Shown: positions 1-64,000 of the stretch, piece after piece | Layout: every line of letters begins with the position of its first letter | Numbering within the stretch: position 1 is the stretch's first letter | DNA from: Nibricoccus aquaticus | Lineage (GTDB): Bacteria > Verrucomicrobiota > Verrucomicrobiia > Opitutales > Opitutaceae | Reading direction: 5' to 3' | Length of the DNA stretch: 64,000 nucleotides | Assembly (NCBI RefSeq): GCF_002310495.1 | Contig: NZ_CP023344.1 | Location: 868,001 to 932,000, forward strand | The notes under the pieces: model-generated | What the model was told of the DNA's origin: nothing | Database searches by the model: none | What the model saw: only the letters and a program-made list of their open reading frames with translations | Position numbers and translations under genes: made by a program

Positions 1-1086
1 CACGACTTCGACTTTCACCTCTACGCCGTCCGCGGCATCGAACCCGGTGAACTCGGCTCCTCTCTCGCCGCTGAAGTCCACACGCTCGGCATCCCTCTCC
101 ACCTCGGTGCCCGCGTCCCCATGCGCTTCGGCGGCGTTATCACGAGCGGCATCGGCCTCACCCGCGTGGTGAAACGCGTCTGCCCCGACCTCATCCACCT
201 TCACACCGAAATCCCCGAAGCCGCCTACGCCGCGATGGTCACCGCCTCGCCTGCACTCCGCGCGATCCCCGTCGTCCGCACCATCCACAACACCGTCTTC
301 TGGAAGTTCTGGCGCGCGCTCGGTCGCTGGTGCGACCGCCGCCTTCCCCACGCCTTCATTGCCGGCGTCTCCCCCGGCTGCGTCACCGCCTTCCAACACC
401 TGCGCGAAGAATCCCGCGCCCCCGCTCCGCCCGCCGCCATCACGATCTTCAACGGCGTACCTTCCCCCTCTTTCCCACAACCTCTCCCCTCCTCCGACGA
501 TACCCAGCCCGTGAAACTCGTCTTCGGCGGCCGCCTCGAAGAACAAAAAGGCACCGACCTCCTCCCCGCCATCCTCGCCCAGGTCCGACCACCGCCGCGC
601 GGTGCCCAACTCGTCATCTTCGGCACCGGCTCGCACGAAACGCTCCTGCGCAAACTCGCCCAAAATTCTCCCGCCGGCTGGTCACTCGAACTCCGCGCCC
701 CCACCCGCGACTTCGCTCAACAACTCTCCCGCTACGACCTAGTCCTCATGCCCTCGCGCTACGAAGGCCTCGGCCTCGTCGCCGTTGAAGCTGCGCTCGC
801 CGGAGTGCCCGTCGTCGCCACCGACGCCGAGGGCCTCCGCGACGTTTTCCCCGCAGATCATCCGTGGCTCGCGAAGCCCGGCGACTCCACTAGCTTCGCC
901 GAAAAACTCCAGCACGCGCTCGACCAGCCATCGCACTGGCGCGAAGTCGCCCTACGCTCTCAAATCTTCGCGCAGTCCCACTTCAGCATTGGCGCCATGT
1001 CCCGCGCTTATCACCAGCTCTACCATCAGGCGCTGCGCCTCCCTTCGGAAAACCCCACTGCGGGGCAGTCCCCGCGCACACCATGA
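1..1086 (+). CDS. Glycosyltransferase family 4 protein, 5' end cut by window edge
   Basis: The reading frame is open from the first base, so the gene starts upstream; the first internal ATG is at 121. The product is a GT-B fold sugar transferase that would move a sugar from a nucleotide donor to a lipid-linked or protein acceptor at the cytoplasmic face. Visible family signs are VKLVFGGRLEEQKG at the start of the C-terminal domain, VIFGTGSHE, and the donor-binding stretch MPSRYEGLGLVAVEAALAG with its E-x7-E pattern. The last codons overlap the flippase start in an ATGA, so the two are co-translated. The context is a surface-polysaccharide operon. The donor and linkage cannot be read from the sequence. 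Confidence 0.85.
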   Translation, partial: HDFDFHLYAVRGIEPGELGSSLAAEVHTLGIPLHLGARVPMRFGGVITSGIGLTRVVKRVCPDLIHLHTEIPEAAYAAMVTASPALRAIPVVRTIHNTVFWKFWRALGRWCDRRLPHAFIAGVSPGCVTAFQHLREESRAPAPPAAITIFNGVPSPSFPQPLPSSDDTQPVKLVFGGRLEEQKGTDLLPAILAQVRPPPRGAQLVIFGTGSHETLLRKLAQNSPAGWSLELRAPTRDFAQQLSRYDLVLMPSRYEGLGLVAVEAALAGVPVVATDAEGLRDVFPADHPWLAKPGDSTSFAEKLQHALDQPSHWREVALRSQIFAQSHFSIGAMSRAYHQLYHQALRLPSENPTAGQSPRTP

Positions 1087-2363
1087 GTTCGCTGCTCGCC
1101 CGCACGCGCGACCGACTTCTCCCCATCGTCCTGAGCCAGGCGATCGGCCTCCTCTGCGGACTCATCGGCGTGCGCCTCGTCTCGCACTGGATTCCTCCCG
1201 CCACGCTCGGCAGCTACGGCGTGTTCCTGACCTTCACCACCCTCGGTCTCTGGGTCGTCCACGCCGGTCTCATCAAATTCATCACCCGACACTGGGCCTC
1301 CTCCACCGATCAAGCCGCACTCCTCCGCACCTGCGTCCACTCTTGGACGAAAAAACTCCTCTGGCTCGCCCCCGCAGCCCTCGCCGCCGCTTGTATCATC
1401 GAACGGGAAAACCCCCTCAACACCTCCGCACTCTCCGTCACACTCTTCCTTTCATCCGCCTTGATCGCGCTGGGCGTCATCGCTCAAAGCGCGCTGCAAG
1501 CAGCCCGCCGTTACTGGACCGATCTCACCGTCTCCGCCACCGGCTCGCTCACCCGCACCTTCCTTCCACCGCTCCTCTTCCTCGCGTTCGACAACGCCCT
1601 CGGCCTCTACCTCGGCTTCTGCCTTCACGCGCTCCTCTTCGCCCTTACCGCGCTGTGGATGGTGCGAGGCTCCATCCACCCAGCGACCGCCTCATCGACC
1701 GCCCCGGCCATCACCCCGATCTACGACGGTGCCTTCTTCGCCATCCTCTCGCTCACCGGCTGGATGCTCATGGGCATCAACCGCTGGATCGTCGCCGGCT
1801 TCTTCGGAGAAACCACCGCCGGCTTCTTCACCCTCGCCGGAAACCTCGCCCAAATCGCCCCCGCCATGCTCGGCGCGGTCTTCATGCAATACTTCCAGCC
1901 CGGCCTCTTCGCCTCGCCGCACACCACCGTATCCGAACGGCGGGCACTCGCCCGCCGTGTGGATCTGACCGCGCTCGCCTACACTGTGCTCGCGCTCGCC
2001 GGTGTGGCCGCGGTCCACGTTCTCACGCCCTGGCTCATCGGCCCGCTGATCGACGAACGTTACCGCCCCGCGCTCGGCTATATCGCGGGCGCCGGCTGTT
2101 TCGGCGCCGCCGTGATCATCGGACAATTCTTCCACACGCTTCTTCTCGCCGCCCACCGCGAACGCGCCTGCGGCCCCGTCGACCTCATCGCCGCCGCCAT
2201 CCTGATCCTCGGCGGCCTCGCCAGCGCCCTCCTCGGCGGCGAACCCTGGTTCCTCCGCTGGCTCATGCTCACCCCGCTCCTCCCCTGGCTCCTCAACCGC
2301 CCGCTGGCACACCGGCATCTGTTCAGAGCCAGCCCAGAGATCGCGGATCATCAAAGATCTTAA
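1083..2363 (+). CDS. Polysaccharide flippase-like membrane protein (Wzx/MATE type)
   Basis: A 426-residue, strongly hydrophobic protein with about 12 predicted membrane segments; the first begins near residue 13 (LPIVLSQAIGLLCGLIGVRL). Length and layout fit the oligosaccharide flippases that turn lipid-linked repeat units across the inner membrane. The start codon lies in the ATGA overlap with the glycosyltransferase. Its stop overlaps by 4 bases the stop of the convergent ligase/polymerase gene. Sequence conservation in this family is low, so the call rests on hydropathy, length and neighbours. A related MATE or lipid exporter remains possible. Confidence 0.75.
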   Translation: MSSLLARTRDRLLPIVLSQAIGLLCGLIGVRLVSHWIPPATLGSYGVFLTFTTLGLWVVHAGLIKFITRHWASSTDQAALLRTCVHSWTKKLLWLAPAALAAACIIERENPLNTSALSVTLFLSSALIALGVIAQSALQAARRYWTDLTVSATGSLTRTFLPPLLFLAFDNALGLYLGFCLHALLFALTALWMVRGSIHPATASSTAPAITPIYDGAFFAILSLTGWMLMGINRWIVAGFFGETTAGFFTLAGNLAQIAPAMLGAVFMQYFQPGLFASPHTTVSERRALARRVDLTALAYTVLALAGVAAVHVLTPWLIGPLIDERYRPALGYIAGAGCFGAAVIIGQFFHTLLLAAHRERACGPVDLIAAAILILGGLASALLGGEPWFLRWLMLTPLLPWLLNRPLAHRHLFRASPEIADHQRS

Positions 2364-3910
2364 GCAGTCACCGATGCTTTGGGTACTCCGTCAGAATCGA
2401 CGACAAATCCCTCATCCTGCTTCAACCGCCTGCACGCCATGAGCAGTCCCGCCAAGAGCCCAAAAGACTGCATCCACCACGTCACATCTCCGTTGGTGAG
2501 ATAAAACAAAAGCACGGCCGCAAACCACTGCGCACATAGAAGCAGGCAGACTCGGTCGAAAAAACTCCATTCGCTCGGCGTCCGACGACGGACAAGCAGG
2601 CCCAGCTGCAAAGCTATCTTCGATACATGCCAGACGAAGAGCAGCGAGCACAGCAGCCCGAAAACACCCAGCTTCAGCAGCGTGCCAAGGAATCCATTGT
2701 AGAACATACCTTGGGAATAGAGCATCGAGACGCTATCGTTTGGGTCATCCACCGGCAACCGGTCGAAACGATCCATTCCGAAACCCCGGCCAAACAGCCA
2801 ATATTTGGGACTATCCGCGATCGCTAGTTTGAGAACTTCTACGCGATCCGAATTAGTCGTAGCAGCATCCGCCTTGGCAATCGGTGAAATGGCGATTCCC
2901 GGAAAAAACGACACTGAGCGCTGCACGGAAAGCGGAAGTTCTTTGGCGAAAAAATAAAGCCCGCCCACCATGACCGCTCCGACCAGCACCATTGAGATAA
3001 CCCGGCTCGGGTTCCAAAACCGTTGCACCCACGCCAGAAAAAAAAGCGTGCAAATCGCGGACGCAAAAACGTTCCGATAGCCACTCCCTAGTCCTAGCCC
3101 AACCAGTGCCACCATAAGTGGGCCCGTCACCAGCAACCAGCGCCCGAGGAGTTCCCGTAACGGCGCCGCAACCCATAAAAGAGAAAGGCCTGCTCCAGCA
3201 ACCGCAGCAAGAGATCCGAACCTGCGTACCCCGCTAGCGTCGTAGCCAGTGCTAAAATTCAATCCGTCCACGGGTAGTTCAAAAAAATAGAGCAATGGAG
3301 CCATATCCTGGCTTCGCGCGAAGGTAAGTTCCGAAACGATATAGGTGAGCGACAGAAGCCATCCCGTGATCATAGCCATTCGCAGCTGCTTTTGACTGAA
3401 CCCAGCAAGCAGCATCAGCACCGGCAAAATCGAGAGCACTAATTGCTGCACATACACGCGCCCGCCCATCTGCTCGCCGCCAAATATTCTCAGCCCAACC
3501 CCGCGGTAAGCCATCGTTCCAAGAATTACCGCTACATACCCCCCCAGCGCCGCCAGCGCCCACCGCTCCGCGCGATCAAACGCCACCACCTCGATCTTCC
3601 GCCGGTTCACCAACCCGTAAGCCAGCAGACTCGGCCACGCCAGCAACGCGCACAGCTCCCACCAAAACGGCCGCCCCGGGAAAAACGGCACGATCAACGC
3701 CGCCGGTTGCAACGCGATCACCAGCCACGCCAGCGCGCGGCAGTTCACCGTCAACGTCCCCACATACACCAGCCCCGCCAGCCCCGCGAAAATCAGGTAC
3801 GGCTGGTCCGCCAGCATCGCCCCCGCCACCACGGCCGCCACACACGCGATCCCCGCAATCAACGCGCGCCGGAACGGCAGCGCGTCAGGATCGAACAAAG
3901 TGGAGTGCAT
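2360..3910 (-). CDS. O-antigen ligase/polymerase family membrane protein (Wzy_C-like)
   Basis: A 516-residue multi-pass protein starting at MHSTLFDPDALPFRR; an in-frame extension to 3961 is Arg-rich and unlikely. About ten hydrophobic helices surround a large polar loop in the second half, where RVEVLKLAIADSPKYWLFGRG followed by NGFLGTLLKLGVFGLL resembles the Wzy_C/WaaL loop region. Such proteins join or polymerise glycan units at the periplasmic face. The gene is convergent with the flippase (4-base overlap of stops). Base composition is uneven: the N-terminal part (above about 3500) is as GC-rich as its neighbours, while the rest is clearly lower, suggesting past exchange within the gene. 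Ligase and polymerase roles cannot be separated here. Confidence 0.75.
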   Translation of the reverse strand: MHSTLFDPDALPFRRALIAGIACVAAVVAGAMLADQPYLIFAGLAGLVYVGTLTVNCRALAWLVIALQPAALIVPFFPGRPFWWELCALLAWPSLLAYGLVNRRKIEVVAFDRAERWALAALGGYVAVILGTMAYRGVGLRIFGGEQMGGRVYVQQLVLSILPVLMLLAGFSQKQLRMAMITGWLLSLTYIVSELTFARSQDMAPLLYFFELPVDGLNFSTGYDASGVRRFGSLAAVAGAGLSLLWVAAPLRELLGRWLLVTGPLMVALVGLGLGSGYRNVFASAICTLFFLAWVQRFWNPSRVISMVLVGAVMVGGLYFFAKELPLSVQRSVSFFPGIAISPIAKADAATTNSDRVEVLKLAIADSPKYWLFGRGFGMDRFDRLPVDDPNDSVSMLYSQGMFYNGFLGTLLKLGVFGLLCSLLFVWHVSKIALQLGLLVRRRTPSEWSFFDRVCLLLCAQWFAAVLLFYLTNGDVTWWMQSFGLLAGLLMACRRLKQDEGFVVDSDGVPKASVTA

Positions 3911-4198
3911 GGAAAACCGCATACGCAGCCGCCCATCCGCGCGCAACCGGCAACTCACCACACATTCCCCACCTTCCCGCCTCCGTCATCTGTGCCCTCT
4001 GTGCCTTCTGTGGTTAAAAACTCCATCCGCCGGTCACCTCTTCCCCCGCGCCCTCTTCCGTCTCCGAGCTCCATGCCCTCGGCGTCCTCGCTCCATGACC
4101 TCCTTCGCCCACTCCCCGCCGCTTTCCCGCCCTCCGCCCAACATCGTCATTGCACCCTCCCCCGCTTTCGCCACGCCTTCGAGGCGCATCCGCAAATC
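3911..4198. other. Divergent intergenic region with a 9-base periodic repeat
   Basis: This spacer separates the divergent ligase/polymerase gene and rodA, so it should hold both promoters, but no convincing -35/-10 pair could be picked. At 3985-4024 lies a degenerate tandem repeat built on CTGTGCCYT-like 9-mers and ending in GGTTAAAAACTCC. Related tracts occur at 12371-12393 and 21041-21085. An open frame runs from here into rodA, but its predicted residues are Arg/Pro/His-rich low-complexity translation of GC-rich DNA, not protein. Confidence 0.6.
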
Positions 4199-5449
4199 AT
4201 GGCGATCAACGTCCGCACTCCCCTCGACTGGCTCAGCGTCTTCAAGACCACGCGCGAGCGCTTCGACTGGATCACGCCGCTCGTCATGCTCGCGCTCTGC
4301 ACGATCAGCATCTTCTTCATCTACAGCGCGCAGCTCGAACGCCTCGGCACCGACTGGCAGAAACAGATCCTCTTCATCGTCGTCGGCGCCGGTCTCTACA
4401 CCGCCATCTCCCTCGTCGATTACCGCTTCTGGATGACCATCGTCCACTGGATCTACCTCGCCGCGCTGGTCCCCCTGATCCTCGTCAAAATCGTCCCCGG
4501 CATCGGCGGTGCCGCCGCCGTCAAATGGGGCGCCGACCGCTGGATCGACCTCGGCCCCATCTCCTTCCAACCCTCCGAAACCGCCAAAATCGCCGTCCTC
4601 CTTATGACGGCCTCCATCCTCACCCGCGCCCGCGTCGGCACGATCACCGCCTCTCTCGGCACACTCGGCAAATTGGCTCTTGCGGCGGGTATCCCCATCT
4701 TTTTGGTGATGCTGCAACCCGATCTTAAATCGGCGATTGTGATTCCCCCGATGGTTTTCTCCATGCTCTACGTTTCGAAGCTCTCGCTGCGCTTTTTCGC
4801 GGCCGCCTTCGGAGCGTTCGTCCTGATCGTCGGCGTCGTCGCCTTCGACAGCGTCAGCTACGTCCGCTACATGGAAAATAACGGCTACGAATTCCTCCGC
4901 GACAAAGGGAAATACGAGCAGACCTCCATCATCCCGCTCCACGACTACCAGCGGAACCGCATCCTCACCTTCGTTGATCCCGCGATCATCGACCCCAAGG
5001 GCACGAAGGACGCCTACAACCTCAACCAATCCCTCATCTCCGTCGGCTCCGGCGGACTCACCGGCAAAGGCTGGACTCAAGGGATGCAAGCCCGCCTCGG
5101 CTACCTGCCGCCCGGCGTCTCGCACAACGACTTTATTTTCCCGGTCATCGCCGAGGAAATCGGATTTTTGGGAAGCCTGACCCTCATCGGTCTCTTCGGC
5201 CTGCTCCTGTTTAATAGCATCCGCATCGCCAGTCTCGCCCGAGACCGGCTGGGCGTGCTGATCGCCATCGGCGTCACACTCCTGTTTGCGGTGCATATAT
5301 TCGTGAACATCGCCATGTGCATCGGACTCATGCCCATCACGGGCATCCCGCTTCCCTTCATCAGTTACGGTGGCACCTTTCTGCTTAGTTGCTGCTTGCT
5401 GCAAGGACTGGTCCAGAGCGTCTATCGCTTCCGGAAGGATCGTTCATGA
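4199..5449 (+). CDS. rodA: Rod shape-determining protein RodA (SEDS glycosyltransferase)
   Basis: A 416-residue SEDS-family membrane protein. SEDS proteins polymerise lipid II into peptidoglycan with a class B penicillin-binding protein; RodA does this in the elongasome. Landmarks are AVKWGADRWIDLGPISFQPSE, the loop GYLPPGVSHNDFIFPVIAEE, which holds the Asp expected at the active site, and the C-terminal signature GLMPITGIPLPFISYGG. The start was placed at MAINVRTPLDWL, where membrane-protein sequence begins; upstream in-frame codons are low-complexity. mreBCD and the PBP2 gene are not adjacent in this window; an RNase G gene follows. Confidence 0.95.
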   Translation: MAINVRTPLDWLSVFKTTRERFDWITPLVMLALCTISIFFIYSAQLERLGTDWQKQILFIVVGAGLYTAISLVDYRFWMTIVHWIYLAALVPLILVKIVPGIGGAAAVKWGADRWIDLGPISFQPSETAKIAVLLMTASILTRARVGTITASLGTLGKLALAAGIPIFLVMLQPDLKSAIVIPPMVFSMLYVSKLSLRFFAAAFGAFVLIVGVVAFDSVSYVRYMENNGYEFLRDKGKYEQTSIIPLHDYQRNRILTFVDPAIIDPKGTKDAYNLNQSLISVGSGGLTGKGWTQGMQARLGYLPPGVSHNDFIFPVIAEEIGFLGSLTLIGLFGLLLFNSIRIASLARDRLGVLIAIGVTLLFAVHIFVNIAMCIGLMPITGIPLPFISYGGTFLLSCCLLQGLVQSVYRFRKDRS

Positions 5450-5545
5450 CGACGACTTCCCGCGATAACGACCGCCCTGCCGGAATCTCCTGCGCTGCAA
5501 CTACCGCGCATCGGTGCCCCATCCAACAACACAAACACACGCACC

Positions 5546-7306
<1,761 letters not shown>

Positions 7307-7381
7307 CTTCGCGAGACCGCGCCCACGTGCGGTCTCCGAAATCTTTCTCGTTCCCCTACTCGCAATAGTCCTCAAACCCCG

Positions 7382-7410
7382 AACGCCGGTCCTCCCAAGG
7401 CCGGCGTTTT
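7382..7410 (+). terminator. Rho-independent terminator after the RNase G gene
   Basis: Arms AACGCCGG (7382-7389) and CCGGCGTT (7401-7408) pair perfectly, and CCT/AGG extends the stem inward. A short T-run follows. It lies 76 bases after the RNase G stop. Confidence 0.8.
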
Positions 7411-7423
7411 CCGTGCCCACACC

Positions 7424-7455
7424 TCCGATGGAGGGACGACCTCGGTGTCGTCCGC
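7424..7455. repeat. GC-rich hairpin repeat, GATGGAGG-headed copy
   Basis: Arms GGACGAC and GTCGTCC enclose CTCGGT, preceded by the head CCGATGGAG. The same head begins the element at 8774, and GAT-G-type heads begin those at 8819, 25626 and 50832. It is a member of the window-wide hairpin family. Confidence 0.6.
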
Positions 7456-7524
7456 GCTCGGCATCATGCCCGGCGTGTACCCAAACGGCCCCGACTTTTC
7501 TGAAAAGGCACTGTCTCCCACGCC

Positions 7525-7731
7525 TCACAAAGGCGTTTCGCCCAGATCACCGCCCTGCGGCACTGCCTTTCGCACGCCACCGTAAACCGGCGACAGATAA
7601 AAATAATTCCCGTTACACACCCATTCTCCCTCGTAAGTACCCGTTGATAGCACCGTGAAACTCCCGCCGTCCCGCCCCGTGGCACAGCCGCTGCGAAACA
7701 CATTCACGGAACACGACTCCTCCACCGCCAC
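7525..7731 (-). CDS. Possible small hypothetical protein (68 aa)
   Basis: A GTG-started frame of 68 codons with in-frame stops directly upstream, so it cannot extend. The residues look protein-like and not like the Arg/Pro-rich shadow frames around: FTVLSTGTYEGEWVCNG is followed by YFYLSPVYGG. No signal peptide or known domain is seen. It would be divergent from the 7767 gene, sharing a very short promoter region. It may instead be the remnant of a longer secreted protein. The base composition is lower in GC than its neighbours. No function can be suggested. Confidence 0.3.
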   Translation of the reverse strand: MAVEESCSVNVFRSGCATGRDGGSFTVLSTGTYEGEWVCNGNYFYLSPVYGGVRKAVPQGGDLGETPL

Positions 7732-7766
7732 TCCAAGGCGTCATCAACAACTCAATACCTACTTCC

Positions 7767-8069
7767 ATGTTTTACGAAGCCGCCACCAGCAACAGCAACG
7801 GATTCTCCTTCGAGGCTTCCCTCGCCTCCTCAACGCCCGAAAGTGAAACCCGCCACCTCGTGAACCGCCTCCGCTTCGAGTTCCCCACCGCCACCCAGCG
7901 CCAGCTTGAAAACGCCGTCGCCGACGCCTGCGAAGGAGCCACCACTTATGCCGGCGACAAAGTTTACCAACGCGCCCGCGCCAACCTCCGCGCCCTCCTT
8001 GCCCCCGCCTTCGATAACGCCGAAGAGGAAATGGAAACCGCACCGCCCTTCCGCGCCAAAGTCGCCTGA
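7767..8069 (+). CDS. Hypothetical protein, 100 aa
   Basis: A small soluble protein starting MFYEAATSNSNGF, with a Ser-rich N-terminus and a helical middle (ETRHLVNRLRFEFPTATQRQLENAVADACEGA) that looks like a compact helical bundle. No signal peptide, metal motif or recognised family was found. Codon usage matches neighbouring real genes, with GC-rich third positions, supporting that it is expressed. It stands alone between the RNase G gene and the ACT-domain gene. Confidence 0.6.
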   Translation: MFYEAATSNSNGFSFEASLASSTPESETRHLVNRLRFEFPTATQRQLENAVADACEGATTYAGDKVYQRARANLRALLAPAFDNAEEEMETAPPFRAKVA

Positions 8070-8210
8070 TCCAGCCGCCCGCCTTGGCGGATACGCTCTG
8101 CCAGGTTAAAGTCCTTCTTTCGATTCCTTCGCCCCCCTCGGTTCCGCCTCCGCATAAATCCCGCACCTCCAAGATTGCCGCCGCTCCGCACCGCGCCCAC
8201 GTTCCGGTCC

Positions 8211-8732
8211 ATGCTCGCCAATCTCGTCATGACCGTGATCGGCCCGGATCGTCCGGGCATCGTCGAGGCCCTCGCTTCCCGGGTCGCCCGCCACGGCGGC
8301 AACTGGCTCGAAAGCCGCATGTGCCGCCTCGGCGGACAATTCACCGGCATCGTCCGCGCTGAAATCCCTCCCGCTAAAATCGACGAACTCACCCAGGCTC
8401 TCCGCAGCCTCGAAGCCGACGGCCTCCGCATCCATCTCCACATCGAAAAAGCCGACCGCCCCGCCGTCGCCGGCACGCTCGCCACACTCGCCTTCGTCGG
8501 TCAGGACCGCCCTGGCATCCTCCTTCAAATCTCCGGCGTCCTCTCCTCGCACCGCGTCAACGTCGAGGAACTCGCCTCCGAACGCATCAGCGCCCCCATG
8601 GATGGCTCCATGCTTTTCCAAGCCCGCGCCACCGTTTTACTCCCGCCCGATCTCTCGCTCGCTTCCCTCCGCACCGGCCTGGAAAAAATCGCCACCGACC
8701 TCATGGTGGATGTCCAGCTCCAGCCTAAGTAA
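8211..8732 (+). CDS. Double ACT-domain regulatory protein (GcvR-like)
   Basis: A 173-residue protein made of two ACT domains. The first starts at LVMTVIGPDRPGIVEALASR and the second at FVGQDRPGILLQISGVLSS; both carry the G-x-DRPGI turn that forms the amino-acid-binding interface. GcvR of E. coli, which restrains GcvA control of the glycine-cleavage genes, has the same two-domain plan. Binding of glycine or another amino acid is inferred from the family. The start at MLANLVMTV was preferred over an in-frame codon at 8175 because the ACT fold begins there. No gcv genes are in the window, though glyA lies at 46247. Confidence 0.8.
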   Translation: MLANLVMTVIGPDRPGIVEALASRVARHGGNWLESRMCRLGGQFTGIVRAEIPPAKIDELTQALRSLEADGLRIHLHIEKADRPAVAGTLATLAFVGQDRPGILLQISGVLSSHRVNVEELASERISAPMDGSMLFQARATVLLPPDLSLASLRTGLEKIATDLMVDVQLQPK

Positions 8733-8773
8733 CAGCCCAGCTGAAGCACGACCTCCGCTTCGTCCGCCTCCCT

Positions 8774-8855
8774 TCCGATGGAGGCGCGGTGCCCTCACCG
8801 TCGCGCATGATCTCCCCTCGTGATGTAGACGGGGTGCCCCCACCCCGCGTTAACG
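8774..8855. repeat. Two GC-rich hairpin repeats in tandem
   Basis: At 8774-8806 the head CCGATGGAGG leads into GCGCGGTG, CCCT, CACCG and GCGC. At 8819-8855 the head TGATGTAGA leads into CGGGGTG, CCCC and CACCCCG. Close copies are at 25626-25655 and 50832-50861. The 8733-8969 spacer holds no gene. Confidence 0.65.
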
Positions 8856-8969
8856 TCGATCCCGCTTTCGGCCAGACATCAGCCCGATGCCGAAGAAAAA
8901 TATAGATTCAGGAAGCGCAGAGACTTCTCTCCGATTTCCAGCCTTCCTGAGTTCCACATTTCTATTTCT

Positions 8970-9290
8970 TCACACCCCGGCCTGCGCCTTCGTGTGAATC
9001 CAGAACCGCGATACCACCAGATGGTCGCGCTTCAGATCGTAGCCGAACTCCGTGTCGATCACGTGCCAGCTGCCGGTCACTTTTTCATCCGGGCCCGCCG
9101 CCGTCGCGGCCATCGCCCGCAACCGCTGCCACTCGCGCACCGCCAGCAACCGCGCCGACGTGAACGCCTCCTCGATCGAACGATACACGCCGCACGAGTG
9201 AGTCTTCTGCATCGGCTTTCCTTCATCCGAAGGAACTAACGTGAAATGCAAAACCGCGTAATCTTCAGAGGAGAAAGGTGCAGCGCTCAT
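8970..9290 (-). CDS. Hypothetical protein, 106 aa
   Basis: A soluble protein beginning MSAAPFSSEDYAVLHFTL; ten upstream in-frame codons look non-coding. It contains HSCGVYRSIEEAFTSARLLA and ends with a strand-rich stretch (GSWHVIDTEFGYDLKRDHLV). No signal peptide or catalytic motif was recognised. It lies downstream of the TrmH-family and RlmM genes on the same strand, separated by about 70 bases, so it may be the distal gene of that transcript. Function unknown. Confidence 0.6.
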   Translation of the reverse strand: MSAAPFSSEDYAVLHFTLVPSDEGKPMQKTHSCGVYRSIEEAFTSARLLAVREWQRLRAMAATAAGPDEKVTGSWHVIDTEFGYDLKRDHLVVSRFWIHTKAQAGV

Positions 9291-9362
9291 GTGTAGGGAG
9301 TTTAGCCTATTCCATGCCACCAGACCACCGGGCTTAGGCAGAGTTCCGCCCCGGGTTTTCTC

Positions 9363-10127
9363 CTACAACGGCCGGCCGGCGCGCGCGAACAGCTCCCACA
9401 TCAACACCGCCGCCGCCACCGAAACATTCAGCGACTCCACCCGCCCGCTCCCCGGAATAGTCACCAATCGCGTACACGTTTTCGCCACTTCCGGAGCCAT
9501 CCCGTGTTCTTCGTTACCCATCACAATCGCCACCGGCTTCCGCGACGCCGCCAGATCCGCCGCAACTTTTCCCAACGGCTGCGCGCCGATCACCGCCGTG
9601 CCCGCCACTTCATAGCCCGCACGCGCCAGCTCCCGGCAAAATTCCGCCAGCGACTTCACCGTCAAAATCTCCAGCTGATCCAACCCGCCCTCCGCCACAC
9701 GATGCGCCGCCTCGCCCGGCAACGCCTGCTGCACGTGTTCCGGCACGATGATGTGCTTCACTCCAAAAAACGCCGCCGTCCGCGCGATCGCGCCGAGATT
9801 ATGCGCATTCCCCACGCGATCCAGCAATACGAGCGGCGCCCGCGTCTTCGCCCAGTGCTGCACATCCTGCGCCCGCGGCGACCGCAATGCCTTCGCCTCC
9901 ACGATCGCCACGATCCCGCCGTGATGAATCGTCCCCGCGATCTTCTCCAGCTCCGCCGGCTCAACCTGCCGGTAAACACGCCGCGTCGCCGCCAGCGCCT
10001 TGCTGATCGCCCCGACTTTCTTTCCCGTCTGAAAATCGAAAAACAGCCGGATGATCGACGCCGGCTCGCGCTCGAACTTCGCCTTCACCGCCGCCAGCCC
10101 GCAGATAGGAGTCTCCTTCGGCTTCAT
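9363..10127 (-). CDS. TrmH family (SpoU) RNA 2'-O-methyltransferase
   Basis: A 254-residue SPOUT-class enzyme that would methylate a ribose 2'-OH in tRNA or rRNA using S-adenosylmethionine. The three SpoU motifs are present: DRVGNAHNLGAIARTAAFFG (motif 1), IVMGNEEHGM (motif 2) and IPGSGRVESLNVSVAAAVLM (motif 3), which together form the knotted cofactor site. An N-terminal substrate-binding region of about 100 residues precedes the catalytic domain, as in RlmB and related rRNA enzymes. Its start overlaps the rlmM stop in an ATGA, so translation is coupled. The exact target nucleotide cannot be read. Confidence 0.9.
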   Translation of the reverse strand: MKPKETPICGLAAVKAKFEREPASIIRLFFDFQTGKKVGAISKALAATRRVYRQVEPAELEKIAGTIHHGGIVAIVEAKALRSPRAQDVQHWAKTRAPLVLLDRVGNAHNLGAIARTAAFFGVKHIIVPEHVQQALPGEAAHRVAEGGLDQLEILTVKSLAEFCRELARAGYEVAGTAVIGAQPLGKVAADLAASRKPVAIVMGNEEHGMAPEVAKTCTRLVTIPGSGRVESLNVSVAAAVLMWELFARAGRPL

Positions 10128-11173
10128 GCCTTCACCTCGCCTACGATCGTGAATTCCTCACGGTCATGGTAAAGATGCCGGATGCGCAGATTCGTCGTAT
10201 GCGTCGCGAGCACGCTGCCCGGCGCAGTGATCTCTTGGAGCAACGCGATCGCATCCACCCGCCCGAATTTCAAAATCACCACGAACCGCCGGCACCACCC
10301 GCGCAGAATCCACGGCTCGATCAGATTACGCATCACATGATGCGGCTCCTCGACCAGATCGCAGAACAACCAGTCAAACCGCTGCCCCTGTCCCGGCTCG
10401 AAACGAAACGCATCCTCCGTCCGATGCTCGATGAGCGCATGGCCCAGCGCACCACCCTTCAGAGGCCCGTTGTCCACCGCGACAACATGCGCCCGCCGCT
10501 TCGCCGCGCTATAACTCCACCCGCCCGGCGCCGCCCCGAGATCCGCCACCGTTTCCTCCACATCCGGCTCGCGCCCAAGCAACACATACGCCTCCTCCAC
10601 TTTCAGGTACGAACGCGACGGAGCCATCTCGTCATCCGCCATCCGGCGTTGCCCGCCGAATACGCATTCCCTCGCCACAAACACCCGTTTGAAGTCCGCG
10701 AAAAACACAAACAACCCGCGCACCCTCGCGATCCCGCGCGGCTTCTCCGGCGACGCCAGCTTCGCCACGCGCCCCATCTTCTTTTTGAGCAACTCGTCGA
10801 ACGCCTTCTCCACCCCGCTCATCCGCCGCCCCAACCCATCGAGCCCGCTCGCCGCTTCAAAAATTAACGGCCACGCGCCCTCAAATCGCTCCGTCCGCGC
10901 CGACTCGAAAAACTTTTCCGCTATCGCTCCCGCCAGCGCATTCACCGATTCCCCCGCGATCTCCACCGGATCGAGCAACACCGCGTGCGCGAAACAAAGC
11001 TCCGGCAACGTCCCCTTCGTCGCTCCGCCCGGACCCGCTCCCGCTCCCTCCGCTCCGCCCGCCTCAGTCCTCGCCCGCAGCCAGCCTTCGCCCCGCTCAA
11101 CCGCGACGATCCCATGCACCCGCAGCTCCTTCTCGAGGAGCAACTCAAAGCCGGCCTGACAGCGAAAAATCAT
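10124..11173 (-). CDS. rlmM: 23S rRNA C2498 2'-O-methyltransferase RlmM
   Basis: A protein of 349 residues from the chosen start MIFRCQAGFELLLEKEL. The Rossmann methyltransferase core is clear: DLGAAPGGWSYSAAKR binds S-adenosylmethionine, VVAVDNGPLKGG follows, and FDWLFCDLVEEPHHVMRNL with ILKFGRVDA holds the Asp and Lys of the K-D-K-E tetrad. Both order and spacing match E. coli RlmM, which modifies C2498 near the peptidyl-transferase centre. The frame could extend to 11287, but that stretch is Gly/Arg-rich and lies outside the family. It forms a coupled pair with the TrmH-family gene. Confidence 0.88.
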   Translation of the reverse strand: MIFRCQAGFELLLEKELRVHGIVAVERGEGWLRARTEAGGAEGAGAGPGGATKGTLPELCFAHAVLLDPVEIAGESVNALAGAIAEKFFESARTERFEGAWPLIFEAASGLDGLGRRMSGVEKAFDELLKKKMGRVAKLASPEKPRGIARVRGLFVFFADFKRVFVARECVFGGQRRMADDEMAPSRSYLKVEEAYVLLGREPDVEETVADLGAAPGGWSYSAAKRRAHVVAVDNGPLKGGALGHALIEHRTEDAFRFEPGQGQRFDWLFCDLVEEPHHVMRNLIEPWILRGWCRRFVVILKFGRVDAIALLQEITAPGSVLATHTTNLRIRHLYHDREEFTIVGEVKA

Positions 11174-11301
11174 GCGCCCATCCCGCCGCGCGCCGCCCCG
11201 CCACTCAAGCCCCAAACCGCTCCCCTCAACCCCCGCGCCCGCTCCACACCGCCCTCTCCTTCCCTCCATCGCCCCATCCGCCCTCAAAAAACTCAGCCCA
11301 A

Positions 11302-11330
11302 AAAAGTGTCACGTATTAAGTGACACTTTT
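11302..11330. repeat. Perfect AT-rich inverted repeat between divergent genes
   Basis: Arms AAAAGTGTCAC (11302-11312) and GTGACACTTTT (11320-11330) are exact reverse complements around a 7-base loop. The element lies about 130 bases before rlmM and about 200 before the BON gene, which diverge, so a simple terminator is unexpected. The remaining 11174-11528 spacer contains no gene that I can support. Confidence 0.8.
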
Positions 11331-11528
11331 CTCTGCCTTCGTTCCGCACCACTCCGCTCTGCCCCTCACGAGCCCTCACCGCGCGTCTCCACCGTCCCCG
11401 CTCTTGCCAATCTCACACGCTCCTCGCCCACTTGCTGAACCCGGCGCACTCATGGATGTCCGTGTAGCCACACTCATACCTGGTCGCTCATCCGTCTCCA
11501 TACGCACCACAACCTCTCCACTCCCCTC

Positions 11529-12056
11529 ATGAAACTTTTCATCTTTCTCCTCGGCATCGCTGCCGGTGCCGCCGGCTACCACTACTACCACAAGCCTGCC
11601 TGCCCCGCGCTTAACCCCGCACCCGCCGTCGAATCCCACTCCGACTCGTCTCACCCCGCCACTCACACCCCTTCAGCCGACACCCGCTCCTTTACCGAAA
11701 AAGCCCGCGACGGCGCCCTCGCTGCCAAGGACGGCATCTCCCAAAAACTCGTCGAGTGGCACCTCACGCCCGCCGAGATCAATCAGGAGCTCGAAAAAAC
11801 CGGCCGCGTCGTCCGCACCAAAGCCGCCGCCGCTGGCCAAGGCCTTTCCAACGCCCGCCTCGTCGCCGTGATCAAGGGCAAGTACGCACTCGAAGACGAC
11901 CTCTCCGCCCGCACCATCAACGTCGATGCCGACGCGGGTAAAATCACCCTCCGCGGCACCGCCAAATCCCCCGACCTCATCGCCCGCGCCATCGCCCTCG
12001 CCCTCGCGACCGACGGCGTCACCTCCGTCCACTCCGAACTCACCGTCGCCCCCTGA
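11529..12056 (+). CDS. BON-domain protein, membrane-anchored or secreted
   Basis: A 175-residue protein with an N-terminal hydrophobic segment (FIFLLGIAAGAAGYHYY) serving as membrane anchor or signal peptide. A Ser/Thr/Pro linker runs to about residue 55, a helical part (DGISQKLVEWHLTPAEINQE) follows, and a C-terminal BON domain ends the protein (LSARTINVDADAGKITLRG, then DGVTSVHSELTV). BON domains bind envelope phospholipid in osmotic-stress proteins such as OsmY. The gene is followed after 8 bases by a DUF1653 gene, so the two are probably co-transcribed. Confidence 0.8.
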   Translation: MKLFIFLLGIAAGAAGYHYYHKPACPALNPAPAVESHSDSSHPATHTPSADTRSFTEKARDGALAAKDGISQKLVEWHLTPAEINQELEKTGRVVRTKAAAAGQGLSNARLVAVIKGKYALEDDLSARTINVDADAGKITLRGTAKSPDLIARAIALALATDGVTSVHSELTVAP

Positions 12057-12064
12057 TCGCCCGC

Positions 12065-12298
12065 ATGTCATCCACGCCCGCTCCCAAACTCCGCCCCGGC
12101 CGCTACCGTCACTACAAAGGCAAAGACTACCAGGTCATCGACGTCGCCCGCCACAGCGAGACCGAGGAAGCACTCGTCGTGTATCGCCTTCTCTACGACG
12201 ACCACAGCCTCTGGGTCCGCCCCCTCGCCATGTTCACCGAAGAGATCGAGCACAACGGCCAACGCCAGCCCCGCTTCGCCTACCTCAGCGAAACCTAA
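12065..12298 (+). CDS. DUF1653 domain protein
   Basis: A 77-residue protein matching the DUF1653 pattern: GRYRHYKGKDYQVIDVARHS, then EEALVVYRLLYDD, LWVRPLAMFTEEIE and a final PRFAYL. Members are small single-domain proteins of unknown biochemical role, often encoded alone. The start 8 bases after the BON gene suggests co-expression. Confidence 0.85.
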   Translation: MSSTPAPKLRPGRYRHYKGKDYQVIDVARHSETEEALVVYRLLYDDHSLWVRPLAMFTEEIEHNGQRQPRFAYLSET

Positions 12299-12330
12299 AA
12301 TGAACCACACAGGCACAGAGCGCACAGCCC

Positions 12331-12446
12331 TCTCAACAAATACTCAAATCCTCCGAATCCTTCCGTCTCCGTGTCATCTGTGGTTAAAAATCCGAAGCTC
12401 GTTACTTCGCTCCGACCTTAGCGTCTTCGCGTCTTAGCGATTCACC
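12331..12446. repeat. Periodic micro-repeat tracts downstream of the DUF1653 gene
   Basis: The spacer begins with a loose 7-base period (TCTCAAC, AAATACT, CAAATCC). At 12371-12393 follows a tract ending GTGGTTAAAAATCC, and at 12405-12446 an 8-base-period tract built on TTAGCGTC, TTCGCGTC, TTAGCGAT. The last tract is repeated almost exactly at 21100-21142. No gene is seen between 12299 and 12490. Confidence 0.7.
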
Positions 12447-12490
12447 TAGTCATTGCCCGCGTTCGGCGTGACATCCCATCTCCGTCACCG

Positions 12491-15400
12491 TCACCCAAAC
12501 ACGCACAGCCGCTCGATCCCCGCCGCCGACCCATCGCGCAACCACCCATCGAGCTGCGCCTGATCCTTTAGCTGCTGCCCGCGCGCCCGCGGCACCGCGA
12601 AGAACCGGATCTCCGCGTCATGCAACGTCGTCATGTCTCCCCACAGCTTCTCAAACTGCGCCACCGGCATGATGTCCTCCTGCCCGTTGCCCCAGCGCTT
12701 CTTCACATCTTTGAGCGTCACATAGCTCGGCATCTTCGCCGCCAGCGCGCGCACACCCGCCGCGACCTTCGCCGCATCGCCGATCGTCTCGCGCGTCACG
12801 CCAAACAGCTCCAGCAACGAGTCCACGTGGATCCAGTTCGTCGCCGAGTTGTAGTACGTCAGCGCGAACTCGTCTTCCTCCCGCGCCATCGCGAGCCCTT
12901 CGACCAATCGCAACTGACCGTTCACCCGAGCCAGCCCGCCGCCGCGATCCTCCAGCCGACGCCGGATCACTTCCACGCTGATCGCCGCGCCTTCGAGGAT
13001 GTGCTTTCCAAAAACCACCGGATCGAGATTCGCGCCCAGCGTATCGATATTGTGGAGCATCAGATGCTCGACCTGCGGCTGCTTCGCCAGCAACTCCCGC
13101 AGCGTCCCGTTCAGCAGCAAATTCGCCACCTCGTACCAATGCCCGACCGGATGCAGACACTGCCCGGGTAAATTGTCCGTGTAGTCGCTCGCCTCGCCCG
13201 CGTTCACCGCCCAGTCGATCAGCGCCTTGTGCAGACTCGCGCGCACTTTCTCCTTCTGCGGATCGAGCTGCTGATGCGGCATCTCCTCAAACGCGAAGCG
13301 TAGATCGCGCGCCGTCGGCACCATGCGCAACCCGATCGACCTACCGGCCGACAACATCACGCGTCCGCCATAGCGGAAGTTTTTCTCCGCGCTCAAGACC
13401 GCCTCCGTCGCTCCATGCGTCAGATAACTCGTCGTGAAAATATGCGTCACCGGCGCACCGCTGAGTTTCCCCGTCGCCGCGCTCTTCGCGAGATGCGTCT
13501 CGATGAAACTCCGATGCCGCCCGCCCAGCTTCGCAAACGGATGCAGCGCCTTCACCGTCCCCGCTCCCTGCGTCCAGCGACTGCCCGCGCCCGCCGCGAG
13601 CGTCACGACCGCCACGCGTCCTTCACGCAACGCCTCCAGCCCGGCCTTCTCCGCCGCTTCATCGCGCGCATAAATCGGCACCACATCGCCCGCCGCCACG
13701 TCCTCGACCACCGCCGTCGCCGGCAGACGATTCTGCGCCAGCCCGATCCGTCCCGCACGCAACTCATCGCGAATCCGTTCGTGCTGCACCGAATCGAATC
13801 CGTTTTCCGCCAAAAGCTCGCGCACTGTCTTCGCTCCGCTCGTGCCATCTTTCCTGCGCTCCGTCTGCGCCGGAAAAATCCGCTGCATCATCGGCGCCAG
13901 CAGCGAACGCTCTCCGCCCGCGTACAAACTCGTCGCCGAAAACCGGTCCATCTCCCGCCGGATCTCCGGCCGCAACGTCCGCGGATCTTGCCGCAGCCAG
14001 CGCGGCACCATCATCAGATAATACTCCGGCGAAAACATCGCCGCGCCGGCATTGCGCAGCGTCGCATACGACCCGTTTTCGTTGATCTCAAAATCATACA
14101 CAACCGGGTCCATCGCGAACGGCAGCGCCGACTCCAGCGCCCGCTTCGTCCGCGTCATGATCTCCAGCAACGTCGCTCGTGCCTGCGCCTTCACCGCCGG
14201 ATCGACGAAAAAGCCCATGCCTCCGCCCGACATCCCGCCGAGCATCACGAAGCCGCGAAACTTAGCTCCAAGCGCCGCCCGCGCTTCCGCGATCAGCCGC
14301 TCAGTGTACGCGTTGCTCGCCCAAGGAATGATCGTCTGGATTGGCCCGAAGAAATTCTCCGTCGTCAGCTGCGCCACGCGCGCCACATCGCCGCTCTTCA
14401 ACGCATCGACGATCCCGCGCAAAATCTGCTGCGCCTCGATCCGCGCATTCCATTCCTTCTCCAGCTTCAGCAGATATTTCTCCGTCACCATTTCCAGAAT
14501 CGGACCTACGTTCTGCGACATGCCGCCGTGAACCAGAATTAAACTGTCCTGCAATTCCTTCCGCGTCCGCGCCGTGATCGCATCCGTGCCCAGCACCGTA
14601 TGCTTCGGCAGCAATCGCCCCCGGCTCGTACCGTATTCGGAATCCCCCGACTCCGCCGCCATGCCTTCGATCAACTTGATCCCCGGCCACACGCCGCCCG
14701 AATCCTGCCAGCCGCCGCCCGAGCCGCCCAGCCATTCGCCCAAAATCGCGCGGCTCAAAATCGTCCGCCGCTCCGCCTCGCTCAGCGCGCCCGTCAGCGA
14801 CGCCGTCTGCCCCGTCGCCCGCATGCACAGCGCGATCAAGCAGCCCAGCAGGTTCGTCGAAACCGCCAGCCGTGACCCCTTCGGAATGTCCCGCACCTGG
14901 CTCGCGATTTCCAACCCGCGCCCCGGCCCGACCAGCTTGCTCAAAATCTCCGACAACGCCTGCCCCGAGCCTTCCAACCCCGACGGGATAACCCCCGCCG
15001 CGATCACCGCCGCCTTGAGCAGCCCGAGGTAATCCTTCGCAAAATCGAAAACCTCATCGAGCGTCTTCACATCCGTCGTCGCGCCGAGATCCACACTCGT
15101 CAGCCGCAACACCGGCTCGTCGATCACCCGCAAAAACGCGCACACCGGCGGCCGCGTCTCCGCATCGCGCCCATGCACGCCAAGATTCACCGAGATATTC
15201 AGCACCTTCGCGCCATCGGGATAATCCATCCCGAGGAAAAAAATATCGCTCCACGCCGCATGACTCAGATCCATGCGCACCGCCGTCTCCTCGAACAGCA
15301 CCGGCATCGGATCTTCGCTCGTCGCCCGCTCCAGCAACTCCCGACGCAGCTTCAGCGGATAATCCAGCGGATGCCCCATGCGAAACATCCACTGATTTCC

Positions 15401-15817
15401 CCGCACCGTGCGCACTGTCTTCTGCACCTGCTGCGCGAGCGTCTTGAACGCCAGCCCGTGATACGCCGCCGACAGCGCGCTGCTCAGCGCATCCGACGTT
15501 CCATGCGCTTTCTGATGCGCCAGAAAAACACCCACCGCTTCTTCATAACGCCGCGCGAGACAGTGCTTGTGCCCCGCAAACGGGATCGTCCCGCTCGCAT
15601 CCGCCGCATAGTGCGGCGGCAGGAAATACCGGTGCAGCGCCTCCAGGAAAAAGATCGCCCGCACCCGGTGATAAAAATTCCCCGCCCGCTGCCGGTACGC
15701 CTCCAGCGCCTCCGCCATCGCCTCCAGCGCCGGCCGCGTCGCCGCGCGGCACAGTTTCTCAAAATAGTTCGCGCCGCTGTCAGCGCCTTCGACCAAAGCC
15801 AGCAAGGTAGCGTCCAC
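12491..15817 (-). CDS. Fused GHMP-family sugar kinase / sugar-1-phosphate nucleotidyltransferase
   Basis: An 1108-residue protein with two catalytic halves. After an unassigned helical region (about 1-170) comes a GHMP kinase resembling fucokinase: RMDLSHAAWSDIFFLG, then DIPKGSRLAVSTNLLG as the ATP-binding motif, GGSGGGWQDSGGVWPGIKLI, and a C-terminal GGMSGGGMGFF. From about residue 720 a UDPGP-type nucleotidyltransferase follows: VVTLAAGAGSRWTQGAG, the downstream Lys, and LMLHNIDTLGANLDP. The likely role is phosphorylating a sugar at C1 and activating it to a nucleotide sugar. Bacteroides FKP has the same activities in the opposite order. The GTG start is 11 bases after the upstream gene's stop, giving a tight operon. 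The sugar and nucleotide are not determined. Confidence 0.8.
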   Translation of the reverse strand: MDATLLALVEGADSGANYFEKLCRAATRPALEAMAEALEAYRQRAGNFYHRVRAIFFLEALHRYFLPPHYAADASGTIPFAGHKHCLARRYEEAVGVFLAHQKAHGTSDALSSALSAAYHGLAFKTLAQQVQKTVRTVRGNQWMFRMGHPLDYPLKLRRELLERATSEDPMPVLFEETAVRMDLSHAAWSDIFFLGMDYPDGAKVLNISVNLGVHGRDAETRPPVCAFLRVIDEPVLRLTSVDLGATTDVKTLDEVFDFAKDYLGLLKAAVIAAGVIPSGLEGSGQALSEILSKLVGPGRGLEIASQVRDIPKGSRLAVSTNLLGCLIALCMRATGQTASLTGALSEAERRTILSRAILGEWLGGSGGGWQDSGGVWPGIKLIEGMAAESGDSEYGTSRGRLLPKHTVLGTDAITARTRKELQDSLILVHGGMSQNVGPILEMVTEKYLLKLEKEWNARIEAQQILRGIVDALKSGDVARVAQLTTENFFGPIQTIIPWASNAYTERLIAEARAALGAKFRGFVMLGGMSGGGMGFFVDPAVKAQARATLLEIMTRTKRALESALPFAMDPVVYDFEINENGSYATLRNAGAAMFSPEYYLMMVPRWLRQDPRTLRPEIRREMDRFSATSLYAGGERSLLAPMMQRIFPAQTERRKDGTSGAKTVRELLAENGFDSVQHERIRDELRAGRIGLAQNRLPATAVVEDVAAGDVVPIYARDEAAEKAGLEALREGRVAVVTLAAGAGSRWTQGAGTVKALHPFAKLGGRHRSFIETHLAKSAATGKLSGAPVTHIFTTSYLTHGATEAVLSAEKNFRYGGRVMLSAGRSIGLRMVPTARDLRFAFEEMPHQQLDPQKEKVRASLHKALIDWAVNAGEASDYTDNLPGQCLHPVGHWYEVANLLLNGTLRELLAKQPQVEHLMLHNIDTLGANLDPVVFGKHILEGAAISVEVIRRRLEDRGGGLARVNGQLRLVEGLAMAREEDEFALTYYNSATNWIHVDSLLELFGVTRETIGDAAKVAAGVRALAAKMPSYVTLKDVKKRWGNGQEDIMPVAQFEKLWGDMTTLHDAEIRFFAVPRARGQQLKDQAQLDGWLRDGSAAGIERLCVFG

Positions 15818-15828
15818 GGTGATACAGC

Positions 15829-16698
15829 TTAGCGGCGGACCGCGGTTTTCGACGCATCGACGGCCAGCTCTTCCGCGAGCAGCGCCAGCACTTCCGTCCG
15901 CGCCGAGCCATTCAGCCCGAGCGCGATCTGCGCCCGCAACACGCCAAACTGCGCCTCCAGATCCGACCGCCTTCCCGCCAGCTCCGCCGCCAGATAACTC
16001 TCCCGCGTCGCCAACCGCGCCAGCGCGGGCGACAGCCCCAGCTTCGCCTCCGGCGCGAGCGCCGCTTTATCCTCCGCCAGCAACGTGAACACCGTCGGCG
16101 TCAGCACGTGCATCCCGAAGAAACACAGGTAATGCCCGCTCCGCAATCCCGGCACCACGCACTGTTGCTCAGCGACCGTCGGCGTCGGTTTCTCGATCAC
16201 GTTGTCGATCTGATAAAGCCCTGGCCGCCCCGCGCGCAGCGATCCCGCCACCGTCCCAAAAAATCTCAACTGGCTTTCATGCGTCGCCTGCACCGCCGAC
16301 ACCGCGCAGCCCTCCGCCTCCGCCACATCGAGCAGCTGCCGCGTGCAGCTCTTCTCCTGATTGCTCACATAAAGATGATCGCTCACTTGCAGCAGGAATT
16401 TCTCCCCGCCCACAAACTCCCGCCCGCAATAAACCGCGTGCCCATAACCGCCCGGCGTCGCCTGCTCGATAAACACCAGCGACTTCACGTACGCAGCGAG
16501 CACCGACTCGTACGCCGCGCGATCCGCCGGCGACACGATCAGCCCCACCTGCTCGATCCCCGCTGAAAGCATTTCATCCAAAATGATCGCCAGCGCCGCC
16601 TTCGACTCGCCATTGCGATCCGTGAGCGCCTGCAACGGCAGACGCCGCTGACTTGGTCCTGCTGCGGTGATGAGAGCCTTGCGAATCGAAATACTCAT
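15829..16698 (-). CDS. GalU-like sugar nucleotidyltransferase with a divergent nucleotide loop
   Basis: A 289-residue protein, close to GalU length, beginning MSISIRKALITAAGP. Family features are ATPGGYGHAVYCGREFVGGE and FLLQVSDHLYVS, the latter holding the metal-binding Asp (VSDH for the usual GDD), and YQIDNVIEKPTP. The N-terminal loop, normally G-x-GTR-x-P-x-TK, reads GPSQRRLPLQALTD, so substrate or activity may differ. Upstream codons to 16764 are Gly/Arg-rich and were left out. It precedes the kinase/nucleotidyltransferase fusion by 11 bases, so it may be its regulatory or catalytic partner. Confidence 0.7.
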   Translation of the reverse strand: MSISIRKALITAAGPSQRRLPLQALTDRNGESKAALAIILDEMLSAGIEQVGLIVSPADRAAYESVLAAYVKSLVFIEQATPGGYGHAVYCGREFVGGEKFLLQVSDHLYVSNQEKSCTRQLLDVAEAEGCAVSAVQATHESQLRFFGTVAGSLRAGRPGLYQIDNVIEKPTPTVAEQQCVVPGLRSGHYLCFFGMHVLTPTVFTLLAEDKAALAPEAKLGLSPALARLATRESYLAAELAGRRSDLEAQFGVLRAQIALGLNGSARTEVLALLAEELAVDASKTAVRR

Positions 16699-16793
16699 GG
16701 GGTGTTTCCCACGAGCCTCGCGAACACCCCCGCCACGCCGCAACCCGGAAAAGCCGTTGAACATTCTTTCACGTTCTTGTGTCGTCCTCCGCC

Positions 16794-17726
16794 ATGTCCG
16801 CCCTCTCGCGCGCCGATCTCTCAGACTCGCTCATTAAACGCCTCACCTGGGACGACCTCGACCTCGCCCACGCACGCAAACTCATCGAGCACGCCCGCGA
16901 CGAAGACCTCGCCGGCCTCGGCCTCCGTCACCGTCCCCGCACTACCGGCGACCGCTCCACCGCCAGCCTCCAGACCACTCCCCGCCAAGGCTCCGCCGAC
17001 CTCGTCGCCCGCGAACCCCTCGTCGTCTGCGGCCTCCCGCTCCTCTCGCTGATCCTCTCGATCTACGGCGGCGGCGCCACCGCCCAGCTCCGCGCCAAAG
17101 ACGGCGCCTTCCTCGAAAAAGGCTCCGTCCTCGCCACGCTCTCCGGCGATCCCCGAGTCCTCCTCACCGCCGAACGCGTCGCCCTCAACTTCCTCCAGCG
17201 CCTCTCCGGCATCGCCACGCAAACCCGCCGTTACGCCGCCGCCCTCGGCAAATCCCGCACCCGTCTTCTCGATACACGCAAGACCACCCCCGGCTGGCGC
17301 ATGTTGGAGAAATACGCCGTCGCCTGCGGTGGCGGCTGGAATCACCGCCTCGGCCTCTTCGACCGCGTCATGCTCAAGGATAACCACCTCGCCCTCCTCG
17401 GCGCGCTCGACGATCTCCCCTCCGCCGTCGCCCGCGCCAAAAAATCCGCCCCCGACCTCCCCGTCGAAGTCGAGGTGGACACTCTCGCCCAAATCCCGCC
17501 CGTCCTCGCCGCCGGCGCCGACGTCATCCTCCTGGATAACTTCACCCCCGCTCAGCTGAAAAAAGCCGTCGCCCTCATCGCCGGCCGCGCCTTCACCGAA
17601 GCCAGCGGCGGCATCACGCTCAAAACGCTCCCCAAACTCGCCGGCCTCGGCCTCGACTTCGCATCCACCGGCGCCCTCGTCCACCAAAGCATCTGGGTCG
17701 ATATCGCCCTCGATTGGAGAAAGTGA
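16794..17726 (+). CDS. nadC: Nicotinate-nucleotide pyrophosphorylase (carboxylating), NadC
   Basis: A 310-residue quinolinate phosphoribosyltransferase, converting quinolinate and PRPP to nicotinate mononucleotide, CO2 and pyrophosphate in NAD synthesis. Signature stretches are NFLQRLSGIATQTRRY, LLDTRKTTPGWRMLEKYAV, CGGGWNHRLGLFDRVMLKDN and DVILLDNFTP, with the Arg, His and Lys residues that bind quinolinate and PRPP. The ATG at 16794 was preferred to an in-frame GTG at 16779. The protein carries about 25 extra residues near position 45 (LRHRPRTTGDRSTASLQTTP) compared with short NadC enzymes. birA and coaX follow on the same strand. Confidence 0.93.
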   Translation: MSALSRADLSDSLIKRLTWDDLDLAHARKLIEHARDEDLAGLGLRHRPRTTGDRSTASLQTTPRQGSADLVAREPLVVCGLPLLSLILSIYGGGATAQLRAKDGAFLEKGSVLATLSGDPRVLLTAERVALNFLQRLSGIATQTRRYAAALGKSRTRLLDTRKTTPGWRMLEKYAVACGGGWNHRLGLFDRVMLKDNHLALLGALDDLPSAVARAKKSAPDLPVEVEVDTLAQIPPVLAAGADVILLDNFTPAQLKKAVALIAGRAFTEASGGITLKTLPKLAGLGLDFASTGALVHQSIWVDIALDWRK

Positions 17727-17817
17727 GAATTTGTCGCAACCACGTAGCCGGCTCGTGCGTCTTATGCTTATTAACCACCCCTCTTCAGCCCCTTTCCCTC
17801 CAGCCTAACACCGCCCG

Positions 17818-18807
17818 ATGAGCATCAGCACCGAGACCACCATCCTCCGCGCCCTGATTGAAAAAGAAAACGGCTTCGTCTCCGGAAGCATTCTCGCCCG
17901 CTCGCTCGACATGAGCCGCGTCGCCGTCTGGCAGCACATGGAAAAAATGCGCCGCCACGGCTTCGAGTTCGATGCCGTCCGCGCCCGCGGCTACCGCCTC
18001 ACCAAACGCCCCAACGCCGTTTACCCAGACCTCATCCACGCCTACCTCTCCTCGCGCAAACTCGCCTTCGACCTCATCTTCAACGAGGAAATCGACTCCA
18101 CCAACGACGAAGCCGCCCGCCAGCTCGCCGCCGGCCGCGAAGCCCCCTTCATCGTCGTCGCCACCAAACAGACCAAAGGCCGCGGCCGCTTCGGTCGCGT
18201 CTGGCACAGCGAGGCCAACGGCAACTTGTACATCAGCTTCGCCTTCCGCCCCCAGCTCGAGCCCGCCCGCATGCAGACGTTTACCCTCTGGATGGGCATC
18301 AACCTCTGCGAACTCATCGCCAACTTCACCCGCACCACTCCCGGCCTGAAATGGCCCAACGACATCCTCTTCGACGGCCGCAAAGCCGGCGGCATCCTCA
18401 CCGAAGCCCGTATCGACTCCGACCAGATCCGCGACCTCGTCTTCGGCCTCGGCCTCAACCTCAACAGCGACTCCGACTCCTGGCCCGCCGCCCTCACCAA
18501 ACGCGCCATCTCCCTCGCCGAGCACACCAACACCCCGCTCGACATCAATAAATTCACCGCCGCCCTCATCGGCCGCGTCCTCGACGCCTACGACCAGTTT
18601 GTCTCCGGCGCCTACCAGAAAACCTTCGCCGACCGCTGGCACGAGTACGACATCCTCCGCGGCAAATCCATCAAGCTCCTCCACGGCAGCGAAACCATTT
18701 CCGGCACCGCCTCCGGCATCGACGACGAAGGCTCCCTCATCGTCAAAACCGATAAGGGCCGCACCGAACGTTTCCGCGCCGGCGAAGTCACCATCGAGAA
18801 AAAATAG
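17818..18807 (+). CDS. birA: Biotin--[acetyl-CoA-carboxylase] ligase BirA
   Basis: A 329-residue bifunctional-type BirA. An N-terminal winged helix (residues 1-65, SGSILARSLDMSRVAVWQHM) suggests it also represses biotin genes. The catalytic core has KGRGRFGRVWHS, the biotinyl-AMP-binding loop, then KWPNDILFDGRKAGGILTE, and a small C-terminal SH3-like domain. It activates biotin with ATP and attaches it to the carboxyl-carrier protein lysine. No biotin synthesis genes lie nearby. coaX follows, a pairing also seen in other bacteria. Confidence 0.95.
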   Translation: MSISTETTILRALIEKENGFVSGSILARSLDMSRVAVWQHMEKMRRHGFEFDAVRARGYRLTKRPNAVYPDLIHAYLSSRKLAFDLIFNEEIDSTNDEAARQLAAGREAPFIVVATKQTKGRGRFGRVWHSEANGNLYISFAFRPQLEPARMQTFTLWMGINLCELIANFTRTTPGLKWPNDILFDGRKAGGILTEARIDSDQIRDLVFGLGLNLNSDSDSWPAALTKRAISLAEHTNTPLDINKFTAALIGRVLDAYDQFVSGAYQKTFADRWHEYDILRGKSIKLLHGSETISGTASGIDDEGSLIVKTDKGRTERFRAGEVTIEKK

Positions 18808-18823
18808 TCCCCGCCCTCCGAGC

Positions 18824-18960
18824 TAGAGCCCGCACACCGAGGTAGAGCCCGCACGCCTTGCGCGGCTATGTTCGACTCCCCCCCGCGTTCCACGCCTCTT
18901 CTCGGCATCCGCCCCCGCCCACGCCTGCGCCCCCTTCGGCATTCGGCCTTCGGATTTCAT
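18824..18960. repeat. Upstream copy of a ~120-bp direct repeat flanking coaX, with hairpin
   Basis: The copy runs from GGTAGAGCCCGCACGCC through a TTCGACTCC-containing middle and CGTTCCACGCC to a 7-base periodic tail (TTCGGCA, TTCGGCC, TTCGGAT) at 18932-18960. Its first part includes the CCGCACG/TGCGCGG hairpin, preceded by a partial extra head at 18824. A near-identical copy is at 19838-19963. Confidence 0.75.
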
Positions 18961-18980
18961 CCGCACCGCCCGCGCCTGCG

Positions 18981-19013
18981 CATTGGTCATTGATCAATCG
19001 GTCACTGGCCACT
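18981..19013 (+). repeat. Heptad repeat, GGTCAYT family, upstream of coaX
   Basis: Degenerate 7-base units (TTGGTCA, TTGATCA, ATCGGTC, ACTGGCC) end 24 bases before the coaX start codon. The same family, in the same orientation to the downstream gene, occurs at 21971-22003 and 25805-25836. Confidence 0.75.
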
Positions 19014-19037
19014 CCGATTGCGCCCCCGCAATCGGCC

Positions 19038-19814
19038 ATGCTCCTCTGCATCGACATAGGCAATACGCACACCCACTACGGCGCCGTGGATAACCTCGGC
19101 TCCCGCTTCTTGCGCCAGCTGCCCACCCGCCAGATTGACCACGCCGACGACGGCTTCGCCTCCCGCCTCGCCAGCCTCATGAACGAATGCCCCGGCCTCC
19201 GCGGCATCGCCTTCTGCTCCGTCGTTCCCGAAGCCACCGAAAAACTCCGCCGCGTCCTCGAACGCGCCCGGCCTCCGCTCCCCGTTTTCCAGCTCACGTG
19301 TGACAAAAAACTCGGCGTCCCCATCGGCTACCCGCGCCCCGCCGAGATTGGCCAGGACCGCCTCGCCAACGCCGCTGGCGCTCACGCCCTCTTCGGCACC
19401 CCCGCCATCGTCATCGACATGGGCACCGCCGTCACCTTCGACATCGTCACCAAAACCCACGGCTACGAAGGCGGCATCATCGCCCCAGGCGTCGAGGTCA
19501 TGCGCCGCTACCTTCACGAACAGACCGCTCTCCTCCCCAAACTCGACGACTCTCTCCAGATCGACCGCGCCATCGGCCAGTCAACGATCGAAGCCATGCG
19601 CATTGGCACTGTCATCGGCTTCGGCGGCATGATCCAGGCCCTCCTCGACGGCGTCCTCGCCGAACTCTCCGCTCGCGGTGAACCCGCCCCCCACGTCCTC
19701 GCCACCGGCGGCACCGCCGAGCTCCTCCGCAAAACCCTCCGCACTCCCTTCACCGTCGTCCCCGACATCACCCTCCGCGGCCTCGCCGCCGCCTGGGAAC
19801 TGAACCAACCGTAG
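19038..19814 (+). CDS. coaX: Type III pantothenate kinase CoaX
   Basis: A 258-residue type III pantothenate kinase catalysing the first step of coenzyme A synthesis, ATP-dependent phosphorylation of pantothenate. The ASKHA-fold motifs are in order: LLCIDIGNTHTHYGAVDN (phosphate loop), PAEIGQDRLANAAGA, IVIDMGTAVTFDIV, YEGGIIAPGVEVM and HVLATGGTAELL. The start was set at MLLCIDIGN, where the fold begins; the frame is open further up but runs through a direct repeat. It follows birA. A ~120-bp repeat flanks the gene on both sides. Confidence 0.95.
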   Translation: MLLCIDIGNTHTHYGAVDNLGSRFLRQLPTRQIDHADDGFASRLASLMNECPGLRGIAFCSVVPEATEKLRRVLERARPPLPVFQLTCDKKLGVPIGYPRPAEIGQDRLANAAGAHALFGTPAIVIDMGTAVTFDIVTKTHGYEGGIIAPGVEVMRRYLHEQTALLPKLDDSLQIDRAIGQSTIEAMRIGTVIGFGGMIQALLDGVLAELSARGEPAPHVLATGGTAELLRKTLRTPFTVVPDITLRGLAAAWELNQP

Positions 19815-20013
19815 GGCGCGAGCTTGCTCGCTGCCTCAGAGGTAGAGCCCGCACGCCGTGCGCGGCCCTGTTCGACTCCGCCCGCGTTCCACGCCTTTTC
19901 TACGCATCCGTCCCCGCCCCACGCCTGCGCCCCTTCGGCATTCGACCTTCGTCCTTCGGATTTCCAAGCTTCCCATTCTGTAAAATTCACATGGATTAAC
20001 GCCCACGCTTTCC
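19815..20013. repeat. Downstream copy of the ~120-bp direct repeat flanking coaX
   Basis: After a short hairpin (GCGAGC/GCTCGC near 19817-19830) the copy at 19838-19963 matches 18839-18960 in order: GGTAGAGCCCGCACGCC, TTCGACTCC, CGTTCCACGCC, CACGCCTGCGCC and the TTCGGCA-type heptad tail. The rest of the spacer leads to the ABC ATPase start without a gene. Confidence 0.75.
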
Positions 20014-21015
20014 ATGCCCGAAGAAGCCCTCTCGCCCGCCATCGAAGTCCACAACCTCGTCAAAGCCTACGCCGGGGTCACCGCTGTCCACAACATCAGC
20101 TTCACGCTTCAGCGCGGCGAAATCCTCGGCTTCCTCGGACCCAACGGCGCCGGCAAGAGCACCACTATGCGCATCCTCACCGGCTACCTGCCCGCCACCT
20201 CGGGCAGCGTCAGCCTCTGCGGCATACCCGTCGCCACCCAGCCCGACGCCGTCAAACGCCTCATCGGCTACATGCCCGAAAATAATCCTCTCCCCGAGGA
20301 CATGCGCGTATCCGAATACCTCTACTACCGCGGCCGCCTCAAAGAGATCCCCCGCAAAAAACTCGCCTCCCGCATCGACGAAGTCCTCGAGCTCTGCGAT
20401 CTCACCCGCGTCCGCACCCGCATCATCGGCAAACTCTCCAAAGGCTTTCGCCAGCGCGTCGGCATAGCCGAAGCCGTCCTCGCCGAACCGCCCGTCATCA
20501 TCATGGACGAGCCCACCATCGGCCTCGATCCGCACCAGATCCTCATCGTCCGCGACCTCATCGCCAGCCTCCGCGGCCGCATGGCCGTCATCATCTCTTC
20601 GCACATCCTCCCCGAGATCGAGATGACCTGCGACCGCGTCCTCATCATCAACCAGGGCCGCGTCGTCGCCACCGGCACTCCCGGCGAACTCCGCCGCGAC
20701 ATCCTCGGCCACTCGCTTTACAAACTCGAAATCGCCGGCGACATCGCCGCCCTCTCCGACGCCCTCGCCGCCGTCGAACCCACGCTCAAAATCACCGAGC
20801 AATCCGGCCCCGACCCCGTCGGTTTCCACACCCTCCGCCTCGTCACCGACCGCGACGATTCCATCGGCGAACCCCTCATGCGCGCCCTCGTCGCCGACCC
20901 CCGCTTCCGCCTCCGCGGCCTCAACCGCGAAAGCCCCACCCTCGAAGACGTCTTCCTCGCCGCCACCCGCCGCACGTGGGAACTCGTCGATGCGCCCAAA
21001 CGCTCCACAAAATGA
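20014..21015 (+). CDS. ABC transporter ATP-binding protein (GldA-like)
   Basis: A 333-residue ABC ATPase with an intact nucleotide site: Walker A GPNGAGKST (near residue 43), Q-loop region GYMPENNPL, ABC signature LSKGFRQRVG, Walker B VIIMDEPTIGLD and the H-loop IISSHILPE. A C-terminal extension of about 90 residues follows, as in GldA and NatA-type exporters. It would power the permease encoded next (160 bases downstream) and the GldG-like protein. The substrate is unknown. The split by a repeat-filled spacer does not exclude a common transcript. Confidence 0.93.
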   Translation: MPEEALSPAIEVHNLVKAYAGVTAVHNISFTLQRGEILGFLGPNGAGKSTTMRILTGYLPATSGSVSLCGIPVATQPDAVKRLIGYMPENNPLPEDMRVSEYLYYRGRLKEIPRKKLASRIDEVLELCDLTRVRTRIIGKLSKGFRQRVGIAEAVLAEPPVIIMDEPTIGLDPHQILIVRDLIASLRGRMAVIISSHILPEIEMTCDRVLIINQGRVVATGTPGELRRDILGHSLYKLEIAGDIAALSDALAAVEPTLKITEQSGPDPVGFHTLRLVTDRDDSIGEPLMRALVADPRFRLRGLNRESPTLEDVFLAATRRTWELVDAPKRSTK

Positions 21016-21040
21016 CCAGTAGCCCTCCAAATCTTCCGCC

Positions 21041-21142
21041 CGACCTCAGCGTTCCCTGCGCCTTCTGCGGTTCAAAACTCCATACGTCACCCTCCGATCC
21101 TTCGCTCCGTCCTTAGCGTCTTCGCGTCTTTGCGATTCACCC
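21041..21142. repeat. Periodic micro-repeats between ABC ATPase and permease genes
   Basis: At 21041-21085 a 9-base-period tract (CCTTCTGCGGTTCAAAACTCC at its end) resembles 3985-4024. At 21100-21142 an 8-base-period tract (TTAGCGTC, TTCGCGTC, TTTGCGAT) is near-identical to 12405-12446. It ends 32 bases before the permease start. Confidence 0.75.
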
Positions 21143-21174
21143 AACCACAGCCCGCGTTCCCGCTGATTCACTCC

Positions 21175-21927
21175 ATGCGCCACTTCCTCACCATCCTCAG
21201 CCACGAGATCCGCATGTTGCTGGTCAACCCCAGCACCTACATCGCCGGCGTCCTCTTCCTCATCGTCATGGGCTTCATGTTCACCGGCATGTTGGAGGAA
21301 TATAGCAGCGCCCCCCAGGAGATCTCCCCCGCCAGCTATTTCTTCGGCGTCTTCCCCCTGCCCGTCCTCTTCATGATCCCGCTCCTCACGATGAAAAGCA
21401 TCTCCGAGGAACGCCGTAACGGAACTCTGGAGACGCTCCTCACCACTCCCGTCACCACCTTCGAAGTCATCCTCGGCAAATTCGGCGCCGCCTACTTCCT
21501 CTACATCCTTCTCTGGGCCTCCACCACCGCCTTCTTCTACTTGCTCCACCGCTTCGCCGGCGACTTCGACACCGGCCCCCTCATCGGCGGCTACCTCTTC
21601 ATCGCCGTCTCCGGCCTCTTCTTCATCGCCACCGGCATCTTCGCCAGCTCCCTCTCCCGCAACCAGGCCGTCTCCGGCATCCTCTGCTTCACGATGCTCT
21701 TCATCCTGCTCCTCGGCATGCATTTCGTCGGCGGCCTCGAAACCCTCAAAAACCCCGCCCTCGCTCCCATAAAAACCGCCGTCGAGTATGCCCAGGTTCT
21801 CCAGCACCTCGGCGACTTCAGCCGCGGCATCGTCGATGTCCGCCAGCTCCTCTTCTACGTCAGCGGCTCCGTCCTCTGCCTCCTCTTCAGCATCCTCGGC
21901 GTCGAAGCCAAACTCATCCACAGCTGA
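21175..21927 (+). CDS. ABC-2 type permease (GldF-like)
   Basis: A 250-residue permease with six hydrophobic segments, beginning MRHFLTILSHEIRMLLVNPS. The region MKSISEERRNGTLETLLTTP is the conserved ABC-2 signature that couples to the ATPase. It pairs with the preceding ATPase and the following GldG-like protein, the arrangement of the GldAFG complex known from Bacteroidetes gliding. Gliding itself is not implied, since this cluster also occurs in non-gliding bacteria. The start was chosen after the periodic repeat tract. Confidence 0.9.
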   Translation: MRHFLTILSHEIRMLLVNPSTYIAGVLFLIVMGFMFTGMLEEYSSAPQEISPASYFFGVFPLPVLFMIPLLTMKSISEERRNGTLETLLTTPVTTFEVILGKFGAAYFLYILLWASTTAFFYLLHRFAGDFDTGPLIGGYLFIAVSGLFFIATGIFASSLSRNQAVSGILCFTMLFILLLGMHFVGGLETLKNPALAPIKTAVEYAQVLQHLGDFSRGIVDVRQLLFYVSGSVLCLLFSILGVEAKLIHS

Positions 21928-21970
21928 CCCGCCACCCATGCCCACCCGCCCGCGCTCAGCCCCTCCGACA

Positions 21971-22003
21971 CTGATCACTGGTCACTGGTCATTGGTCATT
22001 CCC
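21971..22003 (+). repeat. Heptad repeat, GGTCAYT family, upstream of the GldG-like gene
   Basis: Units CTGATCA, CTGGTCA, CTGGTCA, TTGGTCA and TTCCC run in phase with period 7 and end 34 bases before the start codon. Confidence 0.8.
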
Positions 22004-22037
22004 TTCCACCGCCTCCCGCTCTCCGCGTAACGCGCCC

Positions 22038-23540
22038 ATGTCCTTTCCCAACAGCTTCCGCGCCGCCCGCTGGCTCCGCACCACCAACCTCGTGCTGCAG
22101 GCCCTCCTTTTCCTCTCCTTCTTCGCCGGCCTCAACTACCTCGCCACCCAGCTCGATTTCGGCCGCTTCGACCTCACCCGCCTCCGCCAGCACTCCCTCT
22201 CCGAAGAAACCCGCGGCTACCTCGACCGGCTTAAACAACCCGTCCGCGTCATCGTCACCCTCCCCGAAAAATCCGACGACGCCAACCTCACCCAAGCCTT
22301 CGTCGACGTCTCCGAACTCCTCCGCGAATACGTTTACGCCACCGAGACCCCCACCCCCACCCGCCCCGCCACCGCCCGCATCTCCGTCGACTACATCGAC
22401 GTTTACCAACGCCCCGCCGACGCCGCCCAGTACGAACTCCAAAAAGACACCGTCCTGTTCCTCAGCGGCGACCGCCGCCGCGAGGTCAGCCTCGGCGAGC
22501 TCTATAAATTCAAAGACAAGCAGCGCGAAGCCTTCCTCGGCGAACAAGCCTTCACCGCCGCCATCCTCGACGTCTCCAGCACCGAACAGAAAAAAATCTA
22601 CTTCCTCACCGGCCACGGCGAAGCCGACCCCTTGAGCACCACTCCCCGCGGCCTTTCCGAACTCTACGCCAACCTCCGCGCCAAAAATTACGCCATCAAC
22701 ACCATCGACCTCGCCCGCGCCGGCAAAATCCCCGACCAGCCGGGCGAGAAACCCGATCTCATCATCTCCGCCGGCGCCACCAGCCGCTACGAACCTTTCG
22801 AACAGGAACTGCTCCGCAAATACCTCAGCGAAAACGCCGGCCGCCTCATGGTTTTCGTAGGTCCCGGCCTCAACCCCACCGGCCTCGAAGACCTCTTCTA
22901 CGACTGGGGCCTCATCGCCGACGACGTCTGGATCTTCGACAACTCCCCGGGCGCGCAGACCGATACCGGCGCCCTCATTCTCAGCGGATACTGGCCCCAC
23001 GAAATCACCAAGCTCCTCATCGAAAGTAATGAGTTCCTCGCCTTCGGCTCCGCCCGCTCCATCCGTCCCCACCCCGGCGCCGTCCCCGATCCAAGCCGCT
23101 CTGTTTCTAAACTCGTCGGCGCCAGCGTCACCGCGTGGGGAGAACGCAGCTACACCCGCGGCCCGCCCCAGTTCAGCCCCGGCGATCTACGCGGCACCAA
23201 GGATAACGAAATCGCCCTCGTCGCCGCCGCCGAACGCCTCGCCGCCAAAGACAACCTTCCCTTCTCCGTCCCCGTCGGCCGCCTCGTCGCCTTCGGCTCC
23301 GCCGACTTCATCAATAACGCCAACCTCTTCCAACGCGGTAACTCCATCCTCTTTATCTCCGCCCTCAACTGGCTCGTCGATCGCGACACCCAGCTCAGCG
23401 TCCCCCCGCGCAAGATCGATAAATTCCAGCTCTCCCTCAGCCGCCAGGAACTCGTCCGCCTCCGCTACAGCCTCCTCTTCGGCCTCCCCGCCGCCGCCGC
23501 CTTCCTCGGCATCATCGTCTACTGGACCCGCCGCCGCTAA
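22038..23540 (+). CDS. GldG-like ABC transporter auxiliary protein
   Basis: A 500-residue protein with an N-terminal membrane helix (LVLQALLFLSFFAGLNYLA), a large extracytoplasmic domain of the ABC-type uncharacterised transport family, and a C-terminal helix (YSLLFGLPAAAAFLGIIVYW) followed by an Arg-rich tail. Landmarks are IYFLTGHGEADP and RLMVFVGPGLNP. It is the third member of the ATPase/permease/GldG set. It probably forms the periplasmic part of the complex; the substrate is unknown. Confidence 0.85.
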   Translation: MSFPNSFRAARWLRTTNLVLQALLFLSFFAGLNYLATQLDFGRFDLTRLRQHSLSEETRGYLDRLKQPVRVIVTLPEKSDDANLTQAFVDVSELLREYVYATETPTPTRPATARISVDYIDVYQRPADAAQYELQKDTVLFLSGDRRREVSLGELYKFKDKQREAFLGEQAFTAAILDVSSTEQKKIYFLTGHGEADPLSTTPRGLSELYANLRAKNYAINTIDLARAGKIPDQPGEKPDLIISAGATSRYEPFEQELLRKYLSENAGRLMVFVGPGLNPTGLEDLFYDWGLIADDVWIFDNSPGAQTDTGALILSGYWPHEITKLLIESNEFLAFGSARSIRPHPGAVPDPSRSVSKLVGASVTAWGERSYTRGPPQFSPGDLRGTKDNEIALVAAAERLAAKDNLPFSVPVGRLVAFGSADFINNANLFQRGNSILFISALNWLVDRDTQLSVPPRKIDKFQLSLSRQELVRLRYSLLFGLPAAAAFLGIIVYWTRRR

Positions 23541-23573
23541 TTTCATGACGCGATGAAGCCAATGCCACCGCCG

Positions 23574-23608
23574 CTTCATCATTCATAATTCTTCATTCTT
23601 AATTTCCC
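23574..23608 (+). repeat. Heptad repeat, TTCATTN family, just before the DUF4340 gene
   Basis: Units TTCATCA, TTCATAA, TTCTTCA, TTCTTAA follow in 7-base register. The tract fills the spacer and ends 6 bases before the GTG start of the next gene. It is markedly AT-richer than the genes around it. Confidence 0.8.
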
Positions 23609-23614
23609 GATCCC

Positions 23615-25612
23615 GTGCGCACCAAAGTCACCCTCGTCCTCGTTTTCCTCAACGTAGCCCTCTTCTACGTCATCTTCTTCGTGCAGGAGAAATGGAAACC
23701 CGCGACCGACACCTCCGTCATCCTCGGCCCCGAAGTCGCCAACATCCAGTCCCTCACCGTCACCGACAACACCACCGGCGCCACGACCGCCCTCGAACGC
23801 CGCGGAGAGAAATGGTTCCAGACCCAGCCCCTCGCCTGGCCCGCCAACGAACTCGCCGTCCGCACCATCATCAGCGAACTCCAGTTCCTCCGCCCCATCT
23901 CCCAGTTCCCCGTCGCCGACCTCGAAAAAAGCGGCCTGAGCCTCGCCACCTACGGCCTCGAAAAACCCCCGCTCACCCTCTCCTTCACCCCCGCCACCTC
24001 CCCCGGCGCCCCGGCCCCTGCCCCCGTCCTCGTCCGCATCGGCAACTCCACCGATGTATCCAACTACCTGTATATCCTCTCGCCCGACGGCACCCGCATC
24101 CACGTCGTCCCCCGCACCCTCGCCGAAAGCCTCTCCCGCACGCTTCAAAGCATGCGCTCCGACGAACTCTTCACCATCCGCGTCTTCGAAGCCCGCTCCC
24201 TCAACCTCGAACCCGCCGCCGGCTCCCGCGTCCGCTTCCGCCGCGAAAACGACAAATGGTTCATCGAAGGCCTCAGCATCAGCCTCACCCGCGCCAATAA
24301 ACAACTCACGGAACTCGCCCTCGCCGACCTCCGTGCCCTCCGCGTCCACAGCTTCGTCAACCCCACCGCCCCCGAAGCCGAAGCCGCACGCGCCGCCCTC
24401 GCCACCCCCGCCCTCCGCATCACTATCGAGGGCAACAACCGCCGCGAGACCCTCCTCCTCGGCCCCGTCGCCCCCGCCGCCTCCGTACCTTCCGAATCCG
24501 CCTCTCAACCAGCAACCCTCAACCCTCAACTCCCCGACTCCCCGCCCGAACCCGCCACCCTCCGCTACGCCTTGATGGAAACCGACGAAACCGGCGGCAC
24601 CACCCCCGCTCGCGCCACCCTCTTCACCGTCTCCATCCGCGATAAATTCCTCAACGGCACCCTCCTCAACGCCCAGCGCGAACTCCGCGAAAAACAAATC
24701 CTCGACCTCGATCCCTCCACCCTCTCCTCCATCACCATCGCCTCTCCCCAATCCACCCAGGAACTCGTCCTCCAGCGCCTCGACACCTCCAACGCCTGGC
24801 AGATCGTCCTCCGCAACCCCGGCCGCGAAGTCCAGACCCAGCCCGCCGACCGCTCCATCGTCGAAACCCTCATCGCCAGCCTCGTCCGCCTCTCCGTCGA
24901 CGACACCCCGGAAAACCCCGGCTTCATCGACGTCGCCTCCGAAGCCCAGAAAGAAGAGTTCGGCTTCAACCGCCCCGCCCGCACCCTCACCTTCACCGGC
25001 CCCCCCGCGCAGCCCCCCGTCCGCCTCCTCATCGCCTCCAGCCAGGACCGCCGCACCTACGCCCGCCTCGCCAGCCAGGAATACATCTACCGCATCTCCG
25101 ACGAAATCCTCCGCGAACTCCCCGTCGATCCCCTCCACTACCGCGAACGCCTCCTCCGCGAACTCCCCGCCAGCACCACCCTCACCGCCCTCAAACTCAC
25201 CGACCTCTCCAACGACACCGTCGTCCTCGACACCTCGCTCCCGCTCCCGGCTGACACTACGCTCAACCGCGAAGCCATCGAGTCCCTCGCCACCCAGCTC
25301 CGCACCCTCCGCGCCAAAAACTTCACCGCCACCGAGTTCACCAAAACCGTCACCACCGCCGGCGAAGAACGCGGCTGGAAATACCGCCTCGACGCTTCCC
25401 TCACCTCCACCCCCACCAGCGCCCCCGTCACCTCCACCCTCTTCATCGCCGACCGCTCCGGCGGCGGTATCCAGTTAGTGGGCTCACCCGAATTCAACGC
25501 CGTCTTCGAAGCCGAACAACCCCTCATCGAAGCCCTCTTCCCCCTCACCTACGGCCCCCGCGACCCCGGCCCTCCCCCCGCCCCGGCCCCAACAGCAACC
25601 CCGGCCCCCTGA
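23615..25612 (+). CDS. DUF4340 domain protein
   Basis: A 665-residue protein with one N-terminal membrane helix (TLVLVFLNVALFYVIFFVQ), followed by beta-rich repeats of the DUF4340 type (TALERRGEKWFQTQPLAWPA, then LEKSGLSLATYGLEKPP). DUF4340 proteins are commonly encoded next to GldG-like genes and are thought to work with them at the membrane. The start is GTG. Residues 297-309 (SQPATLNPQLPDS) are encoded by a 7-base periodic tract like those in the spacers. A Pro/Ala-rich tail (PPPAPAPTATPAP) ends the protein. Confidence 0.85.
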   Translation: MRTKVTLVLVFLNVALFYVIFFVQEKWKPATDTSVILGPEVANIQSLTVTDNTTGATTALERRGEKWFQTQPLAWPANELAVRTIISELQFLRPISQFPVADLEKSGLSLATYGLEKPPLTLSFTPATSPGAPAPAPVLVRIGNSTDVSNYLYILSPDGTRIHVVPRTLAESLSRTLQSMRSDELFTIRVFEARSLNLEPAAGSRVRFRRENDKWFIEGLSISLTRANKQLTELALADLRALRVHSFVNPTAPEAEAARAALATPALRITIEGNNRRETLLLGPVAPAASVPSESASQPATLNPQLPDSPPEPATLRYALMETDETGGTTPARATLFTVSIRDKFLNGTLLNAQRELREKQILDLDPSTLSSITIASPQSTQELVLQRLDTSNAWQIVLRNPGREVQTQPADRSIVETLIASLVRLSVDDTPENPGFIDVASEAQKEEFGFNRPARTLTFTGPPAQPPVRLLIASSQDRRTYARLASQEYIYRISDEILRELPVDPLHYRERLLRELPASTTLTALKLTDLSNDTVVLDTSLPLPADTTLNREAIESLATQLRTLRAKNFTATEFTKTVTTAGEERGWKYRLDASLTSTPTSAPVTSTLFIADRSGGGIQLVGSPEFNAVFEAEQPLIEALFPLTYGPRDPGPPPAPAPTATPAP

Positions 25613-25892
25613 TGAGCCCGCCCCTCCGATGTAGGCGGGGTGCCCCCACCCCGCGCTCCCTTGGTGGACGTTCCGAGGGTGGCGCACGCCGTCCCGGCGC
25701 GTTGTTCATCCTTTCCGAAGGTGGAGCGCGCACTCCGTGCGCGCTGAGCGCCGCCGACCACCCGCAGCGTTCACGCTCACCCCGTGTCCCCGCCTGCGCT
25801 CCCTCATTGGTCACTGGTCATTGGTCACTGGTCATTACCAACTCCGCCTTCCGCCTTTCCGCCTCCCTTCATGCGCCCGCCGCCTCCCCCGC
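25613..25892. repeat. Spacer with three GC-rich hairpins and a GGTCAYT heptad tract
   Basis: Hairpins are at 25626-25655 (GCGGGGTG/CACCCCGC), 25673-25707 (GGCGCACGCCG, imperfect) and 25716-25750 (GCGCGCAC/GTGCGCGC after the head CCGAAGGTGGA). A heptad tract at 25805-25836 alternates TTGGTCA and CTGGTCA and ends 56 bases before the next start. No gene is supported here. Confidence 0.75.
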
Positions 25893-28730
25893 ATGAAACG
25901 CCTCCTCCCCACCTCCTGGTTCCTCTGCAAACACTGTCTCCGCTCCCTCGGCAGCTTTGCCCTCTGGACCACCTGGCTCCTCCTCGGCGTCCTCCTCATC
26001 TTCCTCCTCAAGATCGCCCTCTCCCGCGAACTCGCCGTCCCCGCCTGGGTCATCCACCGCCTCGAAAATAAACACGCCGCCCGCGGCCTCATCTCCCACT
26101 TCGGCGGCGTCACCCTCGACCCCCACGGCCGCATCCTCCTCACCGACGTCCGCGTCCACAGCACCCGCTTCTCCGAACCCCTCCTCACCGCCCGCAGCGT
26201 CGAAGTCGCTCTCAACCCCTGGGCCCTCCTCTCCGGCGACTTCGCCGCCTCAGAGATCTTCCTGCGCGGTGCCGATCTCCACCTCCCCCCCATCCTCTCC
26301 CCCTCCGGTCGCGACGAATCCGTCCTCACCGACCTCACCCTCGCCCTCGAAATCAAAGACCGCGACCTCACCATCCGCCAGCTCTCCACCCGCTACGCCA
26401 ATCTCACCCTCACCGCCCGCGGCACCCTCACCATCCCTCCTCCCCAAAAATCCAGCCGCCCCGAAGCCGACGCCGTCGTCGATTACCTCCTCAAAACCTA
26501 CCTCCACACCGCCCGCCTCCTCGCCACCCACGCCCCCACCGTCGCCGCCTTCGACACCCCCCACCTCGACCTCCTCCTCTCATCGCATCCCCAGCGCATC
26601 GCCACCACCCGCATCCACCTTGGCGCCCGCGGCGCCCGCCTCCCGTCCACCCTCATCCCATCGCTCCCCGCCGGCGAACACCTCGACCTCGGCCCCTTCA
26701 ACCTAACCACCACGCTTCCCCTCGTCAGCGACCAGCCCTGGGCCACCCGTATCCAACTTTCCCTCGCACAGCTCGCCGCCCCCGGCGGCCTCCGCGCCAC
26801 CGACGCCCAGCTCTCCCTCCTCGCCAGCCTCCAGCCCGGCTGGAAACCCACCCCCCGCTCCCTCGACCTCGCCCTCGGCCGCCTCATCGTCCAAGAACAC
26901 GCCGCCACCCCGCTCAACGCCCGCGTCACCGGCACGCTCCCCCACCTCCGCGCCCAACTCGGCCTCCGCTTCCTCGACGAACCCTGGACCCTCTCAGGCG
27001 ACCTAGATCTCTCCGCCCGCAGCGGCACCGTCTCCGCATCCACCCGCATCACCCCCGCCCTCATCGATCACGCCGGCCGCCAGATCAAACGCGACCTCTC
27101 CGCCATCATCCAACCCGCCGCCCCCGCCCCCTTCTCTGCCACCGCCGACCTCTCCCCCGGCTGGAAACTCGCCCACGCCCGCGGCCACCTCGCCTCCGGC
27201 CCCGTCCACGTCCGCGGCGTGGACATCACCGCCACCGCCGCCGACTTCTCCTACACCGGCTCCGCCCTCGCCGTGGAGCGCATCCTTCTCAAAACCCCCG
27301 AAAGCGAAGCCCGCGGCAGTTATAACATGGATACGCGGACAAACGACTTCCGCTTCCTCCTCTCCGGCTCCCTCCGCCCCCCCGACATCGCCGGCTGGTT
27401 CGGCCCCTGGTGGCCCTCCTTCTGGAGCCACTTTGACTTCACCACTTCAGTCCCCCCGAGCGCCGACATCTCCATCGCCGGCCGCTGGGGCAAACCCTAC
27501 GACACCGTCATCTTCCTCCACGCCGACGCCCCCAAACCCATCATCCGCACCGTCCCCTTCGACCACGTCCGCACCACCCTCTTCATCCGCCCCGGCTACT
27601 ACGACGGCCTCGAACTCGTCGCCTCCCGCGACGGCCACACCGCCCGCGGCACCTTCACCCGCAGCGAAAATCTCACTAAAAACGCCCTCGACTACCAATC
27701 CTTCGACCTCACCACCGACCTCGATCTCCACGAAGACGCCCGCATCTTCGGCACCACCGGCACCGACATCATCGCCCCCTTCACCTTCTCACGCCCGCCC
27801 GTTGTCACCGCCACCGGCAAATTCACCGGCCCCGGCTCACCCGAAGGCGAGCACCAGCGCGCAAAAATCAAAATCGAGTCCACCGGCCCCTTCACCTTCC
27901 TCGGCTTCCCCCTCTCCAACCTCACCACCACCGCCACCCTCGACGACGACGACCTCCAGCTCCCCGACCTCCGCGTCGGCTTCGCAGAAGGCTACGTGAC
28001 TGGCCGCGCACGCCTCTCCGGCCGCGATGACCAGCGCCGCCTCGGCTTCGACGCCTCCCTCGAAAACGCCTCCCTCGGCCAGGCCATCCACACCCTCGAA
28101 ACCTACGGCGCCTTCCGCAAAAATCAGGCCCAGCCCCAGACCAGCAAAGTCCAGCAACGCCCCGCCACCGGCCGCCTCAACCTCCGCCTGTCCGGAGACG
28201 GCAACTACAAAGACCCATACAGCTTCATCGGCTCCGGCAGCGGCGAAATCTCAGGCGCCGAACTCGCCCAGATCAACCTCCTCGGCGGCCTCTCCGACAT
28301 CCTCCGCGCCGTCCGCCTCAACTTCACCTCCCTCCGCCTCAACTCCGCCCAGGCCAACTTCAAACTCGACGGCCGCCAGCTCGACTTCTCCGAACTCAAA
28401 ATCACCGGCCCCAGCGCCGCCATCGACGCCACCGGCCTCTACCGCCTCGACCTCCAGCAGATGAATTTCGACGCTAAAGTCTCCCCCTTCGACCAAAGCC
28501 GCAACCCCCTCGCCTCCGCCGTCGGCCTCGTCCTCACCCCCTTCTCCAGCATCCTCGAACTCCGCCTCTCCGGCAGCCTCGACGCCCCCCGCTGGCGCTT
28601 CGCCTATGGCCCCTCCAGCCTCCTGCGCAGCATCACCGGCAAAAAAGATAACTTCGAAGAAACCCCGCCCACCCCCGCACCCACCCCGCCAAAAACCCTT
28701 CAACCCCCGCCCGCCCTCCGCCGCCGCTGA
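25893..28730 (+). CDS. Large AsmA-like envelope protein
   Basis: A 945-residue protein with an N-terminal membrane helix (FALWTTWLLLGVLLIFLLKI) and a very long beta-rich body, as in AsmA/TamB/DUF3971 lipid-transfer proteins. The C-terminal part shows the AsmA-type pattern: GSGSGEISGAELAQINLLGG, LDGRQLDFSELKITGP and LRLSGSLDAPRWRF. Such proteins bridge the periplasm and are thought to move phospholipid to the outer membrane. The start at MKRLLPTSWFL was preferred to a frame-open extension through the repeat-filled spacer. It is the last gene of the probable ABC/GldG/DUF4340 operon. Confidence 0.85.
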   Translation: MKRLLPTSWFLCKHCLRSLGSFALWTTWLLLGVLLIFLLKIALSRELAVPAWVIHRLENKHAARGLISHFGGVTLDPHGRILLTDVRVHSTRFSEPLLTARSVEVALNPWALLSGDFAASEIFLRGADLHLPPILSPSGRDESVLTDLTLALEIKDRDLTIRQLSTRYANLTLTARGTLTIPPPQKSSRPEADAVVDYLLKTYLHTARLLATHAPTVAAFDTPHLDLLLSSHPQRIATTRIHLGARGARLPSTLIPSLPAGEHLDLGPFNLTTTLPLVSDQPWATRIQLSLAQLAAPGGLRATDAQLSLLASLQPGWKPTPRSLDLALGRLIVQEHAATPLNARVTGTLPHLRAQLGLRFLDEPWTLSGDLDLSARSGTVSASTRITPALIDHAGRQIKRDLSAIIQPAAPAPFSATADLSPGWKLAHARGHLASGPVHVRGVDITATAADFSYTGSALAVERILLKTPESEARGSYNMDTRTNDFRFLLSGSLRPPDIAGWFGPWWPSFWSHFDFTTSVPPSADISIAGRWGKPYDTVIFLHADAPKPIIRTVPFDHVRTTLFIRPGYYDGLELVASRDGHTARGTFTRSENLTKNALDYQSFDLTTDLDLHEDARIFGTTGTDIIAPFTFSRPPVVTATGKFTGPGSPEGEHQRAKIKIESTGPFTFLGFPLSNLTTTATLDDDDLQLPDLRVGFAEGYVTGRARLSGRDDQRRLGFDASLENASLGQAIHTLETYGAFRKNQAQPQTSKVQQRPATGRLNLRLSGDGNYKDPYSFIGSGSGEISGAELAQINLLGGLSDILRAVRLNFTSLRLNSAQANFKLDGRQLDFSELKITGPSAAIDATGLYRLDLQQMNFDAKVSPFDQSRNPLASAVGLVLTPFSSILELRLSGSLDAPRWRFAYGPSSLLRSITGKKDNFEETPPTPAPTPPKTLQPPPALRRR

Positions 28731-28829
28731 TCCCCGGCTTCGCTCAAATCGCCCCCCCCCGCCCACCTGCAAAAAGCACGTTGCCCGCCCTAGCCCCCCT
28801 GCCTAACTCCGCGCCACACGCGCAAGCCG

Positions 28830-32717
<3,888 letters not shown>

Positions 32718-32889
32718 CTCCGAAGGTAGGGCGGATTCGCCGAACCCCGCCGGAACGATGCAGCCCGCATTTCGATCCTCTATCGCGCACCCGCCCCGCC
32801 GTCCCCGCCGCCCCATTGAGCGTTCAACATTAAACGTTCAGCGCTGAGCGTGCTCTCCCGCCCACGCCTCCCCAATCCTGTTAATCCTC
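32718..32889. repeat. Spacer with hairpin, 7-base and 9-base periodic repeats
   Basis: A hairpin at 32718-32757 starts CCGAAGGTAGGGCGG, as at 44960. A heptad tract lies at 32816-32851 (TTGAGCG, TTCAACA, TTAAACG, TTCAGCG, CTGAGCG). A 9-base tract (AATCCTGTT, AATCCTCTT, AATCCTGTC) at 32874-32910 reaches into the end of the sulfatase-like gene and provides its stop codon. The same 37 bases occur exactly at 40976-41012. Confidence 0.85.
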
Positions 32890-34233
32890 TTAATCCTGTC
32901 CAAAATTCCGATTCCTCAACTCCGCGATCTCCTCCGCCCACGCCGCCTCCCCCACGATATTCCGCATCTCCCCCGGATCGCTCTCCAGGTCGAAAAACAA
33001 CCACGGCGAACCATCCGCGTTGAGCACCAGCTTCCGCTTCGCCGTCCGCACACCCCGCCACACCCGGTCGCACTGATGAGGCAGCGCCACCACGCTCGGC
33101 ATCGAGATCTGCGCCCCGCCCACCGGTGCCCGAAGTTCAAATACACCACCCTCCGCGCACGCCACCGTCGCCGCACTCAAATCCACCAACGACACCGCCT
33201 CCCTCCGCCTTTCACTCTTCACCCTTCCCCCTTCACTCTTCCCCACGCTCTTCACGAGCAACGGCACCCGCACCGCCTCCTCGTGCGGCCACCCTTTGCG
33301 AAACAACCCGTGCGCCCCGTGCATATCCCCATGCACCGACGTGAACACCACCACCGTTTCCTCCCACACGCCGCCCGCTTTTAAGCCAGCGAACAACCGC
33401 TCGATCGCCCGATCCGTCGCCTCGATGTGCGCATAATACCCCGCCAGCTCCCGCCGCGCCTTCGCCTCCACCTCGCCCCCGCGCGGCACATTCGCCGACA
33501 ACAAAATCTCCTCCGGCCGCCTCACCGCGACACCCGCCGCCGGCGCATCATACGGCGGATGCGGCGCCTCCAGACTAACCACACCAAACCACGGTTTGGC
33601 CTCCGCACCTTTCGGCTTTGAACCTTCGGCCGTCGGCCTTTCCGCCTCCATCTTTGGCGTTTGAATTTTGGCGTTTGGAGTTTGCGCGCGCAGCCACTCA
33701 CCCGCGCGCCGACAAACAACATCACTCTGATACCCCTCGAACTTCACCGGCTCCGTCAGTCGCGCGCCATGCAGCCACGGATCGTTCAGCAAAAACCCGC
33801 TCTCAAACCCCTCCCAAAACTCAAACCCGCCCCGCGCCTCCACCGGCACGATCGTCCGCGCATGAGCCTCGCCTACCAACGCCGCCGCCGGATCGCGCCG
33901 CGCCAGATGCCACTTCCCGAAAAACCCCGTCGCGTACCCGCGCTCGTTCATCTCATGCGCCACCGTCCGCGCGTTCACCGGCAGCGGATCGTAATAATCC
34001 CGCACTCCGTTCTCCGGCGACAACACGCCCGTCAGCAACGCCGCACGCGCAAACGGCCCGAACGGATGCGGCGTCACCGCCTGCTCATAATTCACTGCCT
34101 CCTTCGCCAGCGCAGCCAGACACGGGGTACGCGCATTCACATCACCCGCATAGCCAGTCGCCGACGCCCGCCACTGCGTCGTCACGACCCACAAAATATT
34201 CGGCCTTCTCCGCATCATCGCACCGTCATCCAC
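32890..34233 (-). CDS. Sulfatase-like protein with a degenerate active site
   Basis: A 447-residue protein with the type I sulfatase fold order: RPNILWVVTTQWRA, ARAALLTGVLSPENGV, GYATGFFGKWHLA, LEAPHPPYD and a late HGDMHGAHGLFRKG. Several catalytic residues are gone: the metal Asp of TDQW is T19, the formylglycine position of C-x-P-S-R is G59 (GPFAR), and the Asp residues of DHGDMxGDHG are V300 and A307. Sulfate-ester hydrolysis therefore looks impossible. Two low-complexity stretches (about 183-213 and 329-346) are encoded by spacer-type 7-base repeats, and the final NFGQD and stop by a 9-base repeat. There is no signal peptide. It lies 8 bases after the DUF1080 gene, in the same operon. Confidence 0.8.
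   Translation of the reverse strand: MDDGAMMRRRPNILWVVTTQWRASATGYAGDVNARTPCLAALAKEAVNYEQAVTPHPFGPFARAALLTGVLSPENGVRDYYDPLPVNARTVAHEMNERGYATGFFGKWHLARRDPAAALVGEAHARTIVPVEARGGFEFWEGFESGFLLNDPWLHGARLTEPVKFEGYQSDVVCRRAGEWLRAQTPNAKIQTPKMEAERPTAEGSKPKGAEAKPWFGVVSLEAPHPPYDAPAAGVAVRRPEEILLSANVPRGGEVEAKARRELAGYYAHIEATDRAIERLFAGLKAGGVWEETVVVFTSVHGDMHGAHGLFRKGWPHEEAVRVPLLVKSVGKSEGGRVKSERRREAVSLVDLSAATVACAEGGVFELRAPVGGAQISMPSVVALPHQCDRVWRGVRTAKRKLVLNADGSPWLFFDLESDPGEMRNIVGEAAWAEEIAELRNRNFGQD
33199..33255. repeat. Heptad repeat inside the sulfatase-like gene (TTCACYC family)
   Basis: Units TTCACTC, TTCACCC, TTCCCCC, TTCACTC, TTCCCCA follow in 7-base register at 33211-33245 and encode part of KSVGKSEGGRVKSERRRE in the minus-strand gene. 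A related spacer tract is at 42834-42865. Confidence 0.75.
33610..33684. repeat. Two heptad tracts inside the sulfatase-like gene (TTCGGCN and TTTGGNN)
   Basis: The first part (TTCGGCT, TTGAACC, TTCGGCC, GTCGGCC) matches the tail of the coaX-flanking repeats. The second (TTTGGCG, TTTGAAT, TTTGGCG, TTTGGAG) is a pure 7-base array. Both are translated in frame as residues 183-208 of the protein. Confidence 0.8.
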
Positions 34234-34241
34234 AGCGCCGC

Positions 34242-35111
34242 TTACTTTCCCGCCACCCGCAACGCCTCCGGCATCGCCCTCAACGGCTCCACCGTGATCT
34301 CCCGGAAATAAATCTCCGCCGCCTCGATCTGCAACGCGATCTTCCCGCCCGTCAGCGCCTCGCCATTTTCCTTCCGCGATTTCGTCAGCCGCGCCGTCAC
34401 CGTCCCATTGAGCACCTGCACGATCTCATCGCCCACGCAGTAAATCTCCAGCGTGTTCCAGCCTCCGTGCGCCACCTCCGCTCCCGCACCGCGCAAACAC
34501 TTCGCCGCCTCCTTCACATTCCCGCGAAACGAAAAAATTTCCCCAGCCGCATCGTACCTCCACCGCTTGTCCTCGCCCGCCTTCGCCGTCGCATCCGCGA
34601 TCACCGCGCCCACGCCGATGTAATCCCCGCAACCGCCTTCCTCGACCTGGTACTGGTGCGCATTCATCCACCGCCCGCCAACTTCGCCATGACTTCCATG
34701 CGCATGAAAAAGAATCCCGCCATTCCGTGGCCGGTTCGCCGCCCCAAACTTCTTCTCACCCCACTTGAACTGCACGCTCAGCCGGTAATTCGAAAACGTC
34801 TCCAGCGTCGTGAGCGTCCCAAACCCCTCGCCCGACACATGAATCGCCGGCGCTCCGTCCACCGTCTCCACCTTAAAAACACCGAGCGGATCGTTGTTCA
34901 CCCCCAGCGCCTTCAAATAATTCCCCTTCGCATCCCGCTCCATCCCCGCCACCTCGCTCACGGGAAGCGGCGTCCACAACCACGTCTCCCAACCCGCGAG
35001 ATCTTTTCCATTAAACAATAGTTGCTGCTGTCCCGCTCGCACCGACGACGCCATCGCCGCCCCAATCGCCACACTCATCGCCAGAGCCAGCACCGCACGT
35101 TTGAAAATCAT
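34242..35111 (-). CDS. Secreted DUF1080 (3-keto-disaccharide hydrolase-like) protein
   Basis: A 289-residue protein with a signal peptide (VLALAMSVAIGAAMASSVRAG, cleavage after VRA) and a single DUF1080 concanavalin-like domain: LLFNGKDLAGWETWL at the start, FSNYRLSVQFKWGEK, NGGILFHAHGSHG, GGWNTLEIYCVGDEIVQVLNG and IALQIEAAEIYFREITVEPL. Members hydrolyse or bind carbohydrates and are abundant in Verrucomicrobia and Planctomycetes. It is the first gene of a two-gene operon with the sulfatase-like protein, suggesting a carbohydrate-related role in the periplasm. Confidence 0.88.
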   Translation of the reverse strand: MIFKRAVLALAMSVAIGAAMASSVRAGQQQLLFNGKDLAGWETWLWTPLPVSEVAGMERDAKGNYLKALGVNNDPLGVFKVETVDGAPAIHVSGEGFGTLTTLETFSNYRLSVQFKWGEKKFGAANRPRNGGILFHAHGSHGEVGGRWMNAHQYQVEEGGCGDYIGVGAVIADATAKAGEDKRWRYDAAGEIFSFRGNVKEAAKCLRGAGAEVAHGGWNTLEIYCVGDEIVQVLNGTVTARLTKSRKENGEALTGGKIALQIEAAEIYFREITVEPLRAMPEALRVAGK

Positions 35112-35233
35112 CCCCCGTCCCTAAATCCCGTCTTACACGCCCGCAACCGCTTTCCCGCCATCTGAACTCACAGTTAAGCTCCGACGTTGTATCTGCGCAC
35201 CTCTGCGCATCACAGTCACCTCAAACTTCCCCT

Positions 35234-35719
35234 ATGAAAATTCTCCCAGCCATCATCTTTTGGATATGCACGGCATGCGCGTCATACGCAGGGCACGAGA
35301 AAATAGAAGACTTGGCCGACTCATTGGAAAAGGCCGTGGTGTTTGCCTCCAAAGGAGACTTCGCGTCAGCAGCACGCGCCATCAACGCTGAGACACGGTC
35401 CCCTCAATCACCAAAAGAGGTAATCGAGCGCACCGATTACCTCAAACATCTCTATGACCAGATCGCAGTGCTCGGCGAAAAAGATGAAGTGGAACGATTG
35501 TCACTCCGACTGGCCGGAATCTCATTCGCCCGCCTTAAAGTCATCGATAAACGAGCCGAAGGCGCCGTTATCTGGACTTTTATCGGATACCGCTATCGGG
35601 GACAGTGGTACTGCAAAAATCTCAGCGTCGCCGGAAGTGAAGATTTTCTGAAATTGATGAGAGAAGAACTCGACGCGGCAGATGCCACCCCGGTCACCTC
35701 AGGTTCCACTGCTGACTAG
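35234..35719 (+). CDS. Secreted hypothetical protein, 161 aa
   Basis: A signal peptide (MKILPAIIFWICTACASYAG, cleavage near SYA-GH) is followed by a mostly helical region (IEDLADSLEKAVVFASKGDF) and a strand-rich end containing VIWTFIGYRYRGQWYCKN. No known domain was recognised. Base composition is clearly lower in GC than its neighbours and codon usage is more mixed, which suggests relatively recent acquisition or weak expression. It is divergent from the DUF1080 gene. Confidence 0.7.
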   Translation: MKILPAIIFWICTACASYAGHEKIEDLADSLEKAVVFASKGDFASAARAINAETRSPQSPKEVIERTDYLKHLYDQIAVLGEKDEVERLSLRLAGISFARLKVIDKRAEGAVIWTFIGYRYRGQWYCKNLSVAGSEDFLKLMREELDAADATPVTSGSTAD

Positions 35720-35768
35720 TCACCGAACCGCCATCATCGCCCTTCCTTACCACACTCACCCCTTTTCC

Positions 35769-36515
35769 ATGACCCTCCAAGAAGCCTCCTTCGCCGACAT
35801 CTCCACACCCACCGGCCCGATGCGCACGCACCTCTTCCGGCCCTCCGCGCCCGGCCGCTATCCCGGCATCGTCCTCTACTCCGAAATTTTCCAGGTCACC
35901 GCCCCCATCCGCCGCACCGCCGCCTTCCTTGCCGGCCACGGCTTCATCGTCGCCGTCCCCGAGGTTTACCACGAATTCGAAGCCCCCGGCACCGTCCTCG
36001 CTTACGACCAGCCCGGCGCCGACCGCGGCAACGCCCTCAAAACCACCAAGGAGGTCTCCGCCTTCGACTCCGACGCCCGCGCTGTCCTCGCGTACTTGAA
36101 ATCACACGACGCCTGCACCGGACGCCTCGGTGTCATCGGCATCTGCCTCGGCGGCCACCTCGCCTTCCGCGCCGGCATGAACTCCGACGTCTCCGCCACC
36201 ACCTGCTTCTACGCGACCGACATCCACAAGGGCTCCCTCGGCAAAGGCATGACCGACGACTCCCTCGCCCGCATTCCCGAAATCAAAGGCGAACTCATGA
36301 TGCTCTGGGGCCGCCAGGACCCGCACGTCCCCGGCGAAGGCCGCGCCAAAATCTACGCCGCCCTCACCGCCGCCGGCACGAATTTCACCTGGCACGAATT
36401 CAACGGCGCCCACGCCTTCCTCCGCGACGAAGGCTACCGCTACGACGCCGAGCTCGCCCACCTCACCATGGGCATGACCGTGCAATTCTTCCGCCGCACC
36501 CTCGCTACCGGCTGA
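35769..36515 (+). CDS. Dienelactone hydrolase family protein
   Basis: A 248-residue alpha/beta hydrolase from start MTLQEASFADI. The Cys-type nucleophile elbow GVIGICLGGHLA, the acid in MMLWGRQDPHV and the catalytic His in NGAHAFLRDEG form the dienelactone-hydrolase triad. Classical members open dienelactones from chloroaromatics, but many paralogues act on unrelated esters, and no aromatic-degradation genes are nearby. The 3' end overlaps the convergent glycosyltransferase gene by 11 bases. No signal peptide, so cytoplasmic. Confidence 0.9.
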   Translation: MTLQEASFADISTPTGPMRTHLFRPSAPGRYPGIVLYSEIFQVTAPIRRTAAFLAGHGFIVAVPEVYHEFEAPGTVLAYDQPGADRGNALKTTKEVSAFDSDARAVLAYLKSHDACTGRLGVIGICLGGHLAFRAGMNSDVSATTCFYATDIHKGSLGKGMTDDSLARIPEIKGELMMLWGRQDPHVPGEGRAKIYAALTAAGTNFTWHEFNGAHAFLRDEGYRYDAELAHLTMGMTVQFFRRTLATG

Positions 36516-37746
36516 CCGCCGTCACCTCGACAGCCGCACGTCCCGCCGCCGCTCGCGCTTCAATCGCCGCGCGCAACTCCCGCTCGAACGTCTCGATGAT
36601 CGCGTCCCACGTGATCGTCAGCGCCGTCGCCCGCGCCGCCCCACGGATCGCCGCCCACTCCTCACGCCGCCGCATCACGCCACGCGCCTTAGCCACCAGC
36701 GCCGGCTTGTCCCCAAACACCGCCGCAAACCCGTTCACCCCGTCGCGCACATGCTGCCGCGTCGCCGCGTAATCGTACGCCACCACCACGAGCCCGCTCG
36801 CCAGCGCCTCCGTCACCACATTGCCAAACGTCTCCGTCGTGCTCGCGAAAACAAAAACATCCGCCGACGCATAGTGCGCCGCCAGTTCCTCACCGCGCCG
36901 CATCCCGGCGTAGTGAAACTCCGGATGTTTCGCCGCCAGCCCCGCCTTCTCCGGTCCGTCGCCCACCAGCACGAACTTCGCCCGCGGCTCCACTGCCTGC
37001 ATCGCCAGAAACGCCTCCACCGCCTGCCCGAGATTTTTCTCCGCAGCGATCCGCCCCACGTAAATCACGACCGGATCATCCGGCCCCACACCCCAGCTCG
37101 CCCGCAGCTCTTCCGACCGCTTCCCCGGCGAAAATAATTTCCCGTCCACCCCGCGCGCCAGCGTCCGCAACCGCTCGAATCCCTCGCCCGCCAGCTGAGC
37201 GCACATCTCGTCCGTCGGCGCCAGCGTACACGACGCCTGATTGTGAAACCACCGCATATATAACAACGCCAGGTCGCGCCCGAACCTCAGCCCGTAGTGC
37301 CCGCCGTACTGATGGAAATTCGTGTGATAGCTCGACGTCACCGGCAGCCCTAGCTTCTTCGCCGCGTTGAGCGCCGCCAGCCCCAGCGGCCCTTCCGTCG
37401 CCACATGCACCACATCCGGCTGCGTCTCGCGCCACCGCTTCACAAGCGCGCCCTGCACCGGCAGCCCCATCCGCAGCGTCTTGTAGAACGGTATCGGCGC
37501 GCCGGGCACGAGCCACTGCGCCATACCCCTGTTCCCCGCCCCATCCAACGGCTCCGCAACCGCGCCATCCACTTCATCCTTCTGCCGCGGCCGCACCACC
37601 TCGACCGCATGCCCCTGCGCCACCAGCCCGCCCGTGAGCCGGCTCAACGTCATGGCCACACCATTGACCTCCGGCGGATAAGTTTCGGTAACGAGCGCGA
37701 CTTTCAAAACACCTCCACCGATGCCCTCGCCCTTCTCACGCCGCAA
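36505..37746 (-). CDS. Glycosyltransferase family 4 (MgtA/alpha-mannosyltransferase-like)
   Basis: A GT-B enzyme of about 400 residues. The N-terminal VALVTETYPPEVNGVAMTLS and VTSSYHTNFHQYGGHYGL match the group that includes mannosyltransferase MgtA and SQD2-type enzymes making glycolipids. The C-terminal domain has VIYVGRIAAEKN, FVLVGDGPEK and STTETFGNVVTEALASG with the donor-binding E-x7-E motif. The start is uncertain: the family begins at the TTG at 37707, preceded by GGAGGTGTT, while an in-frame codon at 37746 adds 13 residues. The acceptor is unknown. Confidence 0.85.
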   Translation of the reverse strand: MRREKGEGIGGGVLKVALVTETYPPEVNGVAMTLSRLTGGLVAQGHAVEVVRPRQKDEVDGAVAEPLDGAGNRGMAQWLVPGAPIPFYKTLRMGLPVQGALVKRWRETQPDVVHVATEGPLGLAALNAAKKLGLPVTSSYHTNFHQYGGHYGLRFGRDLALLYMRWFHNQASCTLAPTDEMCAQLAGEGFERLRTLARGVDGKLFSPGKRSEELRASWGVGPDDPVVIYVGRIAAEKNLGQAVEAFLAMQAVEPRAKFVLVGDGPEKAGLAAKHPEFHYAGMRRGEELAAHYASADVFVFASTTETFGNVVTEALASGLVVVAYDYAATRQHVRDGVNGFAAVFGDKPALVAKARGVMRRREEWAAIRGAARATALTITWDAIIETFERELRAAIEARAAAGRAAVEVTAVSR

Positions 37747-37802
37747 CGAAACAATCCCGCCCCCGCCGTTACGTTCTCGTGACGCCCCTCCGCCACTCCG
37801 CT

Positions 37803-37843
37803 AAAAAACAAAAACGCCCCCGGTCGCAAAAACCAGAGGCGTT
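37803..37843 (-). terminator. Rho-independent terminator after the FKBP gene
   Basis: Read on the minus strand, AACGCC (37843-37838) pairs with GGCGTT (37818-37813) with an additional CTGG/CCGG inner stem, and a T-rich run follows. It lies about 45 bases beyond the FKBP stop. Confidence 0.75.
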
Positions 37844-37889
37844 GAAAACTAAATCCATTCCGCCGTTCTCACCGGCATGATCCGCAGGC

Positions 37890-38705
37890 TTACTTGGCGG
37901 CTGGAGCCGGAACCGGAGGCAGCGCAGGCTGCTCGGGCTCGGCCGGAGCAGCCTGCACATCAAGCAGCTCGACATCGAACACCAGCGTCGCACCGGGAGG
38001 GATCGCGCCCTGGCCGCTGTCGCCGTAGCCCTGTGCCGGCGGGATATAGAGCTTAATCTTGCCGCCCTTGTTGATCTTCTGGAGACCCTCGGTCCAGCCC
38101 GGGATCACCCGGTTCAGCGGGAACTCAGCGGGCGCCACCGGCTGGCCCGGCTCACGCGGCTCCAGCGACGTGTCGAACACCGTGCCGTCAACCAGCTTGC
38201 CGGTGTAGTGAACCTTCACGATGTCCGTGGGTTTCGGATACGCACCCGTGCCGGGCTGCACGATCTCGTAAACGACTCCGCTCGGCAGTGCCACCACGCC
38301 GGGCTTCGCCATCACTTCGGCCATGAGCTTCGCCGCCTCGGCGGAGGCCTTCTCCTTGATCTTGGCCATGGCCACCTCCTGTTTCGAGCGGAGCAGCTTG
38401 TCCACTTCCGGCCCGATCTGCTGCAAGTCATACGGCGACTCCTTGCCGTCACGCGCGAGCAGCATGCCTTTGATCACCGAGTCCACCTCAGCCTGCGTGA
38501 ACCCCAGATCACCAAAGCCATTCGTTTTGCCGAGATACCAGCCGTAGGCCTCAAGCGCCTGCGCAGGTGTGAACTGCGCAGCCGGTGGAGTGGCAATCGC
38601 GCCCATCCCTGGAGCGGGAGCAGGCGTGCCCGTTGGCGTTTGCGCACCGGCCACAGAGGCGCCGAGTACGAGAGCGGAAGCGATCAGGGTCTGTTTCAAT
38701 TTCAT
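37890..38705 (-). CDS. FKBP-type peptidyl-prolyl cis-trans isomerase, secreted (Mip-like)
   Basis: A 271-residue protein with signal peptide (TLIASALVLGASVAGAQ), an N-terminal helical dimerisation-type region (residues 45-130), and a C-terminal FKBP domain: VKVHYTGKLVDGTVFDTS, LNRVIPGWTEGLQKINKGG and YIPPAQGYGDSGQGAIPPGA, containing the Tyr, Asp and Trp of the proline pocket. It catalyses proline isomerisation in periplasmic protein folding, like FkpA and Mip. The tail is Pro/Ala-rich. It is monocistronic, with its own terminator. Confidence 0.93.
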   Translation of the reverse strand: MKLKQTLIASALVLGASVAGAQTPTGTPAPAPGMGAIATPPAAQFTPAQALEAYGWYLGKTNGFGDLGFTQAEVDSVIKGMLLARDGKESPYDLQQIGPEVDKLLRSKQEVAMAKIKEKASAEAAKLMAEVMAKPGVVALPSGVVYEIVQPGTGAYPKPTDIVKVHYTGKLVDGTVFDTSLEPREPGQPVAPAEFPLNRVIPGWTEGLQKINKGGKIKLYIPPAQGYGDSGQGAIPPGATLVFDVELLDVQAAPAEPEQPALPPVPAPAAK

Positions 38706-38881
38706 GGGTTAAGAAGTGGTCTTATGGAAAGGTCCGCGGCCGTTTTGTTGCCGCAAAAGTTTTCCTCGATGCCTCCGCCCCTCCCTCGTGGCAAACACTT
38801 CTTCAGCCCTGCATAACAACACCGCACGTCCTCACTCCCCCCTTGTCAGCCCGCACCCCCGCGCCTTCACTCCGCACTCCC

Positions 38882-40816
38882 ATGAACCAAGACCAGTTTT
38901 GGACCAGTCAGGACGGCCAGATCCTCACCGTGCGGCCGAAAGACGACAACGCCGTCTCCCTCACCCTAGCCTTCTGGCCCCGCCACCCCGCCGAGTTCGA
39001 CTTCCTCAAGTCGCATCTCGCCCATCTCGACTTCACCGAGCGCTCCACCCTCGCTCGCATCGGCATCGAGATGCTCGTCACCGGCAAACCCACCGTCGAC
39101 GGCAACCGCATCCTGCTCGAGGTCGAGGCCTTCATCTACGACCACAGTTTCCCCAACGCCCCTTACTGGAAAAAGCTCCTCCGCTCCGGCACCCCCGTCG
39201 GCCGCCTCTTCTACGCCCCCGAATCCGCCAAGCTCTCCACCGCCGAGATCTGGGACGCCATCAAGGCCAACACCCTCAAGCTCCCCAACACCATCTCCAT
39301 CGACCGCGAGGGCCGCGTCTTCCTCACTCCCCACCAGGTCCGCTACACGCTCAACCCCAAGCTCCAACGCCCGTCCTTTGAACGCCTCGTCTCCGGCGTC
39401 GCCGGCCGCGGCTACCTCGACAAGGTCCAGCTCCGCCACGAGACCGACCTCCTCACCATCCCGCCCCGCTCCGGCATACTCACCAGCTGCTCCCTGTATT
39501 TGAAAGAGCACTTCGTCCTCCTCAATCGCGGCGAAGGCAACTTCGGCATCCACACCAGCGCCGTCCTCCTCGACCCGATCAAGACTTTCGGCACGAACAT
39601 CATGCTGGAAATCTACAACACCGGCGACCAGCCCGTCGTGAACCCCGTCGTCTCCGTCGAGATCTTCCGCGCCCCCGAACCCTCCGATGCCGAGGCCAAA
39701 ACCCTCCAGAAAAAACGTGTCCGTCTCCAGGCCACCGCATCCGAGATCTACAAGTGTCTCGACGAAAACCCGCCGAAGGACGCCCCCGAATCCGCCAAAC
39801 CCAAGGCCCGCATCACGGTTAAAGGCCAGAGTTCCACGATGGAAAACTACTCCATCTTCCTCAACGCCGGCGCCGTGGCCGACGCCGCCGCCCTCAAAGC
39901 CCGCCTCGCCCCGGCCAACCCCGCCGGCGCCTCCTGCGGCTTCCGCACCATGATCCAGGCGCTCGACGCCGCCCCCGAAGACGCCGACACGCTCGTCACC
40001 GATTACTTCCCCAATCTCCTCGAAGAAATCGAACTCCTCACCCGCCTCCCGCAGCTCAAACTCAAGCGCGTCATCTTCCGCAAACCCTCCCGCACCCACG
40101 GCTTCTTCCTCTCCAACAACGCCCACGCCCGCCTCGAGACTTTCGACGCCGTCGGCCTCGATGTTTACTGGCTCAACGAGGCGATGAACGAGCTCTACCT
40201 CCACACCTACAAGAAAGAGCACGGCTTCTTCGTCCGCGACGAACAGGTCCGCAAATTCCGCGAATCCACCATCCTCGCCTTCTACGGCTCCGCCGTCGGT
40301 CTCGACCAGGCCGATACGGATCGCATCTCCGGCCTCATCGAAAAACTCACCGGCTTCATCGGCCGCGATGTCGGCGTGCTCACCGGCGGCGGCGGCGGCG
40401 TCATGCGCCTCGCCACCGACCAGGCACGCGGCAAGGGCGCCATGACCGGCGCCTGCTTCCTCGAACTCGAAGCCCAGCCCCCCGAACTCGGCGTCGACTT
40501 CTTCAACACCTTCCAGGAGACCGGTCGCCACAACCGGCAAAAGTGGTTCGAGATCGCCGATTTTTGCATCTTCAACGTCGGCGGCATGGGCACCCTCGAA
40601 GAAATCGGCATCGAGCTCTGCAACCTCAAACTCGGCATCCGCCCCCGCGTCCCCTACGTTTTCTACAACGCCCGCTTCTGGAACGATCTCAAAAAACAGA
40701 TCCGCGAAATGATCCGCACCAAGCGCGCCCCGTCCTGGATGGCCGACTACATCCTCTTCACCGACGACCCCGACGAAGTCGTCGCCTTCTACCGCAAGAG
40801 CCTGAAGGTCCTCTGA
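38882..40816 (+). CDS. LOG-family domain protein with long unknown N-terminal region
   Basis: A 644-residue protein. The C-terminal 190 residues form a LOG/lysine-decarboxylase-like Rossmann domain, with GVLTGGGGGVMRLATDQARG in place of SGGGxGxM and FNVGGMGTLEEIGIEL in place of PGGxGTxxE. LOG enzymes release the base from nucleoside monophosphates (cytokinin activation in plants, PpnN in E. coli). Residues 1-430 carry no domain I recognise; they contain RSGTPVGRLFYAPESAKL and HFVLLNRGEGNFGIH and no membrane segment. PpnN is shorter (about 450) and built differently. The start MNQDQFWTSQDG was preferred over an extended frame. Confidence 0.75.
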   Translation: MNQDQFWTSQDGQILTVRPKDDNAVSLTLAFWPRHPAEFDFLKSHLAHLDFTERSTLARIGIEMLVTGKPTVDGNRILLEVEAFIYDHSFPNAPYWKKLLRSGTPVGRLFYAPESAKLSTAEIWDAIKANTLKLPNTISIDREGRVFLTPHQVRYTLNPKLQRPSFERLVSGVAGRGYLDKVQLRHETDLLTIPPRSGILTSCSLYLKEHFVLLNRGEGNFGIHTSAVLLDPIKTFGTNIMLEIYNTGDQPVVNPVVSVEIFRAPEPSDAEAKTLQKKRVRLQATASEIYKCLDENPPKDAPESAKPKARITVKGQSSTMENYSIFLNAGAVADAAALKARLAPANPAGASCGFRTMIQALDAAPEDADTLVTDYFPNLLEEIELLTRLPQLKLKRVIFRKPSRTHGFFLSNNAHARLETFDAVGLDVYWLNEAMNELYLHTYKKEHGFFVRDEQVRKFRESTILAFYGSAVGLDQADTDRISGLIEKLTGFIGRDVGVLTGGGGGVMRLATDQARGKGAMTGACFLELEAQPPELGVDFFNTFQETGRHNRQKWFEIADFCIFNVGGMGTLEEIGIELCNLKLGIRPRVPYVFYNARFWNDLKKQIREMIRTKRAPSWMADYILFTDDPDEVVAFYRKSLKVL

Positions 40817-41175
40817 TATCCGGCTCCGTTGCCTTTTGTAGGGACGCACCACTGGTACGCGCCACCGAGCGCCATCGCGCGCGGCTTCGCCTCCCCTCCT
40901 GTAGGCCAGCGTGCTTGCACGCGCTCCGGTTATGGGACTGCGGTGCCTCAGCACACGCCCCTGCATCTCTCACCCAATCCTGTTAATCCTCTTAATCCTG
41001 TCCAAAATTCCGCCTCCCCGTTTCCCCCGCCTCCTCCGCTCCTTCGCCCTTCAGCGCTTTCGTGATCTCCGACTTCGTCCCCCTTCCGGCCCTTCGCGAG
41101 ACCATTTTCTTACGCTCCGAAAACTTCCCCTCACTCCCCGCGCACCCTCCGCCCCCGCCCATCGTCTTCCCCTCC
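40817..41175. repeat. Spacer with hairpin and 9-base periodic repeat
   Basis: A hairpin at 40902-40930 (GTAGGCCAGCGTGC, loop, GCACGCGC) is almost identical to 44933-44958. At 40976-41012 lies an exact 37-base copy of the 9-base tract at 32874-32910. At 41044-41067 a heptad-like tract, CGCCCTTCAGCGCTT followed by TCGTGAT, recurs at 62457-62480. No gene is supported. Confidence 0.8.
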
Positions 41176-42651
41176 ATGCCCCCAAACTCCACTCGCCAAT
41201 CCGGCGTCTCCGTCTGCGCCTCCCGTCTGCTCCTCTCCGCCCGCCTCGCCCTTACCGCTCTTCTCGCCGCCACTACCCTCGCCACCGCCCACGCCTCCAA
41301 CGTCGGCCGCCGCTTCCCCTCCGAGAAAAAGACCTACACGGACAAAGTCACCGGCCTCACCATCACCGCCCTCACCACCGATCCCGAGTCGAGCGAGGCC
41401 AAACCCTACCAGACGCACACCACCTGGACCGCCGACGGCCAGTGGATCATCTTCCGCGCCGACAAAGCCGGCTCGGGCAACCAGGCCTTCCTCGTCCACG
41501 AGAAAAACGGCGACATCATCCAGCTCACCGACGGCCCCACGACCGACACCGGCTCCCTCAACCTCTCGCGAAAAACCAACACCCTCTACTACCTGCGCGG
41601 CGGCCCCCAACGCCGCCCCGCCCCCAACGCCCCGGCCGACGCTCCTCCGCCGACTCCCGCCACCCCGCGCGAACTCGTCGAACTCTCCCTCGATCCTCTC
41701 ATCGCCGATTCCCTCGCAGGCACTCCGAAAAACGCCTCCGCCTACGAACGCGTCGTCGCCGTCCTCCCCGAGAATCTCCGCGACTCCGGCGGCTTCGCCC
41801 TCGATGCCGACGAATCCCGCGCCTACTGGGGCGTCGCCACCGGCCCCGAACGCCCCCGTGCCCCACAACCCACTACACGCACCGCGCCACCCGCCGGCGT
41901 CACCGGCGCCCCCAACACGCAAGGCGGCCGCCTCCTCGACCAGCAAAACACCGACCCCGCCCAATCCCGCGAAGCCTCCCGCAAACGCTTCGAGGAAAAC
42001 GGCCGAGGCCCCGGAGGCATCCGCTCCATCGATCTGAAAACCGGCGAAATTAAAACCGTCATCGACGTCGATTTCCGCATGGGCCACGTGCAGACCAATC
42101 CCTGGGTTCCCGGCGAAATCATCTACTGCCACGAAACCACCGGCGACGGTCCGCAACGTATGTGGACCGTCATGGGCGACGGCTCCAACAACCGCCCGCT
42201 CTACGCCGAAACCCCCGACGAGTGGATCACCCACGAAACCGTCGCCACCAAAGACGAGGTCATGTTCAATATCATGGGCCACCTCCCGTACCTCCGCGAG
42301 CGCCCCACCGGCGTCGCCGTTATCAATCTTCGCACCAACCAGATGAAGATCCTCGGCCAGATGGAAGAAGACACCGGCCGCCGCGGCACCGGCGGCTTCT
42401 GGCACTGCAACGGTTCCTCCGACGGCAAATGGGCCGTCGCCGACAACTTCGGCGGCGACGTCTACCTCATCGACCGCCGCAACGGCGAAATGACCAAGCT
42501 CACGACCGACCACAAGATGCGCCCCGATCACACGCATCCCATTATCAGCCCCGACGACAAACGCGTCCTCATCCAGTCCGGCCATTTCACCGACGGCAAA
42601 ACCCTAGACCTCCTCGTCGTCGACATCCCCGAAAAACTCCTGGCTCGATAA
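41176..42651 (+). CDS. Secreted beta-propeller protein, oligogalacturonate lyase-like
   Basis: A 491-residue protein with a signal peptide (LALTALLAATTLATAHAS) and repeated TolB/PD40-type blades: HTTWTADGQWIIFRADKAG, GGFWHCNGSSDGKWAVADN and DHTHPIISPDDKRVLIQSG. The overall plan and the His-containing blades GHVQTNPWVPGEIIYCHE and DHTHPIISPDD resemble family PL22 oligogalacturonate lyases, where His residues hold the catalytic metal. A disordered insert (about 150-185 and 235-275, Pro/Arg-rich) is unusual. Lyase activity is a family inference; a TolB-like binding role is possible. A terminator follows at 42700. Confidence 0.7.
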   Translation: MPPNSTRQSGVSVCASRLLLSARLALTALLAATTLATAHASNVGRRFPSEKKTYTDKVTGLTITALTTDPESSEAKPYQTHTTWTADGQWIIFRADKAGSGNQAFLVHEKNGDIIQLTDGPTTDTGSLNLSRKTNTLYYLRGGPQRRPAPNAPADAPPPTPATPRELVELSLDPLIADSLAGTPKNASAYERVVAVLPENLRDSGGFALDADESRAYWGVATGPERPRAPQPTTRTAPPAGVTGAPNTQGGRLLDQQNTDPAQSREASRKRFEENGRGPGGIRSIDLKTGEIKTVIDVDFRMGHVQTNPWVPGEIIYCHETTGDGPQRMWTVMGDGSNNRPLYAETPDEWITHETVATKDEVMFNIMGHLPYLRERPTGVAVINLRTNQMKILGQMEEDTGRRGTGGFWHCNGSSDGKWAVADNFGGDVYLIDRRNGEMTKLTTDHKMRPDHTHPIISPDDKRVLIQSGHFTDGKTLDLLVVDIPEKLLAR

Positions 42652-42699
42652 ACAATCGATCCCTCCGCGCTTCCGCGATCCTCCGTTCCGGCTCCTCCA

Positions 42700-42726
42700 G
42701 CCGCGCCTAACTAGGCGCGGCTTTTT
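42700..42726 (+). terminator. Rho-independent terminator after the propeller gene
   Basis: A perfect 9-bp stem, GCCGCGCCT/AGGCGCGGC, with loop AACT and a run of five T directly after. It lies 48 bases after the stop codon. Confidence 0.92.
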
Positions 42727-42757
42727 CGTACACACGCCCCTATACCGCCCGACCGTT

Positions 42758-42865
42758 CCCAATCATCTTAATCCCGTAAATCCTGTCCAAAACTCCGACG
42801 CCTTGCGCTCATCGCCTCCCTTCGCGCTCTCCGCTCTTTCACACTTCACTCTTCAATTTTCTCCC
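42758..42865. repeat. 9-base and 7-base periodic repeats before purD
   Basis: At 42758-42797 is a variant of the AATCCTGTT-type 9-base tract (AATCATCTT, AATCCCGTA, AATCCTGTC). At 42834-42865 units CTCTTTC, ACACTTC, ACTCTTC, AATTTTC run in 7-base register and end 22 bases before the purD start. Confidence 0.75.
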
Positions 42866-42887
42866 GCTCTGCTTCGCCCCCTTCGAC

Positions 42888-44192
42888 ATGTCCCTTTCCC
42901 TTCCTCGCAACGTCCTCGTCGTCGGCTCCGGTGGCCGCGAACACACCCTCGTTAAAACCCTCCTCGCCTCCCCCGCGCAGCCCCGCGTCATCGCCGCCCC
43001 CGGCAACGCCGGCATCGCCCAAGACGTCCCTTGCTTCCCCGTCGCCGCCGACAACATCCCCGGCCTCGTCGCCCTCGCCCAGACCGAGAAAATCGACTTC
43101 GTCGTCGTCGGCCCCGAAGTCCCGCTCTCACTCGGCCTCGCCGATAAACTCCTCGCCGCCGGCATCCCCGTCTACGGCCCCACCGCCGACGGCGCCCGCC
43201 TCGAAGCCTCCAAAATCTTCACGAAGCAGATCCTGCTAAAGTACAACATCCCCACCGCCCCCGCCGCCTTCTTCAGCGAAACCGCCCCCGCCCTCGCCTA
43301 CCTCCGCACCCGCCAGATCCCGATCGTCATCAAAGCCGACGGTCTCGCCGCCGGCAAAGGCGTCGTCGTTGCCATCTCCCTCGCCGAAGCCGAGTCCGCC
43401 GTCCGCGACATGCTCGAAGGCGACCGCTTCGGCGCCTCCGGCCACCAGATCCTCATCGAAGACTGCCTCTTCGGCGAAGAAACCAGCATCCTCGTTGTCG
43501 TTTCCGGCCGCGACTCCGTCATCCTCCCGACCTCGCAGGACCACAAACGCATCGGCGACGGCGACACCGGCCCCAACACGGGCGGCATGGGCACCTACTC
43601 GCCCGCCGAAGTCGTCACGCCCGACCTCCTCGCCCGCATCGAAAACGAAATCGTCCGCCCTTCCGTCAACGCCATCGCCGACGAAGGTATCCAGTATCGT
43701 GGCACGCTCTTCATCGGCATCATGCTCACGCCCTCCGGCCCGAGCGTCATCGAGTACAACGCCCGCTTCGGCGACCCTGAAACCCAGGTCGTCCTCCCCC
43801 GCCTCGCGACCGACGTCCTCGCCCTCCTCTGGGCCGCCGCCAAAGACCAGCTCAACACCATCCAACTCTCCGTCCGTCCTGACTACTCCGTCTGCGTCGT
43901 CATCGCCGCCAAAGGCTACCCCGACGCCTTCCCCAAAGGCGACGCCATCACCCTCCCGCCCGTATCCGCTCTCCCGGCACAGACCTTCGTCTATCACGCC
44001 GGCACCGCCCAAAACGCCTCCGGCGAAACCGTCACCAACGGCGGCCGCGTCCTCGGCGTGACCTCCCTCGGCTCCACTCTCCGCGAAGCCGCCGACCGCG
44101 CCTACGCCGCCTGCGAAAAAATCACCTTCGCCCGCGGCAATCACTACTACCGCCGCGACATCGCCGCCAAACAACTCACCCGCCGCGCATGA
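42888..44192 (+). CDS. purD: Phosphoribosylamine--glycine ligase PurD
   Basis: A 434-residue ATP-grasp enzyme joining glycine to phosphoribosylamine, the second step of purine synthesis. Motifs: NVLVVGSGGREHTLVKTLL at the start, PIVIKADGLAAGKGVVVA for ATP binding, QDHKRIGDGDTGPNTGGMG, and GPSVIEYNARFGDPETQVVL with the metal-binding Glu and Asn. Length matches the family (about 430). The stop overlaps the next gene in an ATGA, so a secreted unknown protein is translationally coupled to it. Other pur genes are absent from the window. Confidence 0.96.
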   Translation: MSLSLPRNVLVVGSGGREHTLVKTLLASPAQPRVIAAPGNAGIAQDVPCFPVAADNIPGLVALAQTEKIDFVVVGPEVPLSLGLADKLLAAGIPVYGPTADGARLEASKIFTKQILLKYNIPTAPAAFFSETAPALAYLRTRQIPIVIKADGLAAGKGVVVAISLAEAESAVRDMLEGDRFGASGHQILIEDCLFGEETSILVVVSGRDSVILPTSQDHKRIGDGDTGPNTGGMGTYSPAEVVTPDLLARIENEIVRPSVNAIADEGIQYRGTLFIGIMLTPSGPSVIEYNARFGDPETQVVLPRLATDVLALLWAAAKDQLNTIQLSVRPDYSVCVVIAAKGYPDAFPKGDAITLPPVSALPAQTFVYHAGTAQNASGETVTNGGRVLGVTSLGSTLREAADRAYAACEKITFARGNHYYRRDIAAKQLTRRA

Positions 44193-44929
44193 CCTCGCGC
44201 CCTCTCCCCCTCCGCCGCGCGCTCGCCTTCACCGCGCTCCTCGCCGCCCTCGTTGCGCTCCCAGCATTCACGACCACCGCGCGCGCCGCCACTCTCGAAC
44301 ACGACCTCCAGCAAGGCCTCCACTACCTCCGCACCGCCGACCTCGCCGTCGATTCCGCCACCGTCGAGAAAACCCTCGCCACCCGCCCCGCCCTCGTCCT
44401 CGACCTCCGCCATACCACGGCCGACGACGACACCTCCGCCACCCTCGGTCGGCTCCTCTCTCGTCCGCCCGCCACCGTCCGCTTCGCCCGCCTCATCCTC
44501 GTCAGCAAAGCCACCGCGCCCTCCCTGCTGAAGCAACTCGCCACCCCGCACCCCGGCGTCGTCATCCTCTCCGCCCAGACCGAAGGCCTCACCCCCGACA
44601 TCTCCGTCGGCACCACGCCCGAAGACGACGCGCTCGCCTACGACGCCTTCGCGAGCGGCGTCTCCCTCGACAAACTCCTCAGCGGCACCACTCCCCAAAA
44701 AGCCCGCTACGACGAAGCCACCCTCGTCCGCGACCACGCCAACGGCACCAACGGCCGCACCCCACCCGCCGACGAACCCGAACTCGAACCCGCCCCCACC
44801 TCCGATCAACCCGCGCCAGCCGACGTCCCCGTCGCCACCGTCGAAAAACCCGCCCCCCAGCCCGTCGACCGCGTCCTCCTCCGCGCCGTCCAACTCCACC
44901 GCACCCTCCTCGCGCTGAAAAAACTCTAA
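44189..44929 (+). CDS. Secreted hypothetical protein coupled to purD
   Basis: A 246-residue protein with a clear signal peptide (ALAFTALLAALVALPAFTTTARAA). The mature part looks like a Rossmann-like alpha/beta region: LATRPALVLDLRHTTADDD, FARLILVSKATAPSLLKQL and GVVILSAQTEGLTPDISVG. A Pro/Glu-rich linker (ADEPELEPAPTSDQPAPAD) and a short helix end the protein. No catalytic motif was recognised. It overlaps purD by four bases, so expression is coupled, although the functional link is unclear. Confidence 0.7.
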   Translation: MTSRPLPLRRALAFTALLAALVALPAFTTTARAATLEHDLQQGLHYLRTADLAVDSATVEKTLATRPALVLDLRHTTADDDTSATLGRLLSRPPATVRFARLILVSKATAPSLLKQLATPHPGVVILSAQTEGLTPDISVGTTPEDDALAYDAFASGVSLDKLLSGTTPQKARYDEATLVRDHANGTNGRTPPADEPELEPAPTSDQPAPADVPVATVEKPAPQPVDRVLLRAVQLHRTLLALKKL

Positions 44930-44930
44930 C

Positions 44931-45043
44931 CCGTAGGCCAGCGTGCTCGCACGCGCCTCCGAAGGTAGAGCGGGTTAGCCTAACCCCGCCGGTTCGACTG
45001 CTGCGCCTTGGCGCAGCTTTCCCCGCGAGCCTCGGCTCGCGCC
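44931..45043. repeat. Cluster of three GC-rich hairpins
   Basis: GCGTGC/GCACGC at 44933-44958 (head GTAGGCCA), GCGGGTTAG/TAACCCCGC at 44959-44996 (head CCGAAGGTAGA) and GCGAGC/GCTCGC at 45021-45043. The first two match copies at 40902 and 32718. No gene lies in 44930-45149. Confidence 0.75.
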
Positions 45044-45149
45044 CCTTCCCCCAACATCCGCTGCCCTCGCCCTCGCCCGCCCTCCGCCCGACATCCAGCT
45101 TTGCCTTTCGAATAAAACCCTATCCATTGCCCCACGACTTACCCGCGCG

Positions 45150-45629
45150 ATGGCCCACATACTCACCGTTTGCACCGCCAACATCTGCCGCAGCCCCATG
45201 GCAGAGGCGCTCCTCCAACACGCGCTCCGCGGCCAGCCCGAACCCCTGAAGTCGATCAAAGTAATCTCCGCGGGCGTCGCCGCCCGCCACGGCGAACGCG
45301 TCTCGGAAAACTCCGTCACCGCCCTCAAAAAAGTCGGCATCAATCTCTCCCGCCACAGCTCGCAACCGCTCACGCGCGAACTCGTCAACGACGCCCTCGC
45401 GATCTTCTGCATGACCGAGTCCCACCGCGCGATGATCGAGCTCAACTTCGAGCCCCCGCCCGAGCACCTCTACCTCTTCCGCGAGTTGATGCCGCCCCCG
45501 GCCGACCCCGAAATCGCCGACCCTTTCGGCGGCCCCTTGAAACTCTACGAAGCCTGCCGCGACGAAATGGTCGAAGCCATCCCCTCGCTCGTAGAATTCC
45601 TAAAAAAACTCACCGCCAAGTCAGCGTGA
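45150..45629 (+). CDS. Low-molecular-weight protein-tyrosine phosphatase
   Basis: A 159-residue phosphatase. The P-loop CTANICRSPMAEAL (C-x5-R-S, Cys near residue 8) lies at the N-terminus, and the general-acid Asp is in IADPFGG near the end. In exopolysaccharide loci such enzymes dephosphorylate Wzc-type kinases, while other members (arsenate reductase, YwlE) act elsewhere. No tyrosine kinase gene is adjacent. In this window it lies upstream of a small membrane protein and glyA. Confidence 0.92.
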   Translation: MAHILTVCTANICRSPMAEALLQHALRGQPEPLKSIKVISAGVAARHGERVSENSVTALKKVGINLSRHSSQPLTRELVNDALAIFCMTESHRAMIELNFEPPPEHLYLFRELMPPPADPEIADPFGGPLKLYEACRDEMVEAIPSLVEFLKKLTAKSA

Positions 45630-45650
45630 GGCAGTAAGCAGCGCTAACAC

Positions 45651-45965
45651 GTGATCGCTGAGTACAATCTATCGTCCGAAGATAGAGTCGCGCTGAAGAA
45701 GAGCCGGATCGCCACGACTAAAGGCGGATTCATTATTCTACTCGGGATCGTGCTGCCACTTATGATTTACGCGGTGCTCCTCAAGATCAGCTATAACCAC
45801 ATCCAAGGTGAAATGGGTACATTCCCGCCAAAACAGATTATATCGGTCCTAGTCTGCGTCGGAATCGCAATAATCTCGTGGGGAACAGTGATCGCAGTTC
45901 AAGGAATGATCGAGGGATCACGTACCATGAAACGCATTGAGGATCGCCAAAAAGCCGGTGGATAA
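45651..45965 (+). CDS. Small two-helix membrane protein, unknown
   Basis: A 104-residue protein from a GTG start, with two membrane helices (FIILLGIVLPLMIYAVLLKI and ISVLVCVGIAIISWGTVIAV) joined by a short polar loop, and a charged cytoplasmic tail. No family recognised. Its GC content is far lower than flanking genes, and third positions are mixed, a sign of different origin or weak expression. It begins 21 bases after the phosphatase gene. Confidence 0.65.
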   Translation: MIAEYNLSSEDRVALKKSRIATTKGGFIILLGIVLPLMIYAVLLKISYNHIQGEMGTFPPKQIISVLVCVGIAIISWGTVIAVQGMIEGSRTMKRIEDRQKAGG

Positions 45966-45971
45966 AAATCC

Positions 45972-46155
45972 TCGTCTGCGATTAGCAGACACCTCCGCCC
46001 AACCGCGCAGGCGATCAGCCGGAGCCGCACTCCCAAGATTTCGCCCATTGGCGAAATCCTTTTAGTGGTTCACTCCTTCCGATTCCGTCTTCCGTCTTCT
46101 TCCTATCTCCGCGTTTCCTCTCTTCCGCGCCTCCGCGATTTCCCTTCCTCATTAC
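45972..46155. repeat. Spacer before glyA with two hairpins and a heptad tract
   Basis: GTCTGC/GCAGAC (45974-45990) and GATTTCGCC/GGCGAAATC with a CATT loop and following CTTTT (46037-46063, terminator-like) are followed by a 7-base-periodic CT-rich tract at 46071-46155 (TTCCGAT, TCCGTCT, TCCGTCT, TCTTCCT). No glycine riboswitch motif was seen. Confidence 0.65.
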
Positions 46156-46246
46156 TCCTACGCCCCGCCAGCTCACCCTGTCCGCCTCCCCCAAAAAAAC
46201 CTTTGCCTCCCCGCCGCGTTGCGTGAGCGTTTGACCCTTTCACGCC

Positions 46247-47512
46247 ATGATCAACGCCACGCCGCTGAAAGCCCTCGATCCCGAAATCTACGCAGCGATC
46301 TCCTCCGAGTTCGCCCGCCAGCAAAGTCACATCGAGCTGATCGCCTCGGAAAACTTCACCTACCCGGCCGTCATGGAGGCCCAGGGCAGCGTGCTCACCA
46401 ACAAGTACGCCGAAGGTTATCCCGGCAAACGCTGGTACGGTGGCTGCGAGTACGTGGACAAGATCGAGACCCTCGCCATCGAGCGCGCCAAAAAACTCTT
46501 CGGTGCCGAACACGCCAACGTCCAGCCCCACTCCGGCTCCCAGGCCAACTTCGCCGTCTACACCGCCGTCCTCCCGCTCGGCGCGAAGATCCTCGGCATG
46601 AACTTGTCGCACGGCGGACACCTCACCCACGGCAATCCCGCCAACTTCTCCGGCAAACAGTATAACTTTGTCCAATACGGCGTCCGCGAAGACACCGGCC
46701 TGATCGACTACGACGAACTCGCCGCCATCGCCGCCCGCGAAAAGCCCGCGATGATCACCGTCGGCGCCTCCGCCTACTCGCGCGTCATCGACTTTGCCCG
46801 CATGGGCGAGATCGCCCGCTCCGTCGGCGCTCTTCTCTTCGCCGACATCGCCCACATCGCCGGCCTCGTCGCCGCAGGCGTCCACCCGTCGCCCGTCCCC
46901 CACGCCGACTTCGTCACCACCACCACCCACAAAACCCTCCGTGGTCCCCGCGGCGGCTTGATCCTCTGCAAAGCCGCCCATGCCAAAGCCATCGACTCCG
47001 CCATGTTCCCCGGCGGCCAGGGCGGCCCGCTCATGCACGTGATCGCGGCCAAAGCCGTCTGCTTCGCCGAGTGCTTGAAGCCCGACTTCAAGATCTACTC
47101 CGAGCAGATCGTGAAAAACTCCCGCGCCCTCGCCGCCGCCATGGTGAAGCGCGGCTACAAGCTCGTTTCGGGCGGCTCCGACAACCACCTCTTCCTCGTC
47201 GATCTCCGTGCCAATCTCCCCGAGCTCACCGCGAAGAAAGCCCAGGAGACCCTCGATCTCGCCAACATCACCTGCAACAAGAACACCGTCCCCTTCGAAA
47301 CGCGTTCCCCGTTCCAAGCCTCCGGTATCCGCCTCGGCACTCCCGCCGTCACGAGCCGCGGCTTCCTCGAAGCCGAGATGGATGAGATCGCCGGCTGCAT
47401 CGACCTCGTCTTGAAGGCCATCGGCACCGACAAGGAAGCCGCCGCCATTGCTGAGTCCAAGCAACGTGTGCTCGCCCTCACCGGCCGCCACCCGTTGCCC
47501 TACAAACTCTGA
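46247..47512 (+). CDS. glyA: Serine hydroxymethyltransferase GlyA
   Basis: A 421-residue PLP enzyme interconverting serine and glycine and loading one-carbon units on tetrahydrofolate. [40 protein letters not shown] and the PLP lysine in [14 protein letters not shown] (K229) are all canonical. Length equals the bacterial family. metF, which acts on the product methylenetetrahydrofolate, lies at 54780. A terminator-like hairpin follows. Confidence 0.97.
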
Positions 47513-47565
47513 TCAACGGATAACCGCCACGCCGCCCACCCTCTGCGGCCTGACCGAAACCACGC

Positions 47566-47606
47566 CGGAAGGCGGCGCGAAATCGCTTCGTGCCGCCTTC
47601 CGCATT
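47566..47606 (+). terminator. Terminator-like hairpin after glyA
   Basis: An 11-bp perfect stem, CGGAAGGCGGC/GCCGCCTTCCG, with a 15-base loop; the T-run after it is weak (CATTTTAG). The rest of 47513-47784 has no gene. Confidence 0.65.
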
Positions 47607-47784
47607 TTAGCGCGGCCCTCACCAACGCGTGATTGCGCCTGACGCTCCGATTCACACCCTGACCCCATCCGTCTGCTTGTTGAACTTCGTTCAATCTGTC
47701 CGATGTAACCACTGACTAGCTACGCCACTTTCCGCCGAACCGCCCGCCCCGCCTCCTGTCCTCCCCGCTTCCCGCATAGTTCCG

Positions 47785-50700
47785 ATGCTGCTCACCTCGC
47801 TCTCCCGCGTTCTCTTCCGCCGCCGCCTCTCCGTGGTGTTGCTCGTGGCCGTGGGACTCGCCGCCTCGTACGCGCTCTACCTCGAAGCCCGCCGCAACGA
47901 AGACCTCCGCGTCCGCGAAGACGTCAAACGCCGCGCCGACACCCGCCACATTCTCATCCGCGAGACGATGGATGGCTACGTCGAGGGCCTCCACTCCTTG
48001 CGCAACCTCACCGGCGCGCTCGACCTGATCGACGCAGATAAATTCCAGCTCATCGCGCGCGACACCATGGAGCGCCACCCCGGCTTCCACGCGCTCCAAT
48101 GGGTGCCCTGCCCCGCCGCCCCCGACACGTCTGCCACCGCATCCCATTCGCTGACGTATTTGCCGGTTCAATTCAACCAAGCCAGCCCCGCCGCGCCGTC
48201 CGCCACCGCCGCATTCTCCGGCTACGACTACATCACCAGCCCGCTCGCCCGCTACTTCGAAAACGCCCGCCACACCCGCCGCCTCGTTGTCACGCCTGTC
48301 GCCGAACTCCCCGCCCTCACCGGCGAGAAAAGCGTGCTCATGATCTACCCCGTCTTCCCCGGGAAAAACTCCGCTTCCGCCACGGCCCCTTGCGCCGGCT
48401 TCGTCGTCGGCGTCTTCCGCGTCAGCACCCTCTTCGGCGAATCCTGGAAAAACTTCGCCGGCCAGATCGCCGACGTCATGTTCCTCGACGCCACCCCCGG
48501 CACGCCCGCCAGCGACCGGCAGATGTTCTACTGGGCCGCCGATAACGGCCCCGCCACCACACGCGCCCTCACCGAAGCCGAATTCCGTGCCGGTTCGTGG
48601 TACCGCGAACTCCCCCTTCAGCTCGGCGGCCGCGTCTGGCTCCTCCTCCACCGCGCCAAAGACGGCTGGTTCGAGCGCCAGCGCACCAACTTCCCCACCA
48701 TCATCCTCGTCGGCGGCGTCCTCTTCACACTCGTCTGCGCCGCCTACATCCGCGGCGCCGTCCGCCGCGCCGCCCTCGTCGAAAAAGAAGTCCACGCCCG
48801 CACCGCCGAACTCCGCCAGACCCAGGCCCTCCTCGAAGAAGACATCCAGCGCCGCGAAGAAGCCGAAAACCTCCTCCGCTCCAGCCAGCAGCAACTCCAC
48901 GGCCTCATGGAGAACAGCCCCAACGCCATCTTCGTCAAAGACCCCGAAGGCCGCTACCTCTCCGTCAACCGCCGCTACGCCGAACTCCACGCCCGCCAAC
49001 GCGAAGACTTTCTCGGCCGCAGCGACTTCGACGTCTTCCCCCCCGAGACCGCCGCCCGCATGCGAATGTCCGACGCCCGCGTCATCTCCACCGGCCAGCC
49101 CGTCGAGCTTGAAGACACGTTCGCCACCGCCGCCGGCACCCACACCAGCATCGTCCACAAATTCCCCATCATCGACGAAGATGGCCGCGTCCACGGCCTC
49201 TGCGGCATCGCCACCGAGATCTCCGAACGCAAACGCGCCGAAGCCGAGATCCGCGAAAACCGCCGTCAGCTCGAATCCATCCTCGGCCAGCTCCCCGGCA
49301 TGGCCTTCCGCATGGTCCAGGACGGCCAGCTCGTCCCTGTTTATATCAGCCGCGGCGCCCTCGGCCTCACCGGCCACAGCGCCCGGGACTTCCTCGAAAA
49401 AGTCGTCGCCCTCCACGAGATCATCCACCCCGAAGACCGCGAACGCGCCCGCAACGCCATCGCCACCGCCGTCAAAAAACGCCGGTCCTACGAAATCGAA
49501 TACCGCATCGTGGACCGTACCGGCCGCATCAAATGGGTCCTCGACCGCGGCCAGGGCGTGTACAACGAGGACGGCCGCCTCCTCTTCATCGAAGGTCTCG
49601 CCATCGACATCACCCAGCGCAAAGACGCCGAGTCCGAAAAACTCATCGTCGAACGCCGCCTCCTCGAAGGCCAGAAACTCGAATCCATCGGCGTCCTCGC
49701 CGGCGGCATCGCCCACGATTTCAACAACCTCCTCACCGGCATCATCGGTAACGCCAACCTCGCCGGCCTCGAGCTTCCCAAGACCTCCCCCGTCCACCAG
49801 AACCTCAAACACATCGAGAACGCTTCCCTCCGCGCCGCCGAGCTCTGCCAGCAGATGCTCGCCTACGCCGGCAAAGGCCGCTTCGTCATCCAGCGCATCG
49901 AGCTCGGCCCCTTGGTCGAAAGCACTGTCCCTCTCCTCCGGGCCTCCATCAGCAAAAAGGCCACGCTCAAATTCCAGCTCCAGCCCGATCTGCCCGCCAC
50001 CATGGCCGACCCCACGCAGATGCGCCAGATCGTGATGAACCTCGTCATCAACGCCTCCGAATCCCTCGGCGAACACGACGGCGTCATCACCCTCTCGACC
50101 TCGCTCGTCCGCCCGCCCGCCGGCTTCTTCGAAGGCTCCGTCCTCACCCCGCCCGAACCCGCCGCCGACTTCCTTCAACTCGAAGTCACCGACACCGGTG
50201 CCGGCATGACACCCGACACCGTCTCCAAAATCTTCGACCCCTTCTTCACCACCAAATTCGCCGGCCGCGGCCTCGGCCTCGCCGCCGTTCAGGGCATCAT
50301 CCGCAGCCACCACGGCGGCCTCAAAGTCCGCAGCGCTCCCGGTCGCGGCTCCACATTCACCCTCTTCTTCCCAGCCGCCAGCGCCGTCCCCATCGATCCC
50401 ACGCCCGTCCGCCGTGCCACCGCCACCCCGTGGAAACAACAAGGCCGCGCCCTCATCATCGACGACGAAGACCACGTCCTCAAAGTCACCGCCAGCCTCC
50501 TCCAATCCTGCGGCATGGCAACCGAGCTCGCCCGCGACGGCTATGAAGGCATCGACCTCTTCCGCGCCCACCCGAACGACTTCGATCTCGTCGTCCTCGA
50601 CATGACCATGCCCCGCCTCAGCGGCGAAGAAACCCTCCAGCTCCTGCGCGAAATCAAACCCGACGTGCGCGTCCTCTTCATGAGCGGCTACAACCGCCGA

Positions 50701-50802
50701 GAAGTCATCGCCAGCCTCGGCGGCACCGGCGAACTCGGCTTCATCCAAAAGCCCTTCACTCTCGATACCCTCCGCGAACAAATCCAGTCCATGCTCTCCT
50801 GA
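47785..50802 (+). CDS. CHASE-domain hybrid sensor histidine kinase with C-terminal receiver
   Basis: A 1005-residue sensor. One helix (LSVVLLVAVGLAASYALYLE) and another near 315 bracket a periplasmic CHASE domain (about 50-300, containing HPGFHALQWVP and FSGYDYITSPLARYFE). Two PAS domains follow (ending in HGLCGIATEISERKRAEAE and EGLAIDITQRKDAE). The kinase core has GGIAHDFNNLLTGI with H644, NLVINASESLGEH, FFTTKFAGRGLGLAAVQGI, and a terminal receiver LIIDDEDHVLKVT with D939 in VVLDMTMPRLSG. The HDFNNLL form of the H-box is typical of NtrB-like hybrid kinases. No partner regulator is adjacent. Confidence 0.93.
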   Translation: MLLTSLSRVLFRRRLSVVLLVAVGLAASYALYLEARRNEDLRVREDVKRRADTRHILIRETMDGYVEGLHSLRNLTGALDLIDADKFQLIARDTMERHPGFHALQWVPCPAAPDTSATASHSLTYLPVQFNQASPAAPSATAAFSGYDYITSPLARYFENARHTRRLVVTPVAELPALTGEKSVLMIYPVFPGKNSASATAPCAGFVVGVFRVSTLFGESWKNFAGQIADVMFLDATPGTPASDRQMFYWAADNGPATTRALTEAEFRAGSWYRELPLQLGGRVWLLLHRAKDGWFERQRTNFPTIILVGGVLFTLVCAAYIRGAVRRAALVEKEVHARTAELRQTQALLEEDIQRREEAENLLRSSQQQLHGLMENSPNAIFVKDPEGRYLSVNRRYAELHARQREDFLGRSDFDVFPPETAARMRMSDARVISTGQPVELEDTFATAAGTHTSIVHKFPIIDEDGRVHGLCGIATEISERKRAEAEIRENRRQLESILGQLPGMAFRMVQDGQLVPVYISRGALGLTGHSARDFLEKVVALHEIIHPEDRERARNAIATAVKKRRSYEIEYRIVDRTGRIKWVLDRGQGVYNEDGRLLFIEGLAIDITQRKDAESEKLIVERRLLEGQKLESIGVLAGGIAHDFNNLLTGIIGNANLAGLELPKTSPVHQNLKHIENASLRAAELCQQMLAYAGKGRFVIQRIELGPLVESTVPLLRASISKKATLKFQLQPDLPATMADPTQMRQIVMNLVINASESLGEHDGVITLSTSLVRPPAGFFEGSVLTPPEPAADFLQLEVTDTGAGMTPDTVSKIFDPFFTTKFAGRGLGLAAVQGIIRSHHGGLKVRSAPGRGSTFTLFFPAASAVPIDPTPVRRATATPWKQQGRALIIDDEDHVLKVTASLLQSCGMATELARDGYEGIDLFRAHPNDFDLVVLDMTMPRLSGEETLQLLREIKPDVRVLFMSGYNRREVIASLGGTGELGFIQKPFTLDTLREQIQSMLS

Positions 50803-50831
50803 GCATCGGACGAGACTTAGCGTTCCTTTTC

Positions 50832-50861
50832 GATGGCTGCGCGGTGCCCCCACCGCGCAGC
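50832..50861. repeat. GC-rich hairpin repeat
   Basis: CTGCGCGGTG and CACCGCGCAG pair perfectly over 10 bp around CCCC, after the head CGATGG. The stem differs from those at 8819 and 25626 by paired changes. Confidence 0.75.
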
Positions 50862-50936
50862 TGCGCTCCAATCCCCGGATACACCCCGCCCGCTCGACGC
50901 ACTCCTCCTCTCACCCGCCCGCTCCACAAGCCCCCT

Positions 50937-50976
50937 GAAAACAAAAACCCACGGAGCCCAAAGGCCCCGTGGGTTT
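50937..50976 (-). terminator. Rho-independent terminator after PEP-CTERM gene 1
   Basis: On the minus strand AACCCACGG (50975-50967) pairs with CCGTGGGTT (50954-50946), with an inner GCC/GGC helix, and TTTTTGTTTT follows. It lies 25 bases beyond the stop codon. Confidence 0.85.
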
Positions 50977-51000
50977 CCACACTAAGAACAATGACAGAAA

Positions 51001-51822
51001 TCAGACCTGCGCAGCCTGCTTCTTCGAACGACGGCGATAAACAACCGCGCCGAGGAGGGCCGCCGCACCCATCAGACCGTAGGTCGATGGCTCTGGAACT
51101 GCGCCACCTGCATCCTGCGGAGGACGCACTGCGCCGAAACCATCGAGGTAAACGTAACCCGCATGGCCGCCGTAGGGGCAGTCAGAAGCGAGCAAGCTCA
51201 GCGTGAACGTGTCACCAGCATAAGCGGAGACATCGAGCTGCTGCACCTGCCAGGGAGTCCAGTTCCAGGAACCGAACGAGTTGAAAAGACCAGCCGGCGT
51301 GTTGGCCGAGTTGTAGGTCACATCGTAGAGGATGTTGCCCGTGGTGTCGTTCTTCAGCGTCAGGCGGAAGTTGTCCGAATCCGTCGTACCATGGGAGTCT
51401 TCGAGCACGGCAGCCCATGCGAAGAAAATATACTGATCGGTGTAGTTCGTGACCGTCTGCTTGATCAGCGAGACAGAGTAGTCATTCACGCTGTTGTTCA
51501 CACGAGCTGCATAGTTGCCGCTGTAAACCGTGCTCAACGCACCACCGGTATTAGCATCAGTGCCAAGACCGACGATCGCACTCTGGTCGTAGCTCGCATC
51601 GTAATTTGAGCCACCAACCGAGTAGTTCGCGGTGGTAAGAATGGAGAGATCGCCAGTCCAGTAACCAGAGCCGCGCTCCCAGCTACCGAGATTGTTATCT
51701 TCAAAGCCACCGTTGACAAAAGTGGCTGCACTCATCGTGCCGACACTTGCAAGAATACCAGCGGTAAGGCCGGCGAGTTTGGCGAATTTCGCCAGACGTG
51801 ATGTGTTGTTTTGATGCTTCAT
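51001..51822 (-). CDS. PEP-CTERM sorting-domain protein 1
   Basis: A 273-residue exported protein with a signal peptide (LAGLTAGILASVGTMSAA), a beta-rich body starting FVNGGFEDNNLGSWERGSGYW as in carbohydrate-binding-like discoidin or galactose-binding domains, and the C-terminal sorting signal VPEPSTYGLMGAAALLG followed by a basic tail. Exosortase would cut near PEP and anchor or release the mature protein at the surface; no exosortase gene is in this window. The start MKHQNNTSRLAK was chosen over a codon eight residues earlier. It has its own terminator, and the composition is less GC-rich than housekeeping genes. Confidence 0.92.
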   Translation of the reverse strand: MKHQNNTSRLAKFAKLAGLTAGILASVGTMSAATFVNGGFEDNNLGSWERGSGYWTGDLSILTTANYSVGGSNYDASYDQSAIVGLGTDANTGGALSTVYSGNYAARVNNSVNDYSVSLIKQTVTNYTDQYIFFAWAAVLEDSHGTTDSDNFRLTLKNDTTGNILYDVTYNSANTPAGLFNSFGSWNWTPWQVQQLDVSAYAGDTFTLSLLASDCPYGGHAGYVYLDGFGAVRPPQDAGGAVPEPSTYGLMGAAALLGAVVYRRRSKKQAAQV

Positions 51823-51982
51823 GGTCTTGTTATTTGCGCTGAGCAAAAGGGGGTAAACAGGAGCGGGACGTTTCTATCTCTCCTAAAGCAGAAACCGAAA
51901 TTACCTGAATTCTTAGCGTATAACTGTAGAGCTTCCACGCCTGTATGAGCGGGGTAAATGAGCACGCGCCCCCTCATGTATT

Positions 51983-51991
51983 CCCCTACAG
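51983..51991 (-). promoter_or_regulatory. CTGTAGGGG motif upstream of PEP-CTERM gene 1
   Basis: Read on the gene's strand the spacer holds CTGTAGGGGAATACATGAGG. A similar CTGTTAGGGG lies upstream of the second PEP-CTERM gene. The distances to the start codons differ (about 160 and 62 bases), so a shared regulatory role is only a suggestion. Confidence 0.25.
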
Positions 51992-52085
51992 CGCGCGAAA
52001 CTAACATCTCCTTCACCTCGTAAATCATCCGCCGCTTTGCTCCTTGGCGTCACGCGCCCGCCGCGTTTTTCTGCCCGCTTCCAAC

Positions 52086-53438
52086 GTGTCATCCTCTTCC
52101 GACGCCCACTCTTCCGCCGCACCGAAAGCCCGACGCCCGCTCTCCCTCGGCGTCATCTTTCTCACGCTCTACATCGATCTCATCGGGTTCTCGATCATCT
52201 TCCCCCTCGGGCCCGACCTGCTCCGCCACTACCTCGAGGTCGATGGCAACAGCGGCACCCTCGGCTGGCTGCTCCAGCACATCAACGCACTCTCCCGCAG
52301 CCTCGGTAACGAATCCCACCTGCCCGAAGTCCTCTTCGGCGGCATCGTCAGCTCACTGTTCTCCATTCTCCAATTTTTCTTCGCCCCCATCTGGGGTGGC
52401 CTCTCCGACCGCCGCGGTCGTCGCGGCATACTCCTCTTCACCGTCGCCGGCACCGCCCTCAGTTATTTGCTCTGGGTCTTCAGCGGCTCCTTCTGGCTCT
52501 TCCTCGCCGCCCGCCTCCTCGCCGGCGTTTTCGGCGGCAACCTCTCCGTCGCCACCGCCGCCGTCGCCGACGTCACCACCCGCGAGGAACGCTCCAAAGC
52601 CATGGGCCTGGTCGGCGCCGCCTTCGGCCTCGGCCTCGTCACCGGCCCGCTCATCGGTGCCTTCTCCGCGCGTATCAACCTCGTCGATATAATCCCATCC
52701 CTGGCCCCGCTCGGCCTCAACCCCTTCTCCGCCCCCGCCCTCATCGCCTTCATCCTCGGCCTGGTTAACCTCGTCTGGATCGCCGCCCGCTTCAAAGAAA
52801 CCCGCCCCCCCGAAGCCCGCGCCATCCCTGGCGAACGCCGGCCCCTCAATCCCCTCCGCGCCATCCTCTCCCTCGACAACCCCGCCGTCCGAGGAATCAA
52901 CCTCGTCGCCTTCACTTACTCCATCGCCTTCGTCGCCATGGAGGCATCGCTCGTCTTCCTCAGCGCCGAACGCTTCGGCTACACCGCCAAAGAAAACGGT
53001 CTGCTCATGGGCTTCCTCGGCATCTGCTCCATCATCACTCAGGGAATGATCGTCCGAAAACTCCTCAAACGCCTCCCCGAGACCCGCGTCCTTTCCCTCG
53101 GCCTCGTCTTCTCCACACTCGGCCTCGTGGCCATCGGCTTCGCCCCCGTCACCGCCGTCCTCTATCTAGGCGTTGCCCTCCTCGCCCTGGGCGGCGGCCT
53201 CGTCAACCCCTCCACCACCGGCCTCATCTCCCTCTACGCCGGAGCCAGCGAACAAGGCCGCGTCCTCGGCATCTTCCGTTCCCTCGGCTCTCTCTCCCGT
53301 GCGATCACCCCCATCGCCGCCGGCATCCTCTACTGGACCAACCGCGAACACGGCGCCCACATCCTCTACAGCCTCGCCGCCCTGCTTGCCCTCAGTGCCT
53401 GGCTCCTCAGCCGCCGCCTCCCCCAGCCAGCAAAATAA
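52086..53438 (+). CDS. MFS transporter (TetA-like drug:H+ antiporter family)
   Basis: A protein of about 450 residues with 12 membrane helices. The first helix region GVIFLTLYIDLIGFSIIFPLGP and the loop GGLSDRRGRRGILLFT (motif A, between helices 2 and 3) are typical of the tetracycline-type MFS drug antiporters, as is FGLGLVTGPLIGAF (motif C). The substrate cannot be read. The start at GTG 52086 is a choice; a TTG at 52044 is also in frame, and no strong ribosome site separates them. The aspartyl-protease lipoprotein gene begins 3 bases after its stop. Confidence 0.88.
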   Translation: MSSSSDAHSSAAPKARRPLSLGVIFLTLYIDLIGFSIIFPLGPDLLRHYLEVDGNSGTLGWLLQHINALSRSLGNESHLPEVLFGGIVSSLFSILQFFFAPIWGGLSDRRGRRGILLFTVAGTALSYLLWVFSGSFWLFLAARLLAGVFGGNLSVATAAVADVTTREERSKAMGLVGAAFGLGLVTGPLIGAFSARINLVDIIPSLAPLGLNPFSAPALIAFILGLVNLVWIAARFKETRPPEARAIPGERRPLNPLRAILSLDNPAVRGINLVAFTYSIAFVAMEASLVFLSAERFGYTAKENGLLMGFLGICSIITQGMIVRKLLKRLPETRVLSLGLVFSTLGLVAIGFAPVTAVLYLGVALLALGGGLVNPSTTGLISLYAGASEQGRVLGIFRSLGSLSRAITPIAAGILYWTNREHGAHILYSLAALLALSAWLLSRRLPQPAK

Positions 53439-53441
53439 TTG

Positions 53442-54680
53442 ATGACCTCAGCGCGCATCCCGCCGCCCGACCGCCTCCGCCGCCTGCCCGCGTCGGCCCG
53501 TCTCGGTATTAGCTGGCTGCTGCTCGCGGCTCTTTTTCTCAGCGGCTGCTCCAGCGTCAGCCGCCTCTATCGCCGCGAATCCCGCCCCGGCCGCACCAAA
53601 CTCGACTCCCGCCTCGTCGTCATCCCCGCCCAGATCATCGGCAACCACTTCATCATAGAAACCCGCTGGGATAAAAACGGCCCCTGGCGTTTCCTCGTGG
53701 ATACAGGTTCCTCCGTCACGCTCGTCTCCCCCGAATTCGCCAGCCGCTACGGCTTCCAGCAATCCGCCACCACCAACCCTCCCGTGCGCATCCGCTCAGC
53801 CGATGGCGGCACCGTCTCCCTGCCCGCCATCAACCTCAAACGCCTCCAGCTCGGCGACGCCCGCTTCCTCAACGTCCCCGCTTTCAGCTACGACTTCACC
53901 GAACTCTCCGCCCACTTCGGCATGAAGATCGACGGCATCCTCGGCTTCCCCCTCTTCCGCGACGTCGTCTTCTCCCTCGATTACCCGCAATCCCGCCTCG
54001 TCATCACCACCGCCGGCCCCACCCCGCTGCTCCCCGGCTCCCGCATCCCCTTCAACAACGAGCGCCGCACCCCCATCGTCTCCCTCACCCTGGGCGACGA
54101 ATCCTTCACCACCCTCATCGACTCCGGCAGCGATGGCCCCCTTATCCTGAATCCCTTCGGCCTGCATCCAAAATTCAGTTACGGCCCCCGCCCCGGCGGC
54201 ACCGTCGGCACGCTCACCGGCGACCGCCCTCAACAAATCGGCCGCCTCCGCCAGCCCCTCTCCATCGGCACCTACACTCTCGAACTCCCCCTCGTCGACC
54301 TCACCGACCAGCTCTCCTCCATCGGCGGCGACGTCCTCAAACACTTCTGCGTCACCTTCGACCCCCCTCGCAACAACGTCACCTTCTTCCGCGACAGCAC
54401 CGCCGTCATCGCCCCCGGCACCCGCCGCAGCACCGGCCTCAGCTTCACCAAAACCCCCGCCTACTGGCGCGTCGCCGGCGTCGTCCCCGGCTCCCCCGCC
54501 GAAAAAGCCGGCATCAAGCGCGGCGATCTCGTCGCCCGCATCAACGGCGAACCCATCTCCGCCTGGCCTCTCCAACGCCTCGACACCCTCACCCGCCGCG
54601 CCCCCGAGATCACCTTCACCTTTATCCACGGCTCTAAAGAAATCCCCACCATCATCCCCACCTTCGAACTCATCCCCTAA
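53442..54680 (+). CDS. Lipoprotein with retropepsin-like aspartyl protease and PDZ domains
   Basis: A 412-residue lipoprotein (lipobox FLSGC near residue 35). Two clan AA aspartyl-protease halves follow: WRFLVDTGSSVTLVSPEF and FTTLIDSGSDGPLILNPF, each with a D-[TS]-G-S active-site triad, so the molecule could form a single-chain protease as eukaryotic pepsins do. A C-terminal PDZ domain (VAGVVPGSPAEKAGIKRGD) would bind C-termini of substrates. It probably degrades or processes periplasmic proteins at the outer membrane. It is directly downstream of the MFS gene and likely co-transcribed. Confidence 0.85.
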   Translation: MTSARIPPPDRLRRLPASARLGISWLLLAALFLSGCSSVSRLYRRESRPGRTKLDSRLVVIPAQIIGNHFIIETRWDKNGPWRFLVDTGSSVTLVSPEFASRYGFQQSATTNPPVRIRSADGGTVSLPAINLKRLQLGDARFLNVPAFSYDFTELSAHFGMKIDGILGFPLFRDVVFSLDYPQSRLVITTAGPTPLLPGSRIPFNNERRTPIVSLTLGDESFTTLIDSGSDGPLILNPFGLHPKFSYGPRPGGTVGTLTGDRPQQIGRLRQPLSIGTYTLELPLVDLTDQLSSIGGDVLKHFCVTFDPPRNNVTFFRDSTAVIAPGTRRSTGLSFTKTPAYWRVAGVVPGSPAEKAGIKRGDLVARINGEPISAWPLQRLDTLTRRAPEITFTFIHGSKEIPTIIPTFELIP

Positions 54681-54779
54681 GCCCGCCCCGGTTCCACCTG
54701 CATTCGCCTGCTCCACCCCGCCCCACCCTAACTCCACCCTTTACAACACATCTTCGAATCCAGATGCGTTGATTCAGAC

Positions 54780-55658
54780 ATGCAACCCGACCGCTCCATC
54801 GTCTCGCTTTTCGCGCAAAACCGCCCGCTCCGCTCCATCGAGTTCTTCCCACCCAAAGATGACGCCGGCGTCGCCGCCCTCCGAGCCACCGCCGCAGCCC
54901 TCCAACGCATCTCCCCCGATTTCGTCTCCGTCACCTACGGCGCCGGCGGCAGCACCCGCGAACGCACCGCCCAGGTCTGCGCCTTCCTCAAGTCAGATTT
55001 CGGCTTCACCGTGATGCCCCACCTCACCTGCGTCGGCCACACCCGCGACGAACTCCACACCCTCGCCGACCAGATCCACGACAACGGCTTCCGCAACATC
55101 ATGACCCTCCGCGGCGACCCGCCCAAAGGCGCTGATACCTTCATCCCCACAACCGACGGCCTCCGCTACGCCAGCGAACTCGCCGCCCTCCTCAAAACCC
55201 GCCACCCCGATTTCTGCCTCGGCGTCGCCGGCTACCCCGAAAAACATCCCGAAGCCGCCTCCCTCGAAGCCGACATCGACAACGTGAAACGAAAAATCGA
55301 CGCCGGCGGCGACTTCGTCACCACCCAGCTCTTCTTCGACAACGCCGTTTACCTCCGCTTCGTCGAAAAATGCCACGCCCGCGGCATCACCGTCCCCATC
55401 GTACCCGGCATCATGCCCGTCCTCTCGCTGAAACAAATCCAGCGATTCACCCAGATGTGCGGAGCCACCCTCCCAGCCAAACTCATCACTCGCCTCGAAG
55501 CCGCCGGCGAAAACACCGACGCCGTCGAATCCGTCGGCCTCGACTGGGCGCTCACCCAAATCCGCGAACTCCTCGTCCAAGGCGCCCCCGGCTACCACCT
55601 CTATATTTTGAACCGCGCCAAGTCCGCCCTCGCCCTCGCCGCCGGTCTCGCCGCCTAG
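54780..55658 (+). CDS. metF: Methylenetetrahydrofolate reductase MetF
   Basis: A 292-residue flavoenzyme reducing 5,10-methylene-THF to 5-methyl-THF for methionine synthesis. The barrel motifs are RSIEFFPPKDDAGVAALR, DFVSVTYGAGGSTRER, NIMTLRGDPPKG and GGDFVTTQLFFDNAVYL, with the substrate-binding Glu and flavin-contacting residues of the family. Length is typical for bacterial MetF without the eukaryotic regulatory domain. glyA, which supplies its substrate, is about 7 kb upstream. No SAM riboswitch was recognised in the leader. Confidence 0.96.
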   Translation: MQPDRSIVSLFAQNRPLRSIEFFPPKDDAGVAALRATAAALQRISPDFVSVTYGAGGSTRERTAQVCAFLKSDFGFTVMPHLTCVGHTRDELHTLADQIHDNGFRNIMTLRGDPPKGADTFIPTTDGLRYASELAALLKTRHPDFCLGVAGYPEKHPEAASLEADIDNVKRKIDAGGDFVTTQLFFDNAVYLRFVEKCHARGITVPIVPGIMPVLSLKQIQRFTQMCGATLPAKLITRLEAAGENTDAVESVGLDWALTQIRELLVQGAPGYHLYILNRAKSALALAAGLAA

Positions 55659-55782
55659 CATAAGATCTGTGTGGCCAAGCACTAAGACCTCACACGTTTT
55701 TGCCCGATCTGAACTTGTCAGCATTTCATTAAGCAGTTCTTTCTGCATCTCCCGTGCATATTGATCGGGAAAACCGGGGGGG

Positions 55783-55792
55783 CTGTTAGGGG
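55783..55792 (+). promoter_or_regulatory. CTGTTAGGGG motif upstream of PEP-CTERM gene 2
   Basis: The motif lies in a G-rich stretch, 62 bases before the start codon, and resembles CTGTAGGGG at 51983-51991. Two occurrences only; regulatory meaning is inferred. Confidence 0.25.
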
Positions 55793-55853
55793 TCTCCCTG
55801 ATAGCACAAAACCAATCATTGGCATAATCTCTGGTATCACTTCAGGGACACCT

Positions 55854-56702
55854 ATGAAAACTTCACGCACTGCACTCCTCTTCAGTCTCGCGCTCGCCGC
55901 GGTGACCTCGATTGCCCAAGCGCAGATCTATCTCCATTCGCAAATCGTCACCGGTAGCTACGGCAGTGGCGTCACGACCCGCTTCAACTTCGCGATCGAT
56001 GTGCCTAACAACAAGCTCACCGTCACCGTCGACAACACCGTCGCGCTGGTGAACGGCAGTGGCACCAAAGGCACCCTGATCAGCTTCGGCTTCAATACGC
56101 CCTTCACCGGCCTCACCACCGGCAACGTTGATACCAGCGTCAAGTGGACGACCACGAATGCCGGCCGCGCCGCCTCCTACAAGACCACCGATGTGATCAA
56201 CGGCAACAGCGCCGACCGCTGGGAAGAGCACGCCCCCTACGTCATCACCCACGCCACCCAGTTTAACCAGGAGTTCGGCGTTTCCACCAAGGACACTCCT
56301 TCACCTGACGCTGCTGGTTTGGACAACGTCGAGTATGGCATTCAGTACGGCGAAATTGCCGTCTTTGAATTTGCTTTCACCACCAAGGACATCACTGCGG
56401 CGAACTACAAAAACTTCTTCGGCGATAACTTCGTCTCCGCTTACTGGCGCGACGTGACGCAAGTCACCGCTAGCGGTTACTGGACTGGTTCCGGCAGAAA
56501 CCGCCGCTGGGTCGACACCACCAGCGAATGCATCGTCAACGGCGGCTGGGACAAAGGCCAGGGCGACTTCTTCCCTCCTTCCGATGGCGATCTCCCCGCC
56601 ACTCCTGAGCCATCCACCTACGGCCTGATGGGCGCCGCCGCCCTCCTCGGTCTTGTCGCTCACCGCCGCCGCAAGGCCGCGAAAGCCGCCAAGACCGTCT
56701 AA
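55854..56702 (+). CDS. PEP-CTERM sorting-domain protein 2
   Basis: A 282-residue exported protein with signal peptide (ALLFSLALAAVTSIAQAQ), a beta-rich body (TVDNTVALVNGSGTKGTL, then GEIAVFEFAFTTKDITAANY) and the tail ATPEPSTYGLMGAAALLG plus basic residues, sharing the 16-residue sorting core with PEP-CTERM protein 1. The body is unrelated to protein 1. The start MKTSRTALLFS is preceded by AGGGACACCT. It stands alone, with its own strong terminator, and probably serves as a surface or extracellular polymer protein. Confidence 0.92.
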   Translation: MKTSRTALLFSLALAAVTSIAQAQIYLHSQIVTGSYGSGVTTRFNFAIDVPNNKLTVTVDNTVALVNGSGTKGTLISFGFNTPFTGLTTGNVDTSVKWTTTNAGRAASYKTTDVINGNSADRWEEHAPYVITHATQFNQEFGVSTKDTPSPDAAGLDNVEYGIQYGEIAVFEFAFTTKDITAANYKNFFGDNFVSAYWRDVTQVTASGYWTGSGRNRRWVDTTSECIVNGGWDKGQGDFFPPSDGDLPATPEPSTYGLMGAAALLGLVAHRRRKAAKAAKTV

Positions 56703-56731
56703 GTCTGGCCCAAAAATCTCTCAATCGCTTC

Positions 56732-56761
56732 GCCGCGCTCCTCACCGAGCGCGGCTTTTTT
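56732..56761 (+). terminator. Rho-independent terminator after PEP-CTERM gene 2
   Basis: A 9-bp stem, GCCGCGCTC/GAGCGCGGC, loop CTCACC, followed by six T. It lies 30 bases after the stop codon and opposes the end of the caspase gene at 56813. Confidence 0.92.
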
Positions 56762-56812
56762 GTGCCCGCCGCCCGCCTCAAGCTCCGATCCCCGACCCTT
56801 GCGCGCTTTCGC

Positions 56813-58762
56813 CTAGCCCCGCGTGTAAACCACCGGATTCTGCGACCCCAAACACGCCACCGTCCCGCTCATCATCATTCCTTGGATGAACAGCTGCGCC
56901 GTGTACGGAATCAGCAGCGAACTCCCCTGCATAAACACCTGCGGCCCGTTCACCGTAATCGTCCCGCCGCCGATCTGCACACCGAACACATTGTAATCCG
57001 CGTATTGATAAACCGGAGCCAGCCCGCTCACCAAAATACGCCCGTTCGGATTCTGCCACCACCCCGCGAGCGACGGCACCAGCTGCGGCGGCAAAGGAGG
57101 TGGCGGCAGTGGTGGTTGCACCGGGGCTACGAACAGCGCCCGCACGTTCACCGTCGCGTCGCCACCATTGCTCTTGATGAAAATGCTCCCGATGCACGGC
57201 CCCGGCGGCCGCTGCCCGCCCACACTCACTTTGATCGTGTTCGGCTCATCTCCATTCTGAACGCCAAAAAAATCTCCCTCAGTCCTGCACGACCATTCCA
57301 AGTAATCGCTCCCGCCATTCTCCACGCGCACAACCAGCACCGCATACGCATCCACCGGCACCTCGCCAAAATCCAGCACCTTCCCCGGCTTCACCACGAG
57401 TAACGGCCCCGCCTCAGCCTCCCCCGTCACCTTCACTACCGCCCGCCCGCCCGCGCTGTTGATCACGATCTCCCCCGCCAGCGAACCCGCATGGCTCAAG
57501 TCCGGCTCCACCGCCACCGCGTCATCGTTCGCCGTCACCTTGAGCGCCGGATTCGTGCTGTGCGCCCGGATCGCCAGCTCCCCGCTCCCACGATTCACCA
57601 CCCGGATCACCTGCGGCGCACCACGCGCGCCCACCCGCAGACGCCCAAAATCCAGCGCCTGCGTCTCCACCACCAACACCGGTTTCGCCACCGGCTCCAG
57701 CACCTCGACAAACACACTGATCCGCCGGCTCCCTCCGCGCCCCGCGTCGCGCACATAAATACTCCCGCGATGCGCTCCCGCCTTCTGCGGAGTGAACAAC
57801 ACCTTGAAAAACCGCTTCTCAGCCTGGATCGCCATCCACCCATCCTCGCTCGTCGCACTCCACTCCAGCTCCCCGCCCCCTTCGTTAAATACATCGATCA
57901 TCACCGCCGGCAGCTGCTCGCCCAAATGGACCGCCCTGATCTCTATCTTGCTGTCCGACACCCCCAGTACCGGCCGCGACGCCGCCTCCGGCATCACGCC
58001 CGCCCCCGCTCCACCATTTCCTTGATCGCCCGCCCGCGCCTTCACCTTCGCCAGCGGCGGATCGCCCACTGTCTTATCAAAATGCAGCTGCGGGATCTGC
58101 TGCGTCGCGATCTTCAATTTCGGCAGGATGTGATGATAAACCTCCGTCAGCGTCACGTACCCGTCCTCGTTCGCATCCACTTCGCCCGCGATGAGCGCCT
58201 GCACCAGATGACTCGTAAACGCGCTCGCCCCGCCCGTCTCCCCCGCATCCGTCGCCAGCTGCTGATCGCGACAGCTCGTCAGCAAAAACCGCCCGCCCGC
58301 ATTCGCCAGCGCCTCCGGCATCCCGCCTCCCTTGAAACTCCCGCTGTGACAGCAATCCAGCACGATCAACGTCCGCGCCGCCCTCGAATTCCGGATCATC
58401 TGGCTGATCTCCGAATCCGCCACCGCCGACGAATTCAACCTATCCGTCCTCGTGTCACGAGCGCACAAATACAGATTATTGTACGCGTCCTGCCGCCCGT
58501 GCCCCGAATAATAGAGCAACAACTGATCGTTCGCCCCCGCCGTCTGGAAAAAATCGTCGATCGCCTCGCTCAGCTCCGGCTTCGTCCCATCCAGCAGCGT
58601 TCGCACATCCGCCGCCTCATGGATGCCCGTCTCCGCCGCCGTCAGCGCCCGCTCCAAAATTTTCAAATCCTCCGGCGGCCCCTTTAACGCCGGCAGATTA
58701 TGCGGATCTTTCTCGAACCGCGCATTCCCGATCAACAGCGCCCTGTACCGCGTTTTTCCCAT
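56813..58762 (-). CDS. Caspase-like protease (C14 fold) with Ig-like repeats, EACC1-associated type
   Basis: A 649-residue protein. The N-terminal caspase-like domain (about 1-235) starts YRALLIGNARFEKDP, has the catalytic His in LLLYYSGHGR (H88) and the catalytic Cys in TLIVLDCCHSGSF (C138), and ends with an EF-hand-like DANEDGYVTLTEVY. Three beta-sandwich repeats of ASH or BACON type follow (about 270-355, 360-450 and 455-545; LDFGRLRVGARG, LDFGEVPVDAYA), then a Pro hinge (QPPLPPPPLPPQ) and a unique C-terminal domain (560-649). There is no signal peptide. It starts 18 bases after the EACC1-like gene, behind GGAGG at 58778-58774. Presumed role: a suicidal effector cutting cell proteins on a signal. 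Confidence 0.85.
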   Translation of the reverse strand: MGKTRYRALLIGNARFEKDPHNLPALKGPPEDLKILERALTAAETGIHEAADVRTLLDGTKPELSEAIDDFFQTAGANDQLLLYYSGHGRQDAYNNLYLCARDTRTDRLNSSAVADSEISQMIRNSRAARTLIVLDCCHSGSFKGGGMPEALANAGGRFLLTSCRDQQLATDAGETGGASAFTSHLVQALIAGEVDANEDGYVTLTEVYHHILPKLKIATQQIPQLHFDKTVGDPPLAKVKARAGDQGNGGAGAGVMPEAASRPVLGVSDSKIEIRAVHLGEQLPAVMIDVFNEGGGELEWSATSEDGWMAIQAEKRFFKVLFTPQKAGAHRGSIYVRDAGRGGSRRISVFVEVLEPVAKPVLVVETQALDFGRLRVGARGAPQVIRVVNRGSGELAIRAHSTNPALKVTANDDAVAVEPDLSHAGSLAGEIVINSAGGRAVVKVTGEAEAGPLLVVKPGKVLDFGEVPVDAYAVLVVRVENGGSDYLEWSCRTEGDFFGVQNGDEPNTIKVSVGGQRPPGPCIGSIFIKSNGGDATVNVRALFVAPVQPPLPPPPLPPQLVPSLAGWWQNPNGRILVSGLAPVYQYADYNVFGVQIGGGTITVNGPQVFMQGSSLLIPYTAQLFIQGMMMSGTVACLGSQNPVVYTRG

Positions 58763-58780
58763 GGCGATCGCAACCTCCGC

Positions 58781-59158
58781 TCACTTCTTCAACGCCGCCT
58801 TCAACGACTCGCTCACCAGCTCCTTGCTCAGATTCGTCCCGTTGATCGTGATCTTCTTCTCCACTCCATCCACCACCGTCACGATCTCCAGCGTGCGCGT
58901 CACATCCCTCCCCAGCCAGGCGCGAAAAACCTCCACCGCCGCCGTCACCGCACCCGCCGACCCCAGCGCCACGATGATGTCCACCAGCCCGCCTTTCTGC
59001 CCCGCCACCGGCATCACTTCCTTCCGCACTTCTCCGACATTCGCCTTCAAACTCCCCAGCAACGTCTCCACCTGCGCGACCCACCGCGCATCGCTCGCAT
59101 CATAATCGGAACTGGACGGCTTGATCGAAAACTCACCAGACGCGGGGGCAGTGCTCAT
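58781..59158 (-). CDS. EACC1-like adaptor protein of a caspase conflict module
   Basis: A 125-residue protein from MSTAPASGEFSI; further upstream in-frame codons are low-complexity. Its C-terminal half has the pattern reported for effector-associated constant component 1: a glycine-rich helix (IIVALGSAGAVTAAVEVFRAW), then a basic short turn and a beta hairpin (LEIVTVVDGVEKKITING), ending in a helix (LVSESLKAAL). EACC1 proteins occur beside caspase-like and other effectors and are thought to tether the effector. No membrane helix is certain. It is the first gene of the two-gene operon. Assignment rests on pattern and gene order. Confidence 0.75.
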   Translation of the reverse strand: MSTAPASGEFSIKPSSSDYDASDARWVAQVETLLGSLKANVGEVRKEVMPVAGQKGGLVDIIVALGSAGAVTAAVEVFRAWLGRDVTRTLEIVTVVDGVEKKITINGTNLSKELVSESLKAALKK

Positions 59159-59285
59159 GCGCGAAAAATTGCCCCGCGCCCTTCCGCACTGCAACCGCTT
59201 CGTGCGCACATCGCTGGCAGATAACACCTCCGCCCCGATTTTTTCCGCTTCCCCCGGACCGCGCTCACCTCCCATCCTCGCCGCC

Positions 59286-59903
59286 ATGCCTATCCGCTCC
59301 TGGTTCGCCACTCAGATCTACTGCGAAAAACTCCAGAAATCCGGCCTCCCCCGCCTCAACGACGACCTCGCCGACGAGTGCGCCCGCCTCCGCGAATTCG
59401 ACGACGCCGGCCGCAAATGGTCCTCCACGAACTACCCCGGCGGATACACCAGCTACGCCACGATGAACACCCTTCATCGCTTCTCCTCCACCTTCACCGA
59501 CCTGGAAAAAAAACTCACCCGCCACGTCCGCACCTTCGCCAAGTCCCTCGACATGGACCTCCGTGGCCGCGAGATCCACATGACCGACTGCTGGGTCAAC
59601 ATCATGCCGCCCACCGCCGCCCACAGTCTCCACCTTCACCCCCTCGCTTTCATCAGCGGCACCTACTACGTCCGCACCCCCAAAGGCTGCCCCGGCCTCA
59701 AATTCGAAGACCCCCGCCTCGACCGCTTCATGGCCGCCCCGCCAAAAATCCCCGCCGTCCGCGACGAAAACCGCATCCACACCACCTACCCCGCCGAAGC
59801 CGGTAACGTCATCCTCTTCGAAAGCTGGCTCCGCCACGAAGTCGCCTCCAACCGCATCGAAGACGAGCGCATCAGCATCAGCTTTAATTACAACTGGGCT
59901 TGA
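59286..59903 (+). CDS. 2OG-Fe(II) oxygenase-like protein (TIGR02466 type)
   Basis: A 205-residue protein starting MPIRSWFATQIYCEKL. The cupin-like core carries the metal pair in HSLHLHPLAFISGTYYV, a later WLRHEVASN with the second His, and an Arg in ERISISFNYNW for the 2-oxoglutarate carboxylate. This matches the uncharacterised TIGR02466 family, often found near phage or photosynthesis genes. Substrate unknown. It is divergent from the EACC1-like gene; the 127-base spacer would hold both promoters. Confidence 0.8.
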   Translation: MPIRSWFATQIYCEKLQKSGLPRLNDDLADECARLREFDDAGRKWSSTNYPGGYTSYATMNTLHRFSSTFTDLEKKLTRHVRTFAKSLDMDLRGREIHMTDCWVNIMPPTAAHSLHLHPLAFISGTYYVRTPKGCPGLKFEDPRLDRFMAAPPKIPAVRDENRIHTTYPAEAGNVILFESWLRHEVASNRIEDERISISFNYNWA

Positions 59904-59978
59904 GCCCGCCTCTCACCCCACTCTCATCGCCCACACCTTTCGCCGCCCCACTCTCCTCAACCCTGACTCTTCCGTTTC

Positions 59979-60614
59979 ATGATCGCCTGCCTCCGCCCCC
60001 TCTCACTCACGCTCCTCGCCACCTCCGCGCTCTTCCTCACCGCCTGCACCAGCCAGCGCGTGGCCGACGAAGCCAGCATCGCCGAGGCGAAAAAAGTCAT
60101 GGTCCCCACCATGGGCGCCGAAACCCACTTCTTCGACGGCGCATTCCTCGTCGAAGCCAACCTCGGCCGCGGCTTCCGTCCCCGCATGGTCAAACCCGGC
60201 TTTAAGGGCCGCGCCACCGACAACGCCTTCGCCACCGTCATCTACTCCGACGAAGCCGCCCGCGAAATCGCCGAGGAAGAAGAGGAAGGCATGTTCATCC
60301 CCCGTATGAGAAACAGCACGCTCCCCCCCGTCGCCCTCCGCCTCCGCGTGTACAACCTCACCGCCGCCCCCGCCGAACTCGAATTCATCGAGTGCAAATC
60401 CTACCTCGGTAACTTCGCCGTCCGCCCCGAAAAAATCACCATCCCCGCCGGCGAATCCGGCCAGCCAGACCCCATGGTCTCCCTCCTCGGCGTCAGCGGC
60501 GAAGAAATCCCCGTCACCATCACCCTGCGCCTAGGCGGCAAACGCGAAACCCACACCGTCGTCCTCGTCCCCCTGAAAGCCGCCTCCAAACCGCCCGCCC
60601 CCGCCGCTCCCTGA
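59979..60614 (+). CDS. Putative lipoprotein, 211 aa
   Basis: A signal peptide with lipobox (ALFLTAC, Cys near residue 23) is followed by an acidic N-terminal region and a beta-rich domain: FDGAFLVEANLGRGFRP, VALRLRVYNLTAAPAELEF and KITIPAGESGQPDPMVSLLG. The body looks like an immunoglobulin-like sandwich. A Pro/Ala tail ends it. No recognised family. It stands after the 2OG oxygenase gene on the same strand. Confidence 0.7.
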   Translation: MIACLRPLSLTLLATSALFLTACTSQRVADEASIAEAKKVMVPTMGAETHFFDGAFLVEANLGRGFRPRMVKPGFKGRATDNAFATVIYSDEAAREIAEEEEEGMFIPRMRNSTLPPVALRLRVYNLTAAPAELEFIECKSYLGNFAVRPEKITIPAGESGQPDPMVSLLGVSGEEIPVTITLRLGGKRETHTVVLVPLKAASKPPAPAAP

Positions 60615-60747
60615 TCCCCACGATCACCAGTCGCGTGTGCGGCTTCGTTAGCGCCCCACACATCCGCACGCGCCCATATTTTTTCCACCGCGCGTTTCTC
60701 GCCCGCGCGCTCGCGCTGCGCCACCGACCGTGTTTACTCGCGGCCTC

Positions 60748-60954
60748 ATGATCGTCATCCGACGCCTCATCGACCGCCACCGCGCCTGCACCGCCATCTT
60801 CCTCCCCGGCGAACCCCCGCGCATCTTCCCCACCAGCGACCACGAACACGGCCGCATCCTCCAGATCTACAAACAGGACCGCCGCTACCCTGACGTCTTG
60901 AACGACTTCACCGACTTCGACCTCGGCCCGCCTTCCTCCACCCCGCAACGCTGA
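60748..60954 (+). CDS. Small hypothetical protein, 68 aa
   Basis: A compact protein MIVIRRLIDRHRACTAIF followed by GEPPRIFPTSDHEHGRILQ and a terminal DVLNDFTDFDLG. Composition is balanced and codon usage matches the neighbours, so it is likely real. An in-frame GTG at 60730 is the alternative start. It lies just 13 bases before the dgkA start, on the same strand. No function recognised. Confidence 0.5.
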   Translation: MIVIRRLIDRHRACTAIFLPGEPPRIFPTSDHEHGRILQIYKQDRRYPDVLNDFTDFDLGPPSSTPQR

Positions 60955-60967
60955 GCCCCCTTCTCCC

Positions 60968-61459
60968 GTGGAAACGCCCCACTCCGCTCCCTCTTCCTCA
61001 GTTCCTTCCCCTGCGTCCTCCGCTCCTCCTCCCCACGCCGCCACCCCACACACCACCCCCGTCAAACGCCGCGACTTCCGAAACTTCATCGCCTCCATCC
61101 GCTACTCCATCGACGGCTTCCGCGAAGCCCTCCGCCACGAACCCTCCTTCCGCGAAGACCTCCTCTTCGCCGTCGCCCTCGTCCCCTTCGCGATCATCCT
61201 CCCGGTAAACGCCGTATCCACGGCCCTGATGATCGCCTCCCTCTTCCTCATCATCATCGTGGAACTCCTCAACTCCGCCATCGAGTGGACGATTGATTAC
61301 CTGCGGCCGGAGCATCACCCCCTGGCCAAACGCATCAAAGACATGGCCAGCGCCGCCGTTTTCCTCAGCTACCTCAACTGCCTCGCCATCTGGGCCATCC
61401 TCCTCTGGCCCGGCACCGGCGTCTGGAAACGCCTCGCCGAAAAATTCGCCTCCTCCTGA
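60968..61459 (+). CDS. dgkA: Diacylglycerol kinase DgkA-family integral membrane protein
   Basis: A 163-residue protein; after a 30-residue Ser/Pro-rich N-terminus come three membrane helices. Signatures of prokaryotic DgkA are the glutamate-rich helix VELLNSAIEWTIDYLRPEH and KRIKDMASAAVFLSYLNCLA. It phosphorylates diacylglycerol to phosphatidate, recycling lipid from envelope sugar transfer; related members use undecaprenol. The start is GTG, 13 bases after the preceding small gene. Confidence 0.93.
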   Translation: METPHSAPSSSVPSPASSAPPPHAATPHTTPVKRRDFRNFIASIRYSIDGFREALRHEPSFREDLLFAVALVPFAIILPVNAVSTALMIASLFLIIIVELLNSAIEWTIDYLRPEHHPLAKRIKDMASAAVFLSYLNCLAIWAILLWPGTGVWKRLAEKFASS

Positions 61460-61612
61460 CCCCGCGGTCACTCGGCGGTTTTCACCCTTTTCTCACGCCC
61501 TCCACGCTACTCTGCGCTTCTCACGGTAAACTTCGCCTCCAACATTCCGATACAACCGACCGGACACTTAACTTCCTCCGCAGAAAACGTCCGCCCCCAC
61601 CCGCACTTTCTC

Positions 61613-62422
61613 ATGAAACACTTTCCCACCCTCTCTCTCCTCTCCGCCCTCGCCCTCCTCTCTGGCTGCACCACCCCACCGCCCGCCACTTCCGCCAAAC
61701 CCACCCGGCCAGCGACCGCGACAACCGCATCCGCTCCCGCCCGACCCGCGACCAAGCCCTCTGCATCCACCACCCCCGCCGCTCCCGCGAAAAATCTCCC
61801 GCCCACCGCCGCGACCACACCCGCCGCGCCGCCACCCACACCAGCCCCAGCCCCCGCGCTCCCGCCTCCTAAACTCACCCCCGAAGCCGAAGCCGTCATC
61901 TACCGCTTCACCCACGCCAGCAGCGGCAACACCGCCCACGAACTCTCCGAAACCACCGGCTTCCCCTCCGCCCTCGCCTCCCTCCAGACCGGCGCCCCCG
62001 CCCCCAAAGTCGAACGCCTCGGCAACGTGAACCTCCCCCCGCCCAAAGGCCTCACCGCCGACGGCAACTCCACCGAACTCGTCGAACGCGACTGGACCGG
62101 CCTCATCCTCGTCCCAGTCAACGCCGCCCTCGCCAAAGCCTACACCACCCAGGTCCGCCTCCTCAAAGTCGAGGCCCATCCGCTACACGATGGACGCCTC
62201 CGCATCTGGGCCCGCGTCCGCAACGTCAGCGACCGCCCCCTCCCCGCCGAGATTGCCTGCTCCTTCCGTATGCGAGGCGAGACTACGCCCAATAGCCCCT
62301 ACTTCTACCAGCTCGAAGTCCCGTCCGGTGCCTACCGCGACGTCTTCTTCGTTTCCCCTGACGGCGAACTCTCCGCCTACACCGTCCTCGTCCGCAGTGA
62401 GGAAATGTGGAAACAAAAATAA
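61613..62422 (+). CDS. Putative lipoprotein with Pro/Ala/Thr-rich linker
   Basis: A signal peptide with lipobox (LALLSGCTTPP) precedes a long disordered Pro/Ala/Thr-rich segment (residues about 20-85), which would span part of the periplasm. A folded C-terminal domain follows: VIYRFTHASSGNTAHELSE, LVERDWTGLILVPVNA and VRLLKVEAHPLHDGRLRIWA, with YRDVFFVSPDGELSAYTV. This domain may be YcfL-like, an assignment I am not sure of. No enzyme motif was seen. Confidence 0.65.
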   Translation: MKHFPTLSLLSALALLSGCTTPPPATSAKPTRPATATTASAPARPATKPSASTTPAAPAKNLPPTAATTPAAPPPTPAPAPALPPPKLTPEAEAVIYRFTHASSGNTAHELSETTGFPSALASLQTGAPAPKVERLGNVNLPPPKGLTADGNSTELVERDWTGLILVPVNAALAKAYTTQVRLLKVEAHPLHDGRLRIWARVRNVSDRPLPAEIACSFRMRGETTPNSPYFYQLEVPSGAYRDVFFVSPDGELSAYTVLVRSEEMWKQK

Positions 62423-62456
62423 CATCCCCGTTCTTCCCGTCTCCGATTCCGCGTTT

Positions 62457-62480
62457 TCGCCCTTCAGCGCTTCCGCGATA
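62457..62480. repeat. Short repeat TTCGCCCTTCAGCGCTTCCG
   Basis: A 24-base element matching 41044-41067 except for two C/T changes. It sits just before the hairpin at 62485. Confidence 0.6.
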
Positions 62481-62516
62481 AAAACGCCGTGGCAATTCAG
62501 CCACGGCGCTTTCTTG
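62480..62516 (-). terminator. Terminator between lipoprotein gene and lptG (bidirectional)
   Basis: A 9-bp perfect stem, CGCCGTGGC/GCCACGGCG (62485-62493 and 62500-62508), with loop AATTCA. On the minus strand it is followed by TTTTT, so it mainly ends lptG. Confidence 0.88.
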
Positions 62517-62518
62517 GC

Positions 62519-63634
62519 TTATCGCATCCTCACCGAAAACCACCCGCCCAGCGCCAGCATCGCCACGCTCGGCACACACGCCGCCATCAGTGGATCGAGC
62601 GTCCCGCGCACCCCCAGCGCATTCGCCACCTTCAGCAGCACGAAGTAGAGCAGGAAAAGTCCCAGCGACTTCGACACGCCCACCGCCGGATTCACCCGCA
62701 CTCCCGCCACCGCAAACGGGATCGCCAGCGCGATCACAATCAACGGCGAAACCGTGTCCGCGATCAGGCTGAAATACCTCACCGCATACGTCGTCACCTT
62801 CGGATTCTCCTCCACGGTGAAGTAATCGATGATCCGCCTCAGCTGGAAAAACGACAGATCACTCGGCTTCACGTCGAACACCAGCATCAGCTCCGGCTCC
62901 TCCGTGAAATACGGCACCGCCTTCTGCTCAAACGGACGGCTCGAAATCACATCCCCCGTCGCCGGATCGAACCACGTCTCCCGCCCCTGATAAAACGTCC
63001 AGCCTCCCCGCTCGCGCTCGAACTTCGCCTCCGCCGCATACATCCGCACTTTCTCCCGCCGCTGCGTGTCCAGCTCCGACACCGTCACTCCATACCCGCG
63101 ATCGAGCATCGTACTGTACCGGTTCATGAACCACATCCGTCCCTGCCGTTGATTGTCGAACGTCACCACCCGCGCCAGCCCCGCGCCCGTGCTCGTACCA
63201 CTGACCGCCACTTCGTGCCGGTATTTCAAATACTCCATCATCGACCGCGATCGCTCCACCGAGAGAGGCACCACGCTCGCATTGAGTGCCCACATCAACC
63301 CGCACAGCGCCACACCCGTGATCCAGATCGAGCGCGTGATCCGAAAAATCCCCAGCCCCGCCGCCCGGAGCGCCGTGATCTCGTTGCTCCGGTGCAGCTG
63401 CCCCAACGCGTACAACAGCGAGATCAGCAAAATCACCGGCAGGATCACCGCCAGAAAACTCGGCACCTTGATCGCGAAGTACATCACGACGTCCGTCACC
63501 GGCGCCTGATATTTTAAGAGATCCTCAAAATCGTCATACATCGTCTGGATCAACAGCAGCCCCAGCGTCGCCATCAGGACGACTCCAAGGATGCCCAGCC
63601 ATTCGCGCAAAATATGCCGGTCGATGAGATTCAA
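62519..63634 (-). CDS. LPS export permease LptG/LptF family (YjgP/YjgQ)
   Basis: A permease of 371 residues from the TTG at 63634 ([20 protein letters not shown]). Six membrane helices bracket a beta-jellyroll periplasmic domain ([20 protein letters not shown], then [18 protein letters not shown]), and the family signature [20 protein letters not shown] follows helix 3. The protein would extract LPS from the inner membrane in the LptBFG complex. Start is uncertain; another codon at 63739 gives a longer Arg/Gly-rich N-terminus. lptA/B genes are not in the window. Confidence 0.9.
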
Positions 63635-63734
63635 CGCGCGCCAACTCAGCCGCCCACCCGCCCCGTGGCAACCCCTTCGTTCCTCCCTCCATCGTTCTCG
63701 TTCCCCCGCCACCTCACGCCCCCCACCGATTGCG

Positions 63735-63764
63735 CCCAACTACCAACTACAAACTACCAACTCC
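63735..63764. repeat. Heptad repeat, CAACTAC family
   Basis: Units CAACTAC, CAACTAC, AAACTAC, CAACTCC follow exactly in 7-base register, in the divergent spacer between lptG and the Na+ symporter gene. Confidence 0.8.
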
Positions 63765-63837
63765 TCCGCCCGACCAGCACACCTCCCCCGCAAAATCCCC
63801 GTTGCAGTTGGCAACGCGGTTGCTACCCCCGATCCCC

Positions 63838-64000
63838 ATGTCTGCCCCCAAAGAGGTTTGGTCCTCACGTCTCGGAGTCATTCTCGCCGTCGCCGGCAGC
63901 GCCGTCGGCCTCGGTAACTTCCTCCGCTTCCCCGGTCTCGCCGCCCAGTACGGCGGCGGCGCCTTCATGATCGCGTACTTCATTTCGCTGCTGATCATCG
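63838..64000 (+). CDS. Sodium:neurotransmitter-symporter family transporter, 3' end cut
   Basis: The gene runs off the window after 54 codons. The visible N-terminus, [19 protein letters not shown] followed by [20 protein letters not shown], is the canonical first helix of the SNF/LeuT family, with the unwound substrate and sodium site in the [11 protein letters not shown] stretch. These symporters take up amino acids using Na+. The substrate cannot be told from this part. Confidence 0.92.

Follow-up and report, generated by a model that had tools for sequence, protein, structure and literature searches.

Fixed-polarity heptad words in two variable loops of a predicted sulfatase-fold protein of Nibricoccus aquaticus

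The window analyzed here is a 64,000-nt stretch (positions 868,001-932,000) of Nibricoccus aquaticus contig NZ_CP023344.1, a single contig of 4,730,447 bp (genome G000). A minus-strand gene at window positions 32890-34233 holds two blocks of 7-base units (heptads) and ends within a 9-base array; the features considered are as follows.

21969-22000, plus strand: intergenic heptad array of the TCAYTGG family.
23575-23604, plus strand: intergenic array of TTCATAA-like heptads, ending 11 nt short of a predicted start.
24506-24530, plus strand: CTCAACC-family heptad array within an ORF that has a DUF4340 domain.
25804-25834, plus strand: TCAYTGG-family heptad array close to the 5' end of an ORF whose YhdP/AsmA match is weak; it may be the leader of that ORF.
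32874-32900, plus strand: 9-base word AATCCTGTT-AATCCTCTT-AATCCTGTC (lag 9), whose complement gives the last residues and TAA stop of the gene below.
32890-34233, minus strand: gene for a predicted sulfatase-fold protein of 447 aa, holding both heptad blocks (PF00884 and SGSH_C matches; structure model).
33211-33244, plus strand: block B, a CTTCACY-family heptad word (GAAGRGT on the gene's strand) found by lag-7 identity, encoding GKSEGGRVKSE.
33610-33652, plus strand: degenerate part of block A, CCTTCGG/CCTTTCC-like heptads (lag-7 identity 19/36, P 0.0016), encoding MEAERPTAEGSKPK.
33653-33684, plus strand: clear part of block A, a TTTGGMG-family word (CAAACKC on the gene's strand) found by lag-7 identity, encoding QTPNAKIQTPK.
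34057-34059: codon of Gly59 of the sulfatase-fold protein.
40976-41001, plus strand: second copy of the 9-base word, intergenic.
63736-63762, plus strand: heptad array of the CCAACTA family in a predicted ORF cut at the window edge.

The 447-residue product matches PF00884 (E 7e-29) and also SGSH_C, and all 60 other family genomes searched contain a match to it (best E at most 3.1e-55, some of these being possibly non-orthologous). Foldseek groups its fold with the S1 sulfatases (best match 6j66, E 1.3e-27, TM 0.78 by query length). S1 sulfatases carry a catalytic Cys or Ser within a C/S-x-P-x-R motif; here a Gly is aligned opposite the Ser of yidJ at that position, such that the catalytic residue expected of the PF00884 family is absent. 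The Gly, residue 58 by alignment numbering and 59 by that of the 447-residue protein, is at least 90% conserved in 38 sequences. Because Gly replaces the catalytic Cys/Ser and is conserved among orthologues, we regard the product as a sulfatase-fold protein for which standard sulfatase activity is improbable. An AlphaFold2 model built with 38 sequences has a mean pLDDT of 91.2, falling to 72, 52 and 63 in the three 10-residue blocks spanning model residues 181-210 and to 64 in block 331-340 (model residue = protein residue minus 1); the remaining 10-residue blocks below 80 are those at the two ends of the chain. Loop A links helix 168-182 to strand 214-219. The model supports the placement of both heptad blocks in low-confidence loops (loops A and B) that are predicted to be disordered.

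Repeat structure was assessed by identity at a fixed lag, relative to 5000 shuffles of each block. Block A, taken over 33610-33684, has a lag-7 identity of 38/68 (shuffles 19.4±3.7; 0/5000 equally high); its clear part scores 18/25 (P 0.0006), and its other part is degenerate yet periodic. Block B, taken over 33211-33255, scores 25/38 (shuffles 15.1±2.9, P 0.0012), with a periodic core at 33211-33244 (21/27, P 0.0002). Among 50,000 random coding stretches from an 864-kb sample of the same genome, 0.03% reach the value of block B (45 nt) and 0.02% that of block A (75 nt), each block exceeding the 99.9th percentile of its own genome's coding DNA. The 9-base array has a lag-9 identity of 15/18 (0/5000 shuffles as high). 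These values bear out the sequence-only reading of the gene, which had placed two heptad blocks inside a sulfatase-like frame and its last codons and TAA stop inside a 9-base array, and the peptides that it quoted for the inserts are correct. It had further held that the blocks are exactly divisible and so keep the frame open; the frame is open, since the inserts of the gene taken together preserve it and bring no in-frame stop, but the divisibility arises from the block ends that were chosen (the unit is 7, and the periodic cores measure 32-34 nt).

A conserved word of 9-base period, approximately AATCCTGTT AATCCTCTT AATCCTGTCC AAAA..TTCCG, is seen at 32874-32911, 40976-41013 and 18 further sampled loci. 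A one-unit pattern finds the 9-base word at 20 loci of the 864-kb sample, 20/20 on the C-rich strand; the exact two-unit pattern gives 0 matches, because the units alternate G and C.

Two overlapping sets of orthologous loci were compared, one of 30 loci of the family and one of 81 (the window gene and 80 genome records, titled mostly Opitutaceae, Opitutae or Opitutus, some just Verrucomicrobia). In the first set, loops A and B vary in length and sequence between conserved flanks, and many genomes match the query only in two pieces flanking residues 184-210. Across the 81 loci, loop A has a median length of 9 aa (range 4-78; window gene 32) and loop B one of 12 aa (range 11-36; window gene 18). 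A period of 7 (lag-7 z above 3) is present in loop A at 20/81 loci (two of which, L166 and L192, are 9-aa loops and possibly chance), in loop B at 11/81 and in both at 8 loci; the same threshold is passed by 2.3% of 3,140 control stretches from the same genes. The pooled identity of loop A is 0.44 for lag 7 as for lag 14, 0.41 for lag 21 and 0.23-0.33 for the others. In loop B it is 0.41 at lag 7 vs 0.31-0.38 off multiples of 7, a family-wide signal that is modest because self-similarity of this loop is high at every lag. As determined from alignment, blocks A and B are extra sequence relative to the orthologues, in agreement with the insertion that the sequence-only reading had asked homologues to confirm: other loci lack the same stretches, most having short loops and others different heptad arrays at those places.

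The word families at loop A differ among orthologues (CAAAN-type, GCGGAAT, CGGAGAC-like, CAAGTAA and others), and a few orthologues have a long loop A without period 7 (L002, L014). On a quickly built tree from which loops A and B were left out, at least 16 changes are required to explain which loci are periodic at loop A, and well-supported branches force 8 of them; 68/500 shuffles are as low, such that the label is scattered almost randomly and gain cannot be told from loss. Same-genus pairs yielded no empty and filled site at base level (the compared pairs, at 65-85% amino-acid identity, are too divergent), and neither sulfatase loop of the close pair G002/G050 (L012, L013) contains a heptad array. 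Separately, L002/L152 carry a different insertion without period 7 at loop A (SGFSPD...), L011 (L200 is apparently the same record) carries a long in-frame loop A insert in which heptads of one sense are followed by their reverse complement, a possible hairpin, and L193 has a long loop A insert whose peptide suggests the same arrangement.

Beyond this gene, a census of the 864-kb sample (arrays with a score of at least 11) returned 52 arrays: 31 inside predicted genes, 4 at gene edges and 17 intergenic. Genes were called by a simple script and are unannotated, some in-gene arrays thus being leaders; with that proviso, arrays are denser outside genes, the 13% non-coding part holding 17/52. Seven word families (one with a single member) take in 46/52 arrays, 44/52 measure 25-37 nt, and one 29-nt CTCAACY word is identical between two loci. 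Segments scoring at least 15 number 27 at lag 7 vs 0-1 at lags 4, 5, 8, 10, 11, 13, 16, 17, 19, 20 and 22; in 500 kb of a second genome (G003, 5,957,605 bp, the sample being partly chosen around known arrays) the figures are 22 vs 0-2 at the same lags. Further clear excesses in scans at lags 4-22 fall at multiples of 3 (codon structure) or 7. Among 61 genomes, exact three-unit TCAYTGG words occur in 4 and CTCAACY words in 13, with the most CTCAACY matches (68) in G003.

The arrays have some recurrent surroundings. CTCCG brackets them on the same strand within 20 nt (21/52 and 15/52 on the two sides; background 4.4%). Three TCAYTGG arrays (L035:1113, L042:9876, L043:19129) share ~18 nt of left flank (CTGCTA..CGCGCCAGCG), as if carried with a larger repeat, and the intergenic arrays at L077, L080, L033, L034 and window position 23575 end 4-11 nt before a predicted start codon. 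Similarity of the flanks at array ends is raised (5.04 vs 4.5-4.6; 0/200 shuffles as high at 20 nt), an excess too small to claim a target-site duplication.

Some in-gene arrays lie in conserved enzymes, as the lag-7 scans of other genes suggested by the sequence-only reading were meant to find. A helicase gene (DEAD_2, Helicase_C_2; L035:3914-6571) holds three, and several of 29 other helicase orthologues have heptads at the same loops; near residue 693 the word is CTCAACY in the window's genome and three others, AAATCTC-like in one and TCATTGG-like in one. An HI0933-like protein has one array at about residues 188-197, where the listed orthologues, the window genome's excepted, have no period-7 loop. 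Over three orthologue families (89 inserted segments, 4,506 nt) lag-7 identity is 0.378 vs 0.280 in whole genes (0.370 when the window's genome is left out) and lag-14 identity is 0.347 vs 0.280, with differences of ~0.02 or less at other lags. Pfam domains are found in the array-bearing helicase, HI0933-like, MMPL, DUF4340 and LolA-like ORFs; the arrays of the YbeY and NadA ORFs precede the domain, which makes them possible leader sequence, that of the GH3 gene sits at its edge, and the array-bearing ORF L042:19024-19998 has no Pfam match. The occurrence of heptad words within genes is largely general beyond the sulfatase-fold gene.

The orientation of the words is close to invariant relative to chromosome composition. 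In the 864-kb sample, 79/80 word loci lie on the C-rich strand (20 of the 80 are 9-base words; patterns were written in the orientation first met in arrays, and some loci are close together), the sole exception being a TTTGGMG word at L078:3676; arrays of decidable orientation agree at 41/44, with 8/52 dropped. Genome-wide, the orientation expected from the GC skew of the local 10 kb is shown by 37/37 exact CTCAACY matches (22 loci; 21 forward, 16 reverse) and by 20/20 CTTCACY matches (15 loci; 16 forward, 4 reverse). GC skew is -0.17 to -0.37 across most sampled stretches of 0-2.1 Mb (four are near zero or positive; the window itself is at -0.33) and +0.12 to +0.34 across most of 2.17-4.26 Mb (one stretch is negative), with an additional switch between 4.470 and 4.493 Mb. 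A CTCAACY locus at 1.59 Mb violates the rule of two halves, yet the local skew is reversed there. Composition alone is insufficient to explain the polarity, because TCAYTGG (19/19 loci on the C-rich strand) and TTTGGMG (3/4) are not themselves C-rich. In G003, where skew switches near 1.6-1.7 and 4.1-4.3 Mb and three stretches of the first part are near zero, the C-rich strand of the local 20-kb stretch carries 35/43 decidable arrays and the opposite strand 8/43 (5/48 undecidable); polarity is less strict there than in the window's genome. We also note that skew in G000 is very strong (~-0.3 and +0.25 on the two halves) and depends little on gene strand; in G003 and G012 the stretches sampled reach only ~0.14.

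Array orientation tracks the replication strand, not the gene, if GC skew is taken to report replication. A ribosomal L2 gene and an EF-Tu-type motif, both on the minus strand of the 0-2.1 Mb half, suggest that the C-rich strand is the lagging one; 16S rRNA gave no strand marker, no RF00177 match being returned for the window's genome. The dnaA gene, at position 376, is away from any skew switch, and was left out of the placement of the origin for that reason. Of the 22 CTCAACY loci, 15 lie at 1.0-3.0 Mb, no more than ~1.1 Mb from the skew switch at 2.1 Mb, the putative origin. Two simpler causes of orientation were rejected: avoidance of stops as the sole cause, as intergenic arrays are equally biased (12/14 decidable, of 17), and co-direction with neighbouring genes, as orientation tracks chromosome position and local GC skew.

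With polarity fixed, genes of one strand read most word families free of stops, and genes of the other read TGA or TAG. Of the 27 in-gene arrays of decidable orientation (4 undecidable dropped), 26 belong to genes with a C-rich sense strand; the C-rich strand accounts for 56% of coding bases, giving a P of 5e-6, which is nominal because of the clustering of arrays and because a stop within an ORF prevents its being called. The single array in a gene of the other sense is block B, which reads against its gene, as do 2/14 decidable in-gene arrays of G003. The block B units on the gene's strand are GAAGAGT GAAGGGG GAAGGGT GAAGAGT GAAAGGC; unit 2 ends in G, where the consensus T would give an in-frame TGA at codon 336, and a T ending units 1, 3, 4 or 5 gives no stop.

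The observations to be explained are therefore the extra sequence, its recurrence at the same loops, the period of 7, the word families, their polarity, the scarcity of stop-sense arrays and the low confidence of the modeled loops. Our preferred reading, to which we give an overall probability of about 0.7, is that blocks A and B are captured copies of dispersed, degenerate, polar heptad words. We hold the captured-polar-word description to be highly probable; the fork-coupled spreading step is put forward tentatively, at clearly less than even odds. The words, of about four 7-base units and mostly 25-37 nt, would form a handful of genome-specific families in a single orientation relative to replication, and would be gained and lost at permissive loops. 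Within coding DNA, their survival would require an insert that preserves the reading frame and units that introduce no in-frame stop. Two disordered loops of the sulfatase-fold protein would have been lengthened by such words, a third, 9-base word now giving the C-terminal codons and stop. Since the fixed polarity, shared words and ~30-nt size fit such a process, we infer that short single strands, all of one polarity, may spread the words by being annealed or ligated into gaps in single-stranded regions of the fork, with the lagging strand the likeliest place; displaced Okazaki-fragment flaps or template switches at the fork are possible sources of these strands, and slippage could afterwards alter the number of units. 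The sequence-only reading had stated that the repeats can spread into genes and be tolerated as loops: tolerance as loops agrees with the structure model and the orthologues, and the repeats may either have passed from spacers into genes or have arisen in both.

Several other explanations were weighed against captured, dispersed words. Arrays could be born in place, with no dispersal, through polymerase slippage on local sequence (an idea that, for long simple repeats, invokes a 7-nt polymerase contact). Over-representation of heptanucleotide repeats in many bacteria, for which slippage is proposed in excerpts of PMC4679880 and PMC4692102, is compatible with this, as are the few arrays that are long and homogeneous (L042:9876, 81 nt); most arrays, however, are degenerate words common to unrelated loci, as the seven families attest, the words look less G+C-rich than the 63% genome, and two families that are not C-rich nevertheless keep to the C-rich strand. 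Birth in place is on this evidence unlikely. That we are dealing with ordinary fast-evolving, low-complexity loops, periodic by virtue of amino-acid composition, is hardly credible: the loops are indeed rich in Ser, Pro, Glu and Arg and vary in length even without repeats (as in L002 and L014), but codon or amino-acid repeats predict lags 3, 6 and 9, whereas lags 7 and 14 (plus 21 at loop A) show the excess and lags 6 and 9 do not, and the same words are found between genes.

The words might be kept by selection, either for a signalling role that depends on DNA polarity (as with KOPS, AIMS or Chi) or because they supply unstructured leaders close to starts, with the loop copies a by-product; this would suit the near-perfect polarity, the several intergenic arrays that end just before a predicted (script-called) start, and the uneven spread of CTCAACY loci around the 2.1-Mb switch. 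We nonetheless judge it distinctly unlikely, given that many unrelated families share one polarity, that families differ among genomes, that loop A is periodic at scattered points of the tree, and that the crowding is towards the inferred origin, unlike KOPS and AIMS, which crowd to the terminus. Insertion that is polar relative to replication is a property of IS200/IS605 elements and some group II introns, and a mobile-element enzyme, either a Y1 (IS200/RAYT) transposase or a reverse transcriptase (of a retron, DGR or group II intron), might carry the words; the window's genome has three Y1 matches (best E 2e-5) and one RVT_1 match (E 8e-10). G016, however, has no Y1 or RVT_1 match (one Pfam model each), yet its sulfatase loop A is periodic (L005, lag-7 44/98; L157, apparently the same record, z 3.7), and G003 has no RVT_1 match (one Pfam model) despite the highest CTCAACY count. 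These genomes contradict a shared Y1 or reverse transcriptase machinery, the enzyme not being present wherever the arrays are; with one Pfam model for each, such an enzyme seems not to be required, and carriage by it is very unlikely.

To our knowledge, heptameric bacterial repeats have no accepted origin. Rickettsia palindromic elements resemble the words described here as small dispersed repeats inserted in frame within unrelated proteins, and differ in being palindromic, longer (about 100-150 nt) and not tandem. Also related are the short tandemly repeated heptanucleotides (STRR) and kindred heptameric repeats: these are known in Xanthomonas and Nostoc and over-represented in many bacterial genomes (PMC4692102, in excerpt), and known also in Beggiatoaceae, cyanobacteria and Bacteroidetes, with families mixed in some genomes and mostly intergenic (PMC4679880, in excerpt). 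The period of 7 and the heterogeneous units, about four being preferred in Xanthomonas and Nostoc (PMC4692102, same excerpt), are alike; here too 7-nt units are in clear excess over neighbouring lengths and are degenerate, commonly about four per array. The difference is that many copies here lie in frame inside predicted protein genes. Xanthomonas GGGAATC repeats are described in that excerpt as having no leading or lagging preference (PMC4692102), whereas orientation here follows the replication strand. At the P6b loop of the tRNA-Leu(UAA) intron of Nostoc, classes of heptad repeat are repeatedly replaced along the tree (PMC4476775, in excerpt); this too is a single tolerant loop that hosts 7-nt motif classes within a functional gene, but it is an RNA stem-loop with pairing repeats, whereas those described here are protein loops in which the repeats encode peptide predicted to be disordered. 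Tandem repeats inside Borg ORFs also make new disordered regions, recently and independently (PMC9879509, in excerpt), from nearly perfect units divisible by three, in contrast to the degenerate, dispersed 7-base units here. Within the heptad literature surveyed, mostly titles and the starts of abstracts, neither a polarity relative to replication nor repeated capture in the loops of proteins was encountered for heptads.

A broader claim, that chromosomes of this bacterial family host a fork-coupled process, needing no known transposase or reverse transcriptase, which disperses short single-stranded words of fixed polarity and so continuously supplies conserved proteins with in-frame disordered loops, filtered only by stops and by tolerance of the fold, we consider doubtful. 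Strict strand polarity, absent in the one published system found to have been tested for it, makes the replication fork the place to look for a mechanism, and renders such a mechanism testable in laboratory-grown Opitutaceae, a group of soil and water bacteria. The same loops in dozens of orthologues offer a natural experiment in which repeat DNA becomes tolerated peptide in a folded protein.
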